DNA of 64,000 nucleotides from an uncultured Kordiimonas sp. GTDB taxonomy: Bacteria > Pseudomonadota > Alphaproteobacteria > Sphingomonadales > Kordiimonadaceae. Below the pieces are notes generated by a model. It was not told the DNA's origin. It saw nothing but the letters and a program-made list of their open reading frames with translations, and did not search any database. The number at the start of each line of letters is the position of its first letter. The first letter of the stretch is position 1. Shown piece after piece: positions 1-64,000 of this stretch. Made by a program: the position numbers and the translations under genes. The stretch is from the NCBI GenBank assembly GCA_947500295.1, contig CANMRM010000001.1:992001-1056000 (forward strand), read 5' to 3'.

Positions 1-46
1 TCTGCGTGATTTCATCCTCTACAATAAGAACCGATTTCTGTGCCAT
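1..46 (-). CDS. Response regulator receiver protein, N-terminal fragment
   Basis: Only the first 15 codons lie in the window; the gene runs off the left edge. They read MAQKSVLIVEDEITQ. The hydrophobic strand followed by an acidic D-E pair (VLIVEDE) is the usual start of a CheY-like receiver domain, where these acidic residues bind the metal needed for phosphorylation. A purine-rich GAGAGGCGG lies just upstream of the ATG as a plausible ribosome binding site. The gene is divergent from pntAA. Whether it is a stand-alone receiver (CpdR or DivK type) or a longer regulator cannot be seen. Confidence 0.7.
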   Translation of the reverse strand, partial: MAQKSVLIVEDEITQ

Positions 47-329
47 GTTCCGCCTCTCAACCCCTTGCCCCGTTTAAATTCGGCGTTCCGATTCGGGGCG
101 AAGGCTGTATCGTTTCAGGACAGTGGTTAACAAATGGGTAATGATAAAATTTTTCCTATTTCTGTGATCGAAAGAAAGGAACTTGCTCAAAACGTCATTT
201 GCTTTACCTTTTTGTTGTCGAAGACGTCGGTTTTGAGGGGCAACAAAGTGCGAGCCCGCATTGTGGCGAGTATGAGGAACCGTCGTACCCGATCTAATTT
301 GGAATTTAACAGTTTCACGGAGAATGTTC

Positions 330-1463
330 ATGAAACTAGCAGTGATACGGGAGCGACGCGACGCTGAGAAGCGCGTGGCGGCGTCCCCGGAGACGGTCAA
401 GAAGCTGATCGGCCTTGGATTTGATGTCAGCGTCGAAACCGGTGCCGGCGAAGCGGCTTCAGTGCCGGATTCAGGATTTGAGGCGGCGGGTGCAGCGATT
501 GCCCCTGATCTTGCCGCCGCCGTTGGCGATGCCGATGTTATTTTTTCGGTGCAGGGCCTGGAAGACGCCGATGCCTCGAAAGTGAAAAAGGGAGCGCTGC
601 AGCTGGCAACGCTTAACCCGTTCGTGGATGGCGACAGGCTAAAGGCCTATGCGGAAGCGGGTCTGACAGCTGTCGCGATGGAGTTTGTGCCCCGGATCAC
701 AAGAGCGCAGTCGATGGACGTGCTCTCAAGCCAGTCAAACCTTGCAGGCTATAAAGCTGTGGTCGACGCAGCAGAATCGTACGGTCGGGCCTTTCCGATG
801 ATGATGACCGCTGCGGGCACGGTTGCTCCGGCAAAAGTGATGGTCATGGGCGCCGGTGTTGCAGGCTTGCAGGCCATCGCAACCGCCAAACGCCTTGGCG
901 CAATTGTAAGTGCCACCGATGTACGACCTGCTGCAAAAGAGCAGGTTGAAAGCTTGGGTGGCAAATTCGTCATGGTTGAGGACGAAGAAACAGCCGAAGC
1001 AGAAACCTCAGGCGGTTATGCCAAGGAAATGAGCGATGAATACAAGGCAAAGCAGGCGAAGCTCATTGCCGATACGCTGGCCAAGCAGGACATTGCGATT
1101 ACCACCGCGCTCATTCCAGGCCGCCCAGCACCAGAGCTGATCAGCGAAGAGATGGTCAAGTCCATGAAGCCTGGAAGCGTGATTGTTGACCTTGCCGTGG
1201 AAATGGGTGGCAACTGCGCCCTTTCAAAAGCGGGTGAAGTCGTGGAGGCGCACGGCGTAACGATTGTCGGCCATCGCAATGTGCCGTCAAGGCTGGCAGC
1301 TGATGCTTCTGCGCTTTATGCCCGCAATTTGCTGCATTTCATCACACCGCACGTCAAGGACGGTGCCCTTGAAATTGATTTTGAAGACGAGATTGTCGCC
1401 GAGTCCGTTGTGACGAAAGACGGTGCAATCGTTCACCCCCGCCTGACAGGAGGCGAGCAATGA
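330..1463 (+). CDS. pntAA: NAD(P) transhydrogenase alpha subunit, part 1 (NAD-binding domain I)
   Basis: Proton-translocating transhydrogenase uses the proton-motive force to drive hydride transfer from NADH to NADP+. This cytoplasmic subunit binds NAD(H). The 377-residue product has the alanine-dehydrogenase/PNT fold: an N-terminal MKLAVIRERRDAEKRVA, the conserved RITRAQSMDVLSSQSNLAGY segment near residues 125-145, and a Rossmann loop GAGVAGLQA near 175. I chose ATG 330 over the in-frame ATG 324 because GGAGA at 319-323 sits six bases before 330. The stop overlaps pntAB by four bases (ATGA), implying coupled translation. The alpha subunit is split in two genes, as is common in Alphaproteobacteria. 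A 7-bp inverted repeat (311-317/331-337) brackets the ribosome binding site. Confidence 0.96.
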   Translation: MKLAVIRERRDAEKRVAASPETVKKLIGLGFDVSVETGAGEAASVPDSGFEAAGAAIAPDLAAAVGDADVIFSVQGLEDADASKVKKGALQLATLNPFVDGDRLKAYAEAGLTAVAMEFVPRITRAQSMDVLSSQSNLAGYKAVVDAAESYGRAFPMMMTAAGTVAPAKVMVMGAGVAGLQAIATAKRLGAIVSATDVRPAAKEQVESLGGKFVMVEDEETAEAETSGGYAKEMSDEYKAKQAKLIADTLAKQDIAITTALIPGRPAPELISEEMVKSMKPGSVIVDLAVEMGGNCALSKAGEVVEAHGVTIVGHRNVPSRLAADASALYARNLLHFITPHVKDGALEIDFEDEIVAESVVTKDGAIVHPRLTGGEQ

Positions 1464-1756
1464 CAGAATTAGTGATTAGCCCTTTCATCCAGCAATTCAG
1501 CATATTCATTCTGGCGATTTTTGTTGGATACTATGTTGTATGGTCGGTAACCCCGGCGCTTCACACGCCTCTGATGAGTGTCACGAACGCGATTTCCAGT
1601 GTGATCATCGTTGGTGCCTTGATCGCGGCAGGCCCGGAGGGCGTGAGCCTTTCCAAAATACTGGGCGCAATTGCGATCGGGCTTGCGGCCGTCAACATTT
1701 TCGGTGGCTTCGCGGTCACGGCGCGCATGCTCAGCATGTACAAGAAAAAGAAATAA
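1460..1756 (+). CDS. pntAB: NAD(P) transhydrogenase alpha subunit, part 2 (membrane domain)
   Basis: This 98-residue hydrophobic protein supplies the alpha-side transmembrane helices of the transhydrogenase proton channel. Three membrane spans are visible (roughly 12-30, 43-60 and 67-88), and the protein ends in a short lysine-rich tail (KKKK). It corresponds to the C-terminal part of the fused E. coli PntA. It overlaps pntAA by four bases and is followed 12 bases later by pntB, with a GGAG ribosome binding site in the gap. The three genes form one operon. Confidence 0.95.
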   Translation: MTELVISPFIQQFSIFILAIFVGYYVVWSVTPALHTPLMSVTNAISSVIIVGALIAAGPEGVSLSKILGAIAIGLAAVNIFGGFAVTARMLSMYKKKK

Positions 1757-1768
1757 AGGAGCAGACCT

Positions 1769-3190
1769 ATGTCACAGACGTTCGTCGATATGACGGCTGT
1801 CGCCTATATGGTTGCTGCTGTCCTTTTCATCCTCAGTCTTCGAGGTCTTTCAAGCCCAGAATCCAGCCGCAAGGGTAATGTTTATGGCATTATCGGTATG
1901 GCGATTGCCATCGTTGCGACGGTACTCAATCCGGAAGTTGTGAGCTATGACTGGATCATCGGTGCCATTGTTGTTGGTGGCGCGATCGGTTTCGTGATCG
2001 CGCGCAGGATTGCCATGACGCAAATGCCGCAGCTCGTGGCCGCATTCCACAGTCTTGTCGGGCTTGCCGCTGTGCTGGTGGCCGGTTCAGCGTTTCTGAA
2101 CCCGGGTGCCTTCGGAATTGCGGACATATCCGGCGCCATTTTCATGGCGTCCAAAATCGAGATGTCGCTTGGTATCGCCATCGGTGCCATCACATTCTCC
2201 GGCTCTGTTATCGCCTTCGCAAAACTGAACGGTAACATGTCGGGTGCGCCGATCATGCTGCCCGCCCGGCACCTCATCAACCTGTTGATGGGCGCAGCCA
2301 TTGTTGGTGGCATTGCGTGGTTTGCCGTGGATCAGAGTGTGATGATTGGCGGCCTGAGCATCTTCTGGTGGGTGACGCTCTTGTCCTTCATCATTGGTTT
2401 CCTGCTGATCATCCCGATTGGCGGCGCGGACATGCCTGTCGTGGTCTCCATGCTCAACAGCTACTCGGGCTGGGCGGCTGCGGGTATCGGATTTACGCTG
2501 CAGAACACCGCGCTGATTGTTACGGGTGCGCTCGTGGGCTCCTCGGGTGCGATCCTCTCCTACATCATGTGTAAGGGTATGAACCGCAGTTTCATCAGTG
2601 TGATCCTGGGCGGCTTTGGTGGCGACGATGCGGCCGCTGCCGGTCCGATGGGCGAAGAAACCCGGCCGGTGAAGCAGGGTTCTGCCGACGACGCGGCCTT
2701 CATTATGAAGAATGCAGGCAAGGTCATCATCGTGCCCGGATACGGCATGGCGGTGGCGCAGGCCCAGCATGCTCTCAAGGAAATGGGCGACATGCTGAAG
2801 GCCGAAGGTGTTGATGTGGCCTATGCGATCCATCCCGTTGCGGGCCGGATGCCTGGGCACATGAACGTGCTCCTGGCCGAAGCCAACGTGCCTTACGATG
2901 AAGTCTTCGAACTTGAAGACATCAACAGTGAGTTTGCAGGTGCAGATGTTGCCTTCGTGATTGGTGCCAACGATGTCACCAACCCGGCTGCGAAGACGGA
3001 CCCGCAAAGTCCGATCTTCGGTATGCCGATCCTCGATGTGGAAAAAGCGGGAACAGTGCTGTTTATCAAGCGTTCGATGGGCAGCGGCTATGCCGGTGTC
3101 GAAAATGAGCTCTTCTTCCGCGACAATACCATGATGCTGTTTTCGGACGCCAAAAAGATGGTGGAAGAAATCATCAAGGGCCTGCACTAG
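1769..3190 (+). CDS. pntB: NAD(P) transhydrogenase beta subunit
   Basis: PntB carries most of the membrane domain and the NADP(H)-binding domain III. The product is 473 residues, full length for the family. The first ~265 residues form a run of about nine hydrophobic helices. The C-terminal domain shows the NADP site: IIVPGYGMAVAQAQHAL, then HPVAGRMPGHMNVLLAEA, then GANDVTNPAAKTDP and the SPIFGMPILDVEKA loop. It is the last gene of the pnt operon and is followed by a clear intrinsic terminator. Together with pntAA and pntAB it supplies NADPH for biosynthesis and for glutathione and thioredoxin reduction. Confidence 0.97.
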   Translation: MSQTFVDMTAVAYMVAAVLFILSLRGLSSPESSRKGNVYGIIGMAIAIVATVLNPEVVSYDWIIGAIVVGGAIGFVIARRIAMTQMPQLVAAFHSLVGLAAVLVAGSAFLNPGAFGIADISGAIFMASKIEMSLGIAIGAITFSGSVIAFAKLNGNMSGAPIMLPARHLINLLMGAAIVGGIAWFAVDQSVMIGGLSIFWWVTLLSFIIGFLLIIPIGGADMPVVVSMLNSYSGWAAAGIGFTLQNTALIVTGALVGSSGAILSYIMCKGMNRSFISVILGGFGGDDAAAAGPMGEETRPVKQGSADDAAFIMKNAGKVIIVPGYGMAVAQAQHALKEMGDMLKAEGVDVAYAIHPVAGRMPGHMNVLLAEANVPYDEVFELEDINSEFAGADVAFVIGANDVTNPAAKTDPQSPIFGMPILDVEKAGTVLFIKRSMGSGYAGVENELFFRDNTMMLFSDAKKMVEEIIKGLH

Positions 3191-3210
3191 GCCCCAAGGA
3201 ACACTTGAAG

Positions 3211-3239
3211 AAGGGCTGGCGGGGTGTCAGCCCTTTTTT
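3211..3239 (+). terminator. Intrinsic terminator of the pnt operon
   Basis: Stem AGGGCTG (3212-3218) pairs with CAGCCCT (3228-3234) across a nine-base loop and runs straight into six T residues (3234-3239). It ends the pnt operon and overlaps the last bases of the convergent gene at 3238. Confidence 0.9.
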
Positions 3240-4143
3240 AATTTTCGAGCGGCAACAGCTCGGTTTCCCACATGCGCCAGTACTCTGCTTCCTGCTCCTT
3301 GGGCATCAGCCAGCGCCGATTCACCTCTCGCACTTCACTTGACTGCCGGATGGTTTTTAAAACTGAGTTGATGTCCTCAATGGCTTTGCGGCCAAGCGGC
3401 GTATCCGAGCATGCGATGGCACCAAGGCCGAGGAAGCCTTTGTGTTCTTTGATTGGCATATAGACATAGCCACTTGGCTTCCCAGTGGATGCTTCATGGT
3501 ATTTCAGCATAATGACGTAATCGACGAAATAGTCGATACGTCCGGCGTTCATGAGCCTGAACATGCTTTGGGTTAGCTGCGCATCGCCTGACCACTTGAA
3601 CATGGTCCGGGTTTTTTCCGGATCCGCGAACATCGGGTTTAGCCAGCGGCTGTAGGACCGGCCGGGCTGAAACGCGCCAATGATGGTTTCATCTTCCATC
3701 AGGGCGGCGAAATCGACGTATCCGTCCTTTTCATACTGGCGGATTTTCACGACAGCTTCCGGCTTTGCGATCAAACCGTGCAGGAAATATATGTATGACG
3801 GCGCGCTCCAGATAATGCCGCGCCTCTTGTTTTCCTGCAGGTCCGCACCCTTGTAGGGCGAAGCGGCAAAGCAGGCATCCCGGTTTTGCAACACCGAATA
3901 AATGCGCACATTGGTGATTTCGCGTCTTTGATGACTGTAACCAGTCAGGCGTTCCTGCAGCATGCGCTCAACGGTTTGGGCGTAGCCAGCACCTTTGAGC
4001 GGCCCGTCATCAATCCAGGCAGGCTGCCAGTCGATAGATAGCCATGTGAGAACCGGTTTGCCTTCCTGCGCAGCAATGCTCGGGCAGAAAGAAAAAAGTG
4101 CCCCAATCATTAGTGCCGCCAGCACTGTAGGTCTGCGACGCAT
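3238..4143 (-). CDS. Periplasmic solute-binding-like protein (type II fold)
   Basis: This looks like an extracytoplasmic protein of the SBP_bac_3-like fold, in the group where no ABC permease is encoded nearby. From ATG 4143 (GGAG seven bases upstream) the product is 301 residues. It starts with MRRRPTVLAALMIGALFSF and a cleavage-type site ending SIAAQ. The middle carries patterns seen in such proteins: aromatic residues around the first domain (WLSIDWQPAW) and a lobe with GIIWSAPSYIYF followed by a hypothetical ligand loop. The track frame runs 21 codons further upstream, but that extension lacks a ribosome binding site and would bury the signal peptide. The ligand is unknown. A sensory role is as likely as transport, since no permease genes flank it. 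Confidence 0.65.
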   Translation of the reverse strand: MRRRPTVLAALMIGALFSFCPSIAAQEGKPVLTWLSIDWQPAWIDDGPLKGAGYAQTVERMLQERLTGYSHQRREITNVRIYSVLQNRDACFAASPYKGADLQENKRRGIIWSAPSYIYFLHGLIAKPEAVVKIRQYEKDGYVDFAALMEDETIIGAFQPGRSYSRWLNPMFADPEKTRTMFKWSGDAQLTQSMFRLMNAGRIDYFVDYVIMLKYHEASTGKPSGYVYMPIKEHKGFLGLGAIACSDTPLGRKAIEDINSVLKTIRQSSEVREVNRRWLMPKEQEAEYWRMWETELLPLEN

Positions 4144-4384
4144 GCAGCAACTCCAAACCCCCCGGCGTTTGCAAGGATAGTTCGAGTTGGTCGAGTGAAC
4201 AACCAATTAAAAAGGTTGCACCGGCTATTGCGCGGCCTTTCCTGTGGGGACCAAAGGATCGACCAGAGGTTTTGTGAGGCCTGGTTTTTTGGTGTCGTGC
4301 TTGCGACGTCCGGAACAGGCGAGCCGTTTCCAGAGTCTTAGCGTAGTAGCTCCCCACAAGTTACATCTATGTGAGGACTGATTG

Positions 4385-5152
4385 GTGAGACTGAAAAACA
4401 AAATTGCCCTGATAACCGGCGCCAGCTCCGGAATTGGCTGTGCTGCAGCGAAACTGTTTGCGAAAGAAGGTGCGAAGATCGTGGTGTGCGCTCGGCGGGA
4501 AGAGCAGCTTGAGGCGTTGGTCAGCGAAATCAGACGTGACGGCTGTGAAGCCACCATGTTCGCCGGAGACGTCAGTGACGAGCAGGTTGCGGCTACCTTG
4601 GTTGAGAAGGCTGTGGAACAATATGGCGGGCTGGACATCGCTTTCAATAATGCGGGCATAATAGGCGCGCAAAAACCCCTGGTGGATATAACGCTGGAGG
4701 AATGGCGGCAGACTTTGGAGATTAACCTGACTGCAGGTTTCCTGGCAGCAAAATATCAGGTTCCTGCTATGCGCCAGCGGAAAAACGCATCTCTTATTTT
4801 CACCTCAAGCTTTGTTGGACACACAATAGGGTTTCCGGGATACGGTGACTATGCTGCCAGCAAATCGGGCATTTTGGGGTTGGTCAAGGTTCTGGCCGCT
4901 GAGTTGGGGCCGGAGGGTGTTCGTGTCAATGCACTGCTGCCCGGCGGCACCGACACACCGATGAATGTTGCAAACGCCAGTGACGCGGGGCCGGAGGTGT
5001 TGGATTTTGTGAATGGCATTCATGCCCTGAAGCGCATCGCTGACCCGGAGGAGATAGCCCAGGCCGCTCTTTTCCTGGCATCAGACGAGTCGTCATTTGT
5101 CACGGGGACTTCTATGCTGGTTGACGGGGGCGTTTCGATCAGTAAGGGCTGA
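4385..5152 (+). CDS. SDR family NAD(P)-dependent oxidoreductase
   Basis: A classical short-chain dehydrogenase of 255 residues. The cofactor loop TGASSGIG is at 11-18, NNAG follows 'LDIAF' near residue 90, and the catalytic Ser (FTSSF), Tyr and Lys (YAASK) are in order near 140-160. The C-terminal substrate loop carries PGGTDTPM, and the protein ends with the usual TGTSMLVDGG. GTG at 4385 is preferred because GAGGA (4373-4377) lies seven bases upstream; TTG at 4382 is also open. Sequence alone does not give the substrate. It is monocistronic, with a strong terminator downstream. Confidence 0.9.
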   Translation: MRLKNKIALITGASSGIGCAAAKLFAKEGAKIVVCARREEQLEALVSEIRRDGCEATMFAGDVSDEQVAATLVEKAVEQYGGLDIAFNNAGIIGAQKPLVDITLEEWRQTLEINLTAGFLAAKYQVPAMRQRKNASLIFTSSFVGHTIGFPGYGDYAASKSGILGLVKVLAAELGPEGVRVNALLPGGTDTPMNVANASDAGPEVLDFVNGIHALKRIADPEEIAQAALFLASDESSFVTGTSMLVDGGVSISKG

Positions 5153-5175
5153 TCACGTTTTGGTATTGCGAACGC

Positions 5176-5209
5176 AAAAAGGCCGCCCCGGGCCATGGGG
5201 CGGCCTTTT
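5176..5209 (+). terminator. Strong intrinsic terminator after the SDR gene
   Basis: A 13-bp stem, AAAAGGCCGCCCC (5177-5189) against GGGGCGGCCTTTT (5197-5209), with a seven-base loop and flanking A and T runs. The A run before the stem means it could also work on the minus strand. Confidence 0.92.
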
Positions 5210-5541
5210 CCTTTGTGGATCAAAGGAGCGGCAGGAACCCGGGCCAACAGGCGCCCCGCCAACGTACCGCTGTCAGACCCGGCACGTGGAACTATGGAAT
5301 TCACACCCCCAAACGGGCTCGCTTTCCATGATTTGAGTATAAGCAGGTTTGCAATTAATAATCAATCGCAAAAAAACACTCCCGTCATTTTTTCTTGTTC
5401 AAATTTTTCGCCTGTTCAAACACCGGCACTCTGGGCTATGCCGGTTAAGCACCTTAATTCAGTCCTGCATCTGATTTGTAGTAGGCGGGTGCGTTCCAAA
5501 TGGGCACTGGAATGAATGCTAGTATCGGGAGGGGTAGGCAG
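5210..5541. other. Intergenic region before the M1 peptidase
   Basis: No gene is evident in these ~330 bases. The right half (about 5330-5420) is AT-rich. A perfect 7-bp inverted repeat, ACCGGCA (5422-5428) and TGCCGGT (5439-5445) with a ten-base spacer, lies about 100 bases before the start codon and could be an operator or an mRNA hairpin. I could not pick a convincing sigma-70 promoter. Confidence 0.5.
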
Positions 5542-7896
5542 ATGGTTTCGTTTACATGTAGAATTTTGGGTGTGGCTATTTCACTGGCTTTGCTGGCGGT
5601 ACCCGCTTCAGCGCAGATAAAGCAATCAAAGCAACCGCATCACGAAGATAAATTCAGGCAACTGGAAGAAAGCTGGCCAACCCCTAATGGTCAGCGCATT
5701 GCGTCCGGCAAACCGGGCCCAGAATACTGGCAGCAGCAAACGGATTACAAAATCAGAGTAGAGCTGAACGACGACAACCAGTCGATCACAGGTTCGGAGA
5801 TGATCACCTACAGGAACAACTCTCCTCATACACTTGATTACATCTGGGTGCGGCTGGACCAAAATCGGTTTGCAAAACATTCTGACGACCATCTTACGCA
5901 GCCGACTAACTCCACAGAACGCATGAGCTTCTCGGCTCTGCGGCACGAAAAATACAGGCAGGAGTTTGACGGTGGTTTCAAAATCTCTGCGGTAACGGAT
6001 GAAGACGGCGATGCGTTGCCTTACGCAATCGTGCGGACAATGATGCGGATCGACCTGCCGTCACCGTTGCAGTCGGGGCGCAGTTTCACTTTTGGTATCA
6101 ACTGGTCCTACAACATCATCGAATCGAAAAAGATACCGATCAAGCGCTCGGGCTGGGATCATTTCGAGAAGGATGGAAACAAGATCTACAATCTTGGCCA
6201 GTGGTACCCGCGCGTGGCGGGCTATACGGACGCCAAGGCCTGGAACAACCGTACTTTCTATGGACTCGGCGAATTCCAGACGGAGTTTGGGTCGTACGAC
6301 GTCGAGATTACGGTCCCTGACGATCATATCGTAGCGGCCACTGGCGAGCTGCAGAACGCACGAGATGTGCTGACAGCGGACCAGCGCAGCCGCCTCGAAG
6401 CAGCTCGCGGATCTGACCGCCCTGTGAAAATCGTGACTCGCGAGGAGGCACTTGCCAACCAGTCGACAGCGCCGACTGGTACAGAAACCTGGAAGTTCCG
6501 CGCCGAAAATGTACGTGACTTCGCCTTTGCCTCGTCGCGCAAATTTGTCTGGGATGCCATGGGCTACAATCAGGAAAGCGACGGCCGCACGGTTATGGCC
6601 ATGTCCTATTACCCGGAAGAAGGCATGCCTTTGTGGGACAAATACTCCACAGAGGCGATTGTACATACGCTGGAAGTATATTCGAAATATACCTTCCCGT
6701 ATCCCTATCCAGTGGCGATTTCGGTGAATGCGGCGACCAGCGGCATGGAATATCCCATGGTCAGTTTTAACCCGCGCCGCCCAACCGAAAACAAGGAAAC
6801 CGGGCAGCGTACATACAGCCGCGGCACTAAATATGGCCTCATCGGTGTCATCATTCATGAAGTGGGGCACAATTATTTCCCGATGATCGTCAACACCCCC
6901 GAGCGTGACTGGTTCTGGATGGACGAAGGGTTCAATACCTTCCTGCAGGGCCTTGCGCACCGTGAGTGGGAAGAGGGCTGGCCGGGGAACATCGGCTCAC
7001 CTGAGTCCATTGTGCCGTTCATGATCAGCAAGAACCAGATGCCGGTGATGACCGACCCAGAATCGCTTATTCAGTTTGGAGCGAACGCTTACCTGAAACC
7101 GTCAGTGGCTTTCAATATTTTGCGGGAGACCGTGATGGGCCGCGAAGCTTTTGACCATGCCTTCAGGGAGTATGCGCAGCGCTGGATGTTCAAAAGGCCG
7201 TATCCCGCCGATTTCTTCCGGACCATGGAAGATGCATCAGGATATGATCTGGACTGGTTCTGGCGCGGTTGGTTCTATACCACCGACCACGTGGATATTT
7301 CGCTCGACCGTGTTACCTGGGGCACTGTGAATACAAAAGACCCGGATGTTGAAATGGCTTACAAGCGCGAGCGCGACGAAGAACTCGGTAAAACCATGGT
7401 CCAACAGCGTCACGCAGATGACCGCAGACGCGTGCTCGAGCGGCCTGAATTACAGGATTTCTACAACCGCAATGACAGCTACACCGTTACGGATGCTGAC
7501 CGCGAAGCGTATGCCACATACGTTGAAAGCCTTGCGGACTGGGAGCGGGAGCTGTTGAACACCAGCGAAAATTTCTATTTCCTGGAGTTTTCGAACGTGG
7601 GTGGTCTGGTGATGCCTGTGATCGTGCAGATCGAATATGCCGACGGCAGCACAGAAGAACGCCGCTGGCCAGCAGAGTTGTGGCGCCGCAATCCCAACAA
7701 GGTGATCAAACTGGTGACCAGTAACAAGGAAATCAAGTCGATCACGCTTGACCCTCACCGGGAAACAGCGGACGCCGGACTTGAAAATAACTATTGGCCG
7801 CGTCGCCCGGTTCGCACTCGCCTGGAGCTTTTCAAATCCAAGCGGACCAAAAGCCTGATGGAAAAAGCTGGCGAGGGAACCACTTACCCACAGTAG
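5542..7896 (+). CDS. Secreted M1-family zinc metallopeptidase
   Basis: An exported M1 (gluzincin) peptidase of 784 residues. A signal peptide (MVSFTCRILGVAISLALLA... ending ASAQ) directs it to the periplasm or outside. The zinc site is intact: HEVGH at 439-443 and the third ligand Glu 18 residues later (E462, in WMDEGFNTF). The exopeptidase loop, usually GAMEN, reads SGMEYP here, a change seen in bacterial M1 relatives. A long C-terminal half follows the catalytic domain. ATG 5542 is chosen because GGGAGGGG sits just upstream and it begins the signal peptide; upstream ATGs at 5500 and 5512 lack these. The likely role is trimming peptides for nutrition, but the substrate is unknown. Confidence 0.92.
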   Translation: MVSFTCRILGVAISLALLAVPASAQIKQSKQPHHEDKFRQLEESWPTPNGQRIASGKPGPEYWQQQTDYKIRVELNDDNQSITGSEMITYRNNSPHTLDYIWVRLDQNRFAKHSDDHLTQPTNSTERMSFSALRHEKYRQEFDGGFKISAVTDEDGDALPYAIVRTMMRIDLPSPLQSGRSFTFGINWSYNIIESKKIPIKRSGWDHFEKDGNKIYNLGQWYPRVAGYTDAKAWNNRTFYGLGEFQTEFGSYDVEITVPDDHIVAATGELQNARDVLTADQRSRLEAARGSDRPVKIVTREEALANQSTAPTGTETWKFRAENVRDFAFASSRKFVWDAMGYNQESDGRTVMAMSYYPEEGMPLWDKYSTEAIVHTLEVYSKYTFPYPYPVAISVNAATSGMEYPMVSFNPRRPTENKETGQRTYSRGTKYGLIGVIIHEVGHNYFPMIVNTPERDWFWMDEGFNTFLQGLAHREWEEGWPGNIGSPESIVPFMISKNQMPVMTDPESLIQFGANAYLKPSVAFNILRETVMGREAFDHAFREYAQRWMFKRPYPADFFRTMEDASGYDLDWFWRGWFYTTDHVDISLDRVTWGTVNTKDPDVEMAYKRERDEELGKTMVQQRHADDRRRVLERPELQDFYNRNDSYTVTDADREAYATYVESLADWERELLNTSENFYFLEFSNVGGLVMPVIVQIEYADGSTEERRWPAELWRRNPNKVIKLVTSNKEIKSITLDPHRETADAGLENNYWPRRPVRTRLELFKSKRTKSLMEKAGEGTTYPQ

Positions 7897-7945
7897 CCCG
7901 CGAACCAAACACAGTGATGGTGCGTTAGTGTGACAGGAGATTGTC

Positions 7946-8413
7946 ATGACACACACACCATCACGATACCTCGTGCTACGCACGCTTCTGGCCCTGATTG
8001 GAATTGTCATTATTCTGCTCGGGCTCAATGTGGGGCTTGGCGGCATCAAAACACTTGGATGGCAAGTGGCGCCTGACTTTGTTCAGGTGGCAGACAGCAG
8101 CGCCTTTGGCATGCAGGACAATCACGTCCGCTTTCTTGGCGGGTTCTGGCTGGGCGCGGGGCTCATGTTCATAGCCGCCGCCAAATGGCTACAGACTTTG
8201 CGCCCGGTTTTGTTTGCTTTGATTGGCATGATCACAGTCGGCGGGCTGGCACGTATTGCAAGCATGGATGCCGGCATTCTGCTGACGCCGGACATTCTTC
8301 AGTCGGTGATACTGGAGCTTGTCGGATTTCCAGTGCTTGGCCTGTGGCTTTACCGCGTGGACGCAACCCGTTTGGGCGGGCGAGGGAAAAAGCTGCTGGT
8401 GCGTTCCATGTAG
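7946..8413 (+). CDS. DUF4345-like integral membrane protein
   Basis: A 155-residue protein with four predicted membrane helices (about 10-32, 65-85, 90-108 and 117-138). The loop with DNHVRFLGGFWLGAGLMF between helices one and two is typical of DUF4345 proteins, a family of small membrane proteins without known function. AGGAGA is seven bases before the ATG. Its 3' end overlaps the convergent gene at 8350 by 64 bases, so both C-termini share the same DNA in opposite senses. Confidence 0.75.
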   Translation: MTHTPSRYLVLRTLLALIGIVIILLGLNVGLGGIKTLGWQVAPDFVQVADSSAFGMQDNHVRFLGGFWLGAGLMFIAAAKWLQTLRPVLFALIGMITVGGLARIASMDAGILLTPDILQSVILELVGFPVLGLWLYRVDATRLGGRGKKLLVRSM

Positions 8414-9129
8414 ACTGCATAGCCTGGCCTGCGTTTTTTCAGGCCCGATTCCAATAGCGGCACGCCAGACCATTTCATCAACAGGAACGTCATTAGCGCT
8501 GGCGCAAAAACAACTGTCAGATCATGGCCGACAAGCCATATGCCCCACCAAACACATGTGTCGCCAAAATAGTTCGGATGGCGTGTCCAGGCCCAAAGGC
8601 CGGTATCAAGCACTTTGCCTGTGTTTGACGGGTCTGCCTTGAAGCGAGCCAGTTGCCAGTCACCCACCCATTCAAAAAAAGCACCGACAGTCCACAGGGC
8701 AATTCCAGCATATGCATAGGCATCAAGAGCTGCTGGTGGTTTTGCAAGAGCCGCCATTACGGGAGCACTGATGATCAGCATCAAGAGGCCCTGCAAACCA
8801 AAAACAAACCACAGGGTGAAAATATGTCGCGCAATACCTTGTTTGCCTTTTGTCAGGCGGACATAGCGCGTGTCTTCCCCGTCCGAGAGAAAACGTTTGA
8901 GCAGATAAATGCCCAACCTCAGGCCCCATAAGGTTACAAGCAGCAAAGTGACCATTTGTAATGGGCCGATTTTAGTCAAGCTTGTTGCTGCCGCCCACGC
9001 GACAACAACAAAGCCAACGCCCCAAAAGGAATCAATAAAACTCACGCGGTTGATCAGGATGCTTACAAGCCAAAGCATAACAAGAACAATACCAAGCGCA
9101 CTTGCGCCGTTTATATAAAGGTCAAACAT
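8350..9129 (-). CDS. DUF1295 / steroid 5-alpha-reductase-like membrane protein
   Basis: A 259-residue polytopic membrane protein with about six helices. Its C-terminal half has the family signature LDTGLWAWTRHPNYFGD followed by a WWGIWL helix and a basic tail, as in DUF1295 proteins and steroid 5-alpha reductases. Members are thought to reduce lipid double bonds with NADPH, but this one has no assigned substrate. ATG 9129 (MFDLYING) is used because GAGG lies about eight bases upstream; the open frame extends to 9213 without support. It overlaps the DUF4345-like gene tail to tail. Confidence 0.85.
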   Translation of the reverse strand: MFDLYINGASALGIVLVMLWLVSILINRVSFIDSFWGVGFVVVAWAAATSLTKIGPLQMVTLLLVTLWGLRLGIYLLKRFLSDGEDTRYVRLTKGKQGIARHIFTLWFVFGLQGLLMLIISAPVMAALAKPPAALDAYAYAGIALWTVGAFFEWVGDWQLARFKADPSNTGKVLDTGLWAWTRHPNYFGDTCVWWGIWLVGHDLTVVFAPALMTFLLMKWSGVPLLESGLKKRRPGYAVYMERTSSFFPRPPKRVASTR

Positions 9130-9258
9130 GCATGAAACCTCGTACCTGGGATTGGTTGTAAACTTGGTCCCTATACGCCAAATGGTACGAACTGGACTGA
9201 AAACTTGGCGCATATACAGCCAGCCTGTATAGGTTAGCGGTTGTTGAAAGGGCGCACT

Positions 9259-9762
9259 ATGGCTGAACAGGCCTCAATTATCGATTTTTTGAGCGCCAGC
9301 CTGCAGGGGCTGGAGGCCTCTGGACGGACGGTTCTGTCGCCTGTGCAACAAGAAGTTAGTGATCGTTTGGCCGCAGCTTTGGATGCTGAGCTGGATGACA
9401 TGGTGCACGAGCTTGAGAGAGTTGCCTCCTGCCAGCAGGATGAGGACAGTTCAGGTGAGCCTTTGCCGCCATTTGTCGCTTTTTGCATGGGATTGCGCAC
9501 GATTGGAGACAGTCTGTTGCCGCATCTTGTTGAGGCTTTCCGCGAGGGGTGCGCGCGCGAAGGTGTGCCCAATCAGCCTTTTGATTGGTTGATCAGGGCC
9601 CGCACCGATGCGTTTGTGGCGTACCTGTTACAGATAGCACAAGTCCATGGTCTGGCATTTGATGACACGTTGACCCGCATGGGAAAAGACGAGCAAATAG
9701 CGGTCGCGAATCTTGGCGCTCATTTGCGGGGCGTTATGCAAAAGGAACTGGATACCTTGTAG
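9259..9762 (+). CDS. Hypothetical acidic helical protein
   Basis: I do not recognise this gene. The 167-residue product has no signal peptide or membrane segment and is mostly helical and acidic, with two cysteines near the middle (one in ERVASCQQDED). It contains the segment PFDWLIRARTDAFVAYLLQ. ATG 9259 follows GAAAGGG with good spacing; the frame is open six codons further to a TTG. It stands alone between a membrane protein and a secreted protein. The frame has sensible codon use and a real ribosome binding site, so it is probably expressed. Confidence 0.6.
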   Translation: MAEQASIIDFLSASLQGLEASGRTVLSPVQQEVSDRLAAALDAELDDMVHELERVASCQQDEDSSGEPLPPFVAFCMGLRTIGDSLLPHLVEAFREGCAREGVPNQPFDWLIRARTDAFVAYLLQIAQVHGLAFDDTLTRMGKDEQIAVANLGAHLRGVMQKELDTL

Positions 9763-9841
9763 AAGGCCCACTGTAGCGTTCAGCTTTCATTCATAAATTC
9801 TAGGCTAGAGATGGCGATAGTGAACTGGTGCGAGAATAATT

Positions 9842-10321
9842 TTGCAGTATAAAAACATAATACCCGCAGGTCTGATAGCCATTGGCCTCATGTTCCCGGC
9901 GGCAACAGCGCAGGAGGCTCCACAGGAAGAGTCGGGTGTGGAGATAGAAGAGGCAAAACCGAAAAGCCGGCTTGAACGCCGGGCGGACGCGCGCCGGAAA
10001 CGTATCATGGATACATATGAGGCGACTGGGAAAACGGATGCCTGTGTTCCCATGCGTACTCTCCGGCAATCCATCATTCTCGACAATCGTACGATCTTTT
10101 TTGAATCGATCAGCCGCCGCGGATATATGAACCGTCTGCCGAACGAATGTCCCGGTCTTCTGAGAGAACAGCGTTTTGCTTATGCCAACTCTTTTGGTTC
10201 CTTGTGCCGGGGTGAAATCATTACGATCCTGGACAGCTTCGGCCGCACCTGGGGAAGTTGTGGGCTTGGCGAATTCGAAGAATTCAAAAAGAAACCGAAG
10301 ACGGAATCAGGGGATAACTGA
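9842..10321 (+). CDS. Exported hypothetical protein, possibly DUF6491-like
   Basis: The product has 159 residues. A signal peptide is clear (MQYKNIIPAGLIAIGLMFP, cleavage near ATAQ), followed by an acidic then basic linker (KSRLERRADARRKR). The mature domain has four cysteines spread over DACVPMRTLRQSI, NECPGLL, SLCRGE and GSCGLGEF. Two disulfides are likely, and the order resembles the small secreted DUF6491 family. The only start in frame is TTG 9842, with a weak GCGAGA upstream. Function is unknown. Confidence 0.6.
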   Translation: MQYKNIIPAGLIAIGLMFPAATAQEAPQEESGVEIEEAKPKSRLERRADARRKRIMDTYEATGKTDACVPMRTLRQSIILDNRTIFFESISRRGYMNRLPNECPGLLREQRFAYANSFGSLCRGEIITILDSFGRTWGSCGLGEFEEFKKKPKTESGDN

Positions 10322-10512
10322 TCTCCCGGGCCGAACGCCAATGGCCTGACCGCAAGTCATAAACGATTGTTATAAATGCGATTTTGCCGCGAATGTGTGG
10401 CGCGCCTTGTCGCAATCGTCCCACCTTCCATCGCAATCACGTTTGTCTCTCTAATAATCAGGCTCATACCGCTCGTTGTTACTTTATCACGACACAGCGA
10501 GGGATGGGTCAG

Positions 10513-13500
10513 ATGAAACTCACCGAAAAAAGCCTTCAAAATCCAGCGGCAGTCATGGTTGTTGCCGCCATGGCGCTTGTACTTGGCGCCGTGATGCTCA
10601 TGCGCCTGCCAGTACAGTTGTTTCCGGCAATTGAGCGGCCACAACTAGCCGTTCAGACATTCTGGCGCGCTGCAAGCCCCAGTGAGATTGAATCTGAAAT
10701 TGTCGAACCAATTGAAGAAGTTATGCAAGGAATGCCTGGCCTTGTTGAACTCAGAACTTTTTCCAATCCGAGCTTCGGCTGGGTATCCATGGAGTTTGCG
10801 CTCGAGGCAGATATGGACCGAACGCTGCTGGAAGTGATTAGCCGGCTCAACCGATTGCCGCCATTGCCTGCCGATGCGGACCGCCCGCAGATCGTTATGA
10901 ATGGCGGTAACCCGCAGGGCGAGACGCTGATCTACCTCTTTACGCAGTTCCGTGAAAACAGTGCTCTGGCGCCCGAGGAATATGTCAGCTTTATCGAAGA
11001 CAATGTCGTGCCGCGCCTGGAGGCAATTGACGGCGTTGCCGACGTGCAGATCAATGCTCCTACCGGGCAGCAACTCAGGATCGAATTTGATCCCGTTAGA
11101 GCAGCTGACCTCGGCGTAAATCTCAATGACATTGCTGCTCGTGTCGGTCGTACCGTTGACAGCTCGGGCGGTTATCTTGATGTGGGACGTCGCCGCTACC
11201 TGTTGAACTTCCAGGGGCGATACGAACCGGAAGAGCTGCGATCACTGATCCTTCAGTGGCGGGATGGCAGCCCGGTCACTCTGGGTGACATCGCCACCGT
11301 TTCGATGGGGCCGCCTGACGCGACACAAGTTGTTTATCAGAACGGCAACCCGGCGATTGGTATGCCGATCATCCGCGAGTCTGGGGCAAACGTACTTGCC
11401 ACCATCGACCGCTTGACCGAAGAATTAGACGCGATGAACGCAGGCATTCTTGCCGAACAGGGAATCGCAATTGAAAAATCATTCGATCCGTCAGTGTTTA
11501 TCAAACGGGCGATCAACCTGCTTACGACCAATCTGTTAATCGGCGTGCTGCTTGCGGTTGGTGTGCTCTGGTGGTTCCTTCGCCAGATAAGGGCGACTAT
11601 TCTGATTGCTCTTACAATTCCGGTTTGTTTGCTCACGACGGTGATCATGCTGGCTTTGTTTGGCCGAACCGTGAATGTGATTTCCCTTGCCGGGATGGCC
11701 TTTGCGACAGGCATGGTACTTGATGCCGCGATTGTGGTCCTTGAAAATATTGTACGCCTGCGTGAACGTGGTGAAAAACCGTCGCTTGCTTCGCTTGTAG
11801 GAGCCAAACAAGTCTGGGGCGCATTGCTTGCGTCAACCGTCACCACGGTGGCGATCTTTGTGCCAATCTTGTTCCTGAAGGATGCCGAGGGTCAGCTTTT
11901 TGCTGATCTTGCCATTACCATTGCCGTGAGCGTTGGCATTTCACTGGTGGTTGCGATTACCATCCTGCCGGTTGCGGCGGAGCACATGCTCAAGAAACTG
12001 CCAGCGAACGAATCCGCGGGCCGACGAGCCAAATCCATAGCAGCTAAATTGATGGCCCTTACCGGCACACCGCTGCGCCGGACGGCAATCATCGCCGGGC
12101 TTGTCACTGCCGCAATTGGCCTGAGCTGGTCCCTGTTACCGAACCTCAACTATTTGCCACCCGTGAAACGGGATGCGGTTGACGCCTTCATCATGTTCCC
12201 GTCCGGGGCAAACATGGAGACTGTCGACAAGGAGATAGCGTCCGTGATTGTCGAAAGACTGCAACCCTATATGAACGGCGAGAAAGAGCCGGCGCTCAAA
12301 AACTATTATTTCATCAGTTTTCCGAACGGCCAGGGTGGAAGCATCGGTGTGCGCGCCAAAGACCAGGGCCAGGTGAAAGAGCTTGAGCGGATCGTCAATG
12401 ATGAAATTCTTGCCGGGTTTCCAGACGTGTTTGCCTTCGCCCAACAAGGTAATCTGTTTGGTGGATTTGGTGGCGCCGGGTCTGTACAGCTTAACATCCA
12501 CTCGCGCGACCTAGATGGCTTGAAGGATGTTACACGCCAGACAATGGGCTTTATTTCGGAAGCGTTGCCTGGGTCACGCGCGCAGCCCAACCCGGACCCC
12601 AACGTCATTTCTCCCGAGCTGAAAATCGTGCCAAATGACCGACGACTGGCGGAGGTGGGGTTCACCCGAAATGATATTGCCCGCATTGTTCGTGCCCTCG
12701 GTGATGGCCTGTGGCTCGGTGAGCACTTTGACGGAGAGCGCCGTGTTGACATGGTGCTGAAGGCTGCAGACTGGGAAGACCCGGAACTGTTGAGCAGTAC
12801 GTTGGTTGCTACACCACTTGGTGGAACCGTGGCTCTTGGTGATCTTGTTGCATTTGAGCGGGGCGTAGGGCCAACTTTCATTCAGCGGGTAGACCGCAAA
12901 CGTACGGTTACCTTCAACATCAGCCAGCCTGACGACATGGCTCTGGAAGACATGATCGCCATTCTTAAAGAGCAGGTTGAACCCCAGATCAGGCCTCTGC
13001 TGCCGCGGGATGCAACCGTGTCTTATGGCGGTAGCGCGGATGCGCTGGATCGCGCAGTCACGTCGTTGTCGTTGAATTTTGTTCTGGCACTCGGCTTGTT
13101 GTTCATGATCTTGGCAGGTCTCTTCCGATCAACCAAAGACGCCTTCTTTGTTGTTGTGACCATTCCGTTGGCGACAGTTGGTGGTGTACTGGCACTCAAT
13201 GTCTTGAACCTGTTTGCTTTCACGCCGCTCGATCTGCTGACCATGATCGGGTTCATCATTCTGCTTGGATTGGTGGTGAACAACGCCATCCTGCTGGTGG
13301 CACAAACCCGTAAGGGCGAGGAAGAAGGATTGACACGAAACCAGGCCGTGGAACGAGCACTGACCTTGCGCCTGCGCCCTATCTTCATGAGCACCCTGAC
13401 CAGCATTATGGGCATGTTGCCGCTGGTCTTGTTTCCTGGTGCGGGGAGCGACATTTATAGGGGTATGGCGACAACCATCGTCGGTGGCATGTGTGTTTCC

Positions 13501-13608
13501 ACACTGTTTACGCTTGTGATGTTGCCCTCACTGCTGCGCTTGGAAGAAGGTGGCGGTTTAAGCCGGTTGTTCGCAAGACGAACGCGAGCGCTGCACCCTG
13601 CCGAATAA
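10513..13608 (+). CDS. Efflux RND transporter permease subunit
   Basis: An inner-membrane resistance-nodulation-division pump of 1031 residues, the full length of the HAE/AcrB-type family. Twelve membrane helices are arranged as 1+5 and 1+5 around two large periplasmic loops. The GMAFATGMVLDAAIVVLENI stretch in helix 4 carries the conserved Asp of the proton relay. The repeat in the second half reads GLVVNNAILLV. ATG 10513 (MKLTEKSL) is preferred, with GAGGG nine bases upstream; the open frame reaches back to a TTG at 10384. It starts a four-gene unit with an adaptor, a sensor kinase and a response regulator. No outer-membrane TolC-type gene is present. The substrate is unknown. Confidence 0.93.
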   Translation: MKLTEKSLQNPAAVMVVAAMALVLGAVMLMRLPVQLFPAIERPQLAVQTFWRAASPSEIESEIVEPIEEVMQGMPGLVELRTFSNPSFGWVSMEFALEADMDRTLLEVISRLNRLPPLPADADRPQIVMNGGNPQGETLIYLFTQFRENSALAPEEYVSFIEDNVVPRLEAIDGVADVQINAPTGQQLRIEFDPVRAADLGVNLNDIAARVGRTVDSSGGYLDVGRRRYLLNFQGRYEPEELRSLILQWRDGSPVTLGDIATVSMGPPDATQVVYQNGNPAIGMPIIRESGANVLATIDRLTEELDAMNAGILAEQGIAIEKSFDPSVFIKRAINLLTTNLLIGVLLAVGVLWWFLRQIRATILIALTIPVCLLTTVIMLALFGRTVNVISLAGMAFATGMVLDAAIVVLENIVRLRERGEKPSLASLVGAKQVWGALLASTVTTVAIFVPILFLKDAEGQLFADLAITIAVSVGISLVVAITILPVAAEHMLKKLPANESAGRRAKSIAAKLMALTGTPLRRTAIIAGLVTAAIGLSWSLLPNLNYLPPVKRDAVDAFIMFPSGANMETVDKEIASVIVERLQPYMNGEKEPALKNYYFISFPNGQGGSIGVRAKDQGQVKELERIVNDEILAGFPDVFAFAQQGNLFGGFGGAGSVQLNIHSRDLDGLKDVTRQTMGFISEALPGSRAQPNPDPNVISPELKIVPNDRRLAEVGFTRNDIARIVRALGDGLWLGEHFDGERRVDMVLKAADWEDPELLSSTLVATPLGGTVALGDLVAFERGVGPTFIQRVDRKRTVTFNISQPDDMALEDMIAILKEQVEPQIRPLLPRDATVSYGGSADALDRAVTSLSLNFVLALGLLFMILAGLFRSTKDAFFVVVTIPLATVGGVLALNVLNLFAFTPLDLLTMIGFIILLGLVVNNAILLVAQTRKGEEEGLTRNQAVERALTLRLRPIFMSTLTSIMGMLPLVLFPGAGSDIYRGMATTIVGGMCVSTLFTLVMLPSLLRLEEGGGLSRLFARRTRALHPAE

Positions 13609-13641
13609 ATCAAACAAAAAAAATATTTGCGAGGACAGACA

Positions 13642-14739
13642 ATGAAGACCAAAGAACGGAGACTACGAAACCCGAGCGGTTTTTTTATGGCTGCATTCAC
13701 GGCAATTGTTGTGATGACCGGCACCAGTGCGGCTGGTGCGCAGCAGGGACAACAACCGCCTGCATTGGTTGAAGTGGATCAGGCGACAGCGGAACTGATG
13801 GCGCCTCAGGTCTATATGCCCGGTACAGTGGTGAGCCAGAACGACAGCCGTATTTCGTCACAAATCACTGGTCAGGTGACTTGGGTGGCAGCTGAAGGCA
13901 CGCTCGTAAGGGCTGGGGATGTTTTGGCGGAAATTGATGACAGGAACCACCGTTTGGCAGTTGACCTCAACCAGTCACAGATTTTGCGCCTTGAGGCTCG
14001 GGTTGACTTTCTGGAGGCAGATCTGGCGCGTCAAAAAGAGCTGGCTGAAACTGAATTTGCACCGACAAGTCTGGTGGAAGAAGCCGAAAGCACACTTGCC
14101 ATGACCAAGCAGGAATTGGCGCAGGCGCGGATCGCGCTGGAGCAGTCAAAAATTGATCTGGATCGAACCAAGGTACGTGCGCCGTTTCCAGGGCGTATCG
14201 TTGAACGCCTGGCCCAGGCGGGCGAGTACTCTGTGCCGGGACGGCAGATTGTTCGCCTTGTAGATACAGAAAATCTTGAAGTGCGTGGCCAGGCACCGGT
14301 GAACCTCGCTGGCGTATTGCGCGATGGCTTGGCCGTTTCGCTGCGTAAAGAAGGAAATGTTTTTGACAGTTCGATCAGGGCTTTGGTTCCTGTGGGCGAT
14401 ACCGTCAGCCGGACCATGGAAATTCGTGTGAAAGTACCGGATGCCGCCGGCTATGTTGTTGGGACAGCGTTACAGATCGGTGTTCCGTCAAGTGCGCCCG
14501 CTGAAGTTGTTGCTGTGCCGAGGGATGCACTGGTACTTCGGAGCGAAGGCACTTATGTCTTCCGCATCAAGGAAGATAATACGGCTGAACGGCTTCTTGT
14601 TCGTATCGGTGCCGCGAGCGGTGCACGTGTCGCCGTCCTTGGCGGAATCGAAAGTGGAGACAGAGTGGTGATCCGAGGTGGTGAGCGTCTGCGCCCGGGG
14701 CAAACCGTGCAGTTCAATGGTGTTGAGACCAGTCGGTAG
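13642..14739 (+). CDS. Efflux RND transporter periplasmic adaptor subunit
   Basis: This membrane-fusion protein (365 residues) links an RND permease to an outer-membrane channel. It has a signal peptide ending GAQQG, a lipoyl-like half (SRISSQITGQVTWVAAEGT), a helical hairpin of about 60 residues rich in Leu, Glu and Gln, and a second lipoyl half with TKVRAPFPGRIVERLAQAG. The beta-barrel and membrane-proximal domains follow. ATG 13642 is used because GAGGAC at 13631-13636 precedes it. Permease first, adaptor second is the reverse of the acrAB order. It lies 33 bases after the permease gene, in the same operon. Confidence 0.92.
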   Translation: MKTKERRLRNPSGFFMAAFTAIVVMTGTSAAGAQQGQQPPALVEVDQATAELMAPQVYMPGTVVSQNDSRISSQITGQVTWVAAEGTLVRAGDVLAEIDDRNHRLAVDLNQSQILRLEARVDFLEADLARQKELAETEFAPTSLVEEAESTLAMTKQELAQARIALEQSKIDLDRTKVRAPFPGRIVERLAQAGEYSVPGRQIVRLVDTENLEVRGQAPVNLAGVLRDGLAVSLRKEGNVFDSSIRALVPVGDTVSRTMEIRVKVPDAAGYVVGTALQIGVPSSAPAEVVAVPRDALVLRSEGTYVFRIKEDNTAERLLVRIGAASGARVAVLGGIESGDRVVIRGGERLRPGQTVQFNGVETSR

Positions 14740-14786
14740 GTACCCTGCCAGGCCCGTAAGGTATTCATGCGCTGGAAGCCCATTTG

Positions 14787-16034
14787 ATGAAGATGCCCGG
14801 CAAACCGACAATGCCTCTTGGCTCGGACGGCCAAGCGTTCCATAATGCTCTCGAACAGGAACCTGTTCGGGGGCAGGCGCATGGGGGCGGCGGCACCGAA
14901 CCAAATGCGGGAACAGCCGACCACTCTATGTCTTTGATGACCCGATTTTTTGGCACAAAGGAAGCAACCTTCTGGTCTTTCCAGTTTTTTGGCTGGACAG
15001 GCTATTTTCTTGTCCGGATGTTTCAGGCCATTACCAACCAGCAAGACCCCAGTGCAGTTTCGATACAATATCTGGCGGCTGTAATCATTGGCGTTTCGAT
15101 GACGATCGTCATGCGCCACGTCTATCGGATTGTGCGGGATAAACCGCTGTTCCTGGTTTTGCCGGTGGTGATTTTGCTGTGCGCGGCTTTCGGCCTCCTG
15201 TTTTCTTCACTGGAGCTTGCCCTTGCGCCAGTTCTGGTGCCGGGTATTGCCCCGTTTGCCGGGCTTGCGCTTTTTGGCAATGCGATGTTTGAGGCGACTG
15301 TTCTGTTTGCCTGGTCCGCAATCTATTTTGGCTACCATTATTATGCCGGTCTGCAGGAGCAGAAAGCCCAGGTCCTGAAAGCGACGGCAATGGCGCATCA
15401 GGCTCAATTGAAGATGCTTCGGTATCAGCTCAACCCGCATTTCCTGTTCAATACGCTCAATGCCATCTCCACCCTTGTGCTTGATAAAGCCGAGGAAGAC
15501 GCCAACAAGATGCTGACCAAACTGTCGAGTTTTTTACGGTACACTCTGGTAAACCAGCCGACACAGCGAATCAGCCTTGATCAGGAGTTGTATGCTCTCG
15601 GCCTTTACCTGGATATCGAGAAGGTGCGATTTCAGGACCGCCTTTCAATCGAGTTTGACATTGATGAAGACTCAAAAACAGCACTTGTACCCAGTCTGAT
15701 TTTGCAGCCTCTTATTGAAAACGCCATCAAGTATGCGATTGCACCATCGATCGACGGCGGCACAATAACTGTTTGTGCCAAAGTTGTCGGACAACGCCTG
15801 GTGCTTGCGCTCAAAGATACCGGGCCGGGGCTAGAGGACATCAATCATATCGTAAGTCAGTCTGGGTCCGGTGTCGGCATAGCAAACACAAAAGAGCGTC
15901 TGTTGCAGATTTATGGTGAAGACCATGAGTTCAGACTCGAAAATCTGGAACCCAGCGGCCTCGGCATATACATTCAGGTCCCTAAAGAAAAAACCGAAGC
16001 CGTAAAGAGGCCATCTGATATAAAAAAACACTAG
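14787..16034 (+). CDS. LytS-type sensor histidine kinase
   Basis: A membrane sensor kinase of 415 residues in the His_kinase/LytS class. The N-terminal ~50 residues are hydrophilic, then about four to five membrane helices span roughly 65-190, giving a sensor embedded in the membrane with no large periplasmic domain. The phospho-acceptor is His218 in YQLNPHFLFNTLNAIS. The ATPase half shows the N box (LILQPLIENAIKYA) and G boxes (DTGPGLED, GVGIANTKERL). ATG 14787 or 14793 could start it; a later MSLMTRF at 14928 is also possible. It follows the RND adaptor by 47 bases and precedes its cognate LytTR regulator. Confidence 0.9.
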   Translation: MKMPGKPTMPLGSDGQAFHNALEQEPVRGQAHGGGGTEPNAGTADHSMSLMTRFFGTKEATFWSFQFFGWTGYFLVRMFQAITNQQDPSAVSIQYLAAVIIGVSMTIVMRHVYRIVRDKPLFLVLPVVILLCAAFGLLFSSLELALAPVLVPGIAPFAGLALFGNAMFEATVLFAWSAIYFGYHYYAGLQEQKAQVLKATAMAHQAQLKMLRYQLNPHFLFNTLNAISTLVLDKAEEDANKMLTKLSSFLRYTLVNQPTQRISLDQELYALGLYLDIEKVRFQDRLSIEFDIDEDSKTALVPSLILQPLIENAIKYAIAPSIDGGTITVCAKVVGQRLVLALKDTGPGLEDINHIVSQSGSGVGIANTKERLLQIYGEDHEFRLENLEPSGLGIYIQVPKEKTEAVKRPSDIKKH

Positions 16035-16064
16035 CACTCGTAAAAACGAGCCAAGAGGACACAA

Positions 16065-16877
16065 ATGAGCAAGATACGGACGCTTCTGGTTGACGACGAA
16101 CCGCTCGCTATTCGCGGGCTCACAATCCGGCTGGAAGCCTTTAGCGACATCGAAATTATTGGCACCTGCTCAAACGGTCGCGAAGCGGTCAAGTCCATCA
16201 AGGAAACGCGGCCGGACCTCGTGTTTCTGGACATTCAGATGCCTGGCTTTGATGGGTTCTCCGTTATTCGGTCGCTGGTTGGAGAGACAGAAATTCCGCT
16301 TGTCGTTTTTGTCACTGCCTATGATCAGTATGCGCTTGAGGCCTTCGAGGCCCATGCGCTCGATTATCTGCTGAAACCAGTTGAGGAGGAACGACTTGCG
16401 GAAGCTATTGTCCGCGTGCGAGATGCACTGAGTCAGCGGCTTGCCATCGAGCAAAACTCGAGGCTCGTGGAACTTCTGGAAAAGATGGATTCGCCGCCGA
16501 AAGAGGCGCTAACAGCGCTTTTGGAACAGCCGCAGGAAATCAGGGAAGAAAGGTACGATCCGCATCTACGTATCAAAGACAGAGGTCATATCACAATTGT
16601 TGACGTCTCGGATGTCGATTATATTGATGCGGCTGGTGACTATATGTGCATTCATGTTGGCGAAAAGACTCACATCCTGCGAGAAACCATGAAAACCATG
16701 GAAAAGCGGCTCGACCCGAAGGTTTTCCAGCGTGTGCATCGGTCGACGATTGTCAATCTGGACAAGGTCACAGAGGTACGGCCGCATTCAAACGGTGAGT
16801 GCTTCCTGACACTTTCCTGCGGAATGGAACTCAAAGTCAGTCGATCTTACAAAGATGTAGTTGGTCGGTTTTTGTAG
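16065..16877 (+). CDS. LytTR-family response regulator
   Basis: A two-domain transcription regulator of 270 residues. The receiver domain has the acidic pair D10-D11, the phospho-acceptor D56 in FLDIQMPG, and the lysine in YLLKPVEEE. The DNA-binding LytTR domain covers about 168-270 and includes the typical FQRVHRSTIVNLDKV segment. AGAGGAC lies upstream of the ATG. With the adjacent LytS-type kinase it forms a two-component pair, and its place at the end of the RND unit suggests control of this pump, which is an inference from gene order. Confidence 0.93.
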   Translation: MSKIRTLLVDDEPLAIRGLTIRLEAFSDIEIIGTCSNGREAVKSIKETRPDLVFLDIQMPGFDGFSVIRSLVGETEIPLVVFVTAYDQYALEAFEAHALDYLLKPVEEERLAEAIVRVRDALSQRLAIEQNSRLVELLEKMDSPPKEALTALLEQPQEIREERYDPHLRIKDRGHITIVDVSDVDYIDAAGDYMCIHVGEKTHILRETMKTMEKRLDPKVFQRVHRSTIVNLDKVTEVRPHSNGECFLTLSCGMELKVSRSYKDVVGRFL

Positions 16878-17056
16878 ACTATAACCCTTGCCATCTTTAA
16901 TGTTTCCCGAACAAGAACTTTTGTTTTTGTGCTGAAGCGTCCGTTTGCTTCAAAAGTAGCCGCTGTATGGATGAGTAAACATCCTGGCGGGGTGCGTCCT
17001 TTCTAATGGTGTTTGGGTGCGAGTCCACTAGAGATGGCGCGGTCAAGGGGGACATC

Positions 17057-18301
17057 ATGCATGGGAAAACTCTTTTTTCGTTGGTTGTACTGAGTATCGC
17101 TATTGCTCTGCCACAATCGATTGTTTGGGCTGAAGAGCACAGTCTACCGGTAGCGCATAATCCGGCAAGCAAATACAAGATACGCTATGATGATTGGGAT
17201 TATCTTCTGTCATCTGTTGTGATGGATACCGGCATGTCTGACCGGAGGAGGCCGGGTAGGGCTGCTCTCCGGGAAACATCAACCCGGATCAGGCATGGCA
17301 ACTATAGCGTCACAGCCTTTGAAGGTAACCGTGTTACTTTCAATGAATTCAAGGAAGAGCACAGAGCCAGCTTGCTGGCGATCAGGAAAGATTTGGAAGA
17401 GGTTTCCTCAATACTGCCGCTTGAGGAGTTTTCCAAGTCGGAACAATTGGCTTACTGGCTAAATTTGCACAATGTTGCCGTGATGTACGAAGTGGCCAAT
17501 GAATATCCGATCAAGAAATTAAAGTCTTTGAGGTCAGGACGCAAGGGCGTTTGGGAAGTCAGGTCAATGTCTGTGGCGGGTGTACCGACGTCTATAACGG
17601 ATATTGAAGATCATGTGGTTGCAAACTGGAACGACCCCTTGGTTCTATATGGATTTTTCATGGGCACCGTTGGTGGACCCAACATCCGGGATCACGCCTA
17701 TACTGCTGACAATGTGGCGGATTCGCTTCGCGCCAACGCCAGAGAATTTATCAACAGTCTGCGAGGCTTCAGGTTGTGGTCGGGGTATGGACGCATATCT
17801 GATCATTATGAACTAGGAATGCGGTATTTCCCGAATGCGGGAGAAGACATAAAAATGCATATGATGCTTTATGCTACAGCCCAAACAAAGCGTGACCTTG
17901 AAAAGGCAAAGTCATTCCGTATCAACAACTATGATTGGGGGATCGCCGACTTGAAAAACGGTGATTTCTATGCTGGTAGCAGCTTCAATACTAGCTCAGC
18001 AGCCTTGGCGTGGTTCATTCAGGCGACACCATCTGCTAGTGGAAATGGAACCGACTCGCCGCCAGGCATTGGCGATTCTTTTATCAACGATCCCCATTTC
18101 AACCAGGCAAACCTGGGATCTCTCTCGCCGCAGACAAGAGCCTTGTTGCGAGCTGTTAAGACACGAAATGACCGCCGTCTTCGCAGAGGAGAGGTGACCG
18201 TGGAAGAGTTTATCGGTGGCGAAGGTGGTCGAATAGAACGGAAGGACCAGAAAGCACCGGAGGAAACCTCCAGAGATGGCGGCGGCTATTTGGCGTACTA
18301 A
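17057..18301 (+). CDS. DUF547 domain-containing exported protein (first copy)
   Basis: A 414-residue protein with an N-terminal signal peptide (MHGKTLFSLVVLSIAIALP, cleavage near VWAEE). The DUF547 core is visible: EQLAYWLNLHNVAVMYEVA, then the region VLYGFFMGTVGGPNIRDHAYTA, and FYAGSSFNTSSAALAWF. The function of DUF547 is unknown. The C-terminal tail after the core (RRGEVTVEEFIGGEGGRIER) is hydrophilic and charged. ATG 17057 is preceded by AAGGGGGAC. A paralogue with the same architecture starts at 18651 on the same strand, so this is a tandem duplication. Confidence 0.88.
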   Translation: MHGKTLFSLVVLSIAIALPQSIVWAEEHSLPVAHNPASKYKIRYDDWDYLLSSVVMDTGMSDRRRPGRAALRETSTRIRHGNYSVTAFEGNRVTFNEFKEEHRASLLAIRKDLEEVSSILPLEEFSKSEQLAYWLNLHNVAVMYEVANEYPIKKLKSLRSGRKGVWEVRSMSVAGVPTSITDIEDHVVANWNDPLVLYGFFMGTVGGPNIRDHAYTADNVADSLRANAREFINSLRGFRLWSGYGRISDHYELGMRYFPNAGEDIKMHMMLYATAQTKRDLEKAKSFRINNYDWGIADLKNGDFYAGSSFNTSSAALAWFIQATPSASGNGTDSPPGIGDSFINDPHFNQANLGSLSPQTRALLRAVKTRNDRRLRRGEVTVEEFIGGEGGRIERKDQKAPEETSRDGGGYLAY

Positions 18302-18650
18302 TGCCCCACCGAAGGCCAACGGGTATGTTTCGGGTTTATTGATAAGCTGGAAGAATTCGCCGGCGAACGCAATTATGATCAGTAGACTGAGGTGATCATG
18401 TCTTAGGCAAAAGCGGGAAGTAAACTATATCACTATCGTTTAGTTTACTGGCTAAGCCGCGGCAGCTGTGTCAAACTAAAGTCTGAAGAACGGTTTTATT
18501 GGTTGCCGTTCATGACAAAACCGTCATCAGCAAGGGTGGTGGCGGTTGACGAAAAATAGTCGCTTCATGGCGTATGGCCGCTTGGGCTGGATGTGCGCAA
18601 TTTGTAAAACAAGTGACTAGTTCTTCTGACCTTTACGATAGGGGGCGAGA
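18302..18650. other. Intergenic region between the DUF547 copies, rich in inverted repeats
   Basis: No gene is seen in these ~350 bases. Three inverted repeats cluster here: AGTAAACTA (18419-18427) with TAGTTTACT (18441-18449), perfect over nine bases; GAACGG (18488-18493) with CCGTTC (18506-18511); and ATGAC (18512-18516) with GTCAT (18523-18527). None is followed by a T run, so they do not look like terminators. They may be operators or leader hairpins of the second copy. Confidence 0.55.
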
Positions 18651-19919
18651 TTGACCAAATCACTTTCACTAGTTTTATCCACCATGCTGTCGGTTTGTAT
18701 TCTCATAACTGCACCACTTGGTGCAGCTGAAACGCAGTTGCCGACCAAGCATGATCCAAACAGCGACTTCGTTATTCGGTACGACGACTGGAACCTGATC
18801 CTGTCCGGCTCTGTGCTGGACACGGGCCCCAGTGATCGCCGCCCCGCGAGCCGGGCGCTGAATAAGCAAACATCGTCGCGTCTCAAGCATGGCAATACCA
18901 GCGCCAGCGGTTTTGAAGGAAACCGTGTGCTGTTTGATCAGTTTGGTGACGACCATGTCGACAGCCTGCTGGCCATCAGACAGGACCTTGAGGCTGTTCC
19001 GGACTTTATGCCGCTTGAAGATTTCAACCAGTGGGAACAACTCGCTTATTGGTACAATCTGCACAATGTAGCGGTCATGTATGAAGTTGCGAAAGCCTAC
19101 CCTGTCAAGAAACTGAACAAGCTGCAGAAAGGGCGCAATAGCGTTTGGGACGCCAAGACAATGTCGATTGGCGGCGTGCCTGTGTCCATTAGAGACATTG
19201 AAGAACATGTTGTCGCCAACTGGGATAACCCGCTTGTTCTCTATGGTTTTTTTATGGGGACCATCGGCGGACCTGACATTCGTACCGAAGCTTATACCGG
19301 TGAAAATGTGGTGCAGGAACTGCAACATAATGCTGTGCGTTTCGTCAACAGCCTGCGCGGATACCGCTTGTGGTCCAGTCAGGGGCGTCCTTCAGAGCAC
19401 TATGAATTGGGCAAGCGTTTCTTCCCCAATTTTGAAGAAGATCTCGCCAAGCATATGATTGCTTTCGCGCGTCCTGACACCAGAGAAGACCTGGTAAAAG
19501 CCAAGTCCTTCAGGTTGAAAAACTATGACTGGGGCATTGCTGACCTCAAAAATGGGTCGACCTATGCCGGTAGCAGTTTCAACACCAACCCAAGGGCTCT
19601 GGCCTTCTTTATTGAAACCCCGTCCAATCAATTTGCATTCGGGGGAGGGGCGGCACCGGGCCCTGACGGCGTTGGCGATTCTCTTGGCAGTAGCGAACTG
19701 CTTGCAAAGGCTGGTTCTTCGACCCTGGCACCACAAACCAAGGCGTTGTTGCGGGCGATGAAAATTCGCAATGAACGGCGCCAAAGGAGAGGTGAAGTCA
19801 CTGTTGAGGAATTTGTCTCAGATGAGGGCGGCCGCATCTCTCGGGGTAGTCAGACTACCGAACCCGAGAAGGAAAGCGAATCTGACGACGACGGCGGCAG
19901 CGTTCTTGTTGCCGACTGA
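18651..19919 (+). CDS. DUF547 domain-containing exported protein (second copy)
   Basis: The 422-residue product is a paralogue of the gene at 17057. Both share a core with EQLAYWYNLHNVAVMYEVA, VLYGFFMGTIGGPDIRTEAY and TYAGSSFNTNPRALAFF, and both end with RRQRRGEVTVEEF-type tails. A signal peptide (cleavage near GAAET) exports it. The start is TTG 18651, with AGGGGG five bases upstream. The C-terminal ~25 residues are very acidic and end in an Asp-rich stretch. Many more changes are conservative than not, so both copies look functional. Confidence 0.88.
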   Translation: MTKSLSLVLSTMLSVCILITAPLGAAETQLPTKHDPNSDFVIRYDDWNLILSGSVLDTGPSDRRPASRALNKQTSSRLKHGNTSASGFEGNRVLFDQFGDDHVDSLLAIRQDLEAVPDFMPLEDFNQWEQLAYWYNLHNVAVMYEVAKAYPVKKLNKLQKGRNSVWDAKTMSIGGVPVSIRDIEEHVVANWDNPLVLYGFFMGTIGGPDIRTEAYTGENVVQELQHNAVRFVNSLRGYRLWSSQGRPSEHYELGKRFFPNFEEDLAKHMIAFARPDTREDLVKAKSFRLKNYDWGIADLKNGSTYAGSSFNTNPRALAFFIETPSNQFAFGGGAAPGPDGVGDSLGSSELLAKAGSSTLAPQTKALLRAMKIRNERRQRRGEVTVEEFVSDEGGRISRGSQTTEPEKESESDDDGGSVLVAD

Positions 19920-20039
19920 TTCGGTGATTTAGTGGCTGTGGTGCTTGGCGGATACTGTCCAGCGTTGTTTGGTTTATTTTGGCGTTTTCGGTAACAGACT
20001 CCGCCACTGATGCCACACCAAAATCAATAAGAGTTGGGT

Positions 20040-20732
20040 CTATGGGTTCAAAGTAATTTTGCCGGAGATAACTCTTTGGATTACGGAAGATTTGAGTTCA
20101 GGGTCGGTTTTGCCAGAAGGCTTGAGCAGATTATTCGTGCCAAACTTAAAACCATTTAAAAAGTCTTCTTTTTTGTCCAGTATGCGATTGGGGTGATCAT
20201 CCAAGTCACCTTTGTTTTTCAAGTAAACCGATACATTGTCGTGCCACGTTAAATCTTGTCTGCAGACAAAAGATTCCAGCAAAACTATATCTTTGAATTT
20301 GTTTCGTTTTGCCCATTTCTCCATGGCTTTGCCAAAGTCAGGATAAAATCTATAGCAATCAACAGGGTACCGATGAAACGAACCATAGGACGGTGCATTT
20401 ATGTATAGAATGCCATTGGGTTTCAACACTCTGATCAATTCCAGAAAAAGCAGCCAGAAAAACTCAGAATGCTCTAAAACTGACGAAGTGACAATTACGT
20501 CAACTGTTTCGTCCTCGAAAGGGAGACTATAAGGGTCTTCCGGGTCCAGAACCACATCAACTCCACGTGCCTCAACAAAATCGACACCAACGTAGTCGCA
20601 ACCATCTGGTTTCACATCGCGTAGCGAACCATTTACGTTCTGACTTCCTATCTCGACAATTTTCTTGCCATTCCCATCTGCGACATACGTCCTGAAGAAA
20701 AGGTCACCATTATTCATTGCAGATGGATGCAT
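20040..20732 (-). CDS. Class I SAM-dependent methyltransferase
   Basis: A 230-residue protein with a methyltransferase fold: motif I KIVEIGSQNVNGSL, an acidic ribose contact (YVGVDFV), then VDVIVTSSVLEHSEFF and LIRVLKPNGILYINAPSYG. The order matches Methyltransf_11-type enzymes that often modify sugars or lipids. AGGGGA seven bases before the ATG supports this start. The region is visibly AT-richer than its neighbours, and a second methyltransferase gene follows on the same strand, suggesting recent acquisition. The substrate is unknown. Confidence 0.82.
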   Translation of the reverse strand: MHPSAMNNGDLFFRTYVADGNGKKIVEIGSQNVNGSLRDVKPDGCDYVGVDFVEARGVDVVLDPEDPYSLPFEDETVDVIVTSSVLEHSEFFWLLFLELIRVLKPNGILYINAPSYGSFHRYPVDCYRFYPDFGKAMEKWAKRNKFKDIVLLESFVCRQDLTWHDNVSVYLKNKGDLDDHPNRILDKKEDFLNGFKFGTNNLLKPSGKTDPELKSSVIQRVISGKITLNP

Positions 20733-21003
20733 AGTATTTCCCCTATGTACAGTTACGGGATGCGTACAATATTATTGTAAGAAACCGGATTTTGATTGAG
20801 GTCAAGACTTGTAGAATTGGGAAAAAGAAAGTCAAGTTAGAAGTGGGCCTAGTGAAAGAAGATGGGACGTTCATGGTTGGAATTTTTGTCCCCTAAAGCT
20901 TAGGAACTTTTAGTATAAACAAAGTGCGGTTGCTTTCAGATTGCGCGGCAGACAAAAATTAAGTCTGTTCATTTACGAATCTCCAAAATTTACTCATGTC
21001 GGC
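20733..21003. other. AT-rich spacer between two methyltransferase genes
   Basis: About 270 bases with no credible open frame, noticeably richer in A and T than the flanking conserved genes. No terminator or promoter is clear. Confidence 0.45.
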
Positions 21004-21687
21004 TCAGTCATTTTTGACTTTGCGGGCTCGGACTAGATATTGAAATGTTGCCCAGTCACGCCGACGGTTGGGAGATACATCGGCAATAGGTTTATCAAAC
21101 ACTTTGGCGAGTGTGGTGAGTGCGTTTTGTGTATCTTTCAAAGTGAACTGACGCGGTTTGAGCGTCTCTAGAGACAAGCCGCATTCTTCAAAAAGTGACC
21201 TTATTGTGCTGTGTGTAAAGAACCGTAAGTGTGTGCGATCAAGCAGCCCCGAATCCGCATATTTGAAGTCACCGTTTATCAGCGAAAAAATTACAGACCA
21301 ATTGGACGCATTTGGAATGCAGGCACAGACTGTACCGCCTGGTTTCAGATACTCCAGATGATGTTCGAGCGTTGCCCACGGATTAATGAAATGCTCCAGT
21401 ACGTCGCCATAGATAATGAGATCGAATGATTTTTTTTCAAAATTGGTAGCCAGAATAGCAGGGTCTTCCGCGTCCCCTATTACGACGGCATCACAAATCT
21501 CCTGTGCCTGTTTGCCCGCATCGTCAAACAACTCGAAACCTGTGCATTGAGCTTGTGTGTTCTTGCTCTTGTATGCCCTTAAGAATTGTCCGGTTCCGCA
21601 GCCAAACTCAATGACGTTTGAAGCATTGGGGCAAAGTTCAAGCAACTCAGTGTTGACGTTGGAGTAGTAATTCGCAGGACCAGACAT
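21004..21687 (-). CDS. Class I SAM-dependent methyltransferase
   Basis: The product has 227 residues. Motif I is VIEFGCGTGQFLRAY, motif II holds ELFDDAG, and the post-I region reads FDLIIYGDVLEHFINPW followed by LKPGGTVCACIPNASNWS. This is the Methyltransf_23/11 pattern common in polysaccharide and lipid tailoring loci. It starts at ATG 21687 and lies upstream of the methyltransferase at 20040, separated by a 270-base AT-rich gap, so co-transcription is uncertain. The substrate is unknown. Confidence 0.85.
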   Translation of the reverse strand: MSGPANYYSNVNTELLELCPNASNVIEFGCGTGQFLRAYKSKNTQAQCTGFELFDDAGKQAQEICDAVVIGDAEDPAILATNFEKKSFDLIIYGDVLEHFINPWATLEHHLEYLKPGGTVCACIPNASNWSVIFSLINGDFKYADSGLLDRTHLRFFTHSTIRSLFEECGLSLETLKPRQFTLKDTQNALTTLAKVFDKPIADVSPNRRRDWATFQYLVRARKVKND

Positions 21688-21775
21688 TAGTGATCTCCAG
21701 AATTCAATAAGCAGAATGGGTTGTTATTGTCTTCTCTATCGGTTCGCCGGTAAAATGTGAGATTGAGGACAATTC

Positions 21776-22594
21776 TTATTCGACTATGGGTAGACTTTCA
21801 ATAAGACGAGGCCCCAGTCTGAGCGGCTCAACTCTTTTGGCCAGTCCGGTTCGGTCATCTGTTTCGACGAATGTTCCGCAAACGGTGGCCTCACCACCTG
21901 CAGGGGAAAAGCGTTCCCGGTTGATCTTAGTCAGGAACCGGCTGATCGGTTCCGTTTTATCCATGCCAATAACACTGTTGTAGTCACCGCACATACCGGC
22001 ATCCGTTTGGTAGGCTGTGCCCCCCGGCAGGATTTGGGCGTCAGCTGTTGGTACGTGGCTGTGGGTACCGACAACCAGACTTGCTCGTCCGTCAAGATAA
22101 TGCCCCATCGCCATCTTTTCCGATGTCGCTTCGCCGTGGAAGTCGACAATGACCGCATGAACCGTGGCCCCAAGGCGATATTTGGCAAGCACCTTGTCGA
22201 CAGCTTTGAAAGGGCAATCCATCGGGTTCATAAACACGCGGCCCATAGCGTTAATCACCAACACCTTTTTCCCCCTGGGGGCATCATATACGGCGTAGCC
22301 TCGACCCGGTGTCGGATCAGGATAATTTACAGGCCGCAAAATGCGCACATCATTGTCGATGACAGACAAGAGTTCTTTTTGGTCAAAAGTATGGTTGCCA
22401 CCGGTTAAAACATCTGCTCCTGCCTGAATAACCTGACCGGCAATTTTGCTGGTGGTGCCAAACCCGGACGCCGCGTTCTCGGCATTCACGACGACAAAGT
22501 CGAGCTTCAGTTTTTCACGCAGGTCGGGCAAGGCATCAATCACAGCGGTGCGACCACTACGACCCATCAGGTCCCCTAAAAACAATAAACGCAT
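21776..22594 (-). CDS. TIGR00282/YmdB-type metallophosphoesterase
   Basis: A 272-residue cytosolic phosphoesterase of the YmdB family, some of whose members hydrolyse cyclic nucleotides such as cAMP. All metal ligands of the family are visible: D8 (FLGDLMG), E39 and N40 (VNAENAA), N67 and H68 (GGNHTFD), H153 (DFHGEATSEK), H178 and H180 (GTHSHVPTADAQ). It lies 22 bases after the folate ligase gene on the same strand, the usual alphaproteobacterial order, so the two are probably co-transcribed. The physiological substrate is not settled. Confidence 0.93.
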   Translation of the reverse strand: MRLLFLGDLMGRSGRTAVIDALPDLREKLKLDFVVVNAENAASGFGTTSKIAGQVIQAGADVLTGGNHTFDQKELLSVIDNDVRILRPVNYPDPTPGRGYAVYDAPRGKKVLVINAMGRVFMNPMDCPFKAVDKVLAKYRLGATVHAVIVDFHGEATSEKMAMGHYLDGRASLVVGTHSHVPTADAQILPGGTAYQTDAGMCGDYNSVIGMDKTEPISRFLTKINRERFSPAGGEATVCGTFVETDDRTGLAKRVEPLRLGPRLIESLPIVE

Positions 22595-22616
22595 CTATTT
22601 CTTTCTGTATGGCCGG

Positions 22617-23210
22617 TTACGGAACGGCCTCTGTCGGCTTTTTTTGAGGCAAAACAGTGCCGGTTTCTGTAACAACGCCTTGCAGTGGCCAATCGTGTGG
22701 CTCCACGGGCATATCATCAACGAACTGCGCTGCATAGGCAAAGCCAAATGCTTTGATGTGTGGATGAGCGGCAAGTGTGCGGTCATAGTGGCCTGCGCCG
22801 TACCCCATTCTGTTGCAGTCTGCGTCGAAGGCCAGAAGCGGAACGACCAGAGCATCCGGGATCACGACCGGCGCATCAGCGAGCGGTTCGGCGATACCAC
22901 GCCAGCCTTCACTCAACTCGTCACCAAAGCCCCAGCGTCGAAACAAGAGCGGCTCTGCTTTTTCAGTGACGACCGGGAGGGCAAGCTGGTAACCGACCTT
23001 TTCCAGGGCTTGCATCAAAAAACGAGGGTCGAGTTCATCCCGGATCGGCCAGTAGCAGCCGATGGTGGCGCCGGGCGACAATGACCGGAGCAATTGCAAG
23101 CCATGGATTGCAGCATCTTCAGCCGCCTGAAGACCAAGCATTTCCCAGGCGCCCGCGCGCATTTTTTTGGCGCGTTCACGCAATTCCTGCTTGTTATGCT
23201 GATTGCTCAT
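22617..23210 (-). CDS. 5-formyltetrahydrofolate cyclo-ligase
   Basis: Converts 5-formyl-THF to 5,10-methenyl-THF with ATP, returning folate to the one-carbon pool. The 197-residue product starts MSNQHNKQELRERAKKMR and ends with the nucleotide-binding signature RMGYGAGHYDRTL and a C-terminal PHDWPLQGVVTE. I used ATG 23210 and rejected the 37-codon upstream extension, because that DNA is the 3' part of the 6S RNA. The 6S RNA gene ends about 36 bases upstream, as in the ssrS-ygfA arrangement of other proteobacteria. Confidence 0.92.
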   Translation of the reverse strand: MSNQHNKQELRERAKKMRAGAWEMLGLQAAEDAAIHGLQLLRSLSPGATIGCYWPIRDELDPRFLMQALEKVGYQLALPVVTEKAEPLLFRRWGFGDELSEGWRGIAEPLADAPVVIPDALVVPLLAFDADCNRMGYGAGHYDRTLAAHPHIKAFGFAYAAQFVDDMPVEPHDWPLQGVVTETGTVLPQKKPTEAVP

Positions 23211-23245
23211 CTTTGCTGTAGGTACCACCGGGAAAGGGTGCGGGA

Positions 23246-23402
23246 CCGCCTCTGCCGCGTTGACGTTTGTATCCTCCGTAGCCTGATAAATCAGGTGGGC
23301 GCCGTGAATGGGATGGACCACGGTCCAAACCAGGGACAGCTCCCGAGGAGAATTTATAGCCCCGGGGATTACTGCATATCGTGCGCGCAGCGCAGAGCCC
23401 GC
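23246..23402 (-). ncRNA. ssrS: 6S RNA (regulator of RNA polymerase)
   Basis: 6S RNA mimics an open promoter and sequesters housekeeping RNA polymerase in stationary phase. Support comes from position between zapA and the folate ligase gene, from structure, and from sequence. The 5' arm CTCTGC (23397-23392) pairs with the 3' arm GCAGAG (23255-23250) to close a roughly 155-base rod, and the interior has the expected purine- and pyrimidine-rich bubble (CTCGGGAGCTGTCCCTGG). The tail CACGGCGCCCACCTG is the part I associate with alphaproteobacterial 6S RNAs. Ends are approximate; a covariance-model search would settle it. Confidence 0.78.
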
Positions 23403-23408
23403 TGCGTG

Positions 23409-23437
23409 TATTTAGGCGTTTAGATGGTCTGCCGCAA
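23409..23437 (-). promoter_or_regulatory. Promoter of the 6S RNA gene
   Basis: On the minus strand, TTGCGG (23437-23432) is followed after exactly 17 bases by TAAATA (23414-23409). Transcription would start near 23402, matching the 5' end of the folded RNA. Confidence 0.55.
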
Positions 23438-23469
23438 TAGCAAAGCCAACAATCCGAAGTTTGGGAACA

Positions 23470-24258
23470 TTATAACGATCTCAAAAAGTCCAATAATTCC
23501 CTAGCCTCAAACTGCATCTGAGACGCATGCCGAACGCTTTTCGCGATATCCGCTCTGGGCGGTCGAAATTCAGGATCAATATCATACAAGCGTAGCAAGC
23601 CGCTTGGGAATGCGTCAATAAACTCCCATTTTAGTGGATAGTTTTTCCCGCAGTAAGCGTAGGCGGACTGCCATACATTTCCGGTCCAAAAATGAGATTT
23701 GGATTCAGGGTTCGCAACAGTCATCGAAATCGGCAGGACATCATGCACTAATATCTCTCCGCCAGGCTTTAAGACATCTAAGGAATGCCAAATGTCCTTG
23801 GCAGTTTGGCGAGCTTCATGGAGTCCATCTAAAAAGACAAGCTCAAAACTGGACGCATATTCATCTGTACATTGAAAGAAAAAGTCGTCACTTGTCATAC
23901 TGAAAAGTTTGGGTAGAGAAGGCAAATCGTGTTTCAGGTCAAAGTTTGGGTCAACGCCAACCGCCATGCAATCCGGCTTTGCCATCGCGAGGCTGTCGCC
24001 CCAGCGGACGCCGACTTCAAGATATGAGCCTATGCCTTTTTCATGATAATTTTTTTTGATGTAGTCGAGATACTCGATTTCAGGAAATTCAATCTTGGCA
24101 AGAGCCATATGAATTTTCTCTAGTTCATTGGCAATTCGAGAAGTTTCTGAGTTCTGCATCAAGAGTTGCTGTTCTTTGGCGCGTAACTTTTGTTCCAGCA
24201 TCTTGCGAACAGCTGGATCTTGGTCTTTAAGGTTTATGACCGGGGTTTGTTCTGGCAT
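23470..24258 (-). CDS. Class I SAM-dependent methyltransferase with N-terminal coiled coil
   Basis: A 262-residue protein. Residues ~15-50 form a charged helix (coiled coil), then a methyltransferase core: SYLEVGVRWGDSLAMA as motif I, VGVDPNFDL, ELVFLDGLHEARQTAKDI and LKPGGEILVHDVLPI. The pattern resembles Methyltransf_24-type enzymes. ATG 24258 is used; TTG 24264 is two codons further upstream. The gene is inserted between zapA and the 6S RNA, normally adjacent in this lineage, and it is AT-richer than both. The substrate is unknown. Confidence 0.82.
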   Translation of the reverse strand: MPEQTPVINLKDQDPAVRKMLEQKLRAKEQQLLMQNSETSRIANELEKIHMALAKIEFPEIEYLDYIKKNYHEKGIGSYLEVGVRWGDSLAMAKPDCMAVGVDPNFDLKHDLPSLPKLFSMTSDDFFFQCTDEYASSFELVFLDGLHEARQTAKDIWHSLDVLKPGGEILVHDVLPISMTVANPESKSHFWTGNVWQSAYAYCGKNYPLKWEFIDAFPSGLLRLYDIDPEFRPPRADIAKSVRHASQMQFEARELLDFLRSL

Positions 24259-24381
24259 CAGCAAACTCGTTAAATATTGTTCAGTTGGATGTTCTGATAC
24301 AATGGCTTTAACTTAAGGCGCAACCATATTAAACAAGGTTTCGATACTTGTTATGCAGATTGGCTCAAGTTGGGGGCGGGA

Positions 24382-24925
24382 ATGGACAAGGTTGATGTTG
24401 CCGTCTTGGGCCACAATCATAGCGTTTGCCTTATGGATCTTTGGGTGATTGGCGATCTCTGTCGCAGGCTTCGAGCCACACGCCAGGGTATTCAGATGCG
24501 TATCAAGGGTGGTTTTCAAATGATTTATCAGAGAAAGACATTATTCTGGAATCGAGCCTCGGCGACGATAACAAGAAGTCTAGGGTATTGTGCCTTCCGA
24601 TAATGGGTGCGACCCGTGGAGCAGCACTAGTTGAACGCAGGCCCCAGAACAATGGAACCGTAAAGTTCAAAACAACCACCACCTTTGAAAGATATTTGGA
24701 TAAACTCGCTGATGTGCCGGTTGTGATAAGTGCACTTTTTGGTAACCAGATTGCAAGGTATCAGTATGTAGATAATCTACCGCCCTATGACTTTCTTCCA
24801 ATTGGGGAACCGGCCAAATCCGCTGCGCTCTTCCCCGCTGTAAATCCAATTGATCGTATCGATATCATGAGAGTGCTGGAGAGCGTGGCCAGAAGGATAC
24901 TGCTGCCTTTAAGCCATTTAAAAAT
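24382..24925 (+). pseudogene. Decayed gene of a putative surface-polysaccharide-associated family
   Basis: Two frames carry parts of one protein-like sequence. Frame one from ATG 24382 reads MDKVDVAVLGHNHSVCLMD, an opening typical of proteins starting with a G-[HN]-[ST]-H type motif. A second frame, opened by TTG 24426, continues with coherent sequence (FERYLDKLADVPVVISALFG and NLPPYDFLPIG) before running into antisense zapA. A frameshift near 24440-24470 and a truncated 3' end explain this. The 245-codon open frame is mostly an artefact beyond about 24925. It lies tail to tail with zapA. The family name is my inference. Confidence 0.45.
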
Positions 24926-24934
24926 CAATGCCCG

Positions 24935-25252
24935 TCAGGCGCTTACGAGCTGTTCTGCAATACCTTCGACCTCTGCCGCCACTTCATTGAGCACAGAAGC
25001 CATGTCATCTTCGGACAGGCCGCTCAGCAATCCTTGCTGTCCTTTGCCTTCCATACTGTCATGCAATTCGTCCGCAATCAGCACAGCAGCCATGAGAATC
25101 AAACGCGTTTCGTTGATATGCCCCAGCTTCTCCGTAAGGTCTTTCGCCTTGTTGTCGACATAGGCCGCAAGTTTGTGCAGGCGGTCTTCATCGCCTTCAG
25201 CGCACGCAAGCGGATAGGATTTGCCAGCCACTGTTACTTGAATTTGTGCCAT
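24935..25252 (-). CDS. zapA: Cell division protein ZapA
   Basis: A 105-residue FtsZ-associated protein that cross-links FtsZ filaments at the division ring. It starts MAQIQVTVAGKSYPLACAEG, has the family segment DEDRLHKLAAYVDNKA and a helical dimerisation tail with ETRLILMAAVLIADEL. It overlaps the upstream coiled-coil gene by one base (TGATG), so translation is coupled. The downstream 6S RNA and folate ligase are the expected neighbours, now separated by a methyltransferase gene and a decayed gene. Confidence 0.95.
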   Translation of the reverse strand: MAQIQVTVAGKSYPLACAEGDEDRLHKLAAYVDNKAKDLTEKLGHINETRLILMAAVLIADELHDSMEGKGQQGLLSGLSEDDMASVLNEVAAEVEGIAEQLVSA

Positions 25253-25782
25253 CAGTTTATTCCTCCGGCGACGGCGCGCGACTCCGTCAAATAGGTTTCC
25301 AGTTCTGCAATAACGCTGTCCAGCTCGCTCTTGAGTTTGCTTCGCTCCTGCAGCAAAGTTTCAATCTGCTGCCTAAGGGCTGCATCGTCGCTGGTGTTGT
25401 TGGCCTCAGCGCCGCTGCCAACTTGGTTTTGCAAGCCCTCGAATTCATCCTGCAGGCTCGTATATTGCCGTTTCAACAGGTCATAATTTTGCTGCAGCGC
25501 GCTTTTCTCGGCTTCAAGTGCAGCAGTTTCCTCATTGTCGCCGGCCTGCGGCTCCTGAAGGGACAGAGCGGCAATTTGTTCATGCAAGCGGTGATTTTCT
25601 TGCTCAAGTGACTGCATTCGGTCTGCCTGCGCCGACATTTCCTGAATTGTTTTTTCCTGTGCCGTCCTGGACTCGGCCAACGCATTTCGAGACTCGGCAA
25701 CTTCCTGCGTCAGCGTTGAAAGCGCTCGTTCGAGTCGCGCTCTCGCGTCTTCAAGGGTATTTTTTTCCTGAGTTTGCGCCAT
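25252..25782 (-). CDS. Coiled-coil protein upstream of zapA (DUF4164-like)
   Basis: A 176-residue, strongly acidic and glutamine-rich coiled coil throughout (for example RLERALSTLTQEVAESRNAL and LKSELDSVIAELETYLTESR), with no signal peptide. It corresponds to the DUF4164-type protein that commonly precedes zapA in Alphaproteobacteria and may serve the same division complex, perhaps like ZapB. The one-base overlap with zapA supports this. Function is inferred from context only. Confidence 0.8.
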   Translation of the reverse strand: MAQTQEKNTLEDARARLERALSTLTQEVAESRNALAESRTAQEKTIQEMSAQADRMQSLEQENHRLHEQIAALSLQEPQAGDNEETAALEAEKSALQQNYDLLKRQYTSLQDEFEGLQNQVGSGAEANNTSDDAALRQQIETLLQERSKLKSELDSVIAELETYLTESRAVAGGIN

Positions 25783-25955
25783 CTGGTTTCCCCGAGTTTG
25801 GGCCGACCCGACTAAGGCCTGCTTGTATAAGCTTGTTAGGTAAAAAACTTTCTTTCACCTTGAAGATAGGGCGTTTGGCTGAGCAAGGTCAATCGCGCAG
25901 TCAGGCGGCAATATGAAAAAAGCAATCAGTTGGCTCCCCATCGACGGTTCAATGG

Positions 25956-25984
25956 TTGACTAAAGGCCCGTTCCCGGCCATTTT
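25956..25984 (+). promoter_or_regulatory. Possible promoter of the transketolase-glycolysis cluster
   Basis: TTGACT (25956-25961) and CATTTT (25979-25984) are 17 bases apart, about 48 bases before the transketolase start. The -10 match is poor, so this is tentative. The rest of the ~250-base gap (25783-26031) shows no other feature. Confidence 0.3.
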
Positions 25985-26031
25985 GCGGGCAAATTTTATT
26001 AAGGGCGTTCTCCGTCGCCCTCACTCAGAAG

Positions 26032-28044
26032 ATGAGTCATATGAACGACGCTAGTTTCTCTGCCGAAACCGACCTCCACAATAACATGGCCAATGCGATC
26101 CGCGCTCTGTCAATGGACGCAATCCAGCGGGCCAATTCCGGTCACCCCGGCATGCCGATGGGCATGGCCGATGTCGCAACAGTTCTTTTCACAAAGTTCA
26201 TGCGGTTTGACCCCAGTTGGCCAACCTGGCCTAACCGGGACCGTTTTGTGTTGTCGGCCGGTCATGGCTCTATGCTGATATATTCCCTGCTTCATCTGAC
26301 AGGGTATGAGCATCCAACGATGGAGGACATCAAGAACTTCCGCCAGTTGCACAGCCCTACGGCTGGCCATCCTGAGTTTGGAGAGTGTCCGGGTGTCGAA
26401 GTGACAACGGGTCCGCTCGGACAAGGGTTGGCGACATCTGTTGGCATGGCGCTGGGCGAACGTTTGTCCAATGCCGAGTACGGCGATGAAATCGCAGATC
26501 ACTTCACTTATGTGCTGGCGGGTGATGGTTGTCTCATGGAGGGCGTCAGCCAGGAAGCGATCTCGCTGGCTGGCCATCTGCGCCTTTCGAAAATGATCGT
26601 TCTTTGGGACGATAACTCCATCTCGATTGATGGTGGCACTGATCTTTCCACAAGCGAAGATATGCAGGGCCGATTTGAAGCCGCTGGTTGGCATGTACAA
26701 AGTGTTGATGGTCACGATCCTGAAGCGATAGAAGCGGCGATTGCCGAAGCCCAGGCCAATGACCTGCCCTCGATGATTGCCTGCAAGACCACGATCGGCT
26801 ACGGCGCGCCAACCAAACAGGGTACGGCGTCAACCCATGGAGCCCCGCTCGGTGATGAAGAGATTGCGGGCGCACGCAAGTTGCTGAATTGGTCAGCCGA
26901 GCCTTTTGTTGTGCCGGACGACATTTTGAAAGCGTGGCGCGATGTTGGGGCTGTTGGTCAGTCCCTTACGGCAAAATGGAAACAGAAATTCGACGCGCTC
27001 GACAGCTTTGTAAAAGAAGACTTCGAGCGACGTCAGGCAGGTGACCTGCCCAAAGCTTTTGATCAGGCGATCATCGACTACAAAGCTCAGCTTACCAGTG
27101 AACCTGTTAAGGTTGCGACCCGGAAGGCCAGCCAGATGGCTCTTGAAGTGGTTAATGCTGCAATTCCGGAAACCATTGGCGGGTCAGCAGACCTGACAGG
27201 GTCAAACCTGACCAAAACCAGTCAAACGGATCCGATTTCGGCGGAAGATTTTTCTGGCCGTTATGTCTATTACGGCATCCGGGAATTTGAAATGTGTGCT
27301 GCCATGAACGGCCTTGCGCTATATGGCAATCACATTCCATACGGCGGCACCTTCCTAGTGTTCACCGATTACGCACGTCCGGCCATCAGGCTGGCGGCGT
27401 TGATGGGGCTGCGCTCAATATATGTAATGACGCACGACAGTATTGGCCTTGGGGAAGACGGCCCCACGCACCAACCTGTTGAGCATGTCATGAGCTTGCG
27501 TGCAATGCCGAACCTCAATGTGTTTCGCCCGTGCGATGCTGTTGAAACCGCTGAATGCTGGGCGCTTGCCCTTGCAGCCAAAAGCACACCGAGTGTTTTG
27601 TCACTTACGCGACAGGGATTGGCTCAGCAGCGCCTGGTTCGTGAAGATGAGAACATGTGCGCCAAAGGCGGCTATGTTTTGCATGAAGCTGAAGGCGGGG
27701 CAGCAAAAGTGGTTTTGATCGCAACCGGATCAGAAGTCGAGATTGCAGCAGCGGCTCGTGAAACGCTTCAGGCAGACGGTGTGCCGACGCGCGTGGTGTC
27801 GATGCCCTGTACTGAATTGTTTGATGGGCAGGGCGATGCCTACAAAGCCTCTGTTCTTCCTGCTGAAACGCTCAAAGCCTCCATTGAGGCGGGTGCTTCG
27901 TTCGGCTGGGAGCGATATACGGGCCTTGATGGCGTAAACATTGGCATGACAAGCTTTGGTGCATCGGCGCCTGCCGATGAGCTGTACGAACATTTTGGTA
28001 TTACGGCAGATGCCCTGGTGTCTGCGGTGAAGGCCAAGCTTTAG
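26032..28044 (+). CDS. tkt: Transketolase
   Basis: Transfers two-carbon ketol units between sugar phosphates with thiamine diphosphate, linking the pentose phosphate pathway to glycolysis. The product of 670 residues matches the family. The thiamine-binding region carries GHGSMLIYSLLHLTGY and GDGCLMEG, the middle holds DGPTHQPVEHVMSLRAMPNL, and the C-terminal domain has ATGSEVEIA. ATG 26032 has only a weak AGAAG upstream and ATG 26041 is an alternative. It leads the tkt-gap-pgk-fba-thiE cluster and supplies the same glyceraldehyde 3-phosphate that GAPDH consumes. Confidence 0.97.
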   Translation: MSHMNDASFSAETDLHNNMANAIRALSMDAIQRANSGHPGMPMGMADVATVLFTKFMRFDPSWPTWPNRDRFVLSAGHGSMLIYSLLHLTGYEHPTMEDIKNFRQLHSPTAGHPEFGECPGVEVTTGPLGQGLATSVGMALGERLSNAEYGDEIADHFTYVLAGDGCLMEGVSQEAISLAGHLRLSKMIVLWDDNSISIDGGTDLSTSEDMQGRFEAAGWHVQSVDGHDPEAIEAAIAEAQANDLPSMIACKTTIGYGAPTKQGTASTHGAPLGDEEIAGARKLLNWSAEPFVVPDDILKAWRDVGAVGQSLTAKWKQKFDALDSFVKEDFERRQAGDLPKAFDQAIIDYKAQLTSEPVKVATRKASQMALEVVNAAIPETIGGSADLTGSNLTKTSQTDPISAEDFSGRYVYYGIREFEMCAAMNGLALYGNHIPYGGTFLVFTDYARPAIRLAALMGLRSIYVMTHDSIGLGEDGPTHQPVEHVMSLRAMPNLNVFRPCDAVETAECWALALAAKSTPSVLSLTRQGLAQQRLVREDENMCAKGGYVLHEAEGGAAKVVLIATGSEVEIAAAARETLQADGVPTRVVSMPCTELFDGQGDAYKASVLPAETLKASIEAGASFGWERYTGLDGVNIGMTSFGASAPADELYEHFGITADALVSAVKAKL

Positions 28045-28101
28045 AGAATTCTCGCGGGGGAAGATCCCGCAAAAATCCATTCAGTCGAGAGGAGACCCAC
28101 C

Positions 28102-29109
28102 ATGACAGTCAGAGTTTCAATCAACGGGTTTGGCCGTATTGGGCGCAATGTGCTTCGCGCAATATACGAAAGTGGCCGTGACGATATCAAAGTGGTGGCG
28201 ATCAATGACCTTGGCGACGCAGAAATGAACGCATACCTTTTGAAGCGTGACAGCGTGCACGGCCCATTCCCGGGCGAGGTGGCCGTAGAAGGCGACTTCA
28301 TGGTGGTCAATGGCGATCGTATCCGCGTAACGGCAATCCGCAACCCCGAAGAATTGCCCTGGGGCGACGAAAACGTCGACGTAGCGATGGAGTGTACCGG
28401 TATATTCACTGCCCGTGACAAGGCGGCCATGCATCTGACGGCGGGTGCGAAGAAAGTGCTGATCTCGGCGCCGGGTGCCAATGCGGACAAAACAATCGTT
28501 TACGGCGTTAACCACAATACGCTGACAGCCGACGACACGGTGGTATCCAATGCGTCCTGCACAACCAACTGCCTGTCGCCGGTTGCCAAAGTTCTGAATG
28601 ACCTGGTTGGCATTGAGCGTGGCTATATGACCACCGTACATGCATACACAGGCGACCAACCCGTGCTTGACACACTGCATAGCGACCCGCGCCGCGCGCG
28701 TGCTGCGGCCCTGTCCATGATTCCAACCTCAACCGGTGCTGCAAAAGCTGTTGGTCTTGTGCTGCCCGAGCTTGCAGGCAAGCTTGATGGTTCGGCCGTT
28801 CGTGTACCAACGCCAAATGTTTCCATGGTTGACCTGAAGTTTGACGCTGGCCGCGATACAACAGCCGAAGAAATCAATGAAGCCATCAAAGCTGCGGCTG
28901 ACGGTGATCTCAATGGTGTGCTGGGTTTCGAAGATATGCCAGCAGTGTCAATCGACTTCAATCACAACCCGAACAGCTCGACATTTGACGCAAGCCAGAC
29001 CAAGGTTATTGATGGCCGGTTTGTGCGCATCCTGACCTGGTATGACAATGAATGGGGTTTCTCGAACCGCATGTCTGATACCGCGGTTGCGATGGCGAAA
29101 CTCGGCTAA
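28102..29109 (+). CDS. gap: Glyceraldehyde-3-phosphate dehydrogenase, type I
   Basis: Oxidises glyceraldehyde 3-phosphate to 1,3-bisphosphoglycerate with NAD+. The product of 335 residues shows the Rossmann start [13 protein letters not shown], the catalytic Cys153 in [15 protein letters not shown], the HAYTGDQPV loop and the C-terminal [22 protein letters not shown] precedes the ATG. It follows transketolase by 57 bases and is separated from pgk by a terminator-like hairpin, so the operon may be attenuated here. Confidence 0.98.
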
Positions 29110-29132
29110 TCGTGTGATAATAGAATAACAAT

Positions 29133-29160
29133 CGGGCGGTCTTTTCAGGCCGCCCTTTTT
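29133..29160 (+). terminator. Intrinsic terminator between gap and pgk
   Basis: GGGCGG (29134-29139) pairs with CCGCCC (29150-29155), followed by five T residues. It lies 24 bases after the gap stop and 19 bases before pgk, so it would lower pgk transcription or make pgk depend on another promoter. Confidence 0.8.
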
Positions 29161-29178
29161 GTATGAGGACCAAACAAC

Positions 29179-30342
29179 ATGGCTTTCAAAAGAATATCTG
29201 ATCTGGGTGACCTGAGCGGTAAAACTGCGGTGGTTCGGGTTGACCTCAATGTGCCCATGGCGGGCGGAGAGGTGACGGACGATACACGTCTTCTGGCTGT
29301 TAAGCCGACTGTCGATGCCATTTCGGCCGCTGGCGGGCGCTCTGTCCTGCTGGCGCATTTTGGCCGACCCAAGGGACAGGTCGTGCCGGAGATGAGCCTG
29401 AAGCCTGTTGTGCCGGCTCTTTCCCGGGTTCTTGACCGTGATGTTGGCTTTGCCGAATTGGGTGACGACCTGCCGGATACCAGTGTGGTTGTGATGGAGA
29501 ATACGCGTTTTTTCGCCGGTGAAGAAAAGAATGACCCTGATCTGGCAGCGCGTTTCGCCGCCCTTGGCGATGTGTATGTCAATGATGCCTTCTCGGCGGC
29601 CCACAGAGCACACGCGTCGACAGAAGCAATCGCCAGCCTTTTACCCTGCGCAGCAGGGGAAACCATGGGGGCGGAGCTTGAAGCGCTGGAGAAAGCATTA
29701 GGCAATCCCGAACGTCCCGTGGTGGCGGTAGTCGGCGGCGCGAAGGTGTCTTCCAAGCTCGCCGTGTTGGAGCATCTGGTTGAAAAGGTTGATCACCTCA
29801 TCATCGGTGGTGGAATGGCGAATACCTTCCTGTTTGCGCAGGGTTATGATGTTGGTGCCAGTCTATGCGAGAAAGATCTGAAAGACACAGCGGTGGCTAT
29901 TCTCGCGAACGCCGAGAAAGCCGGATGCGCTGTGCATCTGCCTGACGATGTTGTTGTGGCCCGTGAATTCAAGGTGAACGCTGACAATCAAACCAAACCT
30001 GCCGACGCGGTTGAAAACGGCGAAATGATCCTTGATGCAGGTCCCGCGACGGTGGCGAGGCTTGCTGAAGTGCTTGGTAAAGCCAGGACCCTTGTCTGGA
30101 ACGGCCCGATGGGCGCGTTTGAAATGACCCCTTTCGATGCAGCGACGGTTGCGCTGGCAAAAGCCGCAGGAGCTCTGACCCGGGAAGGCAAACTGTTGAC
30201 CGTCGCTGGTGGCGGCGACACGGTAGCGGCTCTTGCTCATGCTGGCGTGAAAGACGATTTCACCCACATATCGACAGCTGGTGGTGCATTCCTCGAATGG
30301 ATGGAAGGTCGAACGCTGCCAGGTGTCGCTGCCTTGGGCTAG
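29179..30342 (+). CDS. pgk: Phosphoglycerate kinase
   Basis: Produces ATP and 3-phosphoglycerate from 1,3-bisphosphoglycerate. The 387-residue product, near the standard bacterial length, has the substrate-binding start [13 protein letters not shown], then [19 protein letters not shown], the [13 protein letters not shown] loop and the nucleotide site [15 protein letters not shown] with the final [18 protein letters not shown] precedes the ATG. It ends with a clear terminator. Confidence 0.98.
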
Positions 30343-30365
30343 CGTCAAAATCAATTCGAATCACA

Positions 30366-30396
30366 TGCCCCGGCGCGATTGTGCCGGGGCTTTTTT
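30366..30396 (+). terminator. Intrinsic terminator after pgk
   Basis: GCCCCGGC (30367-30374) pairs with GCCGGGGC (30383-30390) over an eight-base loop, followed by six T residues. The rest of the spacer to the aldolase gene (30397-30635) holds no gene, so the aldolase gene probably has its own promoter. Confidence 0.9.
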
Positions 30397-30635
30397 GTGC
30401 CCATCGACACTATCAGGCGAGCAGTGTGAAAAATGTCAGCGCTGTCATTTTTTCCGCATGCCGATTATTCGTTAAATGTCCATGAAATCTGTGGAAATTG
30501 GCGCGCTGCCCGTTGCGTGGTGGCCATGTCCTGTGTATCACAAAGGCTGTCGCAGAAGGCGCTACGGGCAACTGTTCCTGCGACTGGGTCCAATTAATAT
30601 TTCGGTCGCGAACCGTGACCGGATCGGGGAAGAAG

Positions 30636-31700
30636 ATGAAACCAGGTGTCGTTTTTGGCGATGATTACGCAAAACTAGTCGAAGCATGCAAACAGGGCGG
30701 ATACGCTCTTCCCGCCGTGAATGTGGTCGGGACAAGCTCTCTTAATGCGGTTATGGAAGCGGCCGCCAAAAACCAGTCTGATGTCATCATCCAGTTTTCA
30801 AACAGCGGCGCGCAGTTCTATGCGGGAAAAGGCATGGAAGACGGTTTCCGTGCCAAGGTCCTGGGCGCAGTTTCAGCCGCCAAACACGTCCAGTTGCTCG
30901 CTGAGCATTATGGTATTTGCGTTGTGCTGCATACGGACCATGCAAACCGCAAGCTGGTACCCTGGGTTGAAGCCCTGGTGGAAGAAAGCCGCCAAAACAT
31001 CAAGCGCGAGGGCGTGCCTCTCTACAGCTCCCATATGCTGGACCTGTCCGAAGAGCCGATAGACGAAAATCTTGAAACCTGCGCGCGTGTTCTGAAAGAC
31101 ATGACGCCGCTTGGCATGAGCCTTGAGATTGAACTTGGGGTCACCGGCGGTGAAGAGGATGGTGTCGGCTCCGATGTGGATGATGACTTTGAAAACCCGA
31201 GCCTCTACACCCAGCCCGAGGATGTACTGCAGGCGTACGACCTGCTGACACCACTCGGGCATTTCTCGGTAGCTGCTTCCTTCGGCAATGTGCACGGCGT
31301 CTATAAACCGGGTAATGTCAAGCTGCGCCCTGAAATACTGCAGGCATCGCAGCAGATGGTTGAAAAAGAACGTGGTATTGCCGCCAACCCCCTCAACTTC
31401 GTTTTTCATGGTGGTTCTGGTTCAGAAAAAGCCAAGATCGAAGAAGCCGTGGGTTATGGTGTTTTCAAGATGAACATTGATACCGACACTCAGTTTGCGT
31501 TTGCTGAGGCCGTCGGCACCTACGTCAGTGAAAACTCCGATGCCTTCAAGTGGCAGGTTCATCCGGAATCCGGTACGCCCTTCAAAAAGCAGTATGACCC
31601 ACGCGTCTGGCTCAGAGCAGCTGAGCAATCCATGGTTTCGCGGCTTGATGAAGCCTTTGTGGATCTCGGCTCACGTGGCAAGACTGTTGCCCGGAGTTGA
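30636..31700 (+). CDS. Fructose-bisphosphate aldolase, class II
   Basis: Zinc-dependent aldolase that splits fructose 1,6-bisphosphate. The 354-residue product matches the long (FbaA-type) class II group. The zinc ligands are in LHTDHANRK, VHGVYKPG and FHGGSGS, and a conserved acidic loop reads ELGVTGGEEDG. ATG 30636 follows GGGGA at 30626-30630. The upstream 46-codon open extension has no family match and no ribosome binding site, so it is rejected. Confidence 0.96.
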   Translation: MKPGVVFGDDYAKLVEACKQGGYALPAVNVVGTSSLNAVMEAAAKNQSDVIIQFSNSGAQFYAGKGMEDGFRAKVLGAVSAAKHVQLLAEHYGICVVLHTDHANRKLVPWVEALVEESRQNIKREGVPLYSSHMLDLSEEPIDENLETCARVLKDMTPLGMSLEIELGVTGGEEDGVGSDVDDDFENPSLYTQPEDVLQAYDLLTPLGHFSVAASFGNVHGVYKPGNVKLRPEILQASQQMVEKERGIAANPLNFVFHGGSGSEKAKIEEAVGYGVFKMNIDTDTQFAFAEAVGTYVSENSDAFKWQVHPESGTPFKKQYDPRVWLRAAEQSMVSRLDEAFVDLGSRGKTVARS

Positions 31701-31772
31701 AGCCGCTTTTCACGACTGCAAATTTAGGGCATATGCTGTGGCATGGGGTTTCTTTGCCAAGGGGATACTGGC

Positions 31773-32426
31773 ATGGTTGCGGCTGCAGCATCTGACCAAC
31801 ATATCTGCGAACTCTATCTGATAACACCGCCTGTGATTGATGATGTGGCGGCGTTTGCTCACCTGCTGGACGAGACACTTGCAACGGGCCGTGTCGCCTG
31901 CCTGCAACTGCGCCTGAAGGATGTGCCAGATGCCACAGTTGCAGACGCCGCGAAAATACTGATTCCGATATGTCACGAACATGATGTGGCGTTTATTTTG
32001 AATGACCGGGCCGATCTTGCCGCTGAACTGGATGCAGACGGTGTTCATCTTGGCCAGCATGACGGCGACTTGCGCACAGCGCGTACCCTGCTCGGGCACA
32101 ATAAAGATATTGGTGTGACCTGTCATGACAGTATGCATCTGGCATTTGAAGCTGGTGAAGCCGGGGCCGACTATGTTGCTTTTGGCGCTTTTTTCCCAAC
32201 AGATACAAAGGAAACTGAGTTTCAGCCCGAGCTGGATGTCCTGACAGCCTGGGACGAGGTGACCAACCTGCCATGTGTCGCAATTGGCGGTATCACCGTT
32301 GAAAACTGTCAAAAAGTTGCGGCAGCGGGCGCACATTTTGTCGCAGTCAGTTCAGGCGTATGGGATTATCCTGAAGGTCCGGTCGCTGCCGTTGAGGCGT
32401 TTGCCGAAGCGCTCGCGAACACCTAG
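31773..32426 (+). CDS. thiE: Thiamine phosphate synthase
   Basis: Joins HMP pyrophosphate and the thiazole phosphate to give thiamine phosphate, the precursor of the cofactor used by transketolase upstream. The product of 217 residues has the TIM-barrel landmarks: LYLITPP, CLQLRLKD, FILNDRADLAAELDADGVHL, a phosphate loop VAIGGIT and the final VAVSSGVW. ATG 31773 is chosen because AAGGGG sits eight bases upstream; ATG 31743 is an alternative. It is convergent with, and only seven bases from, the cytochrome gene. Confidence 0.9.
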   Translation: MVAAAASDQHICELYLITPPVIDDVAAFAHLLDETLATGRVACLQLRLKDVPDATVADAAKILIPICHEHDVAFILNDRADLAAELDADGVHLGQHDGDLRTARTLLGHNKDIGVTCHDSMHLAFEAGEAGADYVAFGAFFPTDTKETEFQPELDVLTAWDEVTNLPCVAIGGITVENCQKVAAAGAHFVAVSSGVWDYPEGPVAAVEAFAEALANT

Positions 32427-32432
32427 CCGCTA

Positions 32433-33089
32433 CTATGGGAAATTGGGACGATCGAGCCCGAAGTGCGTGGACAGATAGTCGGCGATAATGTCGGCAAGGT
32501 CATCTTCTATCGGGTCCATGCCCTGTTCGTCCACCATCCATTCTATGGTTTCCAGCCACCCGTCTTTGTCCAGGCCCTGCTGCACCACAAGCTTGATTGA
32601 ATGACAGCTTGCGCAGCCATCAAACGTCTCCTGTTTCCCCGGTCCCTCTGGCAGTAAGGCCAGGTCAGGGTCCGGCGCCATCGGAACAGCCTCTGTCTCG
32701 CTACTGCTCATAGTCTGGCGTTTCAGCCAGTCAATAAGTAGCTGACGATCTTCAGTGTTCCTAATGCCGGCAAAGGCCATTCGGGTGCCGCGCGCGAATG
32801 TCCGCGGGGACAATAGATATTGATCAATATTTTCGTCGGTCCAGCGTCCTTCGAGGGCGAGCAGTGCATCGCTATACCGGAAATCATCGCGGCTCGCGAT
32901 ATCGCGCTCGAAAACCCCGAACAGGTTTGGTCCGACCCGGTTTGGGCCACCTTCCGTCAAGGTATGGCAGGCGGCGCAGCGACGAAACAGTCGCTCGGCC
33001 TTTGCATCATCCTGTGCGATTGCCGTCGGGACATAAGATGTCAGGCTTAAAAGACAGACAGCGGCGGCTTTGGCAAAAAACTTCAACAT
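32433..33089 (-). CDS. Diheme c-type cytochrome, partner of the sulfite dehydrogenase
   Basis: An exported 218-residue cytochrome. The signal peptide ends TAIAQ. Two heme-binding sites are clear: CAACH at 38-42, with axial-ligand candidate M104 in GTRMAFAG, and CASCH at 159-163. The second domain is short and acidic. It lies 15 bases after the molybdoenzyme gene and probably accepts its electrons. Its two hemes differ from the monoheme SorB described for SorAB and recall diheme SoxD, although it is shorter than SoxD. Confidence 0.88.
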   Translation of the reverse strand: MLKFFAKAAAVCLLSLTSYVPTAIAQDDAKAERLFRRCAACHTLTEGGPNRVGPNLFGVFERDIASRDDFRYSDALLALEGRWTDENIDQYLLSPRTFARGTRMAFAGIRNTEDRQLLIDWLKRQTMSSSETEAVPMAPDPDLALLPEGPGKQETFDGCASCHSIKLVVQQGLDKDGWLETIEWMVDEQGMDPIEDDLADIIADYLSTHFGLDRPNFP

Positions 33090-33104
33090 GGATCAGGTCT
33101 CAAC

Positions 33105-34406
33105 TCAGGCAACAGTGACGGCGATACGGTGAAAGCTGTTGTTCAGATACCCTTTTGGGTTCCAGTCGATCGCGAAGGGTTGCATACGGCCATTGGCGTC
33201 AGTCGCCCGCGCCCATATTTCGTAATACCCAGCTTCAGGTAGAGCCACCGTTGTGCGCCAGCGCTGCCAGGCGCCTTTGTTGGCGGGTGCGGAAAGATCG
33301 GCGCGCTGCCACGTGGCGCCAAAGTCATAGGAAATGTCGACAGCATCAACAGTTGTGTCCCCAGCCCAGGCTTGTCCACGTACCTCGAAGCTTCGCTCCG
33401 CGTTCGCCTGTCCGGTTTCAGGTGAGGTGATCAGAGACTTCACCGGCATAGCCTCAATAATCTTGAAGTCCTCTTTGGGGACCCTGGTGCCAGGTGCCAC
33501 AGGATACTCCGGCACACGGTATGACGTGCCCGTCATTTTCGCGCCGTCATGCACCTGGTCCCGCAGCCAGATGCGCGTCAACCACTTCTGGGAACAGCTG
33601 CCGGGCCAGCCAGGTACCACCAGCCGCAAGGGCGCCCCGTTCATGGGATGAATGTCGCCGCCATTCTGGCCAAACGCGATCAGATTGGCATCGTCCATTG
33701 CCTTGGAGACAGGCATGCCGCGTGAAATGGGCATTTTGTCCGACTTGCCGGAAAGGTGAATGTCTGAACCTTCATGCGCGGTGTAAACGGCGTTGTCTTG
33801 TATGCCTGCCGCTTTCAGCACGTCGCTAAGCCGGACACCGGTCCATTCAGAACACCCAACCGCGCCGTACGTCCATTGGTTGCCGCGTGCAGGAGGGTTG
33901 AACATGGCACGCCCGTTGCCACCACACTCGATCACCAAGCGGCTGGTGACGACTTCAAATTGTTGTCGCAAATCCGCAATCGACAAGGTAAGCGGCCGAT
34001 CCACAAATCCGTCAATTGTTAATTGCCATGTATCCGGGTTCATATCCGCCGGGGGCAATCCGTTATTGCGGACGAAGTGACGGCCTTTGGGGGTCACCTC
34101 GTCGTCTAGCAGATGCGCGGGCGTTTCCGCGTTCAGGGGTCGGTCATTGAGGAGCGTAAGACCATCTTTGCCATCCAGCACTGATGACTGCGCCAGTGCT
34201 GCCGGTATGAGGCCTGCTGGCATGTTGCGATGATAGGGAATTGCGGCACCGACCATGGTTCCGAGTGCTGCCAGGCCCATGTTTTTCAGGAACCCGCGTC
34301 GGTCCGAGTTGGCAACACGCCCAAAAAGGTCTTTTTCTGCACCTTCAGGACCGTGCGGATGGTCGTGATAAAAGCGGGTGATCGGGGTGGGGCGCTTGTA
34401 AGCCAT
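33105..34406 (-). CDS. Periplasmic molybdopterin sulfite dehydrogenase, SorA/SoxC-type
   Basis: Oxidises sulfite (or sulfane sulfur, in SoxC) with a molybdenum cofactor and passes electrons to a cytochrome. The 433-residue product carries a Tat signal around residues 34-42 (SDRRGFLKN). The molybdenum ligand is probably Cys161 in ECGGNGRAMFNPP. A second cysteine, in GCSEWTGV, and MNGAPLRLVVPGWPGSCSQKWL are also family features. ATG 34406 is chosen because GAGGAA is upstream; both lie inside a 13-bp perfect inverted repeat. An in-frame ATG four codons earlier is possible. The enzyme type (Sor or Sox) is not decided by sequence alone. Confidence 0.88.
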   Translation of the reverse strand: MAYKRPTPITRFYHDHPHGPEGAEKDLFGRVANSDRRGFLKNMGLAALGTMVGAAIPYHRNMPAGLIPAALAQSSVLDGKDGLTLLNDRPLNAETPAHLLDDEVTPKGRHFVRNNGLPPADMNPDTWQLTIDGFVDRPLTLSIADLRQQFEVVTSRLVIECGGNGRAMFNPPARGNQWTYGAVGCSEWTGVRLSDVLKAAGIQDNAVYTAHEGSDIHLSGKSDKMPISRGMPVSKAMDDANLIAFGQNGGDIHPMNGAPLRLVVPGWPGSCSQKWLTRIWLRDQVHDGAKMTGTSYRVPEYPVAPGTRVPKEDFKIIEAMPVKSLITSPETGQANAERSFEVRGQAWAGDTTVDAVDISYDFGATWQRADLSAPANKGAWQRWRTTVALPEAGYYEIWARATDANGRMQPFAIDWNPKGYLNNSFHRIAVTVA

Positions 34407-34445
34407 AGCATTCCTCATAACACGCAGTTCAAGAGGAATGCTATG
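34404..34445 (-). promoter_or_regulatory. 13-bp perfect inverted repeat covering the SD and start codon of the sulfite dehydrogenase gene
   Basis: On the minus strand, CATAGCATTCCTC (34445-34433) is an exact complement of GAGGAATGCTATG (34416-34404), with a 16-base loop. The 3' arm contains both the GAGGA ribosome binding site and the ATG start. In the mRNA this hairpin would hide both, and as DNA it could be a dimeric repressor or activator site. Confidence 0.75.
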
Positions 34446-34516
34446 CTCTAAAAATACCAAAAACAAGAAGCTTACTGCTTGCTTTTGGCATCAACACAGA
34501 AAGTTGAATTCAATAA

Positions 34517-35107
34517 CTACCTGCCGGAGGCGTTCAGCTGATCCAGAGTTTCGATCAGGACTTCGGGTTCCGGGCGTTCACGGTAGCTTTCGCGCAGAAG
34601 TTTGGCAGTGATTTTTTTGTCCCGATCCAGAACGAGAATAACCGGGTACGGCACACCGTGCGCATAATGACCTTCTTCATAGTGCGGGTTTCTGAGCCCG
34701 AGTGCATCAATCATTTTTGAGCCCTCGTCAGACAACAGCGGAAACCCAACCCGCCATTTCTTGTGAAAGCGTTCAAGATCTCGCACTTTGTCATAGCTGA
34801 TGGCGGCAATGCCGTAGCCGCGTTCCTTGATGGCTTCCAGGGCATTTGAATTGAGGTCGATAAGCTGCATCTGGCAAAAGGGGCACCATTTTGCTGACCG
34901 ATAAAAAACAACGACAGCACCGTTCTCGCCGACAAAACTGTCAAAGTCCTGTTGTTGGCCCAACTGGTCAGGTGCTGTAAAGTCCAGTGACAATACAGTT
35001 CCGACATCCGGTCCGATGTTTTGGTCGGGCGCGTGTTGTGCACCCGCTGCCACTGTGACTGAAATGCATGCCGCCAGCGCGACCACTACCTTATGAAAAT
35101 ACTGCAT
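34517..35107 (-). CDS. Exported thioredoxin-fold peroxiredoxin-like protein
   Basis: A 196-residue periplasmic protein with a signal peptide (MQYFHKVVVALAACISVTVA) and an AhpC/TSA-like thioredoxin fold. The active site is WCPFC in VVFYRSAKWCPFCQMQL; the CxxC arrangement is like thiol-disulfide redoxins rather than classical 2-Cys peroxiredoxins. The fold continues to PYPVILVLDRDKK with the expected cis-proline. AGGGG precedes the ATG. It sits close to a sulfite dehydrogenase and a DoxX protein, suggesting an envelope redox role, which is inference. Confidence 0.85.
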   Translation of the reverse strand: MQYFHKVVVALAACISVTVAAGAQHAPDQNIGPDVGTVLSLDFTAPDQLGQQQDFDSFVGENGAVVVFYRSAKWCPFCQMQLIDLNSNALEAIKERGYGIAAISYDKVRDLERFHKKWRVGFPLLSDEGSKMIDALGLRNPHYEEGHYAHGVPYPVILVLDRDKKITAKLLRESYRERPEPEVLIETLDQLNASGR

Positions 35108-35205
35108 GAGACCCCTTAAACCTTAGTTCTAAACTTCGGGCGGGACTATGCCATGAGAATATTTCACTTGGCAGTCACAAGGTTGTGTAGTCGCAAAATG
35201 TGAAT

Positions 35206-35234
35206 TCACCCCCGGCGTTATTCGCCGAGGGTGA
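35206..35234 (-). terminator. Possible terminator hairpin after the DoxX gene
   Basis: CACCCCCGGCG (35207-35217) and CGCCGAGGGTG (35223-35233) pair over ten bases with one C-A mismatch and a five-base loop. On the minus strand it lies 24 bases after the DoxX stop, but no strong T run follows, so termination is uncertain. Confidence 0.4.
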
Positions 35235-35257
35235 CGGTATTGGTTTTATTTTTCGGC

Positions 35258-35710
35258 CTAAAGACGGATGCCGAGCGCGTTGTCCAGGCTGTATTTGCCA
35301 CCACCTTTGGTCACAAACCCCAGCGCCAGAATTGCCCAGAGAACAGGGTATTCCCATCCGCCATCTGTCCAGAAAAACCCTGCACTGAAATGGAAAGTAC
35401 TGGCGACCAGCAACATCACCGTGACGGCAAGTGCGAATGCTCGCGTCAGCAATCCGAGAACAAGCGCCAGGCCGCCAAAAAACTCAACCGATCCCGCGCT
35501 GAGCGCGGCAAGGTAGCCGTGAGAAAAACCAAGTTGGGCCTGAAAGAATTGACCGGTGGCATCCAAGCCGTATCCGCCAAACCAGCCAAACAGTTTTTGT
35601 GCCCCATGCGGCACCAGAAAAGCCCCCGCTGCGATGCGGACTAAGGTATCGGTGATGTCGGTACCCTTCGCCAGGTCCTCGATGCGGGATGCTAATGATT
35701 GTGCAGTCAT
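35258..35710 (-). CDS. DoxX family membrane protein
   Basis: A 150-residue protein of four membrane helices. The DoxX signature GAFLVPHGAQKLFGWFGGYG comes after the first helix, then FFGGLALVLGLLTR and the tail SLDNALGIRL. DoxX proteins are membrane parts of quinone- or thiol-linked redox systems, but this group has no fixed function. GGAG seven bases upstream supports the start. It is the first of the minus-strand genes here. Confidence 0.88.
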   Translation of the reverse strand: MTAQSLASRIEDLAKGTDITDTLVRIAAGAFLVPHGAQKLFGWFGGYGLDATGQFFQAQLGFSHGYLAALSAGSVEFFGGLALVLGLLTRAFALAVTVMLLVASTFHFSAGFFWTDGGWEYPVLWAILALGFVTKGGGKYSLDNALGIRL

Positions 35711-35960
35711 ATCTATTCTCCATGTCCGGGCCCTGAAAGCGGCCCTGCGTTATTGCGTGAGACACAGGTAATGGACAATTTAAGCAACGGAAATTGTTAA
35801 TTATCGGCATCTGCGTTCGCAAAATGGCAACATGGGATCAGATCTGAATGCAGTTTGCCGGTACGTCCCGGCGTTACAGTCATTTGAACCGTCAATCTGG
35901 TGGAGAGCATTCTCCCGATTTACTTTTTCAGGATGCCGAAAGGTCAACGGGAGTATTGAA

Positions 35961-36554
35961 ATGACACGCCTCTTAAAAGCTGCAATCGGTCTTGTGATGG
36001 TAACTCAGGTTTTGACGGTTGGCTCGACCGCTCAACAGGAAATACCACCAATAAAATTCCAACCTGAAATTGATAGCCCGATCGCGGCGCGCAACCCGAA
36101 TGCTCCAGCTGCTTTGGAGCAGTTTGATTTTGTCATAGGGGACTGGGATGCGACGATTACCTGGCAGGCGCAAGGCGGTGAACCTCTGACCTATAAGGCA
36201 AAATGGCATAATCACTGGGTTATTGACGGGCAGGTTGTGATGCAGGAATGGCGAGGTCCGTTCATTACAGGCGCGGAACTTCGCGCATTTGATGCCGGGG
36301 CTGGATCATGGAGTGGGCAAAATATCTATCCGGGGTCTCCTGACCCCTGGCAAAAAACCACTGCCGAATTCAAAGATGGCCAGATGGTTGTTGTGATTCA
36401 TGATGTAAAGGACGAACGAGGTACCTTCCTCAACCGGGAGACCTACTTTGATATCTCCAATGACAGTTTTCGGATGAAGTCGGATCGATCCTATGACGAC
36501 GGGACAACATGGGAAAAAGGCTCCTATGAGATGATCTGTCACAGGACCAAATAA
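35961..36554 (+). CDS. Exported lipocalin-like protein, DUF1579-type
   Basis: The 197-residue product has a signal peptide ([20 protein letters not shown]) and a beta-rich domain beginning [17 protein letters not shown], a pattern like DUF1579 and related lipocalin-like proteins. The end reads [20 protein letters not shown] 35961 (CGGGAG seven bases upstream) is preferred; the frame stays open 43 codons upstream without support. Binding of a small hydrophobic ligand is possible but unproven. Confidence 0.7.
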
Positions 36555-36621
36555 CCATGCGGTAAGTGTTAGGTCATACTTCTTTGGATCAGTGTCCCTC
36601 GGATCAAGCCTGCAACGTGCA

Positions 36622-36650
36622 TTGCATCACCTCTGCAAATCTGATACATC
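36622..36650 (+). promoter_or_regulatory. Possible promoter of efp
   Basis: TTGCAT (36622-36627), 17 bases, TACATC (36645-36650), about 46 bases before the efp start codon. Moderate matches only. Confidence 0.4.
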
Positions 36651-36696
36651 GCGCGCAGATTGTTCTTTGACTTATTTTGATCCTAAGAGGTGTCCC

Positions 36697-37263
36697 ATGA
36701 AAATTGATGGCAATGCCATTCGTCCGGGCAATGTAATTGAGCACAAAGGCGGCCTGTGGCGCGCTGTCAAAATCGCTCACACCCAGCCGGGAAAAGGTGG
36801 GGCATATCTGCAGGTGGAGCTCAAGAATTTGCGCGATGGCTCCAAGCTTAATGAACGCTTCCGTTCATCCGAAAAAGTAGAGCGCGCGCGTCTGGAACAG
36901 AAAGACTATCAATATCTGTACATGGATGACGATATGGCTCACTTCATGGATCAGGTTTCATACGAACAAATTTCCATTTCAACTGAAGACATCGGCGATG
37001 ATACTGTTTTCCTGCAGGACGGCATGATGGTGCGCATCGAGTTTCACGAAGACAATCCGCTGGGCGTCAGCCTGCCCGAGAAAGTGACTCTTGAAGTCAC
37101 TGAAACCGAGCCGGTTGTGAAGGGCCAGACGGCTTCTTCAAGCTACAAACCGGCAACCTTGGAAAACGGATTGCGCGTCGGTGTTCCGCCTTTTATCAAC
37201 CAGGGCGACAAGATCGTTGTTTCCACGGCTGAGCGTGAATACGCCGGCCGGGCTGACAGCTAG
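36697..37263 (+). CDS. efp: Elongation factor P
   Basis: Relieves ribosome stalling at proline runs. The 188-residue product has the three beta-barrel domains expected. It begins [18 protein letters not shown] and carries the tip lysine K33 in [10 protein letters not shown], the residue that is modified in many bacteria. The second domain has [18 protein letters not shown] 36697, with AAGAGG upstream, is the family start; the 35-codon upstream extension is rejected. No modification enzyme (EpmA, EarP) is in this window. Confidence 0.95.
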
Positions 37264-37304
37264 CTCATCAATCCTGCGTTTCGAGTTATTTTTAGGAGAG
37301 GCCA

Positions 37305-38114
37305 ATGGCCCGTCGTTCCCCCCTCATCAATGTGATGGTCAGTGCCGCCATGAAGGCGAGCCGCGGTCTGCGCCGTGATTTTGGTGAAGTTGAACAGTTG
37401 CAGGTTTCTCGCAAGGGACCCGCTGATTTTGTATCTATTGCCGATCGGCGTGCTGAAGGCATTCTGTTTGAAGAACTGAGCAATGCGCGACCTGATTTTG
37501 GCTTTCTCATGGAAGAGAGAGGCGAAGTTAAAGGCAAGCGTGACGACATCCGTTTCATTATCGACCCCTTGGACGGAACGACCAACTTCCTGCATGGTAT
37601 TCCGCATTTTGCTATTAGCGTCGCTGTGGAAGAGCGCGGTGAAATCACGGCTGGCGTGATTTATGCGCCGCTGACAGATGAGCTTTTCTGGGCTGAAAAA
37701 GGCCAGGGTGCTTTTGTCAATGACAGCCGGCTCAGAGTGTCTGGCCGTACGAAAATGGAAGCGGCACTGCTGGCAACCGGCATTCCCTTCAAGGGCCGCG
37801 ATGGCCACGAGCTGTTTCTCGCGGAGATGACTGAAGTAGCACCACAAGTGGCTGGCATACGCCGGTTTGGTGCTGCTTCGCTTGATCTCGCCTATGTTGC
37901 TGCTGGTCGCTATGACGGTTTCTGGGAATCAGGTCTGAGCGCCTGGGATATAGCTGCAGGCGTGCTTATCGTGCGTGAAGCAGGTGGGTATGTGACCGAC
38001 TATGATGGCAAGCAAAATGTGCTTAATGCAGGCACGATCGTTGCGGCCAACGACAGGTTGCATGCACCGCTGGAGCGTATGCTGAAACGCGTACGTCGCA
38101 ACCTCGCAGACTAA
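37305..38114 (+). CDS. suhB: Inositol monophosphatase family protein
   Basis: A metal-dependent phosphatase of 269 residues. The metal sites are in FIIDPLDGTTNFLHGIPHF and WDIAAGVLIVREAGG, and the SIADRRAE segment lies upstream. The family includes SuhB, which acts on inositol phosphates and also associates with rRNA transcription complexes. The efp-suhB order with 41 bases between is common in Alphaproteobacteria. AGGAGAGG precedes the ATG. SuhB rather than another paralogue is likely but not certain. Confidence 0.88.
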   Translation: MARRSPLINVMVSAAMKASRGLRRDFGEVEQLQVSRKGPADFVSIADRRAEGILFEELSNARPDFGFLMEERGEVKGKRDDIRFIIDPLDGTTNFLHGIPHFAISVAVEERGEITAGVIYAPLTDELFWAEKGQGAFVNDSRLRVSGRTKMEAALLATGIPFKGRDGHELFLAEMTEVAPQVAGIRRFGAASLDLAYVAAGRYDGFWESGLSAWDIAAGVLIVREAGGYVTDYDGKQNVLNAGTIVAANDRLHAPLERMLKRVRRNLAD

Positions 38115-38230
38115 ACTATCTGGGTAGCACCGTAACCTTCTGGTTGCGTGTCATAATTTCGCCCTTAAACTAGGCCTTGCTGGGGGTGACCCGGGATTGC
38201 TCCCCAGCCAATCGGGGGAAGGCCAAGTTT

Positions 38231-39424
38231 ATGCAAAAACCGCAGAAGTTTATGAACCGCATGCTGTTGTTTCTGGCAGCTGTCATCATCTTGGGCGGCT
38301 TGTTGCGCGGTCCTCTCCTTGCCGCCTTTTCTGCCAATATCGTCCTCAATGGTGTTATTGCGGCGACGTTGCTGATCGGCGTGATTTTCGCGTTCCGCCG
38401 GGTCGTTGACCTCAAACCGGAAATTGAATGGATCAAAGCCTTCAAGCGGCACGAGAGCGCGGCAAGCTCGGTGACGCCGCGGTTGATGGCACCGGCTGCG
38501 GCATTACTCTCGGCGCAGGAAGAAGGCAGCATGCGACTGTCGACACTGTCCATGCGTTCCGTGCTGGATGGTATTGCCTCGCGTCTTGAGGAAAGCCGCG
38601 AGATCAGCAGGTATTTTACCCAGCTTCTCATTTTTCTGGGTCTTCTCGGTACTTTTTGGGGGCTTCTTGGCACGATTGGCGCCATTGGCGGCACGATTAA
38701 CGGTCTTTCGGTCGATGGCAGCGACATGGCGCTGATGTTTGACGAGTTGAAAGCAGGGCTGGAAGCGCCTCTGTCCGGCATGGGAACCGCATTTTCTAGC
38801 TCGCTTTTTGGCCTGGCCGGCAGCTTGATCATGGGGTTCATGGACTTGCAGGCGACACAGTCTCAAACCCGGTTCTATAATGATGTGGAGGACTGGCTGG
38901 CGTCGGTTACGCATTTGTCGCGGAGCGAGGTCGCCGAGGGTGTTGCGAGCCCTAGCTCATACATGACCGCCCTGATGGAACAAACCGCCGATGGCATCGA
39001 CCGGCTTCAGCGTACCCTCAAGCAATCAGAGGATGCACGCACCGGGGCGCAGCAGACGATGACAGTGATTGCCGAATCCCTTGCGGCGCTTGCCGACCGA
39101 ATGGATGCGCAAGCGGCGCATCAGGCGAAAAGCGAAGAAAGCGAGCGCGCGCTTGCAGCGGCTATCTCCCAACTGGCTCAATCGCAAATTGACGCGGCTC
39201 AAAAAGAAACGCCAGCGCCAGCACCGGCAATGGATGACACCACCAAAGGTCATATCCGTAACCTGGATGTCGGCATCAAGCGTCTTATTGATGAACAATC
39301 GCGCTCCAGCCAGACCTTGTCCGAAGAGCTGCGGAGCGAGCTGAAACTTCTGGCGCGAACCATTTCTGCAGGCCTTGATGCCCGGCCAAAAGGCGGAGAT
39401 GAAGGCGGCGGAGGAGCATTCTGA
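38231..39424 (+). CDS. MotA/TolQ/ExbB-like proton-channel protein
   Basis: The 397-residue product has an N-terminal pair of helices (about 10-32 and 38-56) and two more near 135-160 (FLGLLGTFWGLLGTIGAIGG) and 185-215 (FSSSLFGLAGSLIMGFMD). The last two match the conserved core of MotA/TolQ/ExbB proteins. The C-terminal ~180 residues are cytoplasmic and coiled-coil (EQTADGIDRLQRTLKQSED). GGGGGAAGG precedes ATG 38231. The stop overlaps the next gene by one base. The pair looks like a proton-driven machine, not the flagellar stator genes. Confidence 0.85.
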   Translation: MQKPQKFMNRMLLFLAAVIILGGLLRGPLLAAFSANIVLNGVIAATLLIGVIFAFRRVVDLKPEIEWIKAFKRHESAASSVTPRLMAPAAALLSAQEEGSMRLSTLSMRSVLDGIASRLEESREISRYFTQLLIFLGLLGTFWGLLGTIGAIGGTINGLSVDGSDMALMFDELKAGLEAPLSGMGTAFSSSLFGLAGSLIMGFMDLQATQSQTRFYNDVEDWLASVTHLSRSEVAEGVASPSSYMTALMEQTADGIDRLQRTLKQSEDARTGAQQTMTVIAESLAALADRMDAQAAHQAKSEESERALAAAISQLAQSQIDAAQKETPAPAPAMDDTTKGHIRNLDVGIKRLIDEQSRSSQTLSEELRSELKLLARTISAGLDARPKGGDEGGGGAF

Positions 39425-40518
39425 TGATTGCCGCGCGCAGGCGGATTGGGGGGCAGGCCCCGGATAACAGCTGGCCGGGTTTTGTTGATGCGCTATCAAC
39501 CCTGCTGCTGGTGATTATTTTCCTGCTTTCCATGTTTGTGCTGGCGCAGTTTTTTCTTGGTCAGGCTTTGTCGGGACGCGAACAGGCGCTTGCTGAGCTC
39601 CGGGGGCAGGTAGCCCAACTTGGCAATCTTTTGCGACTGGAACAGCAGGCCAATGCATCGCTGAGAGACAATATGACGGAACTCGCGGCCTCATTGACTG
39701 CAGCCAATTCTGACCGTGACCGGCTTGGGGCGGATTTGGATTCTGCCAGGCAAAGTCTGGAAACATCGGAGGCATCGCTCGCAGAAATCACCGCGGCCCG
39801 CGATGCGCTGGCGGCGCGCAGCCGGGAACTGGAAGAACAATATGCAGCGTCATCAACGGCCTTGACAGAAGAGCAGATATTGTCGCGCCGCGCGCGCGAG
39901 CAGGTGAATGTGCTGGAACGCAATGTCACCGCCCTGAGGGAACAGCTGACCCGCCTGGAAGCCGCGCTTGAGGCCAGCGAGGAGAGGGATCAGCGCAATC
40001 AGGCGGTGATCGTTGATATGGGGCGGCGGCTCAACCGTGCTCTTGCCAGCAAAGTTGAAGAACTGGCGGGGTATCGGTCCGAGTTCTTCGGCAGGCTTAA
40101 AGAGGTATTGTCTAATCGACCTGAAATTCGCATCGAAGGGGACAGGTTTGTCTTCGCCAGTGAGCTGTTGTTTGCCAGCGGCCAGTCAAACCTTGGGCCG
40201 GAAGGTAGGGCGGAACTACGGAAATTTGCGGAAACCCTGATTGCCATCTCACAGGAAATTCCGGGCGAGTTGCCTTGGATATTGCGTGTTGATGGCCATA
40301 CCGACAAACGCCCGATTTCGACCGCAACATTTGCAAGCAACTGGGAACTGTCGAGCGCGCGAGCGATCAGTGTGGTGCGCTTTCTGATATCAGCCGGTGT
40401 GCCGCCGGAACGTCTGGCTGCAGCAGGCTTCGGTGAATTTCAGCCGATTGATCCTGCAGACAACATATTTGCTTACAGCCGAAACAGGCGGATTGAGATG
40501 CGGCTTACACAGCGCTGA
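39424..40518 (+). CDS. MotB/OmpA-like peptidoglycan-binding protein
   Basis: A 364-residue partner of the preceding MotA-like protein. D22 in GFVDALSTLL precedes a single membrane helix (about 25-48), the position of the proton-binding Asp in MotB-type stators. A long coiled coil spans roughly 50-205, and the OmpA-like domain (about 240-364) ends LSSARAISVVRFLISAGVPP, GFGEFQPIDPADN and NRRIEMRL, with the conserved peptidoglycan-binding motifs. The pair probably spans the envelope from the inner membrane to the cell wall; its task is unknown. Confidence 0.88.
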   Translation: MIAARRRIGGQAPDNSWPGFVDALSTLLLVIIFLLSMFVLAQFFLGQALSGREQALAELRGQVAQLGNLLRLEQQANASLRDNMTELAASLTAANSDRDRLGADLDSARQSLETSEASLAEITAARDALAARSRELEEQYAASSTALTEEQILSRRAREQVNVLERNVTALREQLTRLEAALEASEERDQRNQAVIVDMGRRLNRALASKVEELAGYRSEFFGRLKEVLSNRPEIRIEGDRFVFASELLFASGQSNLGPEGRAELRKFAETLIAISQEIPGELPWILRVDGHTDKRPISTATFASNWELSSARAISVVRFLISAGVPPERLAAAGFGEFQPIDPADNIFAYSRNRRIEMRLTQR

Positions 40519-40532
40519 TCCATAAGCCGGTG

Positions 40533-40560
40533 CAGTTTTGAAAGCAGTTTTTCAAAGCTG
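40533..40560 (+). terminator. 12-bp hairpin after the MotB-like gene
   Basis: CAGTTTTGAAAG (40533-40544) pairs with TTTTCAAAGCTG (40549-40560), two G-T wobbles, loop CAGT. No T run follows, so it may be a weak terminator or a 3'-end stabiliser. Confidence 0.45.
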
Positions 40561-40629
40561 AAGATCGACATCAAAACCTGTCACATTTACTAAGAGCAGG
40601 ACGCAAAAAAAATCATCAGTGGGGGATAC

Positions 40630-42162
40630 ATGATGTTTCATCAATTAGTGGTTAGGGTGCTCGCGGCAGTCTTTTTTTTGAGCATACCATCCGGTGCGCA
40701 GCAAGTGCCCGACTCAGCGGCCATAGAGCGACTGACAAACAGTCATGTGCGCGCATCCTTTCCCATGCTCAAAGAGCTGTTGTCGATACCAAGTGATGCC
40801 CATTTCCCTGAGCATGTAGCTGCGAATGTTGCATGGATGCAAAAGGCCTTTAGTGGTCGGGGCTTTGACACGACGGTGCTTGAAACGGGCGGTCCACCTC
40901 TCCTGCTTGCGGAGCGGCATGTTGCGAATGCGAGCAAAACGGTCCTGATATATCTGCAGATTGATGGACAGCCTGTTGACCCTTCGAAATGGAATCAGGA
41001 AAGTCCCTACAAACCGGTTCTCAAAGAACGGCGAGGCGAAACCTGGGCCGAGATAGACTGGTCAAACCTTGAAGGCGGCCTTGATCCGGAATGGCGGGTT
41101 TTTGCGCGGGCAGCATCCGATGCAAAAGGCCCTGCGGCAATGTTTCTTGCGGCTCTGGATATTCTGGAAGCAGAGCAACTGACGCAAACCCACAATGTGA
41201 AAGTGATCATGGATTTCGAGGAAGAGCTGGGCTCTCCTCATCTGCCGGCCGCTGTAGAGAAGTACAAAGACAAGCTTGCTGCGGACATGCTGCTGATTTA
41301 TGACGGACCGCGCCACACCAGCAATCGGCCCACACTCGTGTTCGGTGCACGCGGTATCGCAACCGTTTCACTTACTGTCTTCGGCCCCCGCCGTCCCCAG
41401 CATAGTGGCACATACGGCAATTACGTGCCTAACCCGGCTATGCGGCTGGCCCAGCTTGTTGCGGGTCTGGAAGACGCTGATGGCCGGGTCACCATCCCTG
41501 GTTTTTATGACGGCATCACGCTTTCCGATGAGGTAAAGTCGGTGATCAATAGTGTGCCGGACAATGAACCGGCGATTCGCCGCTCGATCGGGTTTCGCAC
41601 GCCAGACGCGGTTGCCCCCACTTACCAGGAATCGATCCAGTACCCGAGCCTGAGCGTGTTGGGCCTCGAGAGCGCCTGGGTGGGCAATCAGGCACGCACA
41701 ATCATTCCGGCGTCGGCAACGGCTGAACTGGATATCCGGCTTGTACTTGAAAGTGATCCGGAGCGCCTGGTGAGCCTCGTGCGTCAGCACATTCAGGATC
41801 AGGGGTACCATATCATTGATGGTGCTGAGCCATCGGAAACCGAACGCCAAAACCATGACAGGCTGATTTCCTTCAGTTATGAGATTTCCTACGCGGCGTT
41901 CCGTACGCCGTTGAACTCTCCGGCTGGTGTGTGGGCGGAAAGGGCCTTGGTTCGAGCGTTTGATGAATCGCCAATCAAAATTAGAACGGGAGGTGGCTCA
42001 ATTCCTATTTCGCCGTTTGTCAAAAGTCTGGGCCTGCCCGCAATTCTGGTGCCGGCGGTTTACATCGAGAACAACCAGCACAGCCCTAACGAAAACCTGC
42101 GGCTGGGCAATTATATTGATGGCATTCGGGCCTATTTGGCGATCCTCACTCAACCGGACTAG
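40630..42162 (+). CDS. Exported M20-family metallohydrolase
   Basis: A secreted 510-residue peptidase/hydrolase with a signal peptide ending PSGAQ. The M20 core is visible: SDAKG (D164, K166) as the shared metal ligand, then DFEEELGSPHL with the catalytic/ligand Glu at 197-199, and a C-terminal His in NNQHSPNENLRLG. The first ligand motif, usually H-x-D, reads LQID (Q110, D112), so the usual His is Gln. A dimerisation domain interrupts the catalytic fold. GTGGGGGA precedes the ATG. A beta-lactamase-fold hydrolase gene follows by five bases. Confidence 0.88.
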   Translation: MMFHQLVVRVLAAVFFLSIPSGAQQVPDSAAIERLTNSHVRASFPMLKELLSIPSDAHFPEHVAANVAWMQKAFSGRGFDTTVLETGGPPLLLAERHVANASKTVLIYLQIDGQPVDPSKWNQESPYKPVLKERRGETWAEIDWSNLEGGLDPEWRVFARAASDAKGPAAMFLAALDILEAEQLTQTHNVKVIMDFEEELGSPHLPAAVEKYKDKLAADMLLIYDGPRHTSNRPTLVFGARGIATVSLTVFGPRRPQHSGTYGNYVPNPAMRLAQLVAGLEDADGRVTIPGFYDGITLSDEVKSVINSVPDNEPAIRRSIGFRTPDAVAPTYQESIQYPSLSVLGLESAWVGNQARTIIPASATAELDIRLVLESDPERLVSLVRQHIQDQGYHIIDGAEPSETERQNHDRLISFSYEISYAAFRTPLNSPAGVWAERALVRAFDESPIKIRTGGGSIPISPFVKSLGLPAILVPAVYIENNQHSPNENLRLGNYIDGIRAYLAILTQPD

Positions 42163-42167
42163 CGATT

Positions 42168-43199
42168 ATGATCAAGCGACTGTTAACTCTGATTGTCCTC
42201 CTTTGCGGAAACAATGCCTTGGCGGTGGATATGCCGGAAGAGGCGAAAGGCGTGATGGCCGACATCGCAGCCGGCCTTGAAAAGGGAGAATACAAGGGTA
42301 TCACCGGCGGCATGGTAAGCGTTGGTGGGGAGATCGTTTTTGAAGCGTATGCCCCCGGCAATGGGCGTGAAAAGAGACACGACATCCGATCGGCCACCAA
42401 AAGCATTACGGCCCTCCTGATTGGCGAGTTGCTGGAAGACGGATCCCTCAAGTCCGTGAAAGCGAAATTATCGGATCTGTTGCCCGAAGAATTTGAACAT
42501 CTACCAAAAGGAGACCCGCGACGGGGGATCAGGGTTGAAGACGCCCTGACCATGCGAACTGGACTGGCCTGCAATGACTGGGCACCTGCCTCCGTAGGAC
42601 ACGAGGACAAGATGTACAATACGGGAGACTGGGCGTCTTTTTTGCTCACCAAGCCGATGGCCTATGAGCGTGGCAAACACTTCAGCTACTGCACAGGCGG
42701 TGTTGTATTGCTTGGACGTGTCATTGAAAAACTGTCGGGCATGCCTGTTCCTGATTACGCAAATGCCCGATTGTTTGGGCCGTTGGGTATTGAAGGAGCC
42801 AGCTGGGAGAAAACACCCAAGGGCTATACCGATACGGGCGGACATCTACGGCTCAAGCTTGGTGACCTGCACGCTATCGGGATGCTGATACATGCCGGGG
42901 GTGTCTGGAACGATGAACGACTTGTTGCAGACAGGTGGTTGAAGGCCGCAACATCCGAGCAAACTCGTATATATGAGCGGCGAGAGCAGTATGGCTATCT
43001 ATGGTGGATGGATGGCGGCACCGTGAAGGGCAAGGACGTCAGCCTGCTCTATGCACACGGTAATGGCGGCAACTTCATCTTTATCGTGCCCGAACTTGAC
43101 CTTGTTGCCGCGTTTACCGGCAAAAATTATGGAAAGAGCAGCCAGTTTATTCCCAACAGGCTGGTAGCGCAGCAAATTGTGCCATCATTGATCAACTAG
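42168..43199 (+). CDS. Serine hydrolase of the beta-lactamase/penicillin-binding fold
   Basis: A 343-residue exported hydrolase with signal peptide MIKRLLTLIVLLCGNNALA. The catalytic S75-x-x-K78 sits in IRSATKSITALL, the second Tyr element reads FSYCTGG, and HGNGG takes the place of the KTG triad. The segment VEDALTMRTGLACND is typical of the AmpC/EstB-like family (6-aminohexanoate-dimer hydrolase group). Its gene lies five bases after the M20 peptidase, so they are probably co-transcribed and may process related peptides or esters; the substrate is unknown. Confidence 0.88.
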   Translation: MIKRLLTLIVLLCGNNALAVDMPEEAKGVMADIAAGLEKGEYKGITGGMVSVGGEIVFEAYAPGNGREKRHDIRSATKSITALLIGELLEDGSLKSVKAKLSDLLPEEFEHLPKGDPRRGIRVEDALTMRTGLACNDWAPASVGHEDKMYNTGDWASFLLTKPMAYERGKHFSYCTGGVVLLGRVIEKLSGMPVPDYANARLFGPLGIEGASWEKTPKGYTDTGGHLRLKLGDLHAIGMLIHAGGVWNDERLVADRWLKAATSEQTRIYERREQYGYLWWMDGGTVKGKDVSLLYAHGNGGNFIFIVPELDLVAAFTGKNYGKSSQFIPNRLVAQQIVPSLIN

Positions 43200-43286
43200 G
43201 AAACCTTGGTTCGGCGCCAGTTTCTGATGTTAGTCAAGTCGTTGGCAACACTGTTTTGCTAGCGTTTCGGGAAAACAGGAGCGCCT

Positions 43287-44492
43287 ATGCCTCAACGCCC
43301 CACTGTTCTAAATCGCACGCTTAGTTTGCCGGTTATCACCTTTTATGGTGTTGGCACCATAGTTGGTGCTGGCATTTATGTGCTCGTCGGCAAAGTGGCG
43401 GGCCTTGCTGGTGACGGTGTCGTTTATGCCTTTCTGGTTGCGGGCCTTGTTGCGGTTTTTACTGCCTTTAGCTACTGCGAACTGGTTTCCCGGTTTCCGC
43501 GTGCGGCCGGCGAAGCACTTTATGTGCAAGAAAGTTTCGGTTTAGTTGGTTTGTCCAGGTTCGTGGGTTGGCTTGTTGTATTGACGGGCATTGTATCCGC
43601 CGCGACAATCGCCAATGGCTTCTCGGGATACCTGAGCGTGTTTGTGGATTTGCCACGCGCCGTTACCGTCATTGCCCTCGTGGTTGTGTTGGGCGGCGTT
43701 GCGGCATGGGGGATCAGGCAATCGGCATGGCTGGTCAACACCATCACGATTATTTCCATTCTGGGATTGTTTTTCGTGATTTTTGCCGCCAGCAAAGTGG
43801 TGAACCCGCAGCCGCTTGCGCCGATTCTTGCGGTTCCAAGCCTGTCCCAGACAACGGGCATTTTGCTGGGTGCATTTCTCGCATTCTATGCTTTCATTGG
43901 TTTTGAAGACATGGTCAATCTGGTGGAGGAAGTGAAGGCACCAAGACGGACATTGCCGCTTGCCATTCTGCTTGCCATTTCATTGTCGCTCGCATTGTAC
44001 GTTTTGGTGGCTGTTGCTGCATCCTATGCCCTGCCAACCCGGAGTTTGGCGCAAAGTGCCGCTCCGCTCGCCACTATCGTCGAGGCTGGCGGCTTTTCCC
44101 CGCAAGCTATCGCGGCAGTGAGCATGATTGCCGTCGTCAATGGGGCCCTTGTGCAACTCGTCATGGCATCCCGGGTATTATACGGAATGGCTGATCAAGG
44201 TCTGACCTCCAAGCGGTTTGGCAGTGTCAACGCTCGAACCCAGACCCCGGTTTTGGCCACCGTGTTTGTGACCACGGCCATCCTGATGTTTGCGATATGG
44301 TTGCCCCTCACAGCACTCGCCAAGATTACGAGTTTTATTGTGCTTGCTGTTTTCCTGATGGTGAACTTGGGACTCTACCGCTTGAAGGGCCAGGATGGGG
44401 CCTCTCCGGCTGCTTTCACCGTGCCGCGCATTGTTCCAGTTCTGGGCGTACTGACATGCCTGGCATTGATGTCCGTTCAGGTGTTTGCCTGA
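43287..44492 (+). CDS. APC-family amino acid permease
   Basis: A 401-residue membrane protein with about 12 helices. The N-terminal motif VGTIVGAGIYVLVGKVAGLAG is the unwound helix-1 signature of APC transporters, and the conserved GFEDMVNLVEEVKAPRRTLP loop follows helix 6. It lacks an obvious C-terminal extension. ACAGGAG precedes the ATG. Substrate specificity is not apparent. It is convergent with the ABC exporter gene and no terminator is clear between them. Confidence 0.9.
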   Translation: MPQRPTVLNRTLSLPVITFYGVGTIVGAGIYVLVGKVAGLAGDGVVYAFLVAGLVAVFTAFSYCELVSRFPRAAGEALYVQESFGLVGLSRFVGWLVVLTGIVSAATIANGFSGYLSVFVDLPRAVTVIALVVVLGGVAAWGIRQSAWLVNTITIISILGLFFVIFAASKVVNPQPLAPILAVPSLSQTTGILLGAFLAFYAFIGFEDMVNLVEEVKAPRRTLPLAILLAISLSLALYVLVAVAASYALPTRSLAQSAAPLATIVEAGGFSPQAIAAVSMIAVVNGALVQLVMASRVLYGMADQGLTSKRFGSVNARTQTPVLATVFVTTAILMFAIWLPLTALAKITSFIVLAVFLMVNLGLYRLKGQDGASPAAFTVPRIVPVLGVLTCLALMSVQVFA

Positions 44493-44561
44493 CAGGCGCT
44501 ATCATTCCTAAGTTTTGAGGCGTCCGGATGTGGTCCTGAGGTCATCGCTGACGCAGACAGA

Positions 44562-46349
44562 TCAGGCTGCGGTTTCACCGAACTGGAGGTCAGCCAGTCG
44601 TTTGTACAGGCCACCCTGCTTAACGAGGTCCTCGTGCTTGCCTTCAGCGACGATGCGGCCTTCGTCCAGAACAATGATCCGATCAGCTTTCTTGACGGTT
44701 GCCAGCCTGTGCGCGATCACAAGAGTGGTTCGTCCTTCCATCAGCCGTTCCAGTGCCTTCTGAACCTTGAGCTCGGACTCCGCGTCCAGCGCACTTGTAG
44801 CTTCGTCCAACAGAAGAATTGGCGCATCCCTTAGTATCGCTCTCGCAATGGCAATACGTTGACGTTGACCACCGGACAGGCGAGTGCCGCGTTCTCCGAG
44901 GAACGTGTCATAGCCATCATCGGAGCGCTCGATAAACTCTTTCGCCGCTGCAGCTTCAGCGGCGGCTTCCACTTCCGTGTCTGTTGCGTCGAGCCGGCCA
45001 TACCGGATGTTTTCAGCAACAGAGTCTGCAAAAATGATCGTTTCCTGCGGCACCAGAGACAAATGTTCACGAAACCGGGTTGGTTCGGTTTTCGCGATAT
45101 CAATGCCGTCAATTCTGATTGTCCCTTTTTGTGGGTCATAAAAACGCAGCAACAATTGCAGAACTGTTGATTTGCCGGCGCCAGAGGGCCCCACAAGAGC
45201 GACTGTTTCTCCCGGGTTCACTGTCAGATCAAATGTATCCAGCGCAGGGGCGTCTTTTTTGCTCGGATAGTGGAAGGTCACTCTGTCAAAGCTGATTTTT
45301 CCGTTCACTGCCGCCGGAAGAGCAACAGGGTTGGCCGGGGCTTTGATTGTTGCCTCCGCCACCAGCAATTCTGCAAGCCGTCCAGCAGCGCCAGCAGCCC
45401 GCTGTAATTCGCTGTAAACCTCGGACAGGGCGCCAAAAGCCGCTGCCACGAAAACGGAAAGCATGATAAATTCTACCATATCGCCGCCGGACATCGTGCC
45501 CGAAATTACATCCTGCGCCCCTTGAAAAAGAACAAAGGCAATCGCGCCAAAAATCATGAAGATCATTGTGAATGTGAGGGCCGCCCGAACCCTGATGCGG
45601 CGCTTGGCAGCCAAAAATGCGTCATCTACATGATCGCCAAATCGCTTTGCCTCGGATTGCTCTTGCGTAAACGCCTGCACAATATTCAGGGCAGACAGGG
45701 ATTCGTTGGCGCGTGCACCAACATCTGCAACTTTGTCCTGGCTTGTGCGCGACAGGCTTTTAACCCGGCGCCCTACGACGATGATAATACCGAGCAGCAC
45801 CGGAATCACGATAGCGATATAGGTCATTAACTTGGGCGACTGTATAAACAGAAGCACGGTACCTGCCGTTGCGATCAAAAAGTTGCGGGCCCATACAGAC
45901 ATGCTGGAGCCAACAATTGTTTGCACAAGTGTTGTGTCGGCGGTGAGCCTTGAAACAATTTCACCTGGTCGGTTTTCTTCAAAAAACTCGGGTGAGAGTG
46001 TAATCAGGCGCTCGTAGACCGCTTTTCGAATATCGGCCACGACACGCTCGCCAAGCCAGGTAACGAAATAAAACCGGAAGGCGGTAGCCACGGCCATGAC
46101 AACAACAATAGCAACCAGTATCACAAAATAGTCGTTCACCAGTTCTGCGCGCTGCGCCGTGAATTCCTTATCTACGATGTCTCCCATGGCGCGGGGAATT
46201 GCCAGCGAGGTGCCCGCCGCGATCAGCAGGAAGAACGTCGCCATGAAAAGCTGAAATTTATAGGGCTTCACGAACGCCCACAATGTCTTCAGGTTTTGCA
46301 GCTTGCCTTTGGGCGGCTGATGTTCGCGGCGAATGTTGTTGTCGCTCAT
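44562..46349 (-). CDS. ABC exporter, fused permease and ATPase (MsbA-like)
   Basis: A half-transporter of 595 residues. Six membrane helices occupy about 35-330. The nucleotide-binding domain has Walker A GPSGAGKST, the signature LSGGQRQRIAIARAI, Walker B LLLDEATSALD, and the switch His in LVIAHRLATV. The N-terminal 25 residues are hydrophilic (MSDNNIRREHQPPKGKLQ). It would homodimerise. Alphaproteobacterial members of this group are often annotated as lipid or multidrug exporters; the substrate is unknown. GAGGATC precedes the ATG. rpmE lies divergently upstream. Confidence 0.9.
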   Translation of the reverse strand: MSDNNIRREHQPPKGKLQNLKTLWAFVKPYKFQLFMATFFLLIAAGTSLAIPRAMGDIVDKEFTAQRAELVNDYFVILVAIVVVMAVATAFRFYFVTWLGERVVADIRKAVYERLITLSPEFFEENRPGEIVSRLTADTTLVQTIVGSSMSVWARNFLIATAGTVLLFIQSPKLMTYIAIVIPVLLGIIIVVGRRVKSLSRTSQDKVADVGARANESLSALNIVQAFTQEQSEAKRFGDHVDDAFLAAKRRIRVRAALTFTMIFMIFGAIAFVLFQGAQDVISGTMSGGDMVEFIMLSVFVAAAFGALSEVYSELQRAAGAAGRLAELLVAEATIKAPANPVALPAAVNGKISFDRVTFHYPSKKDAPALDTFDLTVNPGETVALVGPSGAGKSTVLQLLLRFYDPQKGTIRIDGIDIAKTEPTRFREHLSLVPQETIIFADSVAENIRYGRLDATDTEVEAAAEAAAAKEFIERSDDGYDTFLGERGTRLSGGQRQRIAIARAILRDAPILLLDEATSALDAESELKVQKALERLMEGRTTLVIAHRLATVKKADRIIVLDEGRIVAEGKHEDLVKQGGLYKRLADLQFGETAA

Positions 46350-46489
46350 TGATTATTGATCCTCACTAAACCGAACTGTCATATAGGCACAGCGGGCGTA
46401 AAAGCCAACGTTCTCTGGTGTACAGAGCCACAAAAACGGGAAATTGACGGTGCTATTGCTGAAATATGGCATAAATGATGGAATCGGCC

Positions 46490-46518
46490 TTGCATTAAGC
46501 CCTGTGATACCCTATACG
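46490..46518 (+). promoter_or_regulatory. Probable promoter of rpmE
   Basis: TTGCAT (46490-46495), 17 bases, TATACG (46513-46518). Transcription would start near 46525, 20 bases before the rpmE start codon. Confidence 0.5.
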
Positions 46519-46545
46519 GACGCCTCGTTTTTGGAGATTTGACCA

Positions 46546-46770
46546 ATGAAACAAGACATTCATCCCGACTACCACACAATCAAAGTGGTTATGACTGACG
46601 GGACAACTTTTGAGACCCGTTCAACATGGGGCTCGGAAGGTGACACGCTGAACCTTGAGATTGACCCTAAGTCGCATCCTGCTTGGACAGGCGGTACTCG
46701 CCAGGTTATGGAAGGCGGCCGTGTGGCACGCTTCAACAAGCGCTTTGGTGGGCTTAAGCTCAAGAAGTAA
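46546..46770 (+). CDS. rpmE: 50S ribosomal protein L31
   Basis: The 74-residue product begins [20 protein letters not shown] and ends [13 protein letters not shown]. It lacks the four cysteines of the zinc-binding form of L31, so it is the C-minus form and need not be replaced under zinc limitation. TTTGGAGA precedes the ATG. A clear terminator follows. Confidence 0.96.
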
Positions 46771-46796
46771 ACGTTTGATTTAAAATAGTTTCTGAG

Positions 46797-46826
46797 AAAA
46801 GGCGCCTGTTTCGGGCGCCTTTTTTT
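46797..46826 (+). terminator. Intrinsic terminator of rpmE
   Basis: AGGCGCC (46800-46806) pairs with GGCGCCT (46814-46820) and is followed by seven T residues. An A run before the stem would allow it to act in both directions. Confidence 0.92.
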
Positions 46827-46836
46827 CTTGTCTCCA

Positions 46837-46865
46837 CTTGCAAGAAATCATCTCCGTACCCAAAT
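46837..46865 (+). promoter_or_regulatory. Heat-shock (sigma-32-type) promoter candidate for hsp20
   Basis: CTTGCA (46837-46842), 16 bases, CCCAAAT (46859-46865). This resembles the CTTG... / CCC-AT-rich heat-shock promoters of Alphaproteobacteria. Transcription would start near 46873. Confidence 0.5.
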
Positions 46866-46872
46866 AGAATTT

Positions 46873-46968
46873 AACCGGTCGCCGCAGTGCGGGGCCGGGA
46901 TGAATTTCGGCCCGACCGTGATGGTGGGCTTTACAATCTGGTTGCTTCTAATGGAGGACTTGACATGA
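46873..46968 (+). promoter_or_regulatory. ROSE-like RNA thermometer in the hsp20 leader
   Basis: ROSE elements hide the ribosome binding site of small heat-shock genes in a hairpin that melts on heating. Here GTTGCTTC (46941-46948) pairs with GGAGGAC (46953-46959) over a TAAT loop, keeping the ROSE hallmark, a G opposite a G within the Shine-Dalgarno helix (TTGCT box). Upstream CGGTC/GACCG (46876-46880/46914-46918) encloses GGGCCG/CGGCCC (46892-46897/46908-46913), giving the stacked hairpins expected of the class. Confidence 0.72.
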
Positions 46969-47423
46969 GAACCTTTGACCTTTCCCCTTTAATGCGCAGC
47001 ACTGTTGGTTTTGATCATCTTAACCGACTTCTCGACTCGGCGCTTACCAGCGACGGCGCGTCTGCGTATCCACCTTACAATATCGAAAAGCTGTCAGAAG
47101 ATGACTATCGGGTCACAATGGCAGTCGCCGGTTTTTCACCGGAAGAGCTGACGATCACTGTGCAGGAAGGCACGCTCATATTGGCGGGCAAAGCACAAGA
47201 TGATAATTCAGAGCGCGAATTCCTACACCGTGGTATCGCCAAGCGCGCGTTCGAGCGCCGATTTGAGTTGGCTGACACCATCCAGGTGGGCGACGCGAGT
47301 TTCGAAAACGGCTTGCTGCAGGTTGAACTGCGTCGGGTGATCCCGGAACACAAAAAGCCGCGCAACATTGAAATTCGCTCGGGTGACGCTCGGATCAAGA
47401 CCATCGAGTCGAACGCAGCTTAA
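46965..47423 (+). CDS. Hsp20 family small heat-shock protein
   Basis: A 152-residue ATP-independent chaperone that holds unfolding proteins. The alpha-crystallin domain runs from about residue 40 to 130 (YNIEKLSEDDYRVTMAVAGF, ENGLLQVELRRVIPE) with the usual PGF/AGF and GLL landmarks. The start MRTFDLSPLMRSTVGFDHL matches IbpA-type proteins of Alphaproteobacteria. ATG 46965 follows GGAGGA; the longer upstream frame is within the RNA leader. A heat-shock promoter and a ROSE-like thermometer precede it. Confidence 0.95.
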   Translation: MRTFDLSPLMRSTVGFDHLNRLLDSALTSDGASAYPPYNIEKLSEDDYRVTMAVAGFSPEELTITVQEGTLILAGKAQDDNSEREFLHRGIAKRAFERRFELADTIQVGDASFENGLLQVELRRVIPEHKKPRNIEIRSGDARIKTIESNAA

Positions 47424-47581
47424 CTCTCAAATATCTCTTCACCGGCTTGTGATGACTGGTTGTCTAGGCCGGTGAATCGGATCCTGTTTCATTCTCCCAA
47501 CGACCCTCGCTGTCGTACACCTTGTGGAGGCGACCCCCGAGTCTGAACTTTGGGGCTTGCCTCCATTTTTTCGCGCTGATT

Positions 47582-47776
47582 CTATGATTTGAAAAATGCG
47601 TCTGCTGCAGCACGGCTCGCTTGTTTGGACTGAATTTCCTGTTGCGTTCGTCCAATCTCGTCCTGCAGTCGTTCCACCCGTTCTTCGAGTTCTTCCACAC
47701 TGATTGTCGAGAGGTCTTCCTGCTCTAAATCCTTGAGTGGACCAGATTGCTTGCGGGGTAGGTCGTCCAGATCCAT
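47582..47776 (-). CDS. DUF1192 family protein
   Basis: A 64-residue conserved small protein: an acidic N-terminal part (MDLDDLPRKQSGPLKDLEQE) and a helix with DLSTISVEELEERVERLQDE. The family is found in Alphaproteobacteria, typically divergent from a zinc-type alcohol dehydrogenase or quinone oxidoreductase gene, as here. GGAGG precedes the ATG. Function is unknown. Confidence 0.9.
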   Translation of the reverse strand: MDLDDLPRKQSGPLKDLEQEDLSTISVEELEERVERLQDEIGRTQQEIQSKQASRAAADAFFKS

Positions 47777-47837
47777 TCTAGCCTCCGTAGTTTTCGTCTG
47801 TCATACTTCAGGTTAATTTAGCAGCGGAGTGACCCGT

Positions 47838-48815
47838 ATGAAAGCCATTGAAATTGTAGAGCCCGGCGGCCCTGATGTGTTGAAACCGACCAATAGGCCA
47901 GACCCTGTCGCCGGGGATGGCCAGGTCCTGATCAGGGTCAAAGCCGCAGGTGTGAACCGGCCCGACGTGGTGCAACGCCTTGGTCTCTACCCACCGCCGC
48001 CGGGTGCCTCAGACATTCCCGGGCTGGAGGTTGCTGGTGTTGTTGAAGGAGTTGGCGCTGGAGTTGCAGCGTTCGAGGTGGGTGACAAGGTTTGCGCATT
48101 GGTGCCAGGTGGTGGATACGCGGAATTGTGCGTGGCACCCCAGGAGACATGCCTGACTTTGCCAGACGGCTTGTCATTCGTTGAGGCAGCTGCGCTGCCA
48201 GAAACTTACTTCACTGTATGGTCCAACCTGTTTGATCGGGCGCACCTGAGCGAAGGTGAAACGCTGCTCGTGCACGGTGGGTCTTCTGGCATAGGCTCGA
48301 CCGCCATCCAGTTGGCAAAAGCCTTTGGGGCGCGGGTGCTGACCACCGTTGGGAGTGATGAAAAAGTGAACTTCTGCCAGTCACTGGGCGCAGATCTGGT
48401 GATCAACTATCGAGATCAGGATTTTGAAGCTGTTGTTGGTGACTATACAAAGAACAAGGGCGTCAACGTTGTTCTCGATATGGTGGGCGGAGACTATATC
48501 GCCAAAAATATCAGTTGCCTCGCCCCTGAAGGGCGGCATGTTTCCATCGCCTTTCTAAAAGGGCCCAAGGTTGAATTCAATATGATGCCTGTAATGCTCA
48601 AACGACTGGTGTTGACAGGAAGCACGCTCCGGCCGAGGGACAATGCGTTCAAGGGAGCCATTGCGCAGGCTTTGGAGCAAAAAGTTTGGCCTCTGTTGTC
48701 GACGAAGACAGTGAAACCGGTCATCGACACCATTTTTGCGCTCGACCAGGCGAACGAGGCACACCGACTGATGGAATCGAGCAACCACATGGGCAAGATA
48801 ATGCTGGAGATTTAA
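47838..48815 (+). CDS. NAD(P)H-quinone oxidoreductase (zeta-crystallin/PIG3-like)
   Basis: A 325-residue member of the medium-chain dehydrogenase family that lacks the zinc site, as expected for quinone reductases. The NADPH loop is HGGSSGIGSTAIQLAKAFGA, and the GxxxxG surroundings near 145-165 are intact. The end reads QANEAHRLMESSNHMGKI. It probably reduces quinones or aldehydes such as methylglyoxal or acrolein. ATG 47838 follows CGGAG by eight bases; GTG 47829 is upstream in frame. It is divergent from the DUF1192 gene. Confidence 0.92.
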   Translation: MKAIEIVEPGGPDVLKPTNRPDPVAGDGQVLIRVKAAGVNRPDVVQRLGLYPPPPGASDIPGLEVAGVVEGVGAGVAAFEVGDKVCALVPGGGYAELCVAPQETCLTLPDGLSFVEAAALPETYFTVWSNLFDRAHLSEGETLLVHGGSSGIGSTAIQLAKAFGARVLTTVGSDEKVNFCQSLGADLVINYRDQDFEAVVGDYTKNKGVNVVLDMVGGDYIAKNISCLAPEGRHVSIAFLKGPKVEFNMMPVMLKRLVLTGSTLRPRDNAFKGAIAQALEQKVWPLLSTKTVKPVIDTIFALDQANEAHRLMESSNHMGKIMLEI

Positions 48816-49008
48816 GTGGTTGGCGTCTCGCCTGCCCAAAATAAGTGGTTTCAGGCAATATTCGCGGTGACAGACACAAAAACGCCTGCTAGGGTTGGCG
48901 CGGAGTAGGGAGAGTATCCTCTCCACCCCTTTCCGAAAAATTAGGTCCAGGGGACAGGCTGCGAAAGCGGTTCTGCGAGGATCGTTTATTGAGTGTAGGA
49001 AACTTGTG

Positions 49009-49632
49009 ATGACACAACCGTTAATGCCGATGGCAACAGCCGTATGGCTTGTTGACAACACCGTGCTGACGTTCACCCAGATTGCCGAGTTCTGTCAGTT
49101 GCATGAGCTTGAAGTTCAGGGTATCGCTGATGGAACGGTCGGCGCCCATATTGTTGGACAGGACCCGACATCAAGTGGTCAGTTGAGCCAGGAAGAGCTG
49201 GATCGTTGCCAGGCAGACCCGAGCACCCGTTTGAAGCTGACGGAAGATGATGTGAAGGCAATGCCGAGAACCAAAGGCCCTCGGTATACGCCGGTTTCAA
49301 AGAGACAGGACAAGCCGGATGCTATCGCTTGGCTCGTTCGGCATCATCCGGAATTGACGGATTTGCAGATTAGCCGGTTGGTTGGCACAACCAAGCCCAC
49401 CATTCAGTCAATTCGTGAACGCAGTCACTGGAATATTCAGAATATCAAACCTCAGGACCCGGTTGGTCTTGGCCTGTGCCGCCAGCTGGAACTTGATGAA
49501 GCGGTTCAGGTCGCTGCGGAGAAACGTGATAAAGCTGCTGCCAAGGCTCCTTCAACAGAAGCTGAGCCCGCAGCAGATCAAGCAGAAGTAGATGTTGAGC
49601 CGGCAGTTCCTGCTGATGGTACTGAAGGCTAA
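49009..49632 (+). CDS. trcR: TrcR-type regulator (DUF1013)
   Basis: A 207-residue alphaproteobacterial DNA-binding regulator. The conserved part starts MPMATAVWLVDNTVLTFTQI, includes a helix-turn-helix region (ISRLVGTTKPTIQSIRERSHW) and the core LGLCRQLELDEAV. TrcR has been linked to cell-cycle control in Caulobacter, where it affects CtrA-pathway genes. The C-terminal ~40 residues are an acidic, alanine-rich tail. ATG 49009 follows AGGAAAC; the frame is open 38 codons upstream without support. It ends at a strong bidirectional terminator. Confidence 0.92.
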   Translation: MTQPLMPMATAVWLVDNTVLTFTQIAEFCQLHELEVQGIADGTVGAHIVGQDPTSSGQLSQEELDRCQADPSTRLKLTEDDVKAMPRTKGPRYTPVSKRQDKPDAIAWLVRHHPELTDLQISRLVGTTKPTIQSIRERSHWNIQNIKPQDPVGLGLCRQLELDEAVQVAAEKRDKAAAKAPSTEAEPAADQAEVDVEPAVPADGTEG

Positions 49633-49652
49633 ATCTACCGATTAAGGGTTCT

Positions 49653-49687
49653 AAAAAAAATGCGAGGCATCTGCCTCGCATTTTTTT
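49653..49687. terminator. Bidirectional terminator between trcR and the YdcH-like gene
   Basis: AAAAAAAATGCGAGGC (49653-49668) pairs with GCCTCGCATTTTTTT (49673-49687) around a four-base loop. The A and T runs on both sides fit termination of the rightward trcR and the leftward small gene at 49709. Confidence 0.92.
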
Positions 49688-49708
49688 ATGATCAAATTTG
49701 CTGTCCGG

Positions 49709-49879
49709 CTAATGTCGAACACTCAATCTGACCATTTCCTCTTTAAGGCGGAGCTTTTGTTTCTTGAGTTCCATCAGCCGCATCGTATCCGGATGCGGTC
49801 GCAGTTCCTCACGTGCGATGATGTCCTCAATTTCAGCATGTTTCTGGTTCAGTGATTCAACATGCGTTTCTAAGCTCAT
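49709..49879 (-). CDS. YdcH family miniprotein (DUF465)
   Basis: A 56-residue protein read on the minus strand from ATG 49879. It starts MSLETHVESLNQKHAEIED, continues with IIAREELRPHPDTMRLMELK and ends KLRLKEEMVRLSVRH. The helical hairpin with a central PHPD turn and KK-x-K-L-x-L-K-E is the DUF465 signature. GAGGAGA lies about six bases upstream. Function is unknown. A second DUF465 protein is at 50664. Confidence 0.9.
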   Translation of the reverse strand: MSLETHVESLNQKHAEIEDIIAREELRPHPDTMRLMELKKQKLRLKEEMVRLSVRH

Positions 49880-50118
49880 GCCCGTCTCTCCTCATCAATT
49901 TTTCAATATCTCATTTCACCATGTTGCGTTGTTTGAGTCACGGAAAGAATGGCAAATCGGAGATTCGCTGATTTATCTGCGGGTTAGCAGGTGTATCTCC
50001 TTGAGTGCTCAAACTACCCTTTTCTCATTTTTGAGAGACTCGCAACTTTCAGGTCATTCTTCTTGGCCATATTGAAATATATGATCAGTTCTCACCAGAT
50101 ATAGCCGCCTGGTTGACG
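49880..50118. other. Spacer with no recognised feature
   Basis: About 240 bases, AT-rich in places, between the YdcH-like gene and the TIGR02444 gene. I see no gene, terminator or RNA structure I would name. Confidence 0.4.
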
Positions 50119-50592
50119 TTATTGGAAGTCCCGCACAAGCTCCTGTAGCTCTAGCAGGGGTTGTCGAGGCAGGTGCAGTACAGCGGCATATTGATTCAGT
50201 AAACCGGTGTTGGGTGTGTCGGTGGTATTGATGTCTGCAAGATGGAAGTTTGCATAAGCGATAAGAGCGGTCTGCTCGTCTTTCTCTGCATCAAGTTCTT
50301 TTGTAAGAGCTAACTTGTAGGAAGTATTCTCCCTTTTTTGCGCTCGCCGCTCTGTTCTGAGAGGGTGCAGAACCGACGTTTGCCATCTGTTGGAAAGGTT
50401 CAATAAGCCAGAAAACCCATGTGTATCAACCGTTAGCCCGAGCTCAGCGAGCCAGAGCGAAAGCAGGAGCAGGTTAACATCCGCACCAAAGTCATCCTGC
50501 AACTCGAGGCAAATGTCCTTCACAGCACGGTTTGAGTATATTTCCAGAGAATAGCGCCAAAATTCTGCCGGGTTTAGATCTTTGGAGGTCAA
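50119..50592 (-). CDS. TIGR02444 family protein
   Basis: A 157-residue protein of the TIGR02444 (DUF2390-like) family of unknown function. The pattern is FWRYSLEIYSN, then DICLELQDDFGADVNLLLLS, followed by a hydrophilic helical region and a C-terminal LPRQPLLELQELVRDFQ. I chose TTG 50592, because GAGAAGG sits six bases upstream. ATG 50643 is an alternative that would add 17 residues and leave about 20 bases to the divergent DUF465 gene. Confidence 0.72.
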   Translation of the reverse strand: MTSKDLNPAEFWRYSLEIYSNRAVKDICLELQDDFGADVNLLLLSLWLAELGLTVDTHGFSGLLNLSNRWQTSVLHPLRTERRAQKRENTSYKLALTKELDAEKDEQTALIAYANFHLADINTTDTPNTGLLNQYAAVLHLPRQPLLELQELVRDFQ

Positions 50593-50663
50593 GGAAGCCT
50601 TCTCGCTTTTGCGTCGACATGCTAAAATGCTAGCATCAAGCATATAAGCGCCAAAGGTGAAAA

Positions 50664-50861
50664 ATGGACGAAGAGGCCATTCGCGCCCGTTTAGCAATAA
50701 TCAAAGAAGAACATCGGGATCTGGATGCCGCGATTGAAGCGATTCAGTCGGGGAGTGTTTTTGATCTGTTGCAGGTCCAGCGATTGAAAAAGAGAAAATT
50801 GATGCTGAAGGACGAAATCTCCAAACTGGAGGCGCTCCTGCTGCCGGATATCATTGCCTGA
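50664..50861 (+). CDS. YdcH family protein (DUF465), second copy
   Basis: A 65-residue helical protein: MDEEAIRARLAIIKEEHRDL, then IEAIQSGSVFDLLQVQRLKK and MLKDEISKLEALLLPDIIA. The order RLKKRKLMLKDEI is the DUF465 signature. AAAGGTG precedes the ATG. It lies divergent from the TIGR02444 gene and only 31 bases from the convergent diguanylate cyclase gene. Function is unknown. Confidence 0.88.
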   Translation: MDEEAIRARLAIIKEEHRDLDAAIEAIQSGSVFDLLQVQRLKKRKLMLKDEISKLEALLLPDIIA

Positions 50862-50892
50862 AACCAATTGGATTGCATGCTGATTGCTCTAC

Positions 50893-51633
50893 TCAGCGAA
50901 TATTGTCAGAGCCCTTCATACCACGCTTGTTTTCATACATCGCTTTGTCCGCCTTATCGAGCGCATCATCAGGTTCGTCACCTGACCGGAATGTATAAGT
51001 GCCAAAAGCGAGGCTCATCGCAATCGTGTTGTCGTCAAGGTGAAGCGGGTTTTTCGTGATGATGTCTGCCAGTGCTTTTGCTTTCTCAGCACCAACATGC
51101 TCGTCAGCCTGAGCCAGGATCACGCCAAATTCGTCTCCGCCCAGGCGGCCGATAACGTCTGTTGTCCGCACATTGTCGACGAGCTGCCTGGCGACATGAA
51201 ACAAGGCTTTGTCACCTGCTTCGTGTCCATATTTGTCATTGATGTCTTTCATGTCATTCAGGTCAATGAACATCAATGTAGATGGTGTGCCGTACCGTTC
51301 CGCAAACGAAATCATGCGGCTCAGTTCACGAACGAAGGCTCTGCGGTTGGGTATGGGTAGCAGCGCGTCCGTGTCGGCTACATCTTCCATTTCACGCAGG
51401 CGTCGGTTGGTGCGGTCCAGTTCATGCCGCAGGTTTTCAACTTCCTGCATGAGGGACAGAATGGCGTGCTGCACTCGCTCGGTCATTTCTTCGGGTGGAA
51501 TGCCTAGAACCTGCACAGTATCCTCAATACGTCGGGCGCTTCCTGTTTCCGTTGCCGAACCAGCGCGTTCGGCCCGGCTTGCTGGCCGGGTGGGTGCGGT
51601 TCTGACAACCCCAGGTGTGCTGGTTACTTTCAT
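50893..51633 (-). CDS. Diguanylate cyclase (GGDEF domain)
   Basis: Makes the second messenger cyclic di-GMP. The 246-residue protein is soluble, with an N-terminal ~85-residue charged region, a short coiled coil (about 65-85), and a GGDEF domain (about 86-240). The active site is GGDEF at 165-169, and the inhibitory RxxD site (RTTD, 156-159) is exactly five residues upstream, so feedback inhibition by c-di-GMP is likely. No membrane helix or receiver domain is visible, so the signal input is unknown. Confidence 0.94.
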   Translation of the reverse strand: MKVTSTPGVVRTAPTRPASRAERAGSATETGSARRIEDTVQVLGIPPEEMTERVQHAILSLMQEVENLRHELDRTNRRLREMEDVADTDALLPIPNRRAFVRELSRMISFAERYGTPSTLMFIDLNDMKDINDKYGHEAGDKALFHVARQLVDNVRTTDVIGRLGGDEFGVILAQADEHVGAEKAKALADIITKNPLHLDDNTIAMSLAFGTYTFRSGDEPDDALDKADKAMYENKRGMKGSDNIR

Positions 51634-51830
51634 GCCGTGTCCCGATTTATTGTCGACCCCTTTTAACAGGCCTAATATTAACGAACCGTTGCGCGCAGGC
51701 TATTCAATTTTTTTGAATTATCTTGCGTGTTTAAACGCCGGCATAGCTTGCATTCGGTCTGCGCCTGCCTATAATGCGCGCTCTTCCAGCGATTGCTGGT
51801 GTTTCGGGGCCGAAAACCGGGGGTAATTCC

Positions 51831-52325
51831 GTGACAGAAACAACGCCTTTGGTGGGTATTATTATGGGCAGTCAGTCAGATTGGCCGACGATGAAACACG
51901 CCGCAGATGTCCTTGATGCGCTCGGCGTGCCCTATGAAGCCAAAATTGTCTCAGCCCACCGGACCCCAGACCGGCTTTATGACTATGCCAAATCTGCACG
52001 TGACAAAGGACTGAAATGCATTGTCGCCGGCGCAGGTGGGGCTGCTCATTTGCCGGGTATGGCCGCTGCAATGACGCCGCTGCCGGTGTTTGGTGTGCCG
52101 GTCCAGTCTGCGGCTCTTTCCGGACAAGACAGCTTGCTGTCAATTGCCCAAATGCCAGGCGGTATACCCGTCGGCACTCTGGCGATCGGCAAGGCAGGCG
52201 CAAAGAATGCGGGGCTTCTCGCCGCTGCAGTGCTTGCGTTGATGGACGATGAATTGGCATCGCGGCTTGATGCCTGGCGTAAAGCGCAAACCGACAGCGT
52301 TGCAGACGCGCCCACAGACGACTGA
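51831..52325 (+). CDS. purE: N5-carboxyaminoimidazole ribonucleotide mutase
   Basis: Moves the carboxyl group from N5-CAIR to give CAIR in purine synthesis. The 164-residue product has the class I PurE core: [17 protein letters not shown] with the substrate loop, [26 protein letters not shown] and [21 protein letters not shown] 51831 follows GGGGG by about eight bases and is preferred over the upstream in-frame extension to 51774. purK follows by ten bases. Confidence 0.95.
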
Positions 52326-52335
52326 GGTCGAGATA

Positions 52336-53412
52336 ATGACACGTATCAATCCAGGCGGAACCATCGGCATTTTGGGCGGCGGCCAGTTGGGGCGCATGCT
52401 TGCACTTTCGGCGGCTCAGCTTGGATATCGCTGCCATATTTTTTGCCCGGAAGAAAACAGCCCGGCTTTTCAGGTAGCAGATCGCCACACGGTGGCGTCC
52501 TACACGAACGAGGCGGCCCTCATTGAATTCTCGAAGTCGGTAGACGTCGCAACTTACGAGTTTGAAAATGTGCCGGGTAATACGGCCGACACCGTGGCGG
52601 CCCATACTCTGCTGCGGCCGGGCGCGCGCGCGCTCACTGTTACGCAGGACCGTCTGACAGAAAAGCAGTTTCTCGGTGAAGCGGGTGTTCAAACCGCACC
52701 CTATGAGGCATTCCACACAGCTGAAGAGCTGGAAGCTGCCTTCAAGGTAATCGGCCGTCCCTCGGTCGCGAAAACGCGCAGGTTTGGATATGATGGCAAA
52801 GGCCAGAAATTGGTCAAGACCCCGAAGGATTTGGAAGCCGTGCTGGATGTGACCCAGAATACGCCGGCAATTCTGGAAGGGTTTATTCCGTTTGATCGGG
52901 AAATCAGTGTTGTCGTGGCGCGGAGTGCATCAGGGGATGTAGCAGCATACCCTGTCGGCGAAAACGTACACACCAACCATATTCTGGATACAACGGATGT
53001 GCCGGCTGGCGTGTCGGAGCGCGTGGAAGCCAAGGCAAAGGTTATGGCCACTAAAGTTGCCAATGCACTTGATTATGTTGGTGTCATGGCTGTCGAAATG
53101 TTTGTGACCGACAGTTCTGGCGAGATCATCGTCAATGAAATTGCGCCGCGTGTGCATAACTCCGGACACTGGACCATGGACGGCGCGCGCACCAGCCAGT
53201 TTGAGCAACACATCCGTGCCATCTGCGACCTCCCGCTTGGAGACACCAGGGCGCTTGGTAAAGTACGCATGAAAAACCTTTTGGGTGAAGAGATTCTGGA
53301 CGTTGAAAAATTTCTGGAAGACCCGATTGCAAGCCTGCACCATTATGGAAAGTCCGAGCCGCGGCCCGGTCGCAAGATGGGTCATGTCACCTGGGTTGAG
53401 CGGGCCGAATAG
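52336..53412 (+). CDS. purK: N5-carboxyaminoimidazole ribonucleotide synthase
   Basis: ATP-grasp enzyme that makes N5-CAIR from AIR and bicarbonate. The 358-residue product begins GGTIGILGGGQLGRMLALSA, has the ATP-grasp core around FDREISVVVARSASG and the metal site VNEIAPRVHNSGHWTMDG. GAGGT before ATG 52336 supports the start. The purEK operon is intact; no other purine gene is next to it. It is convergent with the methyltransferase at 53443. Confidence 0.95.
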   Translation: MTRINPGGTIGILGGGQLGRMLALSAAQLGYRCHIFCPEENSPAFQVADRHTVASYTNEAALIEFSKSVDVATYEFENVPGNTADTVAAHTLLRPGARALTVTQDRLTEKQFLGEAGVQTAPYEAFHTAEELEAAFKVIGRPSVAKTRRFGYDGKGQKLVKTPKDLEAVLDVTQNTPAILEGFIPFDREISVVVARSASGDVAAYPVGENVHTNHILDTTDVPAGVSERVEAKAKVMATKVANALDYVGVMAVEMFVTDSSGEIIVNEIAPRVHNSGHWTMDGARTSQFEQHIRAICDLPLGDTRALGKVRMKNLLGEEILDVEKFLEDPIASLHHYGKSEPRPGRKMGHVTWVERAE

Positions 53413-53442
53413 TTTAGATTGTTGCTGTAGCTGGCAGGACAA

Positions 53443-54102
53443 CTAACGTTTCAAAACCCAGGTCGCCCGTTCCGCTTCAACGACGAACCCGTATTTTTCC
53501 GCGAAAGAATTGACGACCTGGCGCATCGGGTACCCTTTTGTGCGGCTCCAGTGCCAGTCATCACCCGTTATGTGCGCATCAGGCCACAACTGGTGGCTGA
53601 TTTCCAGCTCATCGGGTTTTTTGTCACAGTCGATGTAAATGATGTCAGGTTCAATACCTGCTTCCTTGAGGTCATACAACGCTTTCGGCGACCAGCCACG
53701 AAACGGGACGAAGCGTTCCTTGAATGCCTCGACATTCGCGAGTGCGGTCCTGAAGGGCCCATTGGTCGTGATGTCGGCGAGCATTTGCATCTGATCCGCC
53801 CGTTTTGGGTATTTACGGGTGAGGTTGGGGCGCCCGATGTAGCGGCCAACCTGCCTGATAAGATCAGCGTCCCAGGGGTCAACGCCAATCACACGCAATT
53901 CGGGATGAATTGTCAGCCAGCGCCGGGTTGAGGCACACAAAAAACAGCCGATCTCCAACATCAGAGACGCGCCAGACTTCCGGATTACCTGATCCACCAG
54001 CTCGCGCCCACCGCCGCCCAGCGTATAGTCCCACGCCTGTACTCTCTGCAGATCAGGCCAGGATGTGGCCCGATGCAACTGCTCGAAGGCGATGTCGCTC
54101 AT
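53443..54102 (-). CDS. SAM-dependent methyltransferase-like protein
   Basis: The 219-residue product has a methyltransferase fold: motif I SLMLEIGCFLCASTRR, then RVIGVDPWDADL and PDIIYIDCDKKPDE. The latter D-x-D-K resembles the class that holds its substrate near an acidic loop. It follows the transaldolase gene on the minus strand with only 12 bases between stop and start, so it is probably translated from the same mRNA. The substrate is unknown. Confidence 0.78.
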   Translation of the reverse strand: MSDIAFEQLHRATSWPDLQRVQAWDYTLGGGGRELVDQVIRKSGASLMLEIGCFLCASTRRWLTIHPELRVIGVDPWDADLIRQVGRYIGRPNLTRKYPKRADQMQMLADITTNGPFRTALANVEAFKERFVPFRGWSPKALYDLKEAGIEPDIIYIDCDKKPDELEISHQLWPDAHITGDDWHWSRTKGYPMRQVVNSFAEKYGFVVEAERATWVLKR

Positions 54103-54114
54103 GGAGACAGCGAG

Positions 54115-54768
54115 TTAAAGGATAGAGAAGCCGGTCGCTGCCCAGTCCTTGTCGAAACCGGCAAGGCCGTTAACGGTCAACGGGTGGTTGAAAAGCTTTT
54201 TCATCACGTCCCAAGGGAAGGTCGCAACATCAGCGCCGATGCGCGCACTCTCCAGCACATGAACGGGGTGACGCACAGACGCGACAAGTATTTCGGTGTC
54301 GAAAGCATAATTGTCATAGATGGTGCGAATGTCTTCGATAAGCTCCATGCCATCGAAGCCCACATCATCATGACGGCCGACAAACGGCGAGATGAAGCTT
54401 GCGCCGGCTTTGGCCGCGAGTAGCGCCTGGTTCGCGGAAAAGCACAGCGTCACGTTCACCATAATGTCTTCAGCGCGCAGCGCTTTGCAGGTTTTCAGGC
54501 CGTCCATTGTCAGCGGTACCTTCACGGCTATATTGTCTGCGATTTTTGCGCACTTGAGCCCTTCCTTGAGCATGGTCTCATGATCATGTGCCGTGGTCTC
54601 TGCTGAAACCGGACCATCCACTTCCTTGGCGATTTCTGCAATCACTTCAAAAAAGTCGCGTCCGGATTTTTTGATCAGGGATGGGTTGGTTGTCACGCCG
54701 TCCAGGAGGCCCGTTGCGTTGGCTTCGCGAATTTCATCGATGTTGGCGGTGTCGAGAAAGAATTTCAT
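54115..54768 (-). CDS. tal: Transaldolase, TalC/fructose-6-phosphate aldolase type
   Basis: A short transaldolase of 217 residues with one TIM barrel. Landmarks are [16 protein letters not shown] at the start, [28 protein letters not shown] with the Schiff-base Lys, and [11 protein letters not shown]. With transketolase (26032) it covers the non-oxidative pentose phosphate steps. GGGAG precedes the ATG. Short forms may act as transaldolase or fructose-6-phosphate aldolase; residues alone do not decide. Confidence 0.93.
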
Positions 54769-54935
54769 GGGTGCGCTCCCGTTAAGGCGAATGATCCGTT
54801 AAATGCAGCATAACCTGCAAGGTCGCCGATGCCTATCCAAGTTTGGCGCCAAATTCAAGTGTGTTGGATGATTGCGGTTGTGCAATTGCTTTTCTATGCT
54901 GGCCAGCCATTCAGTAACAAGGATTGCCAGAACCA

Positions 54936-57158
54936 ATGGATCAGGCGGCATTGAATTTTGGCGAACCTGAAAAAGGCGCTGGCCGCGTGCGCGTGTTGTT
55001 ACCGCTGCCGTTGAAGGGACCGCTTGACTACAGCTTGCCCGAAGGCATGGATGTGCCCCCGCCCGGAACACTGGTTCGCGTGCCGCTATCCGGCCGCATG
55101 GCTGTGGGGGTGGTCTGGCCGGAAAAAGAGGCACCGCGAGGCAAAACGCTGCCTCTCAACAAACTCAAGCCAGTTGAATCATGCATAGACCTGCCGCCTG
55201 TCTCAACGGACCTTATGAAATTTGTTGACTGGGTGGCTTCCTATTCTTTGTCTTCTCAGGGTGCCGTCTTGCGCATGTGCCTGTCGGTGCCGGCAGCGCT
55301 GGGTGATGTGCCTGTTAAGACTCACTACCTCAAAGACCATGTTCCTGCCGGTCTTCGCCTGACGCCCGCAAGGCAGGCAGTGCTGGACTCAATGCCATCA
55401 GATGTGCCCCAGACGGCGAGTGTGATTGCAGACCGGGCCGGTGTTTCTGCGGGTGTGGTGCAGGGACTTGCCAAAGCCGGTGCCCTGAAGGCTGTGGAAC
55501 TCTCCGTCGACCAGCCATTTTCTCCACCTGACCTGTCGATTGACGGCCCGAACCTGTCGTCCGAGCAGGCAGCGGCCGCATCCATCATTCGCGATCAGGT
55601 TTGGCAAGGCGGGTTTCAACCCTACCTTCTGGACGGCATCACGGGCTCGGGTAAAACCGAGGTATATTTCGAGGGTTTGATCGAAGCCTTGAAGGAACCC
55701 GGAACACAGGTTCTGGTTCTTGTTCCGGAAATCGCGCTGACCGCTCAGTGGCTCAAACGATTCGAGGCGCGGTTTGGCACCAGGCCGGTTGTCTGGCATT
55801 CAGACATCGGTCTGGCTCAACGCCGCCGAGCCTGGCGCGCGGTTGCCAGCGGCGAAGCACGGGTTGTTGTCGGCGCGCGCTCTGCGCTGTTTCTGCCTTT
55901 CAAGAATTTGGCGTTTATTACTGTTGACGAAGAACATGATCCGTCCTTCAAACAGGAGGAGGGCGTTTTATACCATGCGCGAGATATGGCAATTGTGCGG
56001 GCCAAAGTGGCGGACTGCCCGATCGTGCTGGCCAGTGCCACGCCGTCCCTGGAAACACTGGTGAATGCCGACGATGGTAAATACAGGAAGCTCGTTCTCA
56101 GGGAGCGATTCGGCAGTGCTGTCTTGCCGGACATGCAAGCCGTTGACATGCGAACAAGCGCACCAGCAGCTGGTGACTGGATTTCACCGCCTCTGACAAA
56201 AGCGATGAAGGACACGCTGCATGCGGGTGAGCAGGTCATGCTGTTTCTCAATCGCCGGGGCTATGCGCCGCTCACTCTCTGTCGCACGTGTGGGCATCGA
56301 ATCGAATGCCCGAACTGTACAGCGTGGCTAGTTGAGCACCGGTTCAAGAAAGAACTGCATTGCCATCAATGCGGTTTTATGCGGCCGGCGCCTGAAACCT
56401 GCCCGGAATGCAAATCAGAAGATGCTCTGGTTGCCTGCGGGCCAGGCGTGGAGCGGTTGTTTGAGGAGGTCACTCGCGAGTTCTCCGATGCCCGTATTGC
56501 AGTGATGACCAGCGATACAATGACCAACCCGCGAGCCACGGCCGCCATGGTTGAGCAAATCGCCTGCGGGCACCTTGATATTGTGATCGGGACTCAGATC
56601 GTAACCAAGGGCTACCATTTTCCAAGCCTCACACTGGTTGGTGTGATTGACGCGGATCTGGGGCTGCGTGGTGGTGACCTGCGGGCCGGAGAGCGAACCT
56701 ATCAGCAACTTGTGCAGGTTGCCGGGCGTGCCGGTCGCGCAGAAAGGCCGGGCCGGGTATATCTGCAGACTTATGAACCCGAGCATCCTGTTGTGCAGGC
56801 GCTGCTAACCGGTGACGGTGAAACCTTCATGCAAGCGGAACGACAATCAAGAGAGCGTTATGCCATGCCGCCTTTTGGCCAGTTGGCGGCGCTTGTATTG
56901 TCCGGCCCGGTGTTGACCGATGTCCTGGAACAGGGGCGGCGTCTTGCTGCGGCAGCGCCTGCGATCCAGGGTGTCCAATTTATGGGGCCAGCGCATGCGC
57001 CGCTGTCCCGGATCAGGGGGCTGCACAGAGTGCGCATGCTGGTACACAGTCAAAAGCGCACGGGTCTTCAACGAATTATGCAGAGCTGGCTGAGGGCCAT
57101 TCCGCCGGTGAAGGGCGTCAAAATCAAGATCGACATTGATCCCTATAGTTTCCTATAG
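54936..57158 (+). CDS. priA: Primosomal replication protein N' (PriA helicase)
   Basis: Restarts stalled replication forks. The 740-residue product has the N-terminal DNA-binding part and the helicase core with Walker A GITGSGKT at 234-241, the DEEH box in TVDEEHDPSFKQEEG, and eight zinc cysteines in four CxxC pairs, in LCRTCGHRIECPNC and CHQCGFMRPAPETCPEC. The end reads IDIDPYSFL. ATG 54936 is used; a TTG at 54924 adds four codons. A short gap leads to a GT61 gene inserted before the ATP synthase operon. Confidence 0.95.
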   Translation: MDQAALNFGEPEKGAGRVRVLLPLPLKGPLDYSLPEGMDVPPPGTLVRVPLSGRMAVGVVWPEKEAPRGKTLPLNKLKPVESCIDLPPVSTDLMKFVDWVASYSLSSQGAVLRMCLSVPAALGDVPVKTHYLKDHVPAGLRLTPARQAVLDSMPSDVPQTASVIADRAGVSAGVVQGLAKAGALKAVELSVDQPFSPPDLSIDGPNLSSEQAAAASIIRDQVWQGGFQPYLLDGITGSGKTEVYFEGLIEALKEPGTQVLVLVPEIALTAQWLKRFEARFGTRPVVWHSDIGLAQRRRAWRAVASGEARVVVGARSALFLPFKNLAFITVDEEHDPSFKQEEGVLYHARDMAIVRAKVADCPIVLASATPSLETLVNADDGKYRKLVLRERFGSAVLPDMQAVDMRTSAPAAGDWISPPLTKAMKDTLHAGEQVMLFLNRRGYAPLTLCRTCGHRIECPNCTAWLVEHRFKKELHCHQCGFMRPAPETCPECKSEDALVACGPGVERLFEEVTREFSDARIAVMTSDTMTNPRATAAMVEQIACGHLDIVIGTQIVTKGYHFPSLTLVGVIDADLGLRGGDLRAGERTYQQLVQVAGRAGRAERPGRVYLQTYEPEHPVVQALLTGDGETFMQAERQSRERYAMPPFGQLAALVLSGPVLTDVLEQGRRLAAAAPAIQGVQFMGPAHAPLSRIRGLHRVRMLVHSQKRTGLQRIMQSWLRAIPPVKGVKIKIDIDPYSFL

Positions 57159-57229
57159 AATACTATCAGCGGTAGTCGGCGATGACACTCATGGAGCCCG
57201 ATGTCGCTTAGGTGTTCTTGTGAGGTGAG

Positions 57230-58843
57230 ATGACTTACAATATGGATTGCGCTGATGTAGAGACGTACAAGGACGTGGTCTGGCTGCCTTGTGTGCAGTT
57301 GCGACCTCGACGTCCGGCCCGAGGTGCCGTATTTGATGAAAATGGTGATCTCGTTAAAAATACCATGTTGTTGCGCCATTATTCCAAGTCGGGCGCTGTG
57401 CTATCTGATCGTTCGGACCTGATGGATGACCCAGGTGTTCGCACAGAAGTAATCGTCGGAGCCGGAGAAGCCAGAGAGACTATGCGCCGGCTTGAAGGTA
57501 GCCACATTTTTGGTGGTTACTTTTTTGAGCACTATGGGCATTTTCTTCTGGAGACTCTCTCGCGACTTTGGTTCTTCAAGTCTTGTCCGGACAAGCCTGT
57601 TGTGTGGATGTCATTTGAAAACGCCGCACCCCAAGACTGGCATTTGGAATTGTTGAGGTCACTCGACGTTGAGAACGAACTGCTATGCATCAATGAACAA
57701 ACAGAGTTCACTGAATTAATTGTCCCGGAGGCGGGGTATGTAATCTCTTCAAGATTCTGGCTAAGGCAGATGGAGGCATTGCGGTTAACCGATAGAGTGG
57801 CCGTGGTGCCCGGCAAAAAAGTCTGGCTCTCCCGTACAGCGTTAAAGAAAGGTGTTTTTGTCAACGAGGTCCAAGTGGAGCGGATTTTGGAACAGACAGG
57901 CTGGATTATTTTTCGGCCGGAATTGCACAGTGTGCCTGAACAGGTAAAGATGTTATGTGATGCTGCGCACATAGCAGGCGTGGAGGGATCGGCGTTTCAT
58001 ACTATGGTGATGATGTTCGGGATGGCTGGCAAGGTCTCCATTTTCAGCCGGGTCGAGGAGTCTGATTTTGATCTGATTGCGCAGACTCTGGGGGTTTCAT
58101 TGGAGCGCATAAAACCGATCAGCTACAGTTTGCCTAGATATAAAAACAGCTGGGGCAATGAGTTTGTCAGCTGGTGGCGTGATATCGACTCTGTTTTGGA
58201 ACCCCTCGGTGTGTTTCGTCCGAAGTCTAAGCCAGAGCCGCTGAACAAAACATTACGGAACATAGTGTGCTCGATTGCCAATTATTATAAAATCGAGTCG
58301 TTTCTAGAGCTGAATCCAACAAAAAATAGTCTGACGGCGGAAGTTGCCTGCAAACTCCGGATCGCCGTTACAGAGAACGCTGACTATGACGTTGTTAAGA
58401 TAAAAGCCAGCGGCGCTATACAGTTCGACATCTCGCCGGACATTTTTTTTACTTCAGGCTGTATCCGCAAACCCTTGGACATGTTTTGTGTGCGCAATTA
58501 CGAGGACGTTCCAGGACTTTTGCTGAGTTTTAACTGCAGCCTTGATTCAAGCCATTCAAACTCAATTTGGGTTATTGAGGCTAGCCAGGATGATATAGCG
58601 AATCGTGAGTTGCTTCAGATTATCAACGAAACAAACCCATCGCTCAGCATTGCATGGGTTGAAAGTGAAGGCGTGGCGGTGGTTTGGCGCGGAAAACGCC
58701 CATTCGGACTCCCAAATTTGAGGGCATTCCGGCGAACCGACATTGGGCAAACTGAAGTTCCTGAAATTCCATGCATGTCTCTCAATGAAATAGTACGTCA
58801 GATTGATAGTGAACGACAGGGTATGCGAAACAACTCGATTTGA
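57230..58843 (+). CDS. Glycosyltransferase family 61-like protein
   Basis: A 537-residue cytosolic protein. Residues ~95-330 match the GT61/DUF563 pattern: GGYFFEHYGHFLLETLSRLW, then VWLSRTALKKG, and IAGVEGSAFHTMVMMFG with the conserved Glu-Gly-Ser-Ala core. The C-terminal ~200 residues are less recognisable and may form a second domain. GTGAGGTGAG precedes the ATG. It is AT-richer than priA and atpH on either side, so it is probably acquired. It may add sugars to a surface glycan; donor and acceptor are unknown. Confidence 0.8.
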   Translation: MTYNMDCADVETYKDVVWLPCVQLRPRRPARGAVFDENGDLVKNTMLLRHYSKSGAVLSDRSDLMDDPGVRTEVIVGAGEARETMRRLEGSHIFGGYFFEHYGHFLLETLSRLWFFKSCPDKPVVWMSFENAAPQDWHLELLRSLDVENELLCINEQTEFTELIVPEAGYVISSRFWLRQMEALRLTDRVAVVPGKKVWLSRTALKKGVFVNEVQVERILEQTGWIIFRPELHSVPEQVKMLCDAAHIAGVEGSAFHTMVMMFGMAGKVSIFSRVEESDFDLIAQTLGVSLERIKPISYSLPRYKNSWGNEFVSWWRDIDSVLEPLGVFRPKSKPEPLNKTLRNIVCSIANYYKIESFLELNPTKNSLTAEVACKLRIAVTENADYDVVKIKASGAIQFDISPDIFFTSGCIRKPLDMFCVRNYEDVPGLLLSFNCSLDSSHSNSIWVIEASQDDIANRELLQIINETNPSLSIAWVESEGVAVVWRGKRPFGLPNLRAFRRTDIGQTEVPEIPCMSLNEIVRQIDSERQGMRNNSI

Positions 58844-59226
58844 AGGCTAAGTGTTGTATGCGGCGTAACTGTCAGCGTAAATCACCAACCCAGAGCTGTT
58901 TCAAGGTATAAGAAGCCAATGATGCTAGTTGAAAAATACTAGTTGCTTTGGTCTGATTGAGTGGTTGATTTAACCTATCTCCAGAAGCTCGCTAAATAGC
59001 CATTTCTGGGACGATTTTAAAGAGAATCAACAATCTAGAATATGCCTGCTTGCAAGGGTCATATCTCTATGCTAGAGGGGGCACGCATTTGGGCTGGCCA
59101 GCGCCAAATCAGGGTGTTTCACCCGGGTTGAAGCGGCCGTACATTTTGAGCGTGAGCAATGCTTGTTCCGGGCGTCTCACATTTTCGAGCCGACAGGTTC
59201 TGCCATTTTTTCAGGGGACGTCTGAC
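58844..59226. other. Leader region upstream of the ATP synthase operon
   Basis: About 380 bases without a gene. A direct repeat CTAGTTG occurs at 58925-58931 and 58939-58945 with a seven-base gap, containing the inverted pair CTAGT/ACTAG. I could not fix a promoter; the operon's own promoter must lie here, in priA or in the GT61 gene. Confidence 0.45.
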
Positions 59227-59787
59227 GTGACCTCGCAAAAAGCGATTGTTTCTGGTTTATCTGGCCGTTATGCGTTGGCGATTTTCGACCTGGCCATTGA
59301 AAACAATGCGTTGCAAGCCGTTGAATCAGACTTTGCCAGCCTACGCACAATGCTGGCAGAGAGCGAAGATTTTGGCGTGCTTGTAGTTTCACCTGTGATC
59401 ACCGGCGACGAACAAAGCAAGGGTGTCGCTGCCATTGCTGACAAAGCCGGATTTTCACCTCTGACAGCCAAGTTCCTCGGTGTGCTGGCGGCGAATCGGC
59501 GACTGACTTCCCTAAAATCTGTTATGGATGCCTTCGACAGGCTGGCTGCAGAACACCGCGGTGAAGTGAGCGCCAGTGTTGTAAGTGCTGCCGAGCTTAC
59601 AGACGCTCAAATGAAAACTCTGCAAAAGAATTTGAAGACCGCCATCGGGCAGGACGTTGCCATTGACCAGATGGTCGATGAAACACTGCTGGGTGGTCTT
59701 AAAGTGAAAGTGGGCTCTCGAATGATCGATAGCTCGTTGAAAACCAAACTCGACAACCTCGCAATCGCTATGAAAGGGGTTCAATAA
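59227..59787 (+). CDS. atpH: ATP synthase F1 subunit delta
   Basis: Joins F1 to the peripheral stalk. The 186-residue product starts at GTG 59227 (AGGGGA eight bases upstream): [20 protein letters not shown], and has the helical N-domain and the C-terminal segment [20 protein letters not shown]. The upstream open frame to 59050 is rejected as leader. The stop shares a base with the atpA start (TAATG). Confidence 0.95.
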
Positions 59788-61319
59788 TGGATATCCGTGC
59801 AGCGGAAATCTCTAAGATCCTTAAAGATCAGATCGCAAATTTTGGAACCGACGCTGAAGTTTCCGAAGTCGGAACCGTTCTTTCCGTCGGTGACGGTATT
59901 GCCCGTGTTTACGGCCTCGACCAGGTACAAGCTGGTGAGATGGTTGAATTTCCCGGCGGCATTAAAGGCATGGCGCTGAACCTCGAAAGCGACAATGTCG
60001 GTATCGTGATTTTCGGTGATGACCGTGGCATTAAAGAAGGTGACACCGTCAAGCGGACAGGCGCTATCGTGGACGTGCCTGTCGGTAAAGGCCTGCTCGG
60101 CCGTGTTGTTGATGGCCTCGGCAACCCGATTGATGGCAAAGGCCCGCTCGAAGACGTGACGCGCACCAGGGTTGAAGTCAAGGCACCGGGCATTATCCCG
60201 CGCCAGTCGGTTTCCGAACCCATGCAGTCTGGCCTCAAGGCCATCGATGCGCTTGTTCCCGTCGGTCGTGGCCAGCGAGAGCTGATCATTGGTGACCGCC
60301 AGACCGGTAAAACAGCCGTCGCGATTGACACTTTCATCAACCAGAAGCCAACAAACGATGCGGCCGCTGACGATAGCGGCAAGCTTTTCTGCATCTATGT
60401 GGCGGTCGGCCAAAAACGGTCAACGGTTGCACAGATTGTTAAGTCGCTTGAGGAAAATGGTGCGCTTGAATATTCGATCGTGGTTGCTGCGACCGCTTCT
60501 GAGCCTGCGCCAATGCAGTTCCTCGCGCCGTACACTGGTACAGCGATGGGCGAGTTCTTCCGTGACAACGGCATGCACGCCGTGATCGTTCATGACGACC
60601 TTACCAAGCAAGCTGTTGCTTACCGTCAGATGTCCCTGTTGCTGCGTCGTCCTCCTGGACGGGAAGCTTACCCTGGTGACGTTTTCTACCTGCACAGCCG
60701 CCTTCTTGAACGTGCTGCGAAAATGTCTGACGAACGTGGTGGTGGTTCTTTGACGGCGCTGCCGGTTATTGAGACCCAGGCTGGTGACGTGTCTGCCTAC
60801 ATTCCAACCAACGTGATCTCGATTACGGATGGTCAGATCTTCCTGGAAACCGAACTTTTCTATAAAGGTATTCGTCCGGCGATTAACGTAGGTCTGTCGG
60901 TATCTCGGGTGGGTTCTGCTGCGCAGATCAAAGCCATGAAGCAAGTTGCCGGTTCGATCAAGCTTGAGCTTGCTCAATACCGCGAAATGGAAGCATTCGC
61001 GCAGTTTGGTTCCGACCTGGACGCTGCGACACAGCGTTTGCTGAACCGTGGTGCCCGTTTGACAGAACTGCTGAAGCAGGGCCAGTACAGCCCGCTGCCG
61101 GTTGAAGAGCAGGTTGTGTCGATTTTTGCTGGTGTGAACGGCTTTCTCGACAACATCCCGACAACCGACGTAACACGGTTTGAAGAGCAGTTTCTTGCAG
61201 AAATGCGTGCCAAGCATGCAGACCTGTTGGCAACAGTTCGCAAAGAGGCAAAGTTGTCGGATGACACGACCTCTACGTTGAAGTCCATACTGGAAACTTT
61301 CGCCAAGGCGTTTAGCTAA
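59787..61319 (+). CDS. atpA: ATP synthase F1 subunit alpha
   Basis: Non-catalytic nucleotide-binding subunit of F1. Its 510 residues are the standard length. The P-loop GDRQTGKT is at 169-176, and [18 protein letters not shown] is the conserved alpha-subunit signature. It overlaps atpH by one base and is followed 24 bases later by atpG. All five F1 genes lie in order; the F0 genes (atpB, E, F) are absent here, as is usual in this lineage. Confidence 0.99.
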
Positions 61320-61343
61320 GAACCGATGAGGAGAGGCTGAGCA

Positions 61344-62237
61344 ATGCCAAGCCTTAAAGATCTAAAAATCCGCATCGATTCGGTTAAATCGACGCAGAAG
61401 ATTACCAAAGCCATGAAGATGGTTGCGGCATCTAAGCTGCGTCGTGCGCAGGACGCGGCCGAAGCAGCGCGGCCTTATGCCGAGCGGATGGAGAAAGTGC
61501 TCACTGGCCTTGGACAGGCTGTCAAGGACCAGCCGGGGGCTTCTCCGCTGCTGGCCGGTACAGGCAGCGAGGATGTGCAGCTCGTGGTCGTGGCGACGTC
61601 TGAGCGCGGTCTCTGTGGTGGTTTCAATACCAACATTGTCAAGGCTGCTAAGGCTCATATCCTCAAGTTGCTCGAAGACGGCAAAACCGTGAAAATCTTG
61701 TGCATCGGCAAAAAGGGTCACGTAATCCTGCGCCGGGAATTTGAAGACAAGATTATCGCGCTCAAGGATATGTCGGCTGTCAAGAAACTCGGATTTGGTG
61801 ATGCGCAGCCAATTGCTGCCGAAGTGCTTGCCATGTTCGAGCGCGGCGAATTTGACGTTGCGACACTTTTTTACGCCAAGTTCCAGTCTGCGCTGGTTCA
61901 GATCACAACAAAACAGCAACTCATTCCGGCTGCGTTGGGCGATGCTGCCAATGAAAATGACGCCGAGGACGATCTGGCCGGCGCCGTTTATGATTACGAG
62001 CCCAGCGAAGAAGCAATCCTTGATGATTTGTTGCCGCGCAATGTTTCGGTGCAGATTTACCGGGGTCTTCTTGAGAACGCGGCTTCCGAGCAGGGCGCGC
62101 GCATGACCGCGATGGACAGCGCGACCCGCAACGCTGGCGATATGATTGATAGCCTGACGATTACGTACAACCGGACCCGTCAGGCCAATATCACTAAAGA
62201 ACTGATTGAAATTATTTCAGGCGCTGAAGCGCTTTAA
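61344..62237 (+). CDS. atpG: ATP synthase F1 subunit gamma
   Basis: Central rotating shaft of F1. The 297-residue product begins [20 protein letters not shown], has [18 protein letters not shown] near residue 90, and ends with the conserved C-terminal helix [20 protein letters not shown]. Coupling to proton flow is through contacts with the c-ring. GAGGAGAGG precedes the ATG. Confidence 0.98.
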
Positions 62238-62260
62238 GTAGATTACACGAAGGAGTGTAA

Positions 62261-63682
<1,422 letters not shown>

Positions 63683-63696
63683 GGAAAGCCTGTTCC

Positions 63697-64000
63697 ATGG
63701 CCGATATGCTGCATTTTGAAATTGTCTCGCCAGAGCGTCTTCTCAAGGACGCTCAGGCTGCCATGGTTGTTGTGCCGGGCAGTGATGGTGATTTTGCTGC
63801 GTTGCCGGCGCACGCGCCCATGATGTCCACAATTCGCCCTGGTGTTGTCGAGATATACGAGACCGAAGGCGAAAACCCGGAGCAGTTGTTCGTGAAGGGT
63901 GGACTGGCGCAAATCAGTGCTGAGGGCCTGACGATTTTGGCTGAAGAAGCAATTCACCTTGAAGAGGTTGATGCGGCTGATCTGGCACAAAAAATCGCCG
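63697..64000 (+). CDS. atpC: ATP synthase F1 subunit epsilon, partial
   Basis: The first 101 codons of the epsilon subunit are in the window and the gene runs off the right edge. It begins MADMLHFEIVSPERLLKDAQ with the beta-sandwich landmarks VVVPGSDGDFAALPAHAP and FVKGGLAQISAEGLTILAE. AAGGAA precedes the ATG, 14 bases after the atpD stop. Epsilon inhibits ATP hydrolysis by the free F1. Confidence 0.97.
   Translation, partial: MADMLHFEIVSPERLLKDAQAAMVVVPGSDGDFAALPAHAPMMSTIRPGVVEIYETEGENPEQLFVKGGLAQISAEGLTILAEEAIHLEEVDAADLAQKIA

Follow-up and report, generated by a model that had tools for sequence, protein, structure and literature searches.

A perfect inverted repeat at the start of a Kordiimonas sorA-like gene: a candidate translational block on read-through messages

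We consider the start of a sulfite-oxidizing enzyme gene (sorA) in the window, a stretch of 64,000 nucleotides of DNA from an uncultured marine Kordiimonas sp. A 13-bp perfect inverted repeat at this site appears to join two elements: its 5' arm would be the -10 box and discriminator of the sorA promoter, and its 3' arm the Shine-Dalgarno (SD) sequence and start codon. RNA polymerase at the sorA promoter would start in the loop, and the resulting mRNA, with a leader of about 24 nt and no 5' arm, would be translated. Transcripts reading through from the redoxin gene upstream would carry both arms, fold, hide the SD and AUG, and give little sorA protein, and the hairpin would in this way couple the translation of sorA to its own promoter. 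A block on read-through messages of the T4 lysozyme type, here in a chromosomal metabolic gene, is the best reading of this arrangement, with a probability of about 0.45. We also hold, tentatively and at somewhat below even odds, that the core promoter is embedded in the anti-Shine-Dalgarno arm, that translation reports the promoter from which a message came, and that the promoter and ribosome binding site (RBS) of Kordiimonas sorA co-evolve.

The sorA gene, its neighbors and the species compared

The sorA product (433 residues) matches PF00174 and PF03404 above cut-off. Its scores are under the NCBIfam equivalog cut-offs (SorA, 241.5 against 600 bits; SorT, 201.7 against 570; SoxC-type, 213.2 against 420), and the product is therefore named only "SorA/SorT-like". 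The genes needed for the argument are the following.

33105 to 34406, minus strand: gene of the SorA/SorT-like molybdopterin sulfite-oxidizing enzyme (Oxidored_molyb and Mo-co_dimer)
34517 to 35107, minus strand: AhpC/TSA-type redoxin gene, upstream of sorA in six of six species; a possible source of read-through
32433 to 33089, minus strand: c-type cytochrome gene, downstream of sorA

A DoxX gene sits farther upstream, beyond the redoxin gene. No regulator or sigma-factor Pfam domain is found in the ten neighboring open reading frames (ORFs), three of which have no Pfam match of any kind. At 38177-40518, an ORF with a weak ZorA-like match (24.2 bits against a cut-off of 500) comes before an OmpA-family ORF; the two may form a motor-stator-like pair.

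Out of 19 genomes of the genus, six species have both a sorA orthologue of at least 81% identity and its upstream sequence: the window species, G013, G003, G018, G014 and G015. G009 is left out, as it offers a gene fragment with no upstream sequence, and the sole match in each of G002, G004, G012 and G016 is a gene of 59-60% identity that lacks the conserved upstream block described below. Identity at fourfold-degenerate sites of sorA is 28-39% in every one of the 15 species pairs, so these sites are saturated. The redoxin gene is co-oriented with sorA and precedes it in all six species.

The inverted repeat and its predicted folding

The original prediction described a 13-bp perfect hairpin with a 16-base loop at 34404-34445, and both coordinates and complementarity are confirmed. 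On the minus strand CATAGCATTCCTC (34445-34433) is followed by 16 nt and then by GAGGAATGCTATG (34416-34404), and the arms (34404-34416 and 34433-34445) are 100% complementary.

34433 to 34445, minus strand: 5' arm CATAGCATTCCTC, which holds the predicted -10 box and discriminator; CATAGCATT in six of six species
34417 to 34432, minus strand: 16-nt loop, differing in sequence between species; rule-based predicted transcription start at about 34430
34404 to 34416, minus strand: 3' arm GAGGAATGCTATG, with the Shine-Dalgarno GAGGA, 5 nt, and the start codon ATG (34406-34404)

The second arm is, as had been proposed, the RBS and ATG of the molybdoenzyme gene (GAGGA and the ATG at 34406-34404). A second in-frame ATG (34418-34416) lies 12 nt upstream of this likely start, overlaps the arm by one base and has no SD; it is also present in G013 and G003, lies 15 nt upstream in G018, and is missing in G014 and G015. 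Translation starting at ATG 34418 was considered and rejected: this start lacks an SD and is possible in four species, and stop codons close it in G014 and G015. The mirrored GAGGAATGCTATG was likewise rejected as the start of a plus-strand gene, its ATG running into CTC TAA (by eye).

Folding of 91 nt of RNA around the repeat gives -26.7 kcal/mol (z -3.1; equalled by 1 of 200 shuffles). The thermodynamic fold of the leader, a check that had been suggested together with the hairpin, gives -24.8 kcal/mol for 57 nt (z -6.4; equalled by none of 200 shuffles). In window-species RNA that has both arms, the predicted probability of being unpaired is 0.00 for the SD and 0.15 for the AUG. The earlier idea that the hairpin blocks initiation in RNA thus stands in part: the predicted fold buries the SD and most of the AUG where both arms are present, but the gene's own mRNA is predicted to lack the 5' arm.

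Could such a repeat be expected by chance? Perfect inverted repeats with arms of at least 13 and loops of 3-30 number seven in 464 kb of the same genome, the sorA repeat included, and none in five Markov-simulated copies of these 464 kb. The perfect stem covering the SD is 13 bp at sorA, and the runner-up among 385 genes has 8 bp; a second sample of 330 genes holds one other 13-bp SD stem (5-nt loop, 3' arm ending at -9), followed by one of 9. The gene starts in the two samples (715 in total) were picked by a simple script rather than from annotation. With its SD stem matched by one other among 715 sampled genes, the sorA hairpin is real and beyond chance, as first supposed.

A 13-bp palindrome with a 5-nt spacer also reaches the SD of a TonB-family gene (locus L183, G000:C3:90001-110000, positions 2457-2487). 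A genome search that allowed up to 2 mismatches gives a single site for its core, and the palindrome is possibly a repressor site.

The extreme length of the stem over the SD among the 715 genes counts against the main rival of the read-through block, a serious one to which we allow an appreciable minority chance. By this rival the promoter keeps the 5' arm, the RBS and start codon keep the 3' arm, and the complementarity between them is a coincidence that has no function, or a trivial one if read-through is scarce.

A predicted promoter inside the 5' arm

Common to all six species, despite the saturation of the fourfold-degenerate sites, are CTTGTYTTTG and AGAGCATAGCATT at fixed spacing. The pattern CTTGTNTTT-N11-AGCATAGCAT, at 0 mismatches, occurs in six of the 19 genus genomes, once in each and always directly upstream of sorA. 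The conserved block starts 61-62 nt upstream of the projected sorA start. We read it as a predicted sigma-70-type promoter with its -10 box within the 5' arm.

34461 to 34466, minus strand: predicted -35 element TTGTTT; TTGTYT-N17-TAGCAT is free of indels in six of six species
34438 to 34443, minus strand: predicted -10 element TAGCAT, inside the 5' arm and 17 nt from TTGTTT

TTGTTT and TAGCAT agree with 7 of 12 sigma-70 consensus positions (hand count), a weak match, and at its thresholds a consensus scan of 33000-36000 gave no sigma-70-type site where 2.0 were expected; the promoter call therefore rests on conservation and spacing. Over 511 upstream regions of the window genome, TTG...TA...T peaks at a spacing of 17 (41), followed by 16 (35); the other spacings from 11 to 23 give 11-27, and the antisense strand gives 25 at spacing 16 and 24 at 17. 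These simple spacing counts are used because an EM promoter model (265 upstream regions) was rejected: the motif on which it settled (prior 0.05) was not that of a promoter, its likelihood being 8.4 where simulated sequence gave 7.4.

In G018, G014 and G015 the 3' arm has changed but the 5' arm still reads CATAGCATT, and so the latter appears to be kept for more than the long pairing. An arm that is invariant whether or not the pairing holds is also a point for coincidence.

Where would the transcript begin? Taking the first purine at least 6 nt past the -10 box as the start, the predicted position is 6-8 nt past the box and within the loop in all six species; in the window species it is about 34430 and gives a 24-nt leader. 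With a start in the loop, the gene's own mRNA would therefore lack the 5' arm and be unable to form the hairpin, and the hairpin would therefore be limited to transcripts entering from the redoxin gene. The original prediction had favored a switch in the gene's own mRNA (answering to a translation factor, small RNA, or metal or sulfite signal), and had named a transcription start in the 5' arm or downstream of it as evidence against it. The start that we predict at about 34430 is of this kind, and the predicted own mRNA, lacking the 5' arm, does not bear the switch out. A switch of this type (thermosensor, small RNA or metabolite) would need an unrecognized promoter farther upstream, and we consider it quite improbable. 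The strong predicted fold over SD and AUG speaks for it; however, the block kept upstream of the stem in six of six species is promoter-like and overlaps the 5' arm, the loop and much of the outer stem are not conserved, and the 64-kb window has no match to Rfam families at gathering scores.

The same dyad can also be viewed as DNA. A dimeric repressor could bind both arms across the transcription start, an operator such as the original prediction had allowed for, and the center of the dyad near +6 of the predicted start agrees with this, +6 being close to the usual position of a repressor. The palindrome at the SD of the TonB-family gene gives the idea a companion in the same genome. Against it, the symmetric cores lie at slightly different distances from each other (16 in four species, 17 in G014, and 15 or 16 in G015 depending on the register), three species have lost the symmetry beyond the core, and a genome search that allowed up to 3 mismatches found the dyad nowhere else. 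Single-arm matches at up to 2 mismatches number 25 (both arms counted) against about 27 at random by hand estimate (reversed control, 2), and the ten neighboring ORFs examined hold no regulator domain. The slightly varying core gap, the loss of the outer symmetry in three species, and the absence of both a further copy and a neighboring regulator domain make an operator the less likely account; we regard it as unlikely.

Is the pairing of the two arms selected?

The SD can pair with the predicted promoter discriminator in six of six species, over 5-6 bp and at the same place. The pairs are TTCCTC/GAGGAA in two species, TTCCTT/GAGGAA (with one G-U) and TTCCCC/GGGGAA, and in the other species TTTCCC/GGGAAA and TTTCCC/GGGGAA (with one G-U). 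One core pair is doubly changed, being U-A in three species and C-G in three. This persistent pairing, double change included, argues against coincidence. RNAalifold recovers the six-pair core unprompted, alongside two other helices. The duplexes of discriminator and SD from the same species have a mean of -8.3 kcal/mol, against -6.8 for permuted arms; 24 of 720 arm permutations equal the own-species energy.

The controls temper this picture. The covariation score is reached by 53 of 500 shuffles and the count of doubly changed pairs by 309 of 500, and the alignment slid by -3 columns scores above the true register (0.174 against 0.154). The U-A/C-G double change represents one or two events on an unresolved six-species tree. 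Predicted stability is like that of shuffles in G018, G014 and G015 (z -0.3, -1.4 and -0.5), and the 126-nt fold of G015 favors another structure. The search for covariation that had been proposed along with the hairpin therefore yields one U-A/C-G double change, for which the shuffle, slide and permutation controls are weak, and this weakness is a further point for coincidence.

The seven outer pairs also favor it: three are fixed in all six species by the ATG lying opposite the CAT of the -10 region, and G018, G014 and G015 each lack three of the remaining four. Conservation close to the start is ordinary, which again suits coincidence. Identity at -17..-1 in the three near species is 15/17 (by eye), and 6 of 38 other start sites equal it, in a comparison of 39 rows that include sorA, scored by the script at the upstream ATG (9/17). 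We accordingly do not count conservation of the SD arm as proof of the hairpin.

How far does the long stem extend? It is present in three species only. Loss of the repeat in close relatives had been named in the original prediction as a sign against a switch, and what we see is the opposite: the hairpin is kept in the two near relatives of the window species, G013 and G003, the sole change in the arm of G003 breaking one pair. The longest SD stems among 96 rows of SorA homologs are 13 (window), 12 (G013) and 9 (G003), and the 90 rows outside the six Kordiimonas species reach 7 bp at most. The set of 96 was made after removal of four duplicate loci and of any locus that scored under 400 bits or had no usable upstream sequence; it retains at least two pairs that seem to be identical contigs (L011/L085 and L012/L101). 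As far as sampled, the long stem appears confined to the six-species group.

Accessibility of the SD and AUG in two transcript forms

We turn to the read-through block itself and compare by folding two forms of the transcript, RNA from 200 nt upstream and RNA from the predicted start. All values are probabilities of being unpaired (the mean, for the SD) in the order window, G013, G003, G018, G014, G015.

SD, RNA from 200 nt upstream: 0.00, 0.07, 0.00, 0.07, 0.07, 0.20
SD, RNA from predicted start: 0.61, 0.40, 0.65, 0.54, 0.34, 0.31
AUG, RNA from 200 nt upstream: 0.15, 0.00, 0.24, 0.32, 0.45, 0.43
AUG, RNA from predicted start: 0.63, 0.82, 0.07, 0.62, 0.84, 0.01

The SD is freer in the predicted own transcript than in the upstream-started RNA in six of six species. 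The AUG, opposite to expectation, becomes less free when G003 (0.24 to 0.07) and G015 (0.43 to 0.01) are folded from the predicted start.

Sequence upstream of the promoter

Two further features lie between the predicted promoter and the redoxin gene.

34455 to 34490, minus strand: terminator-like AU-rich stem of 13 pairs (and 2 more past an internal mismatch), with the predicted -35 element in its 3' arm and ATTTTT after it
34492 to 34506, minus strand: small dyad CAAC-N7-GTTG, some 69 bp ahead of the predicted start; four of six species keep CAAY-N7-GTT

The run of U after the AU-rich stem is seen in the window species and is missing from the other five (by eye). In the window species this terminator-like stem may already halt read-through from the redoxin gene, which favors coincidence; if the terminator works, sorA is either shielded twice from the redoxin gene or has a second shield that is idle. 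For the CAAC dyad, RNAalifold gives double changes in three of four pairs, in a region where G014 and G015 align poorly. The dyad could be an activator site.

Comparison with known systems

The sorT and sorA genes of Sinorhizobium and Starkeya are described in PMC6527743 and PMC3511301 as being under ECF-sigma control (RpoE4/SigE and RpoE1). Kordiimonas sorA is alike in the predicted promoter control of a sulfite-oxidizing enzyme gene and differs in that the ten ORFs beside it have no sigma-factor domain. An RpoE4-like promoter was considered and rejected, the Kordiimonas block lacking the GAA and GT motifs (by eye).

The transposase of Tn10/IS10 is guarded from external promoters, as read-through transcripts hide its RBS in a fold-back structure. 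Hiding of the RBS in read-through RNA is what the proposed block would share with it; the guarded gene belongs to a mobile element there and to metabolism here. For the ISPpu9 transposase, the structure of the mRNA 5'-UTR is reported to matter (PMC8450116). Among the open-licence papers listed by our searches, we recognized neither this sorA locus nor a T4-type case in a chromosomal metabolic gene.

The nearest known system is that of phage T4. According to PMC3014915, long upstream transcripts of gene e, soc, 49 and I-TevI hold the SD and/or AUG in a helix; gene e transcripts from two late promoters lack the 5' portion of the helix and are translated well; and in related phages the region from which the 5' strand of the helix is transcribed contains a late promoter. 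In our own reading of the T4 e sequence, the helix has AATACCT as its 5' arm, which shares bases with the late box TATAAATA, and AGGTATT as its 3' arm, which adjoins the ATG. Kordiimonas sorA is alike in the predicted pairing of its SD and AUG in upstream-started RNA. It may also be alike in having its near promoter in the DNA of the 5' strand, where the promoter-like block kept in six of six species overlaps the 5' arm. It differs in being a chromosomal metabolic gene with a sigma-70-like promoter and no known timing program, in its stem of 13 bp against about 7 bp in T4 (own reading), and in being known from sequence alone.

If the proposed block is real, it also carries a warning: start-codon hairpins seen in genomes may be missing from the real mRNA, because a promoter may sit in the upstream arm. 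As a prediction, the Kordiimonas layout closely resembles that of T4 gene e, and insulation from a neighbor's transcription, known from phage T4 and from a transposon, would then serve an ordinary chromosomal gene.
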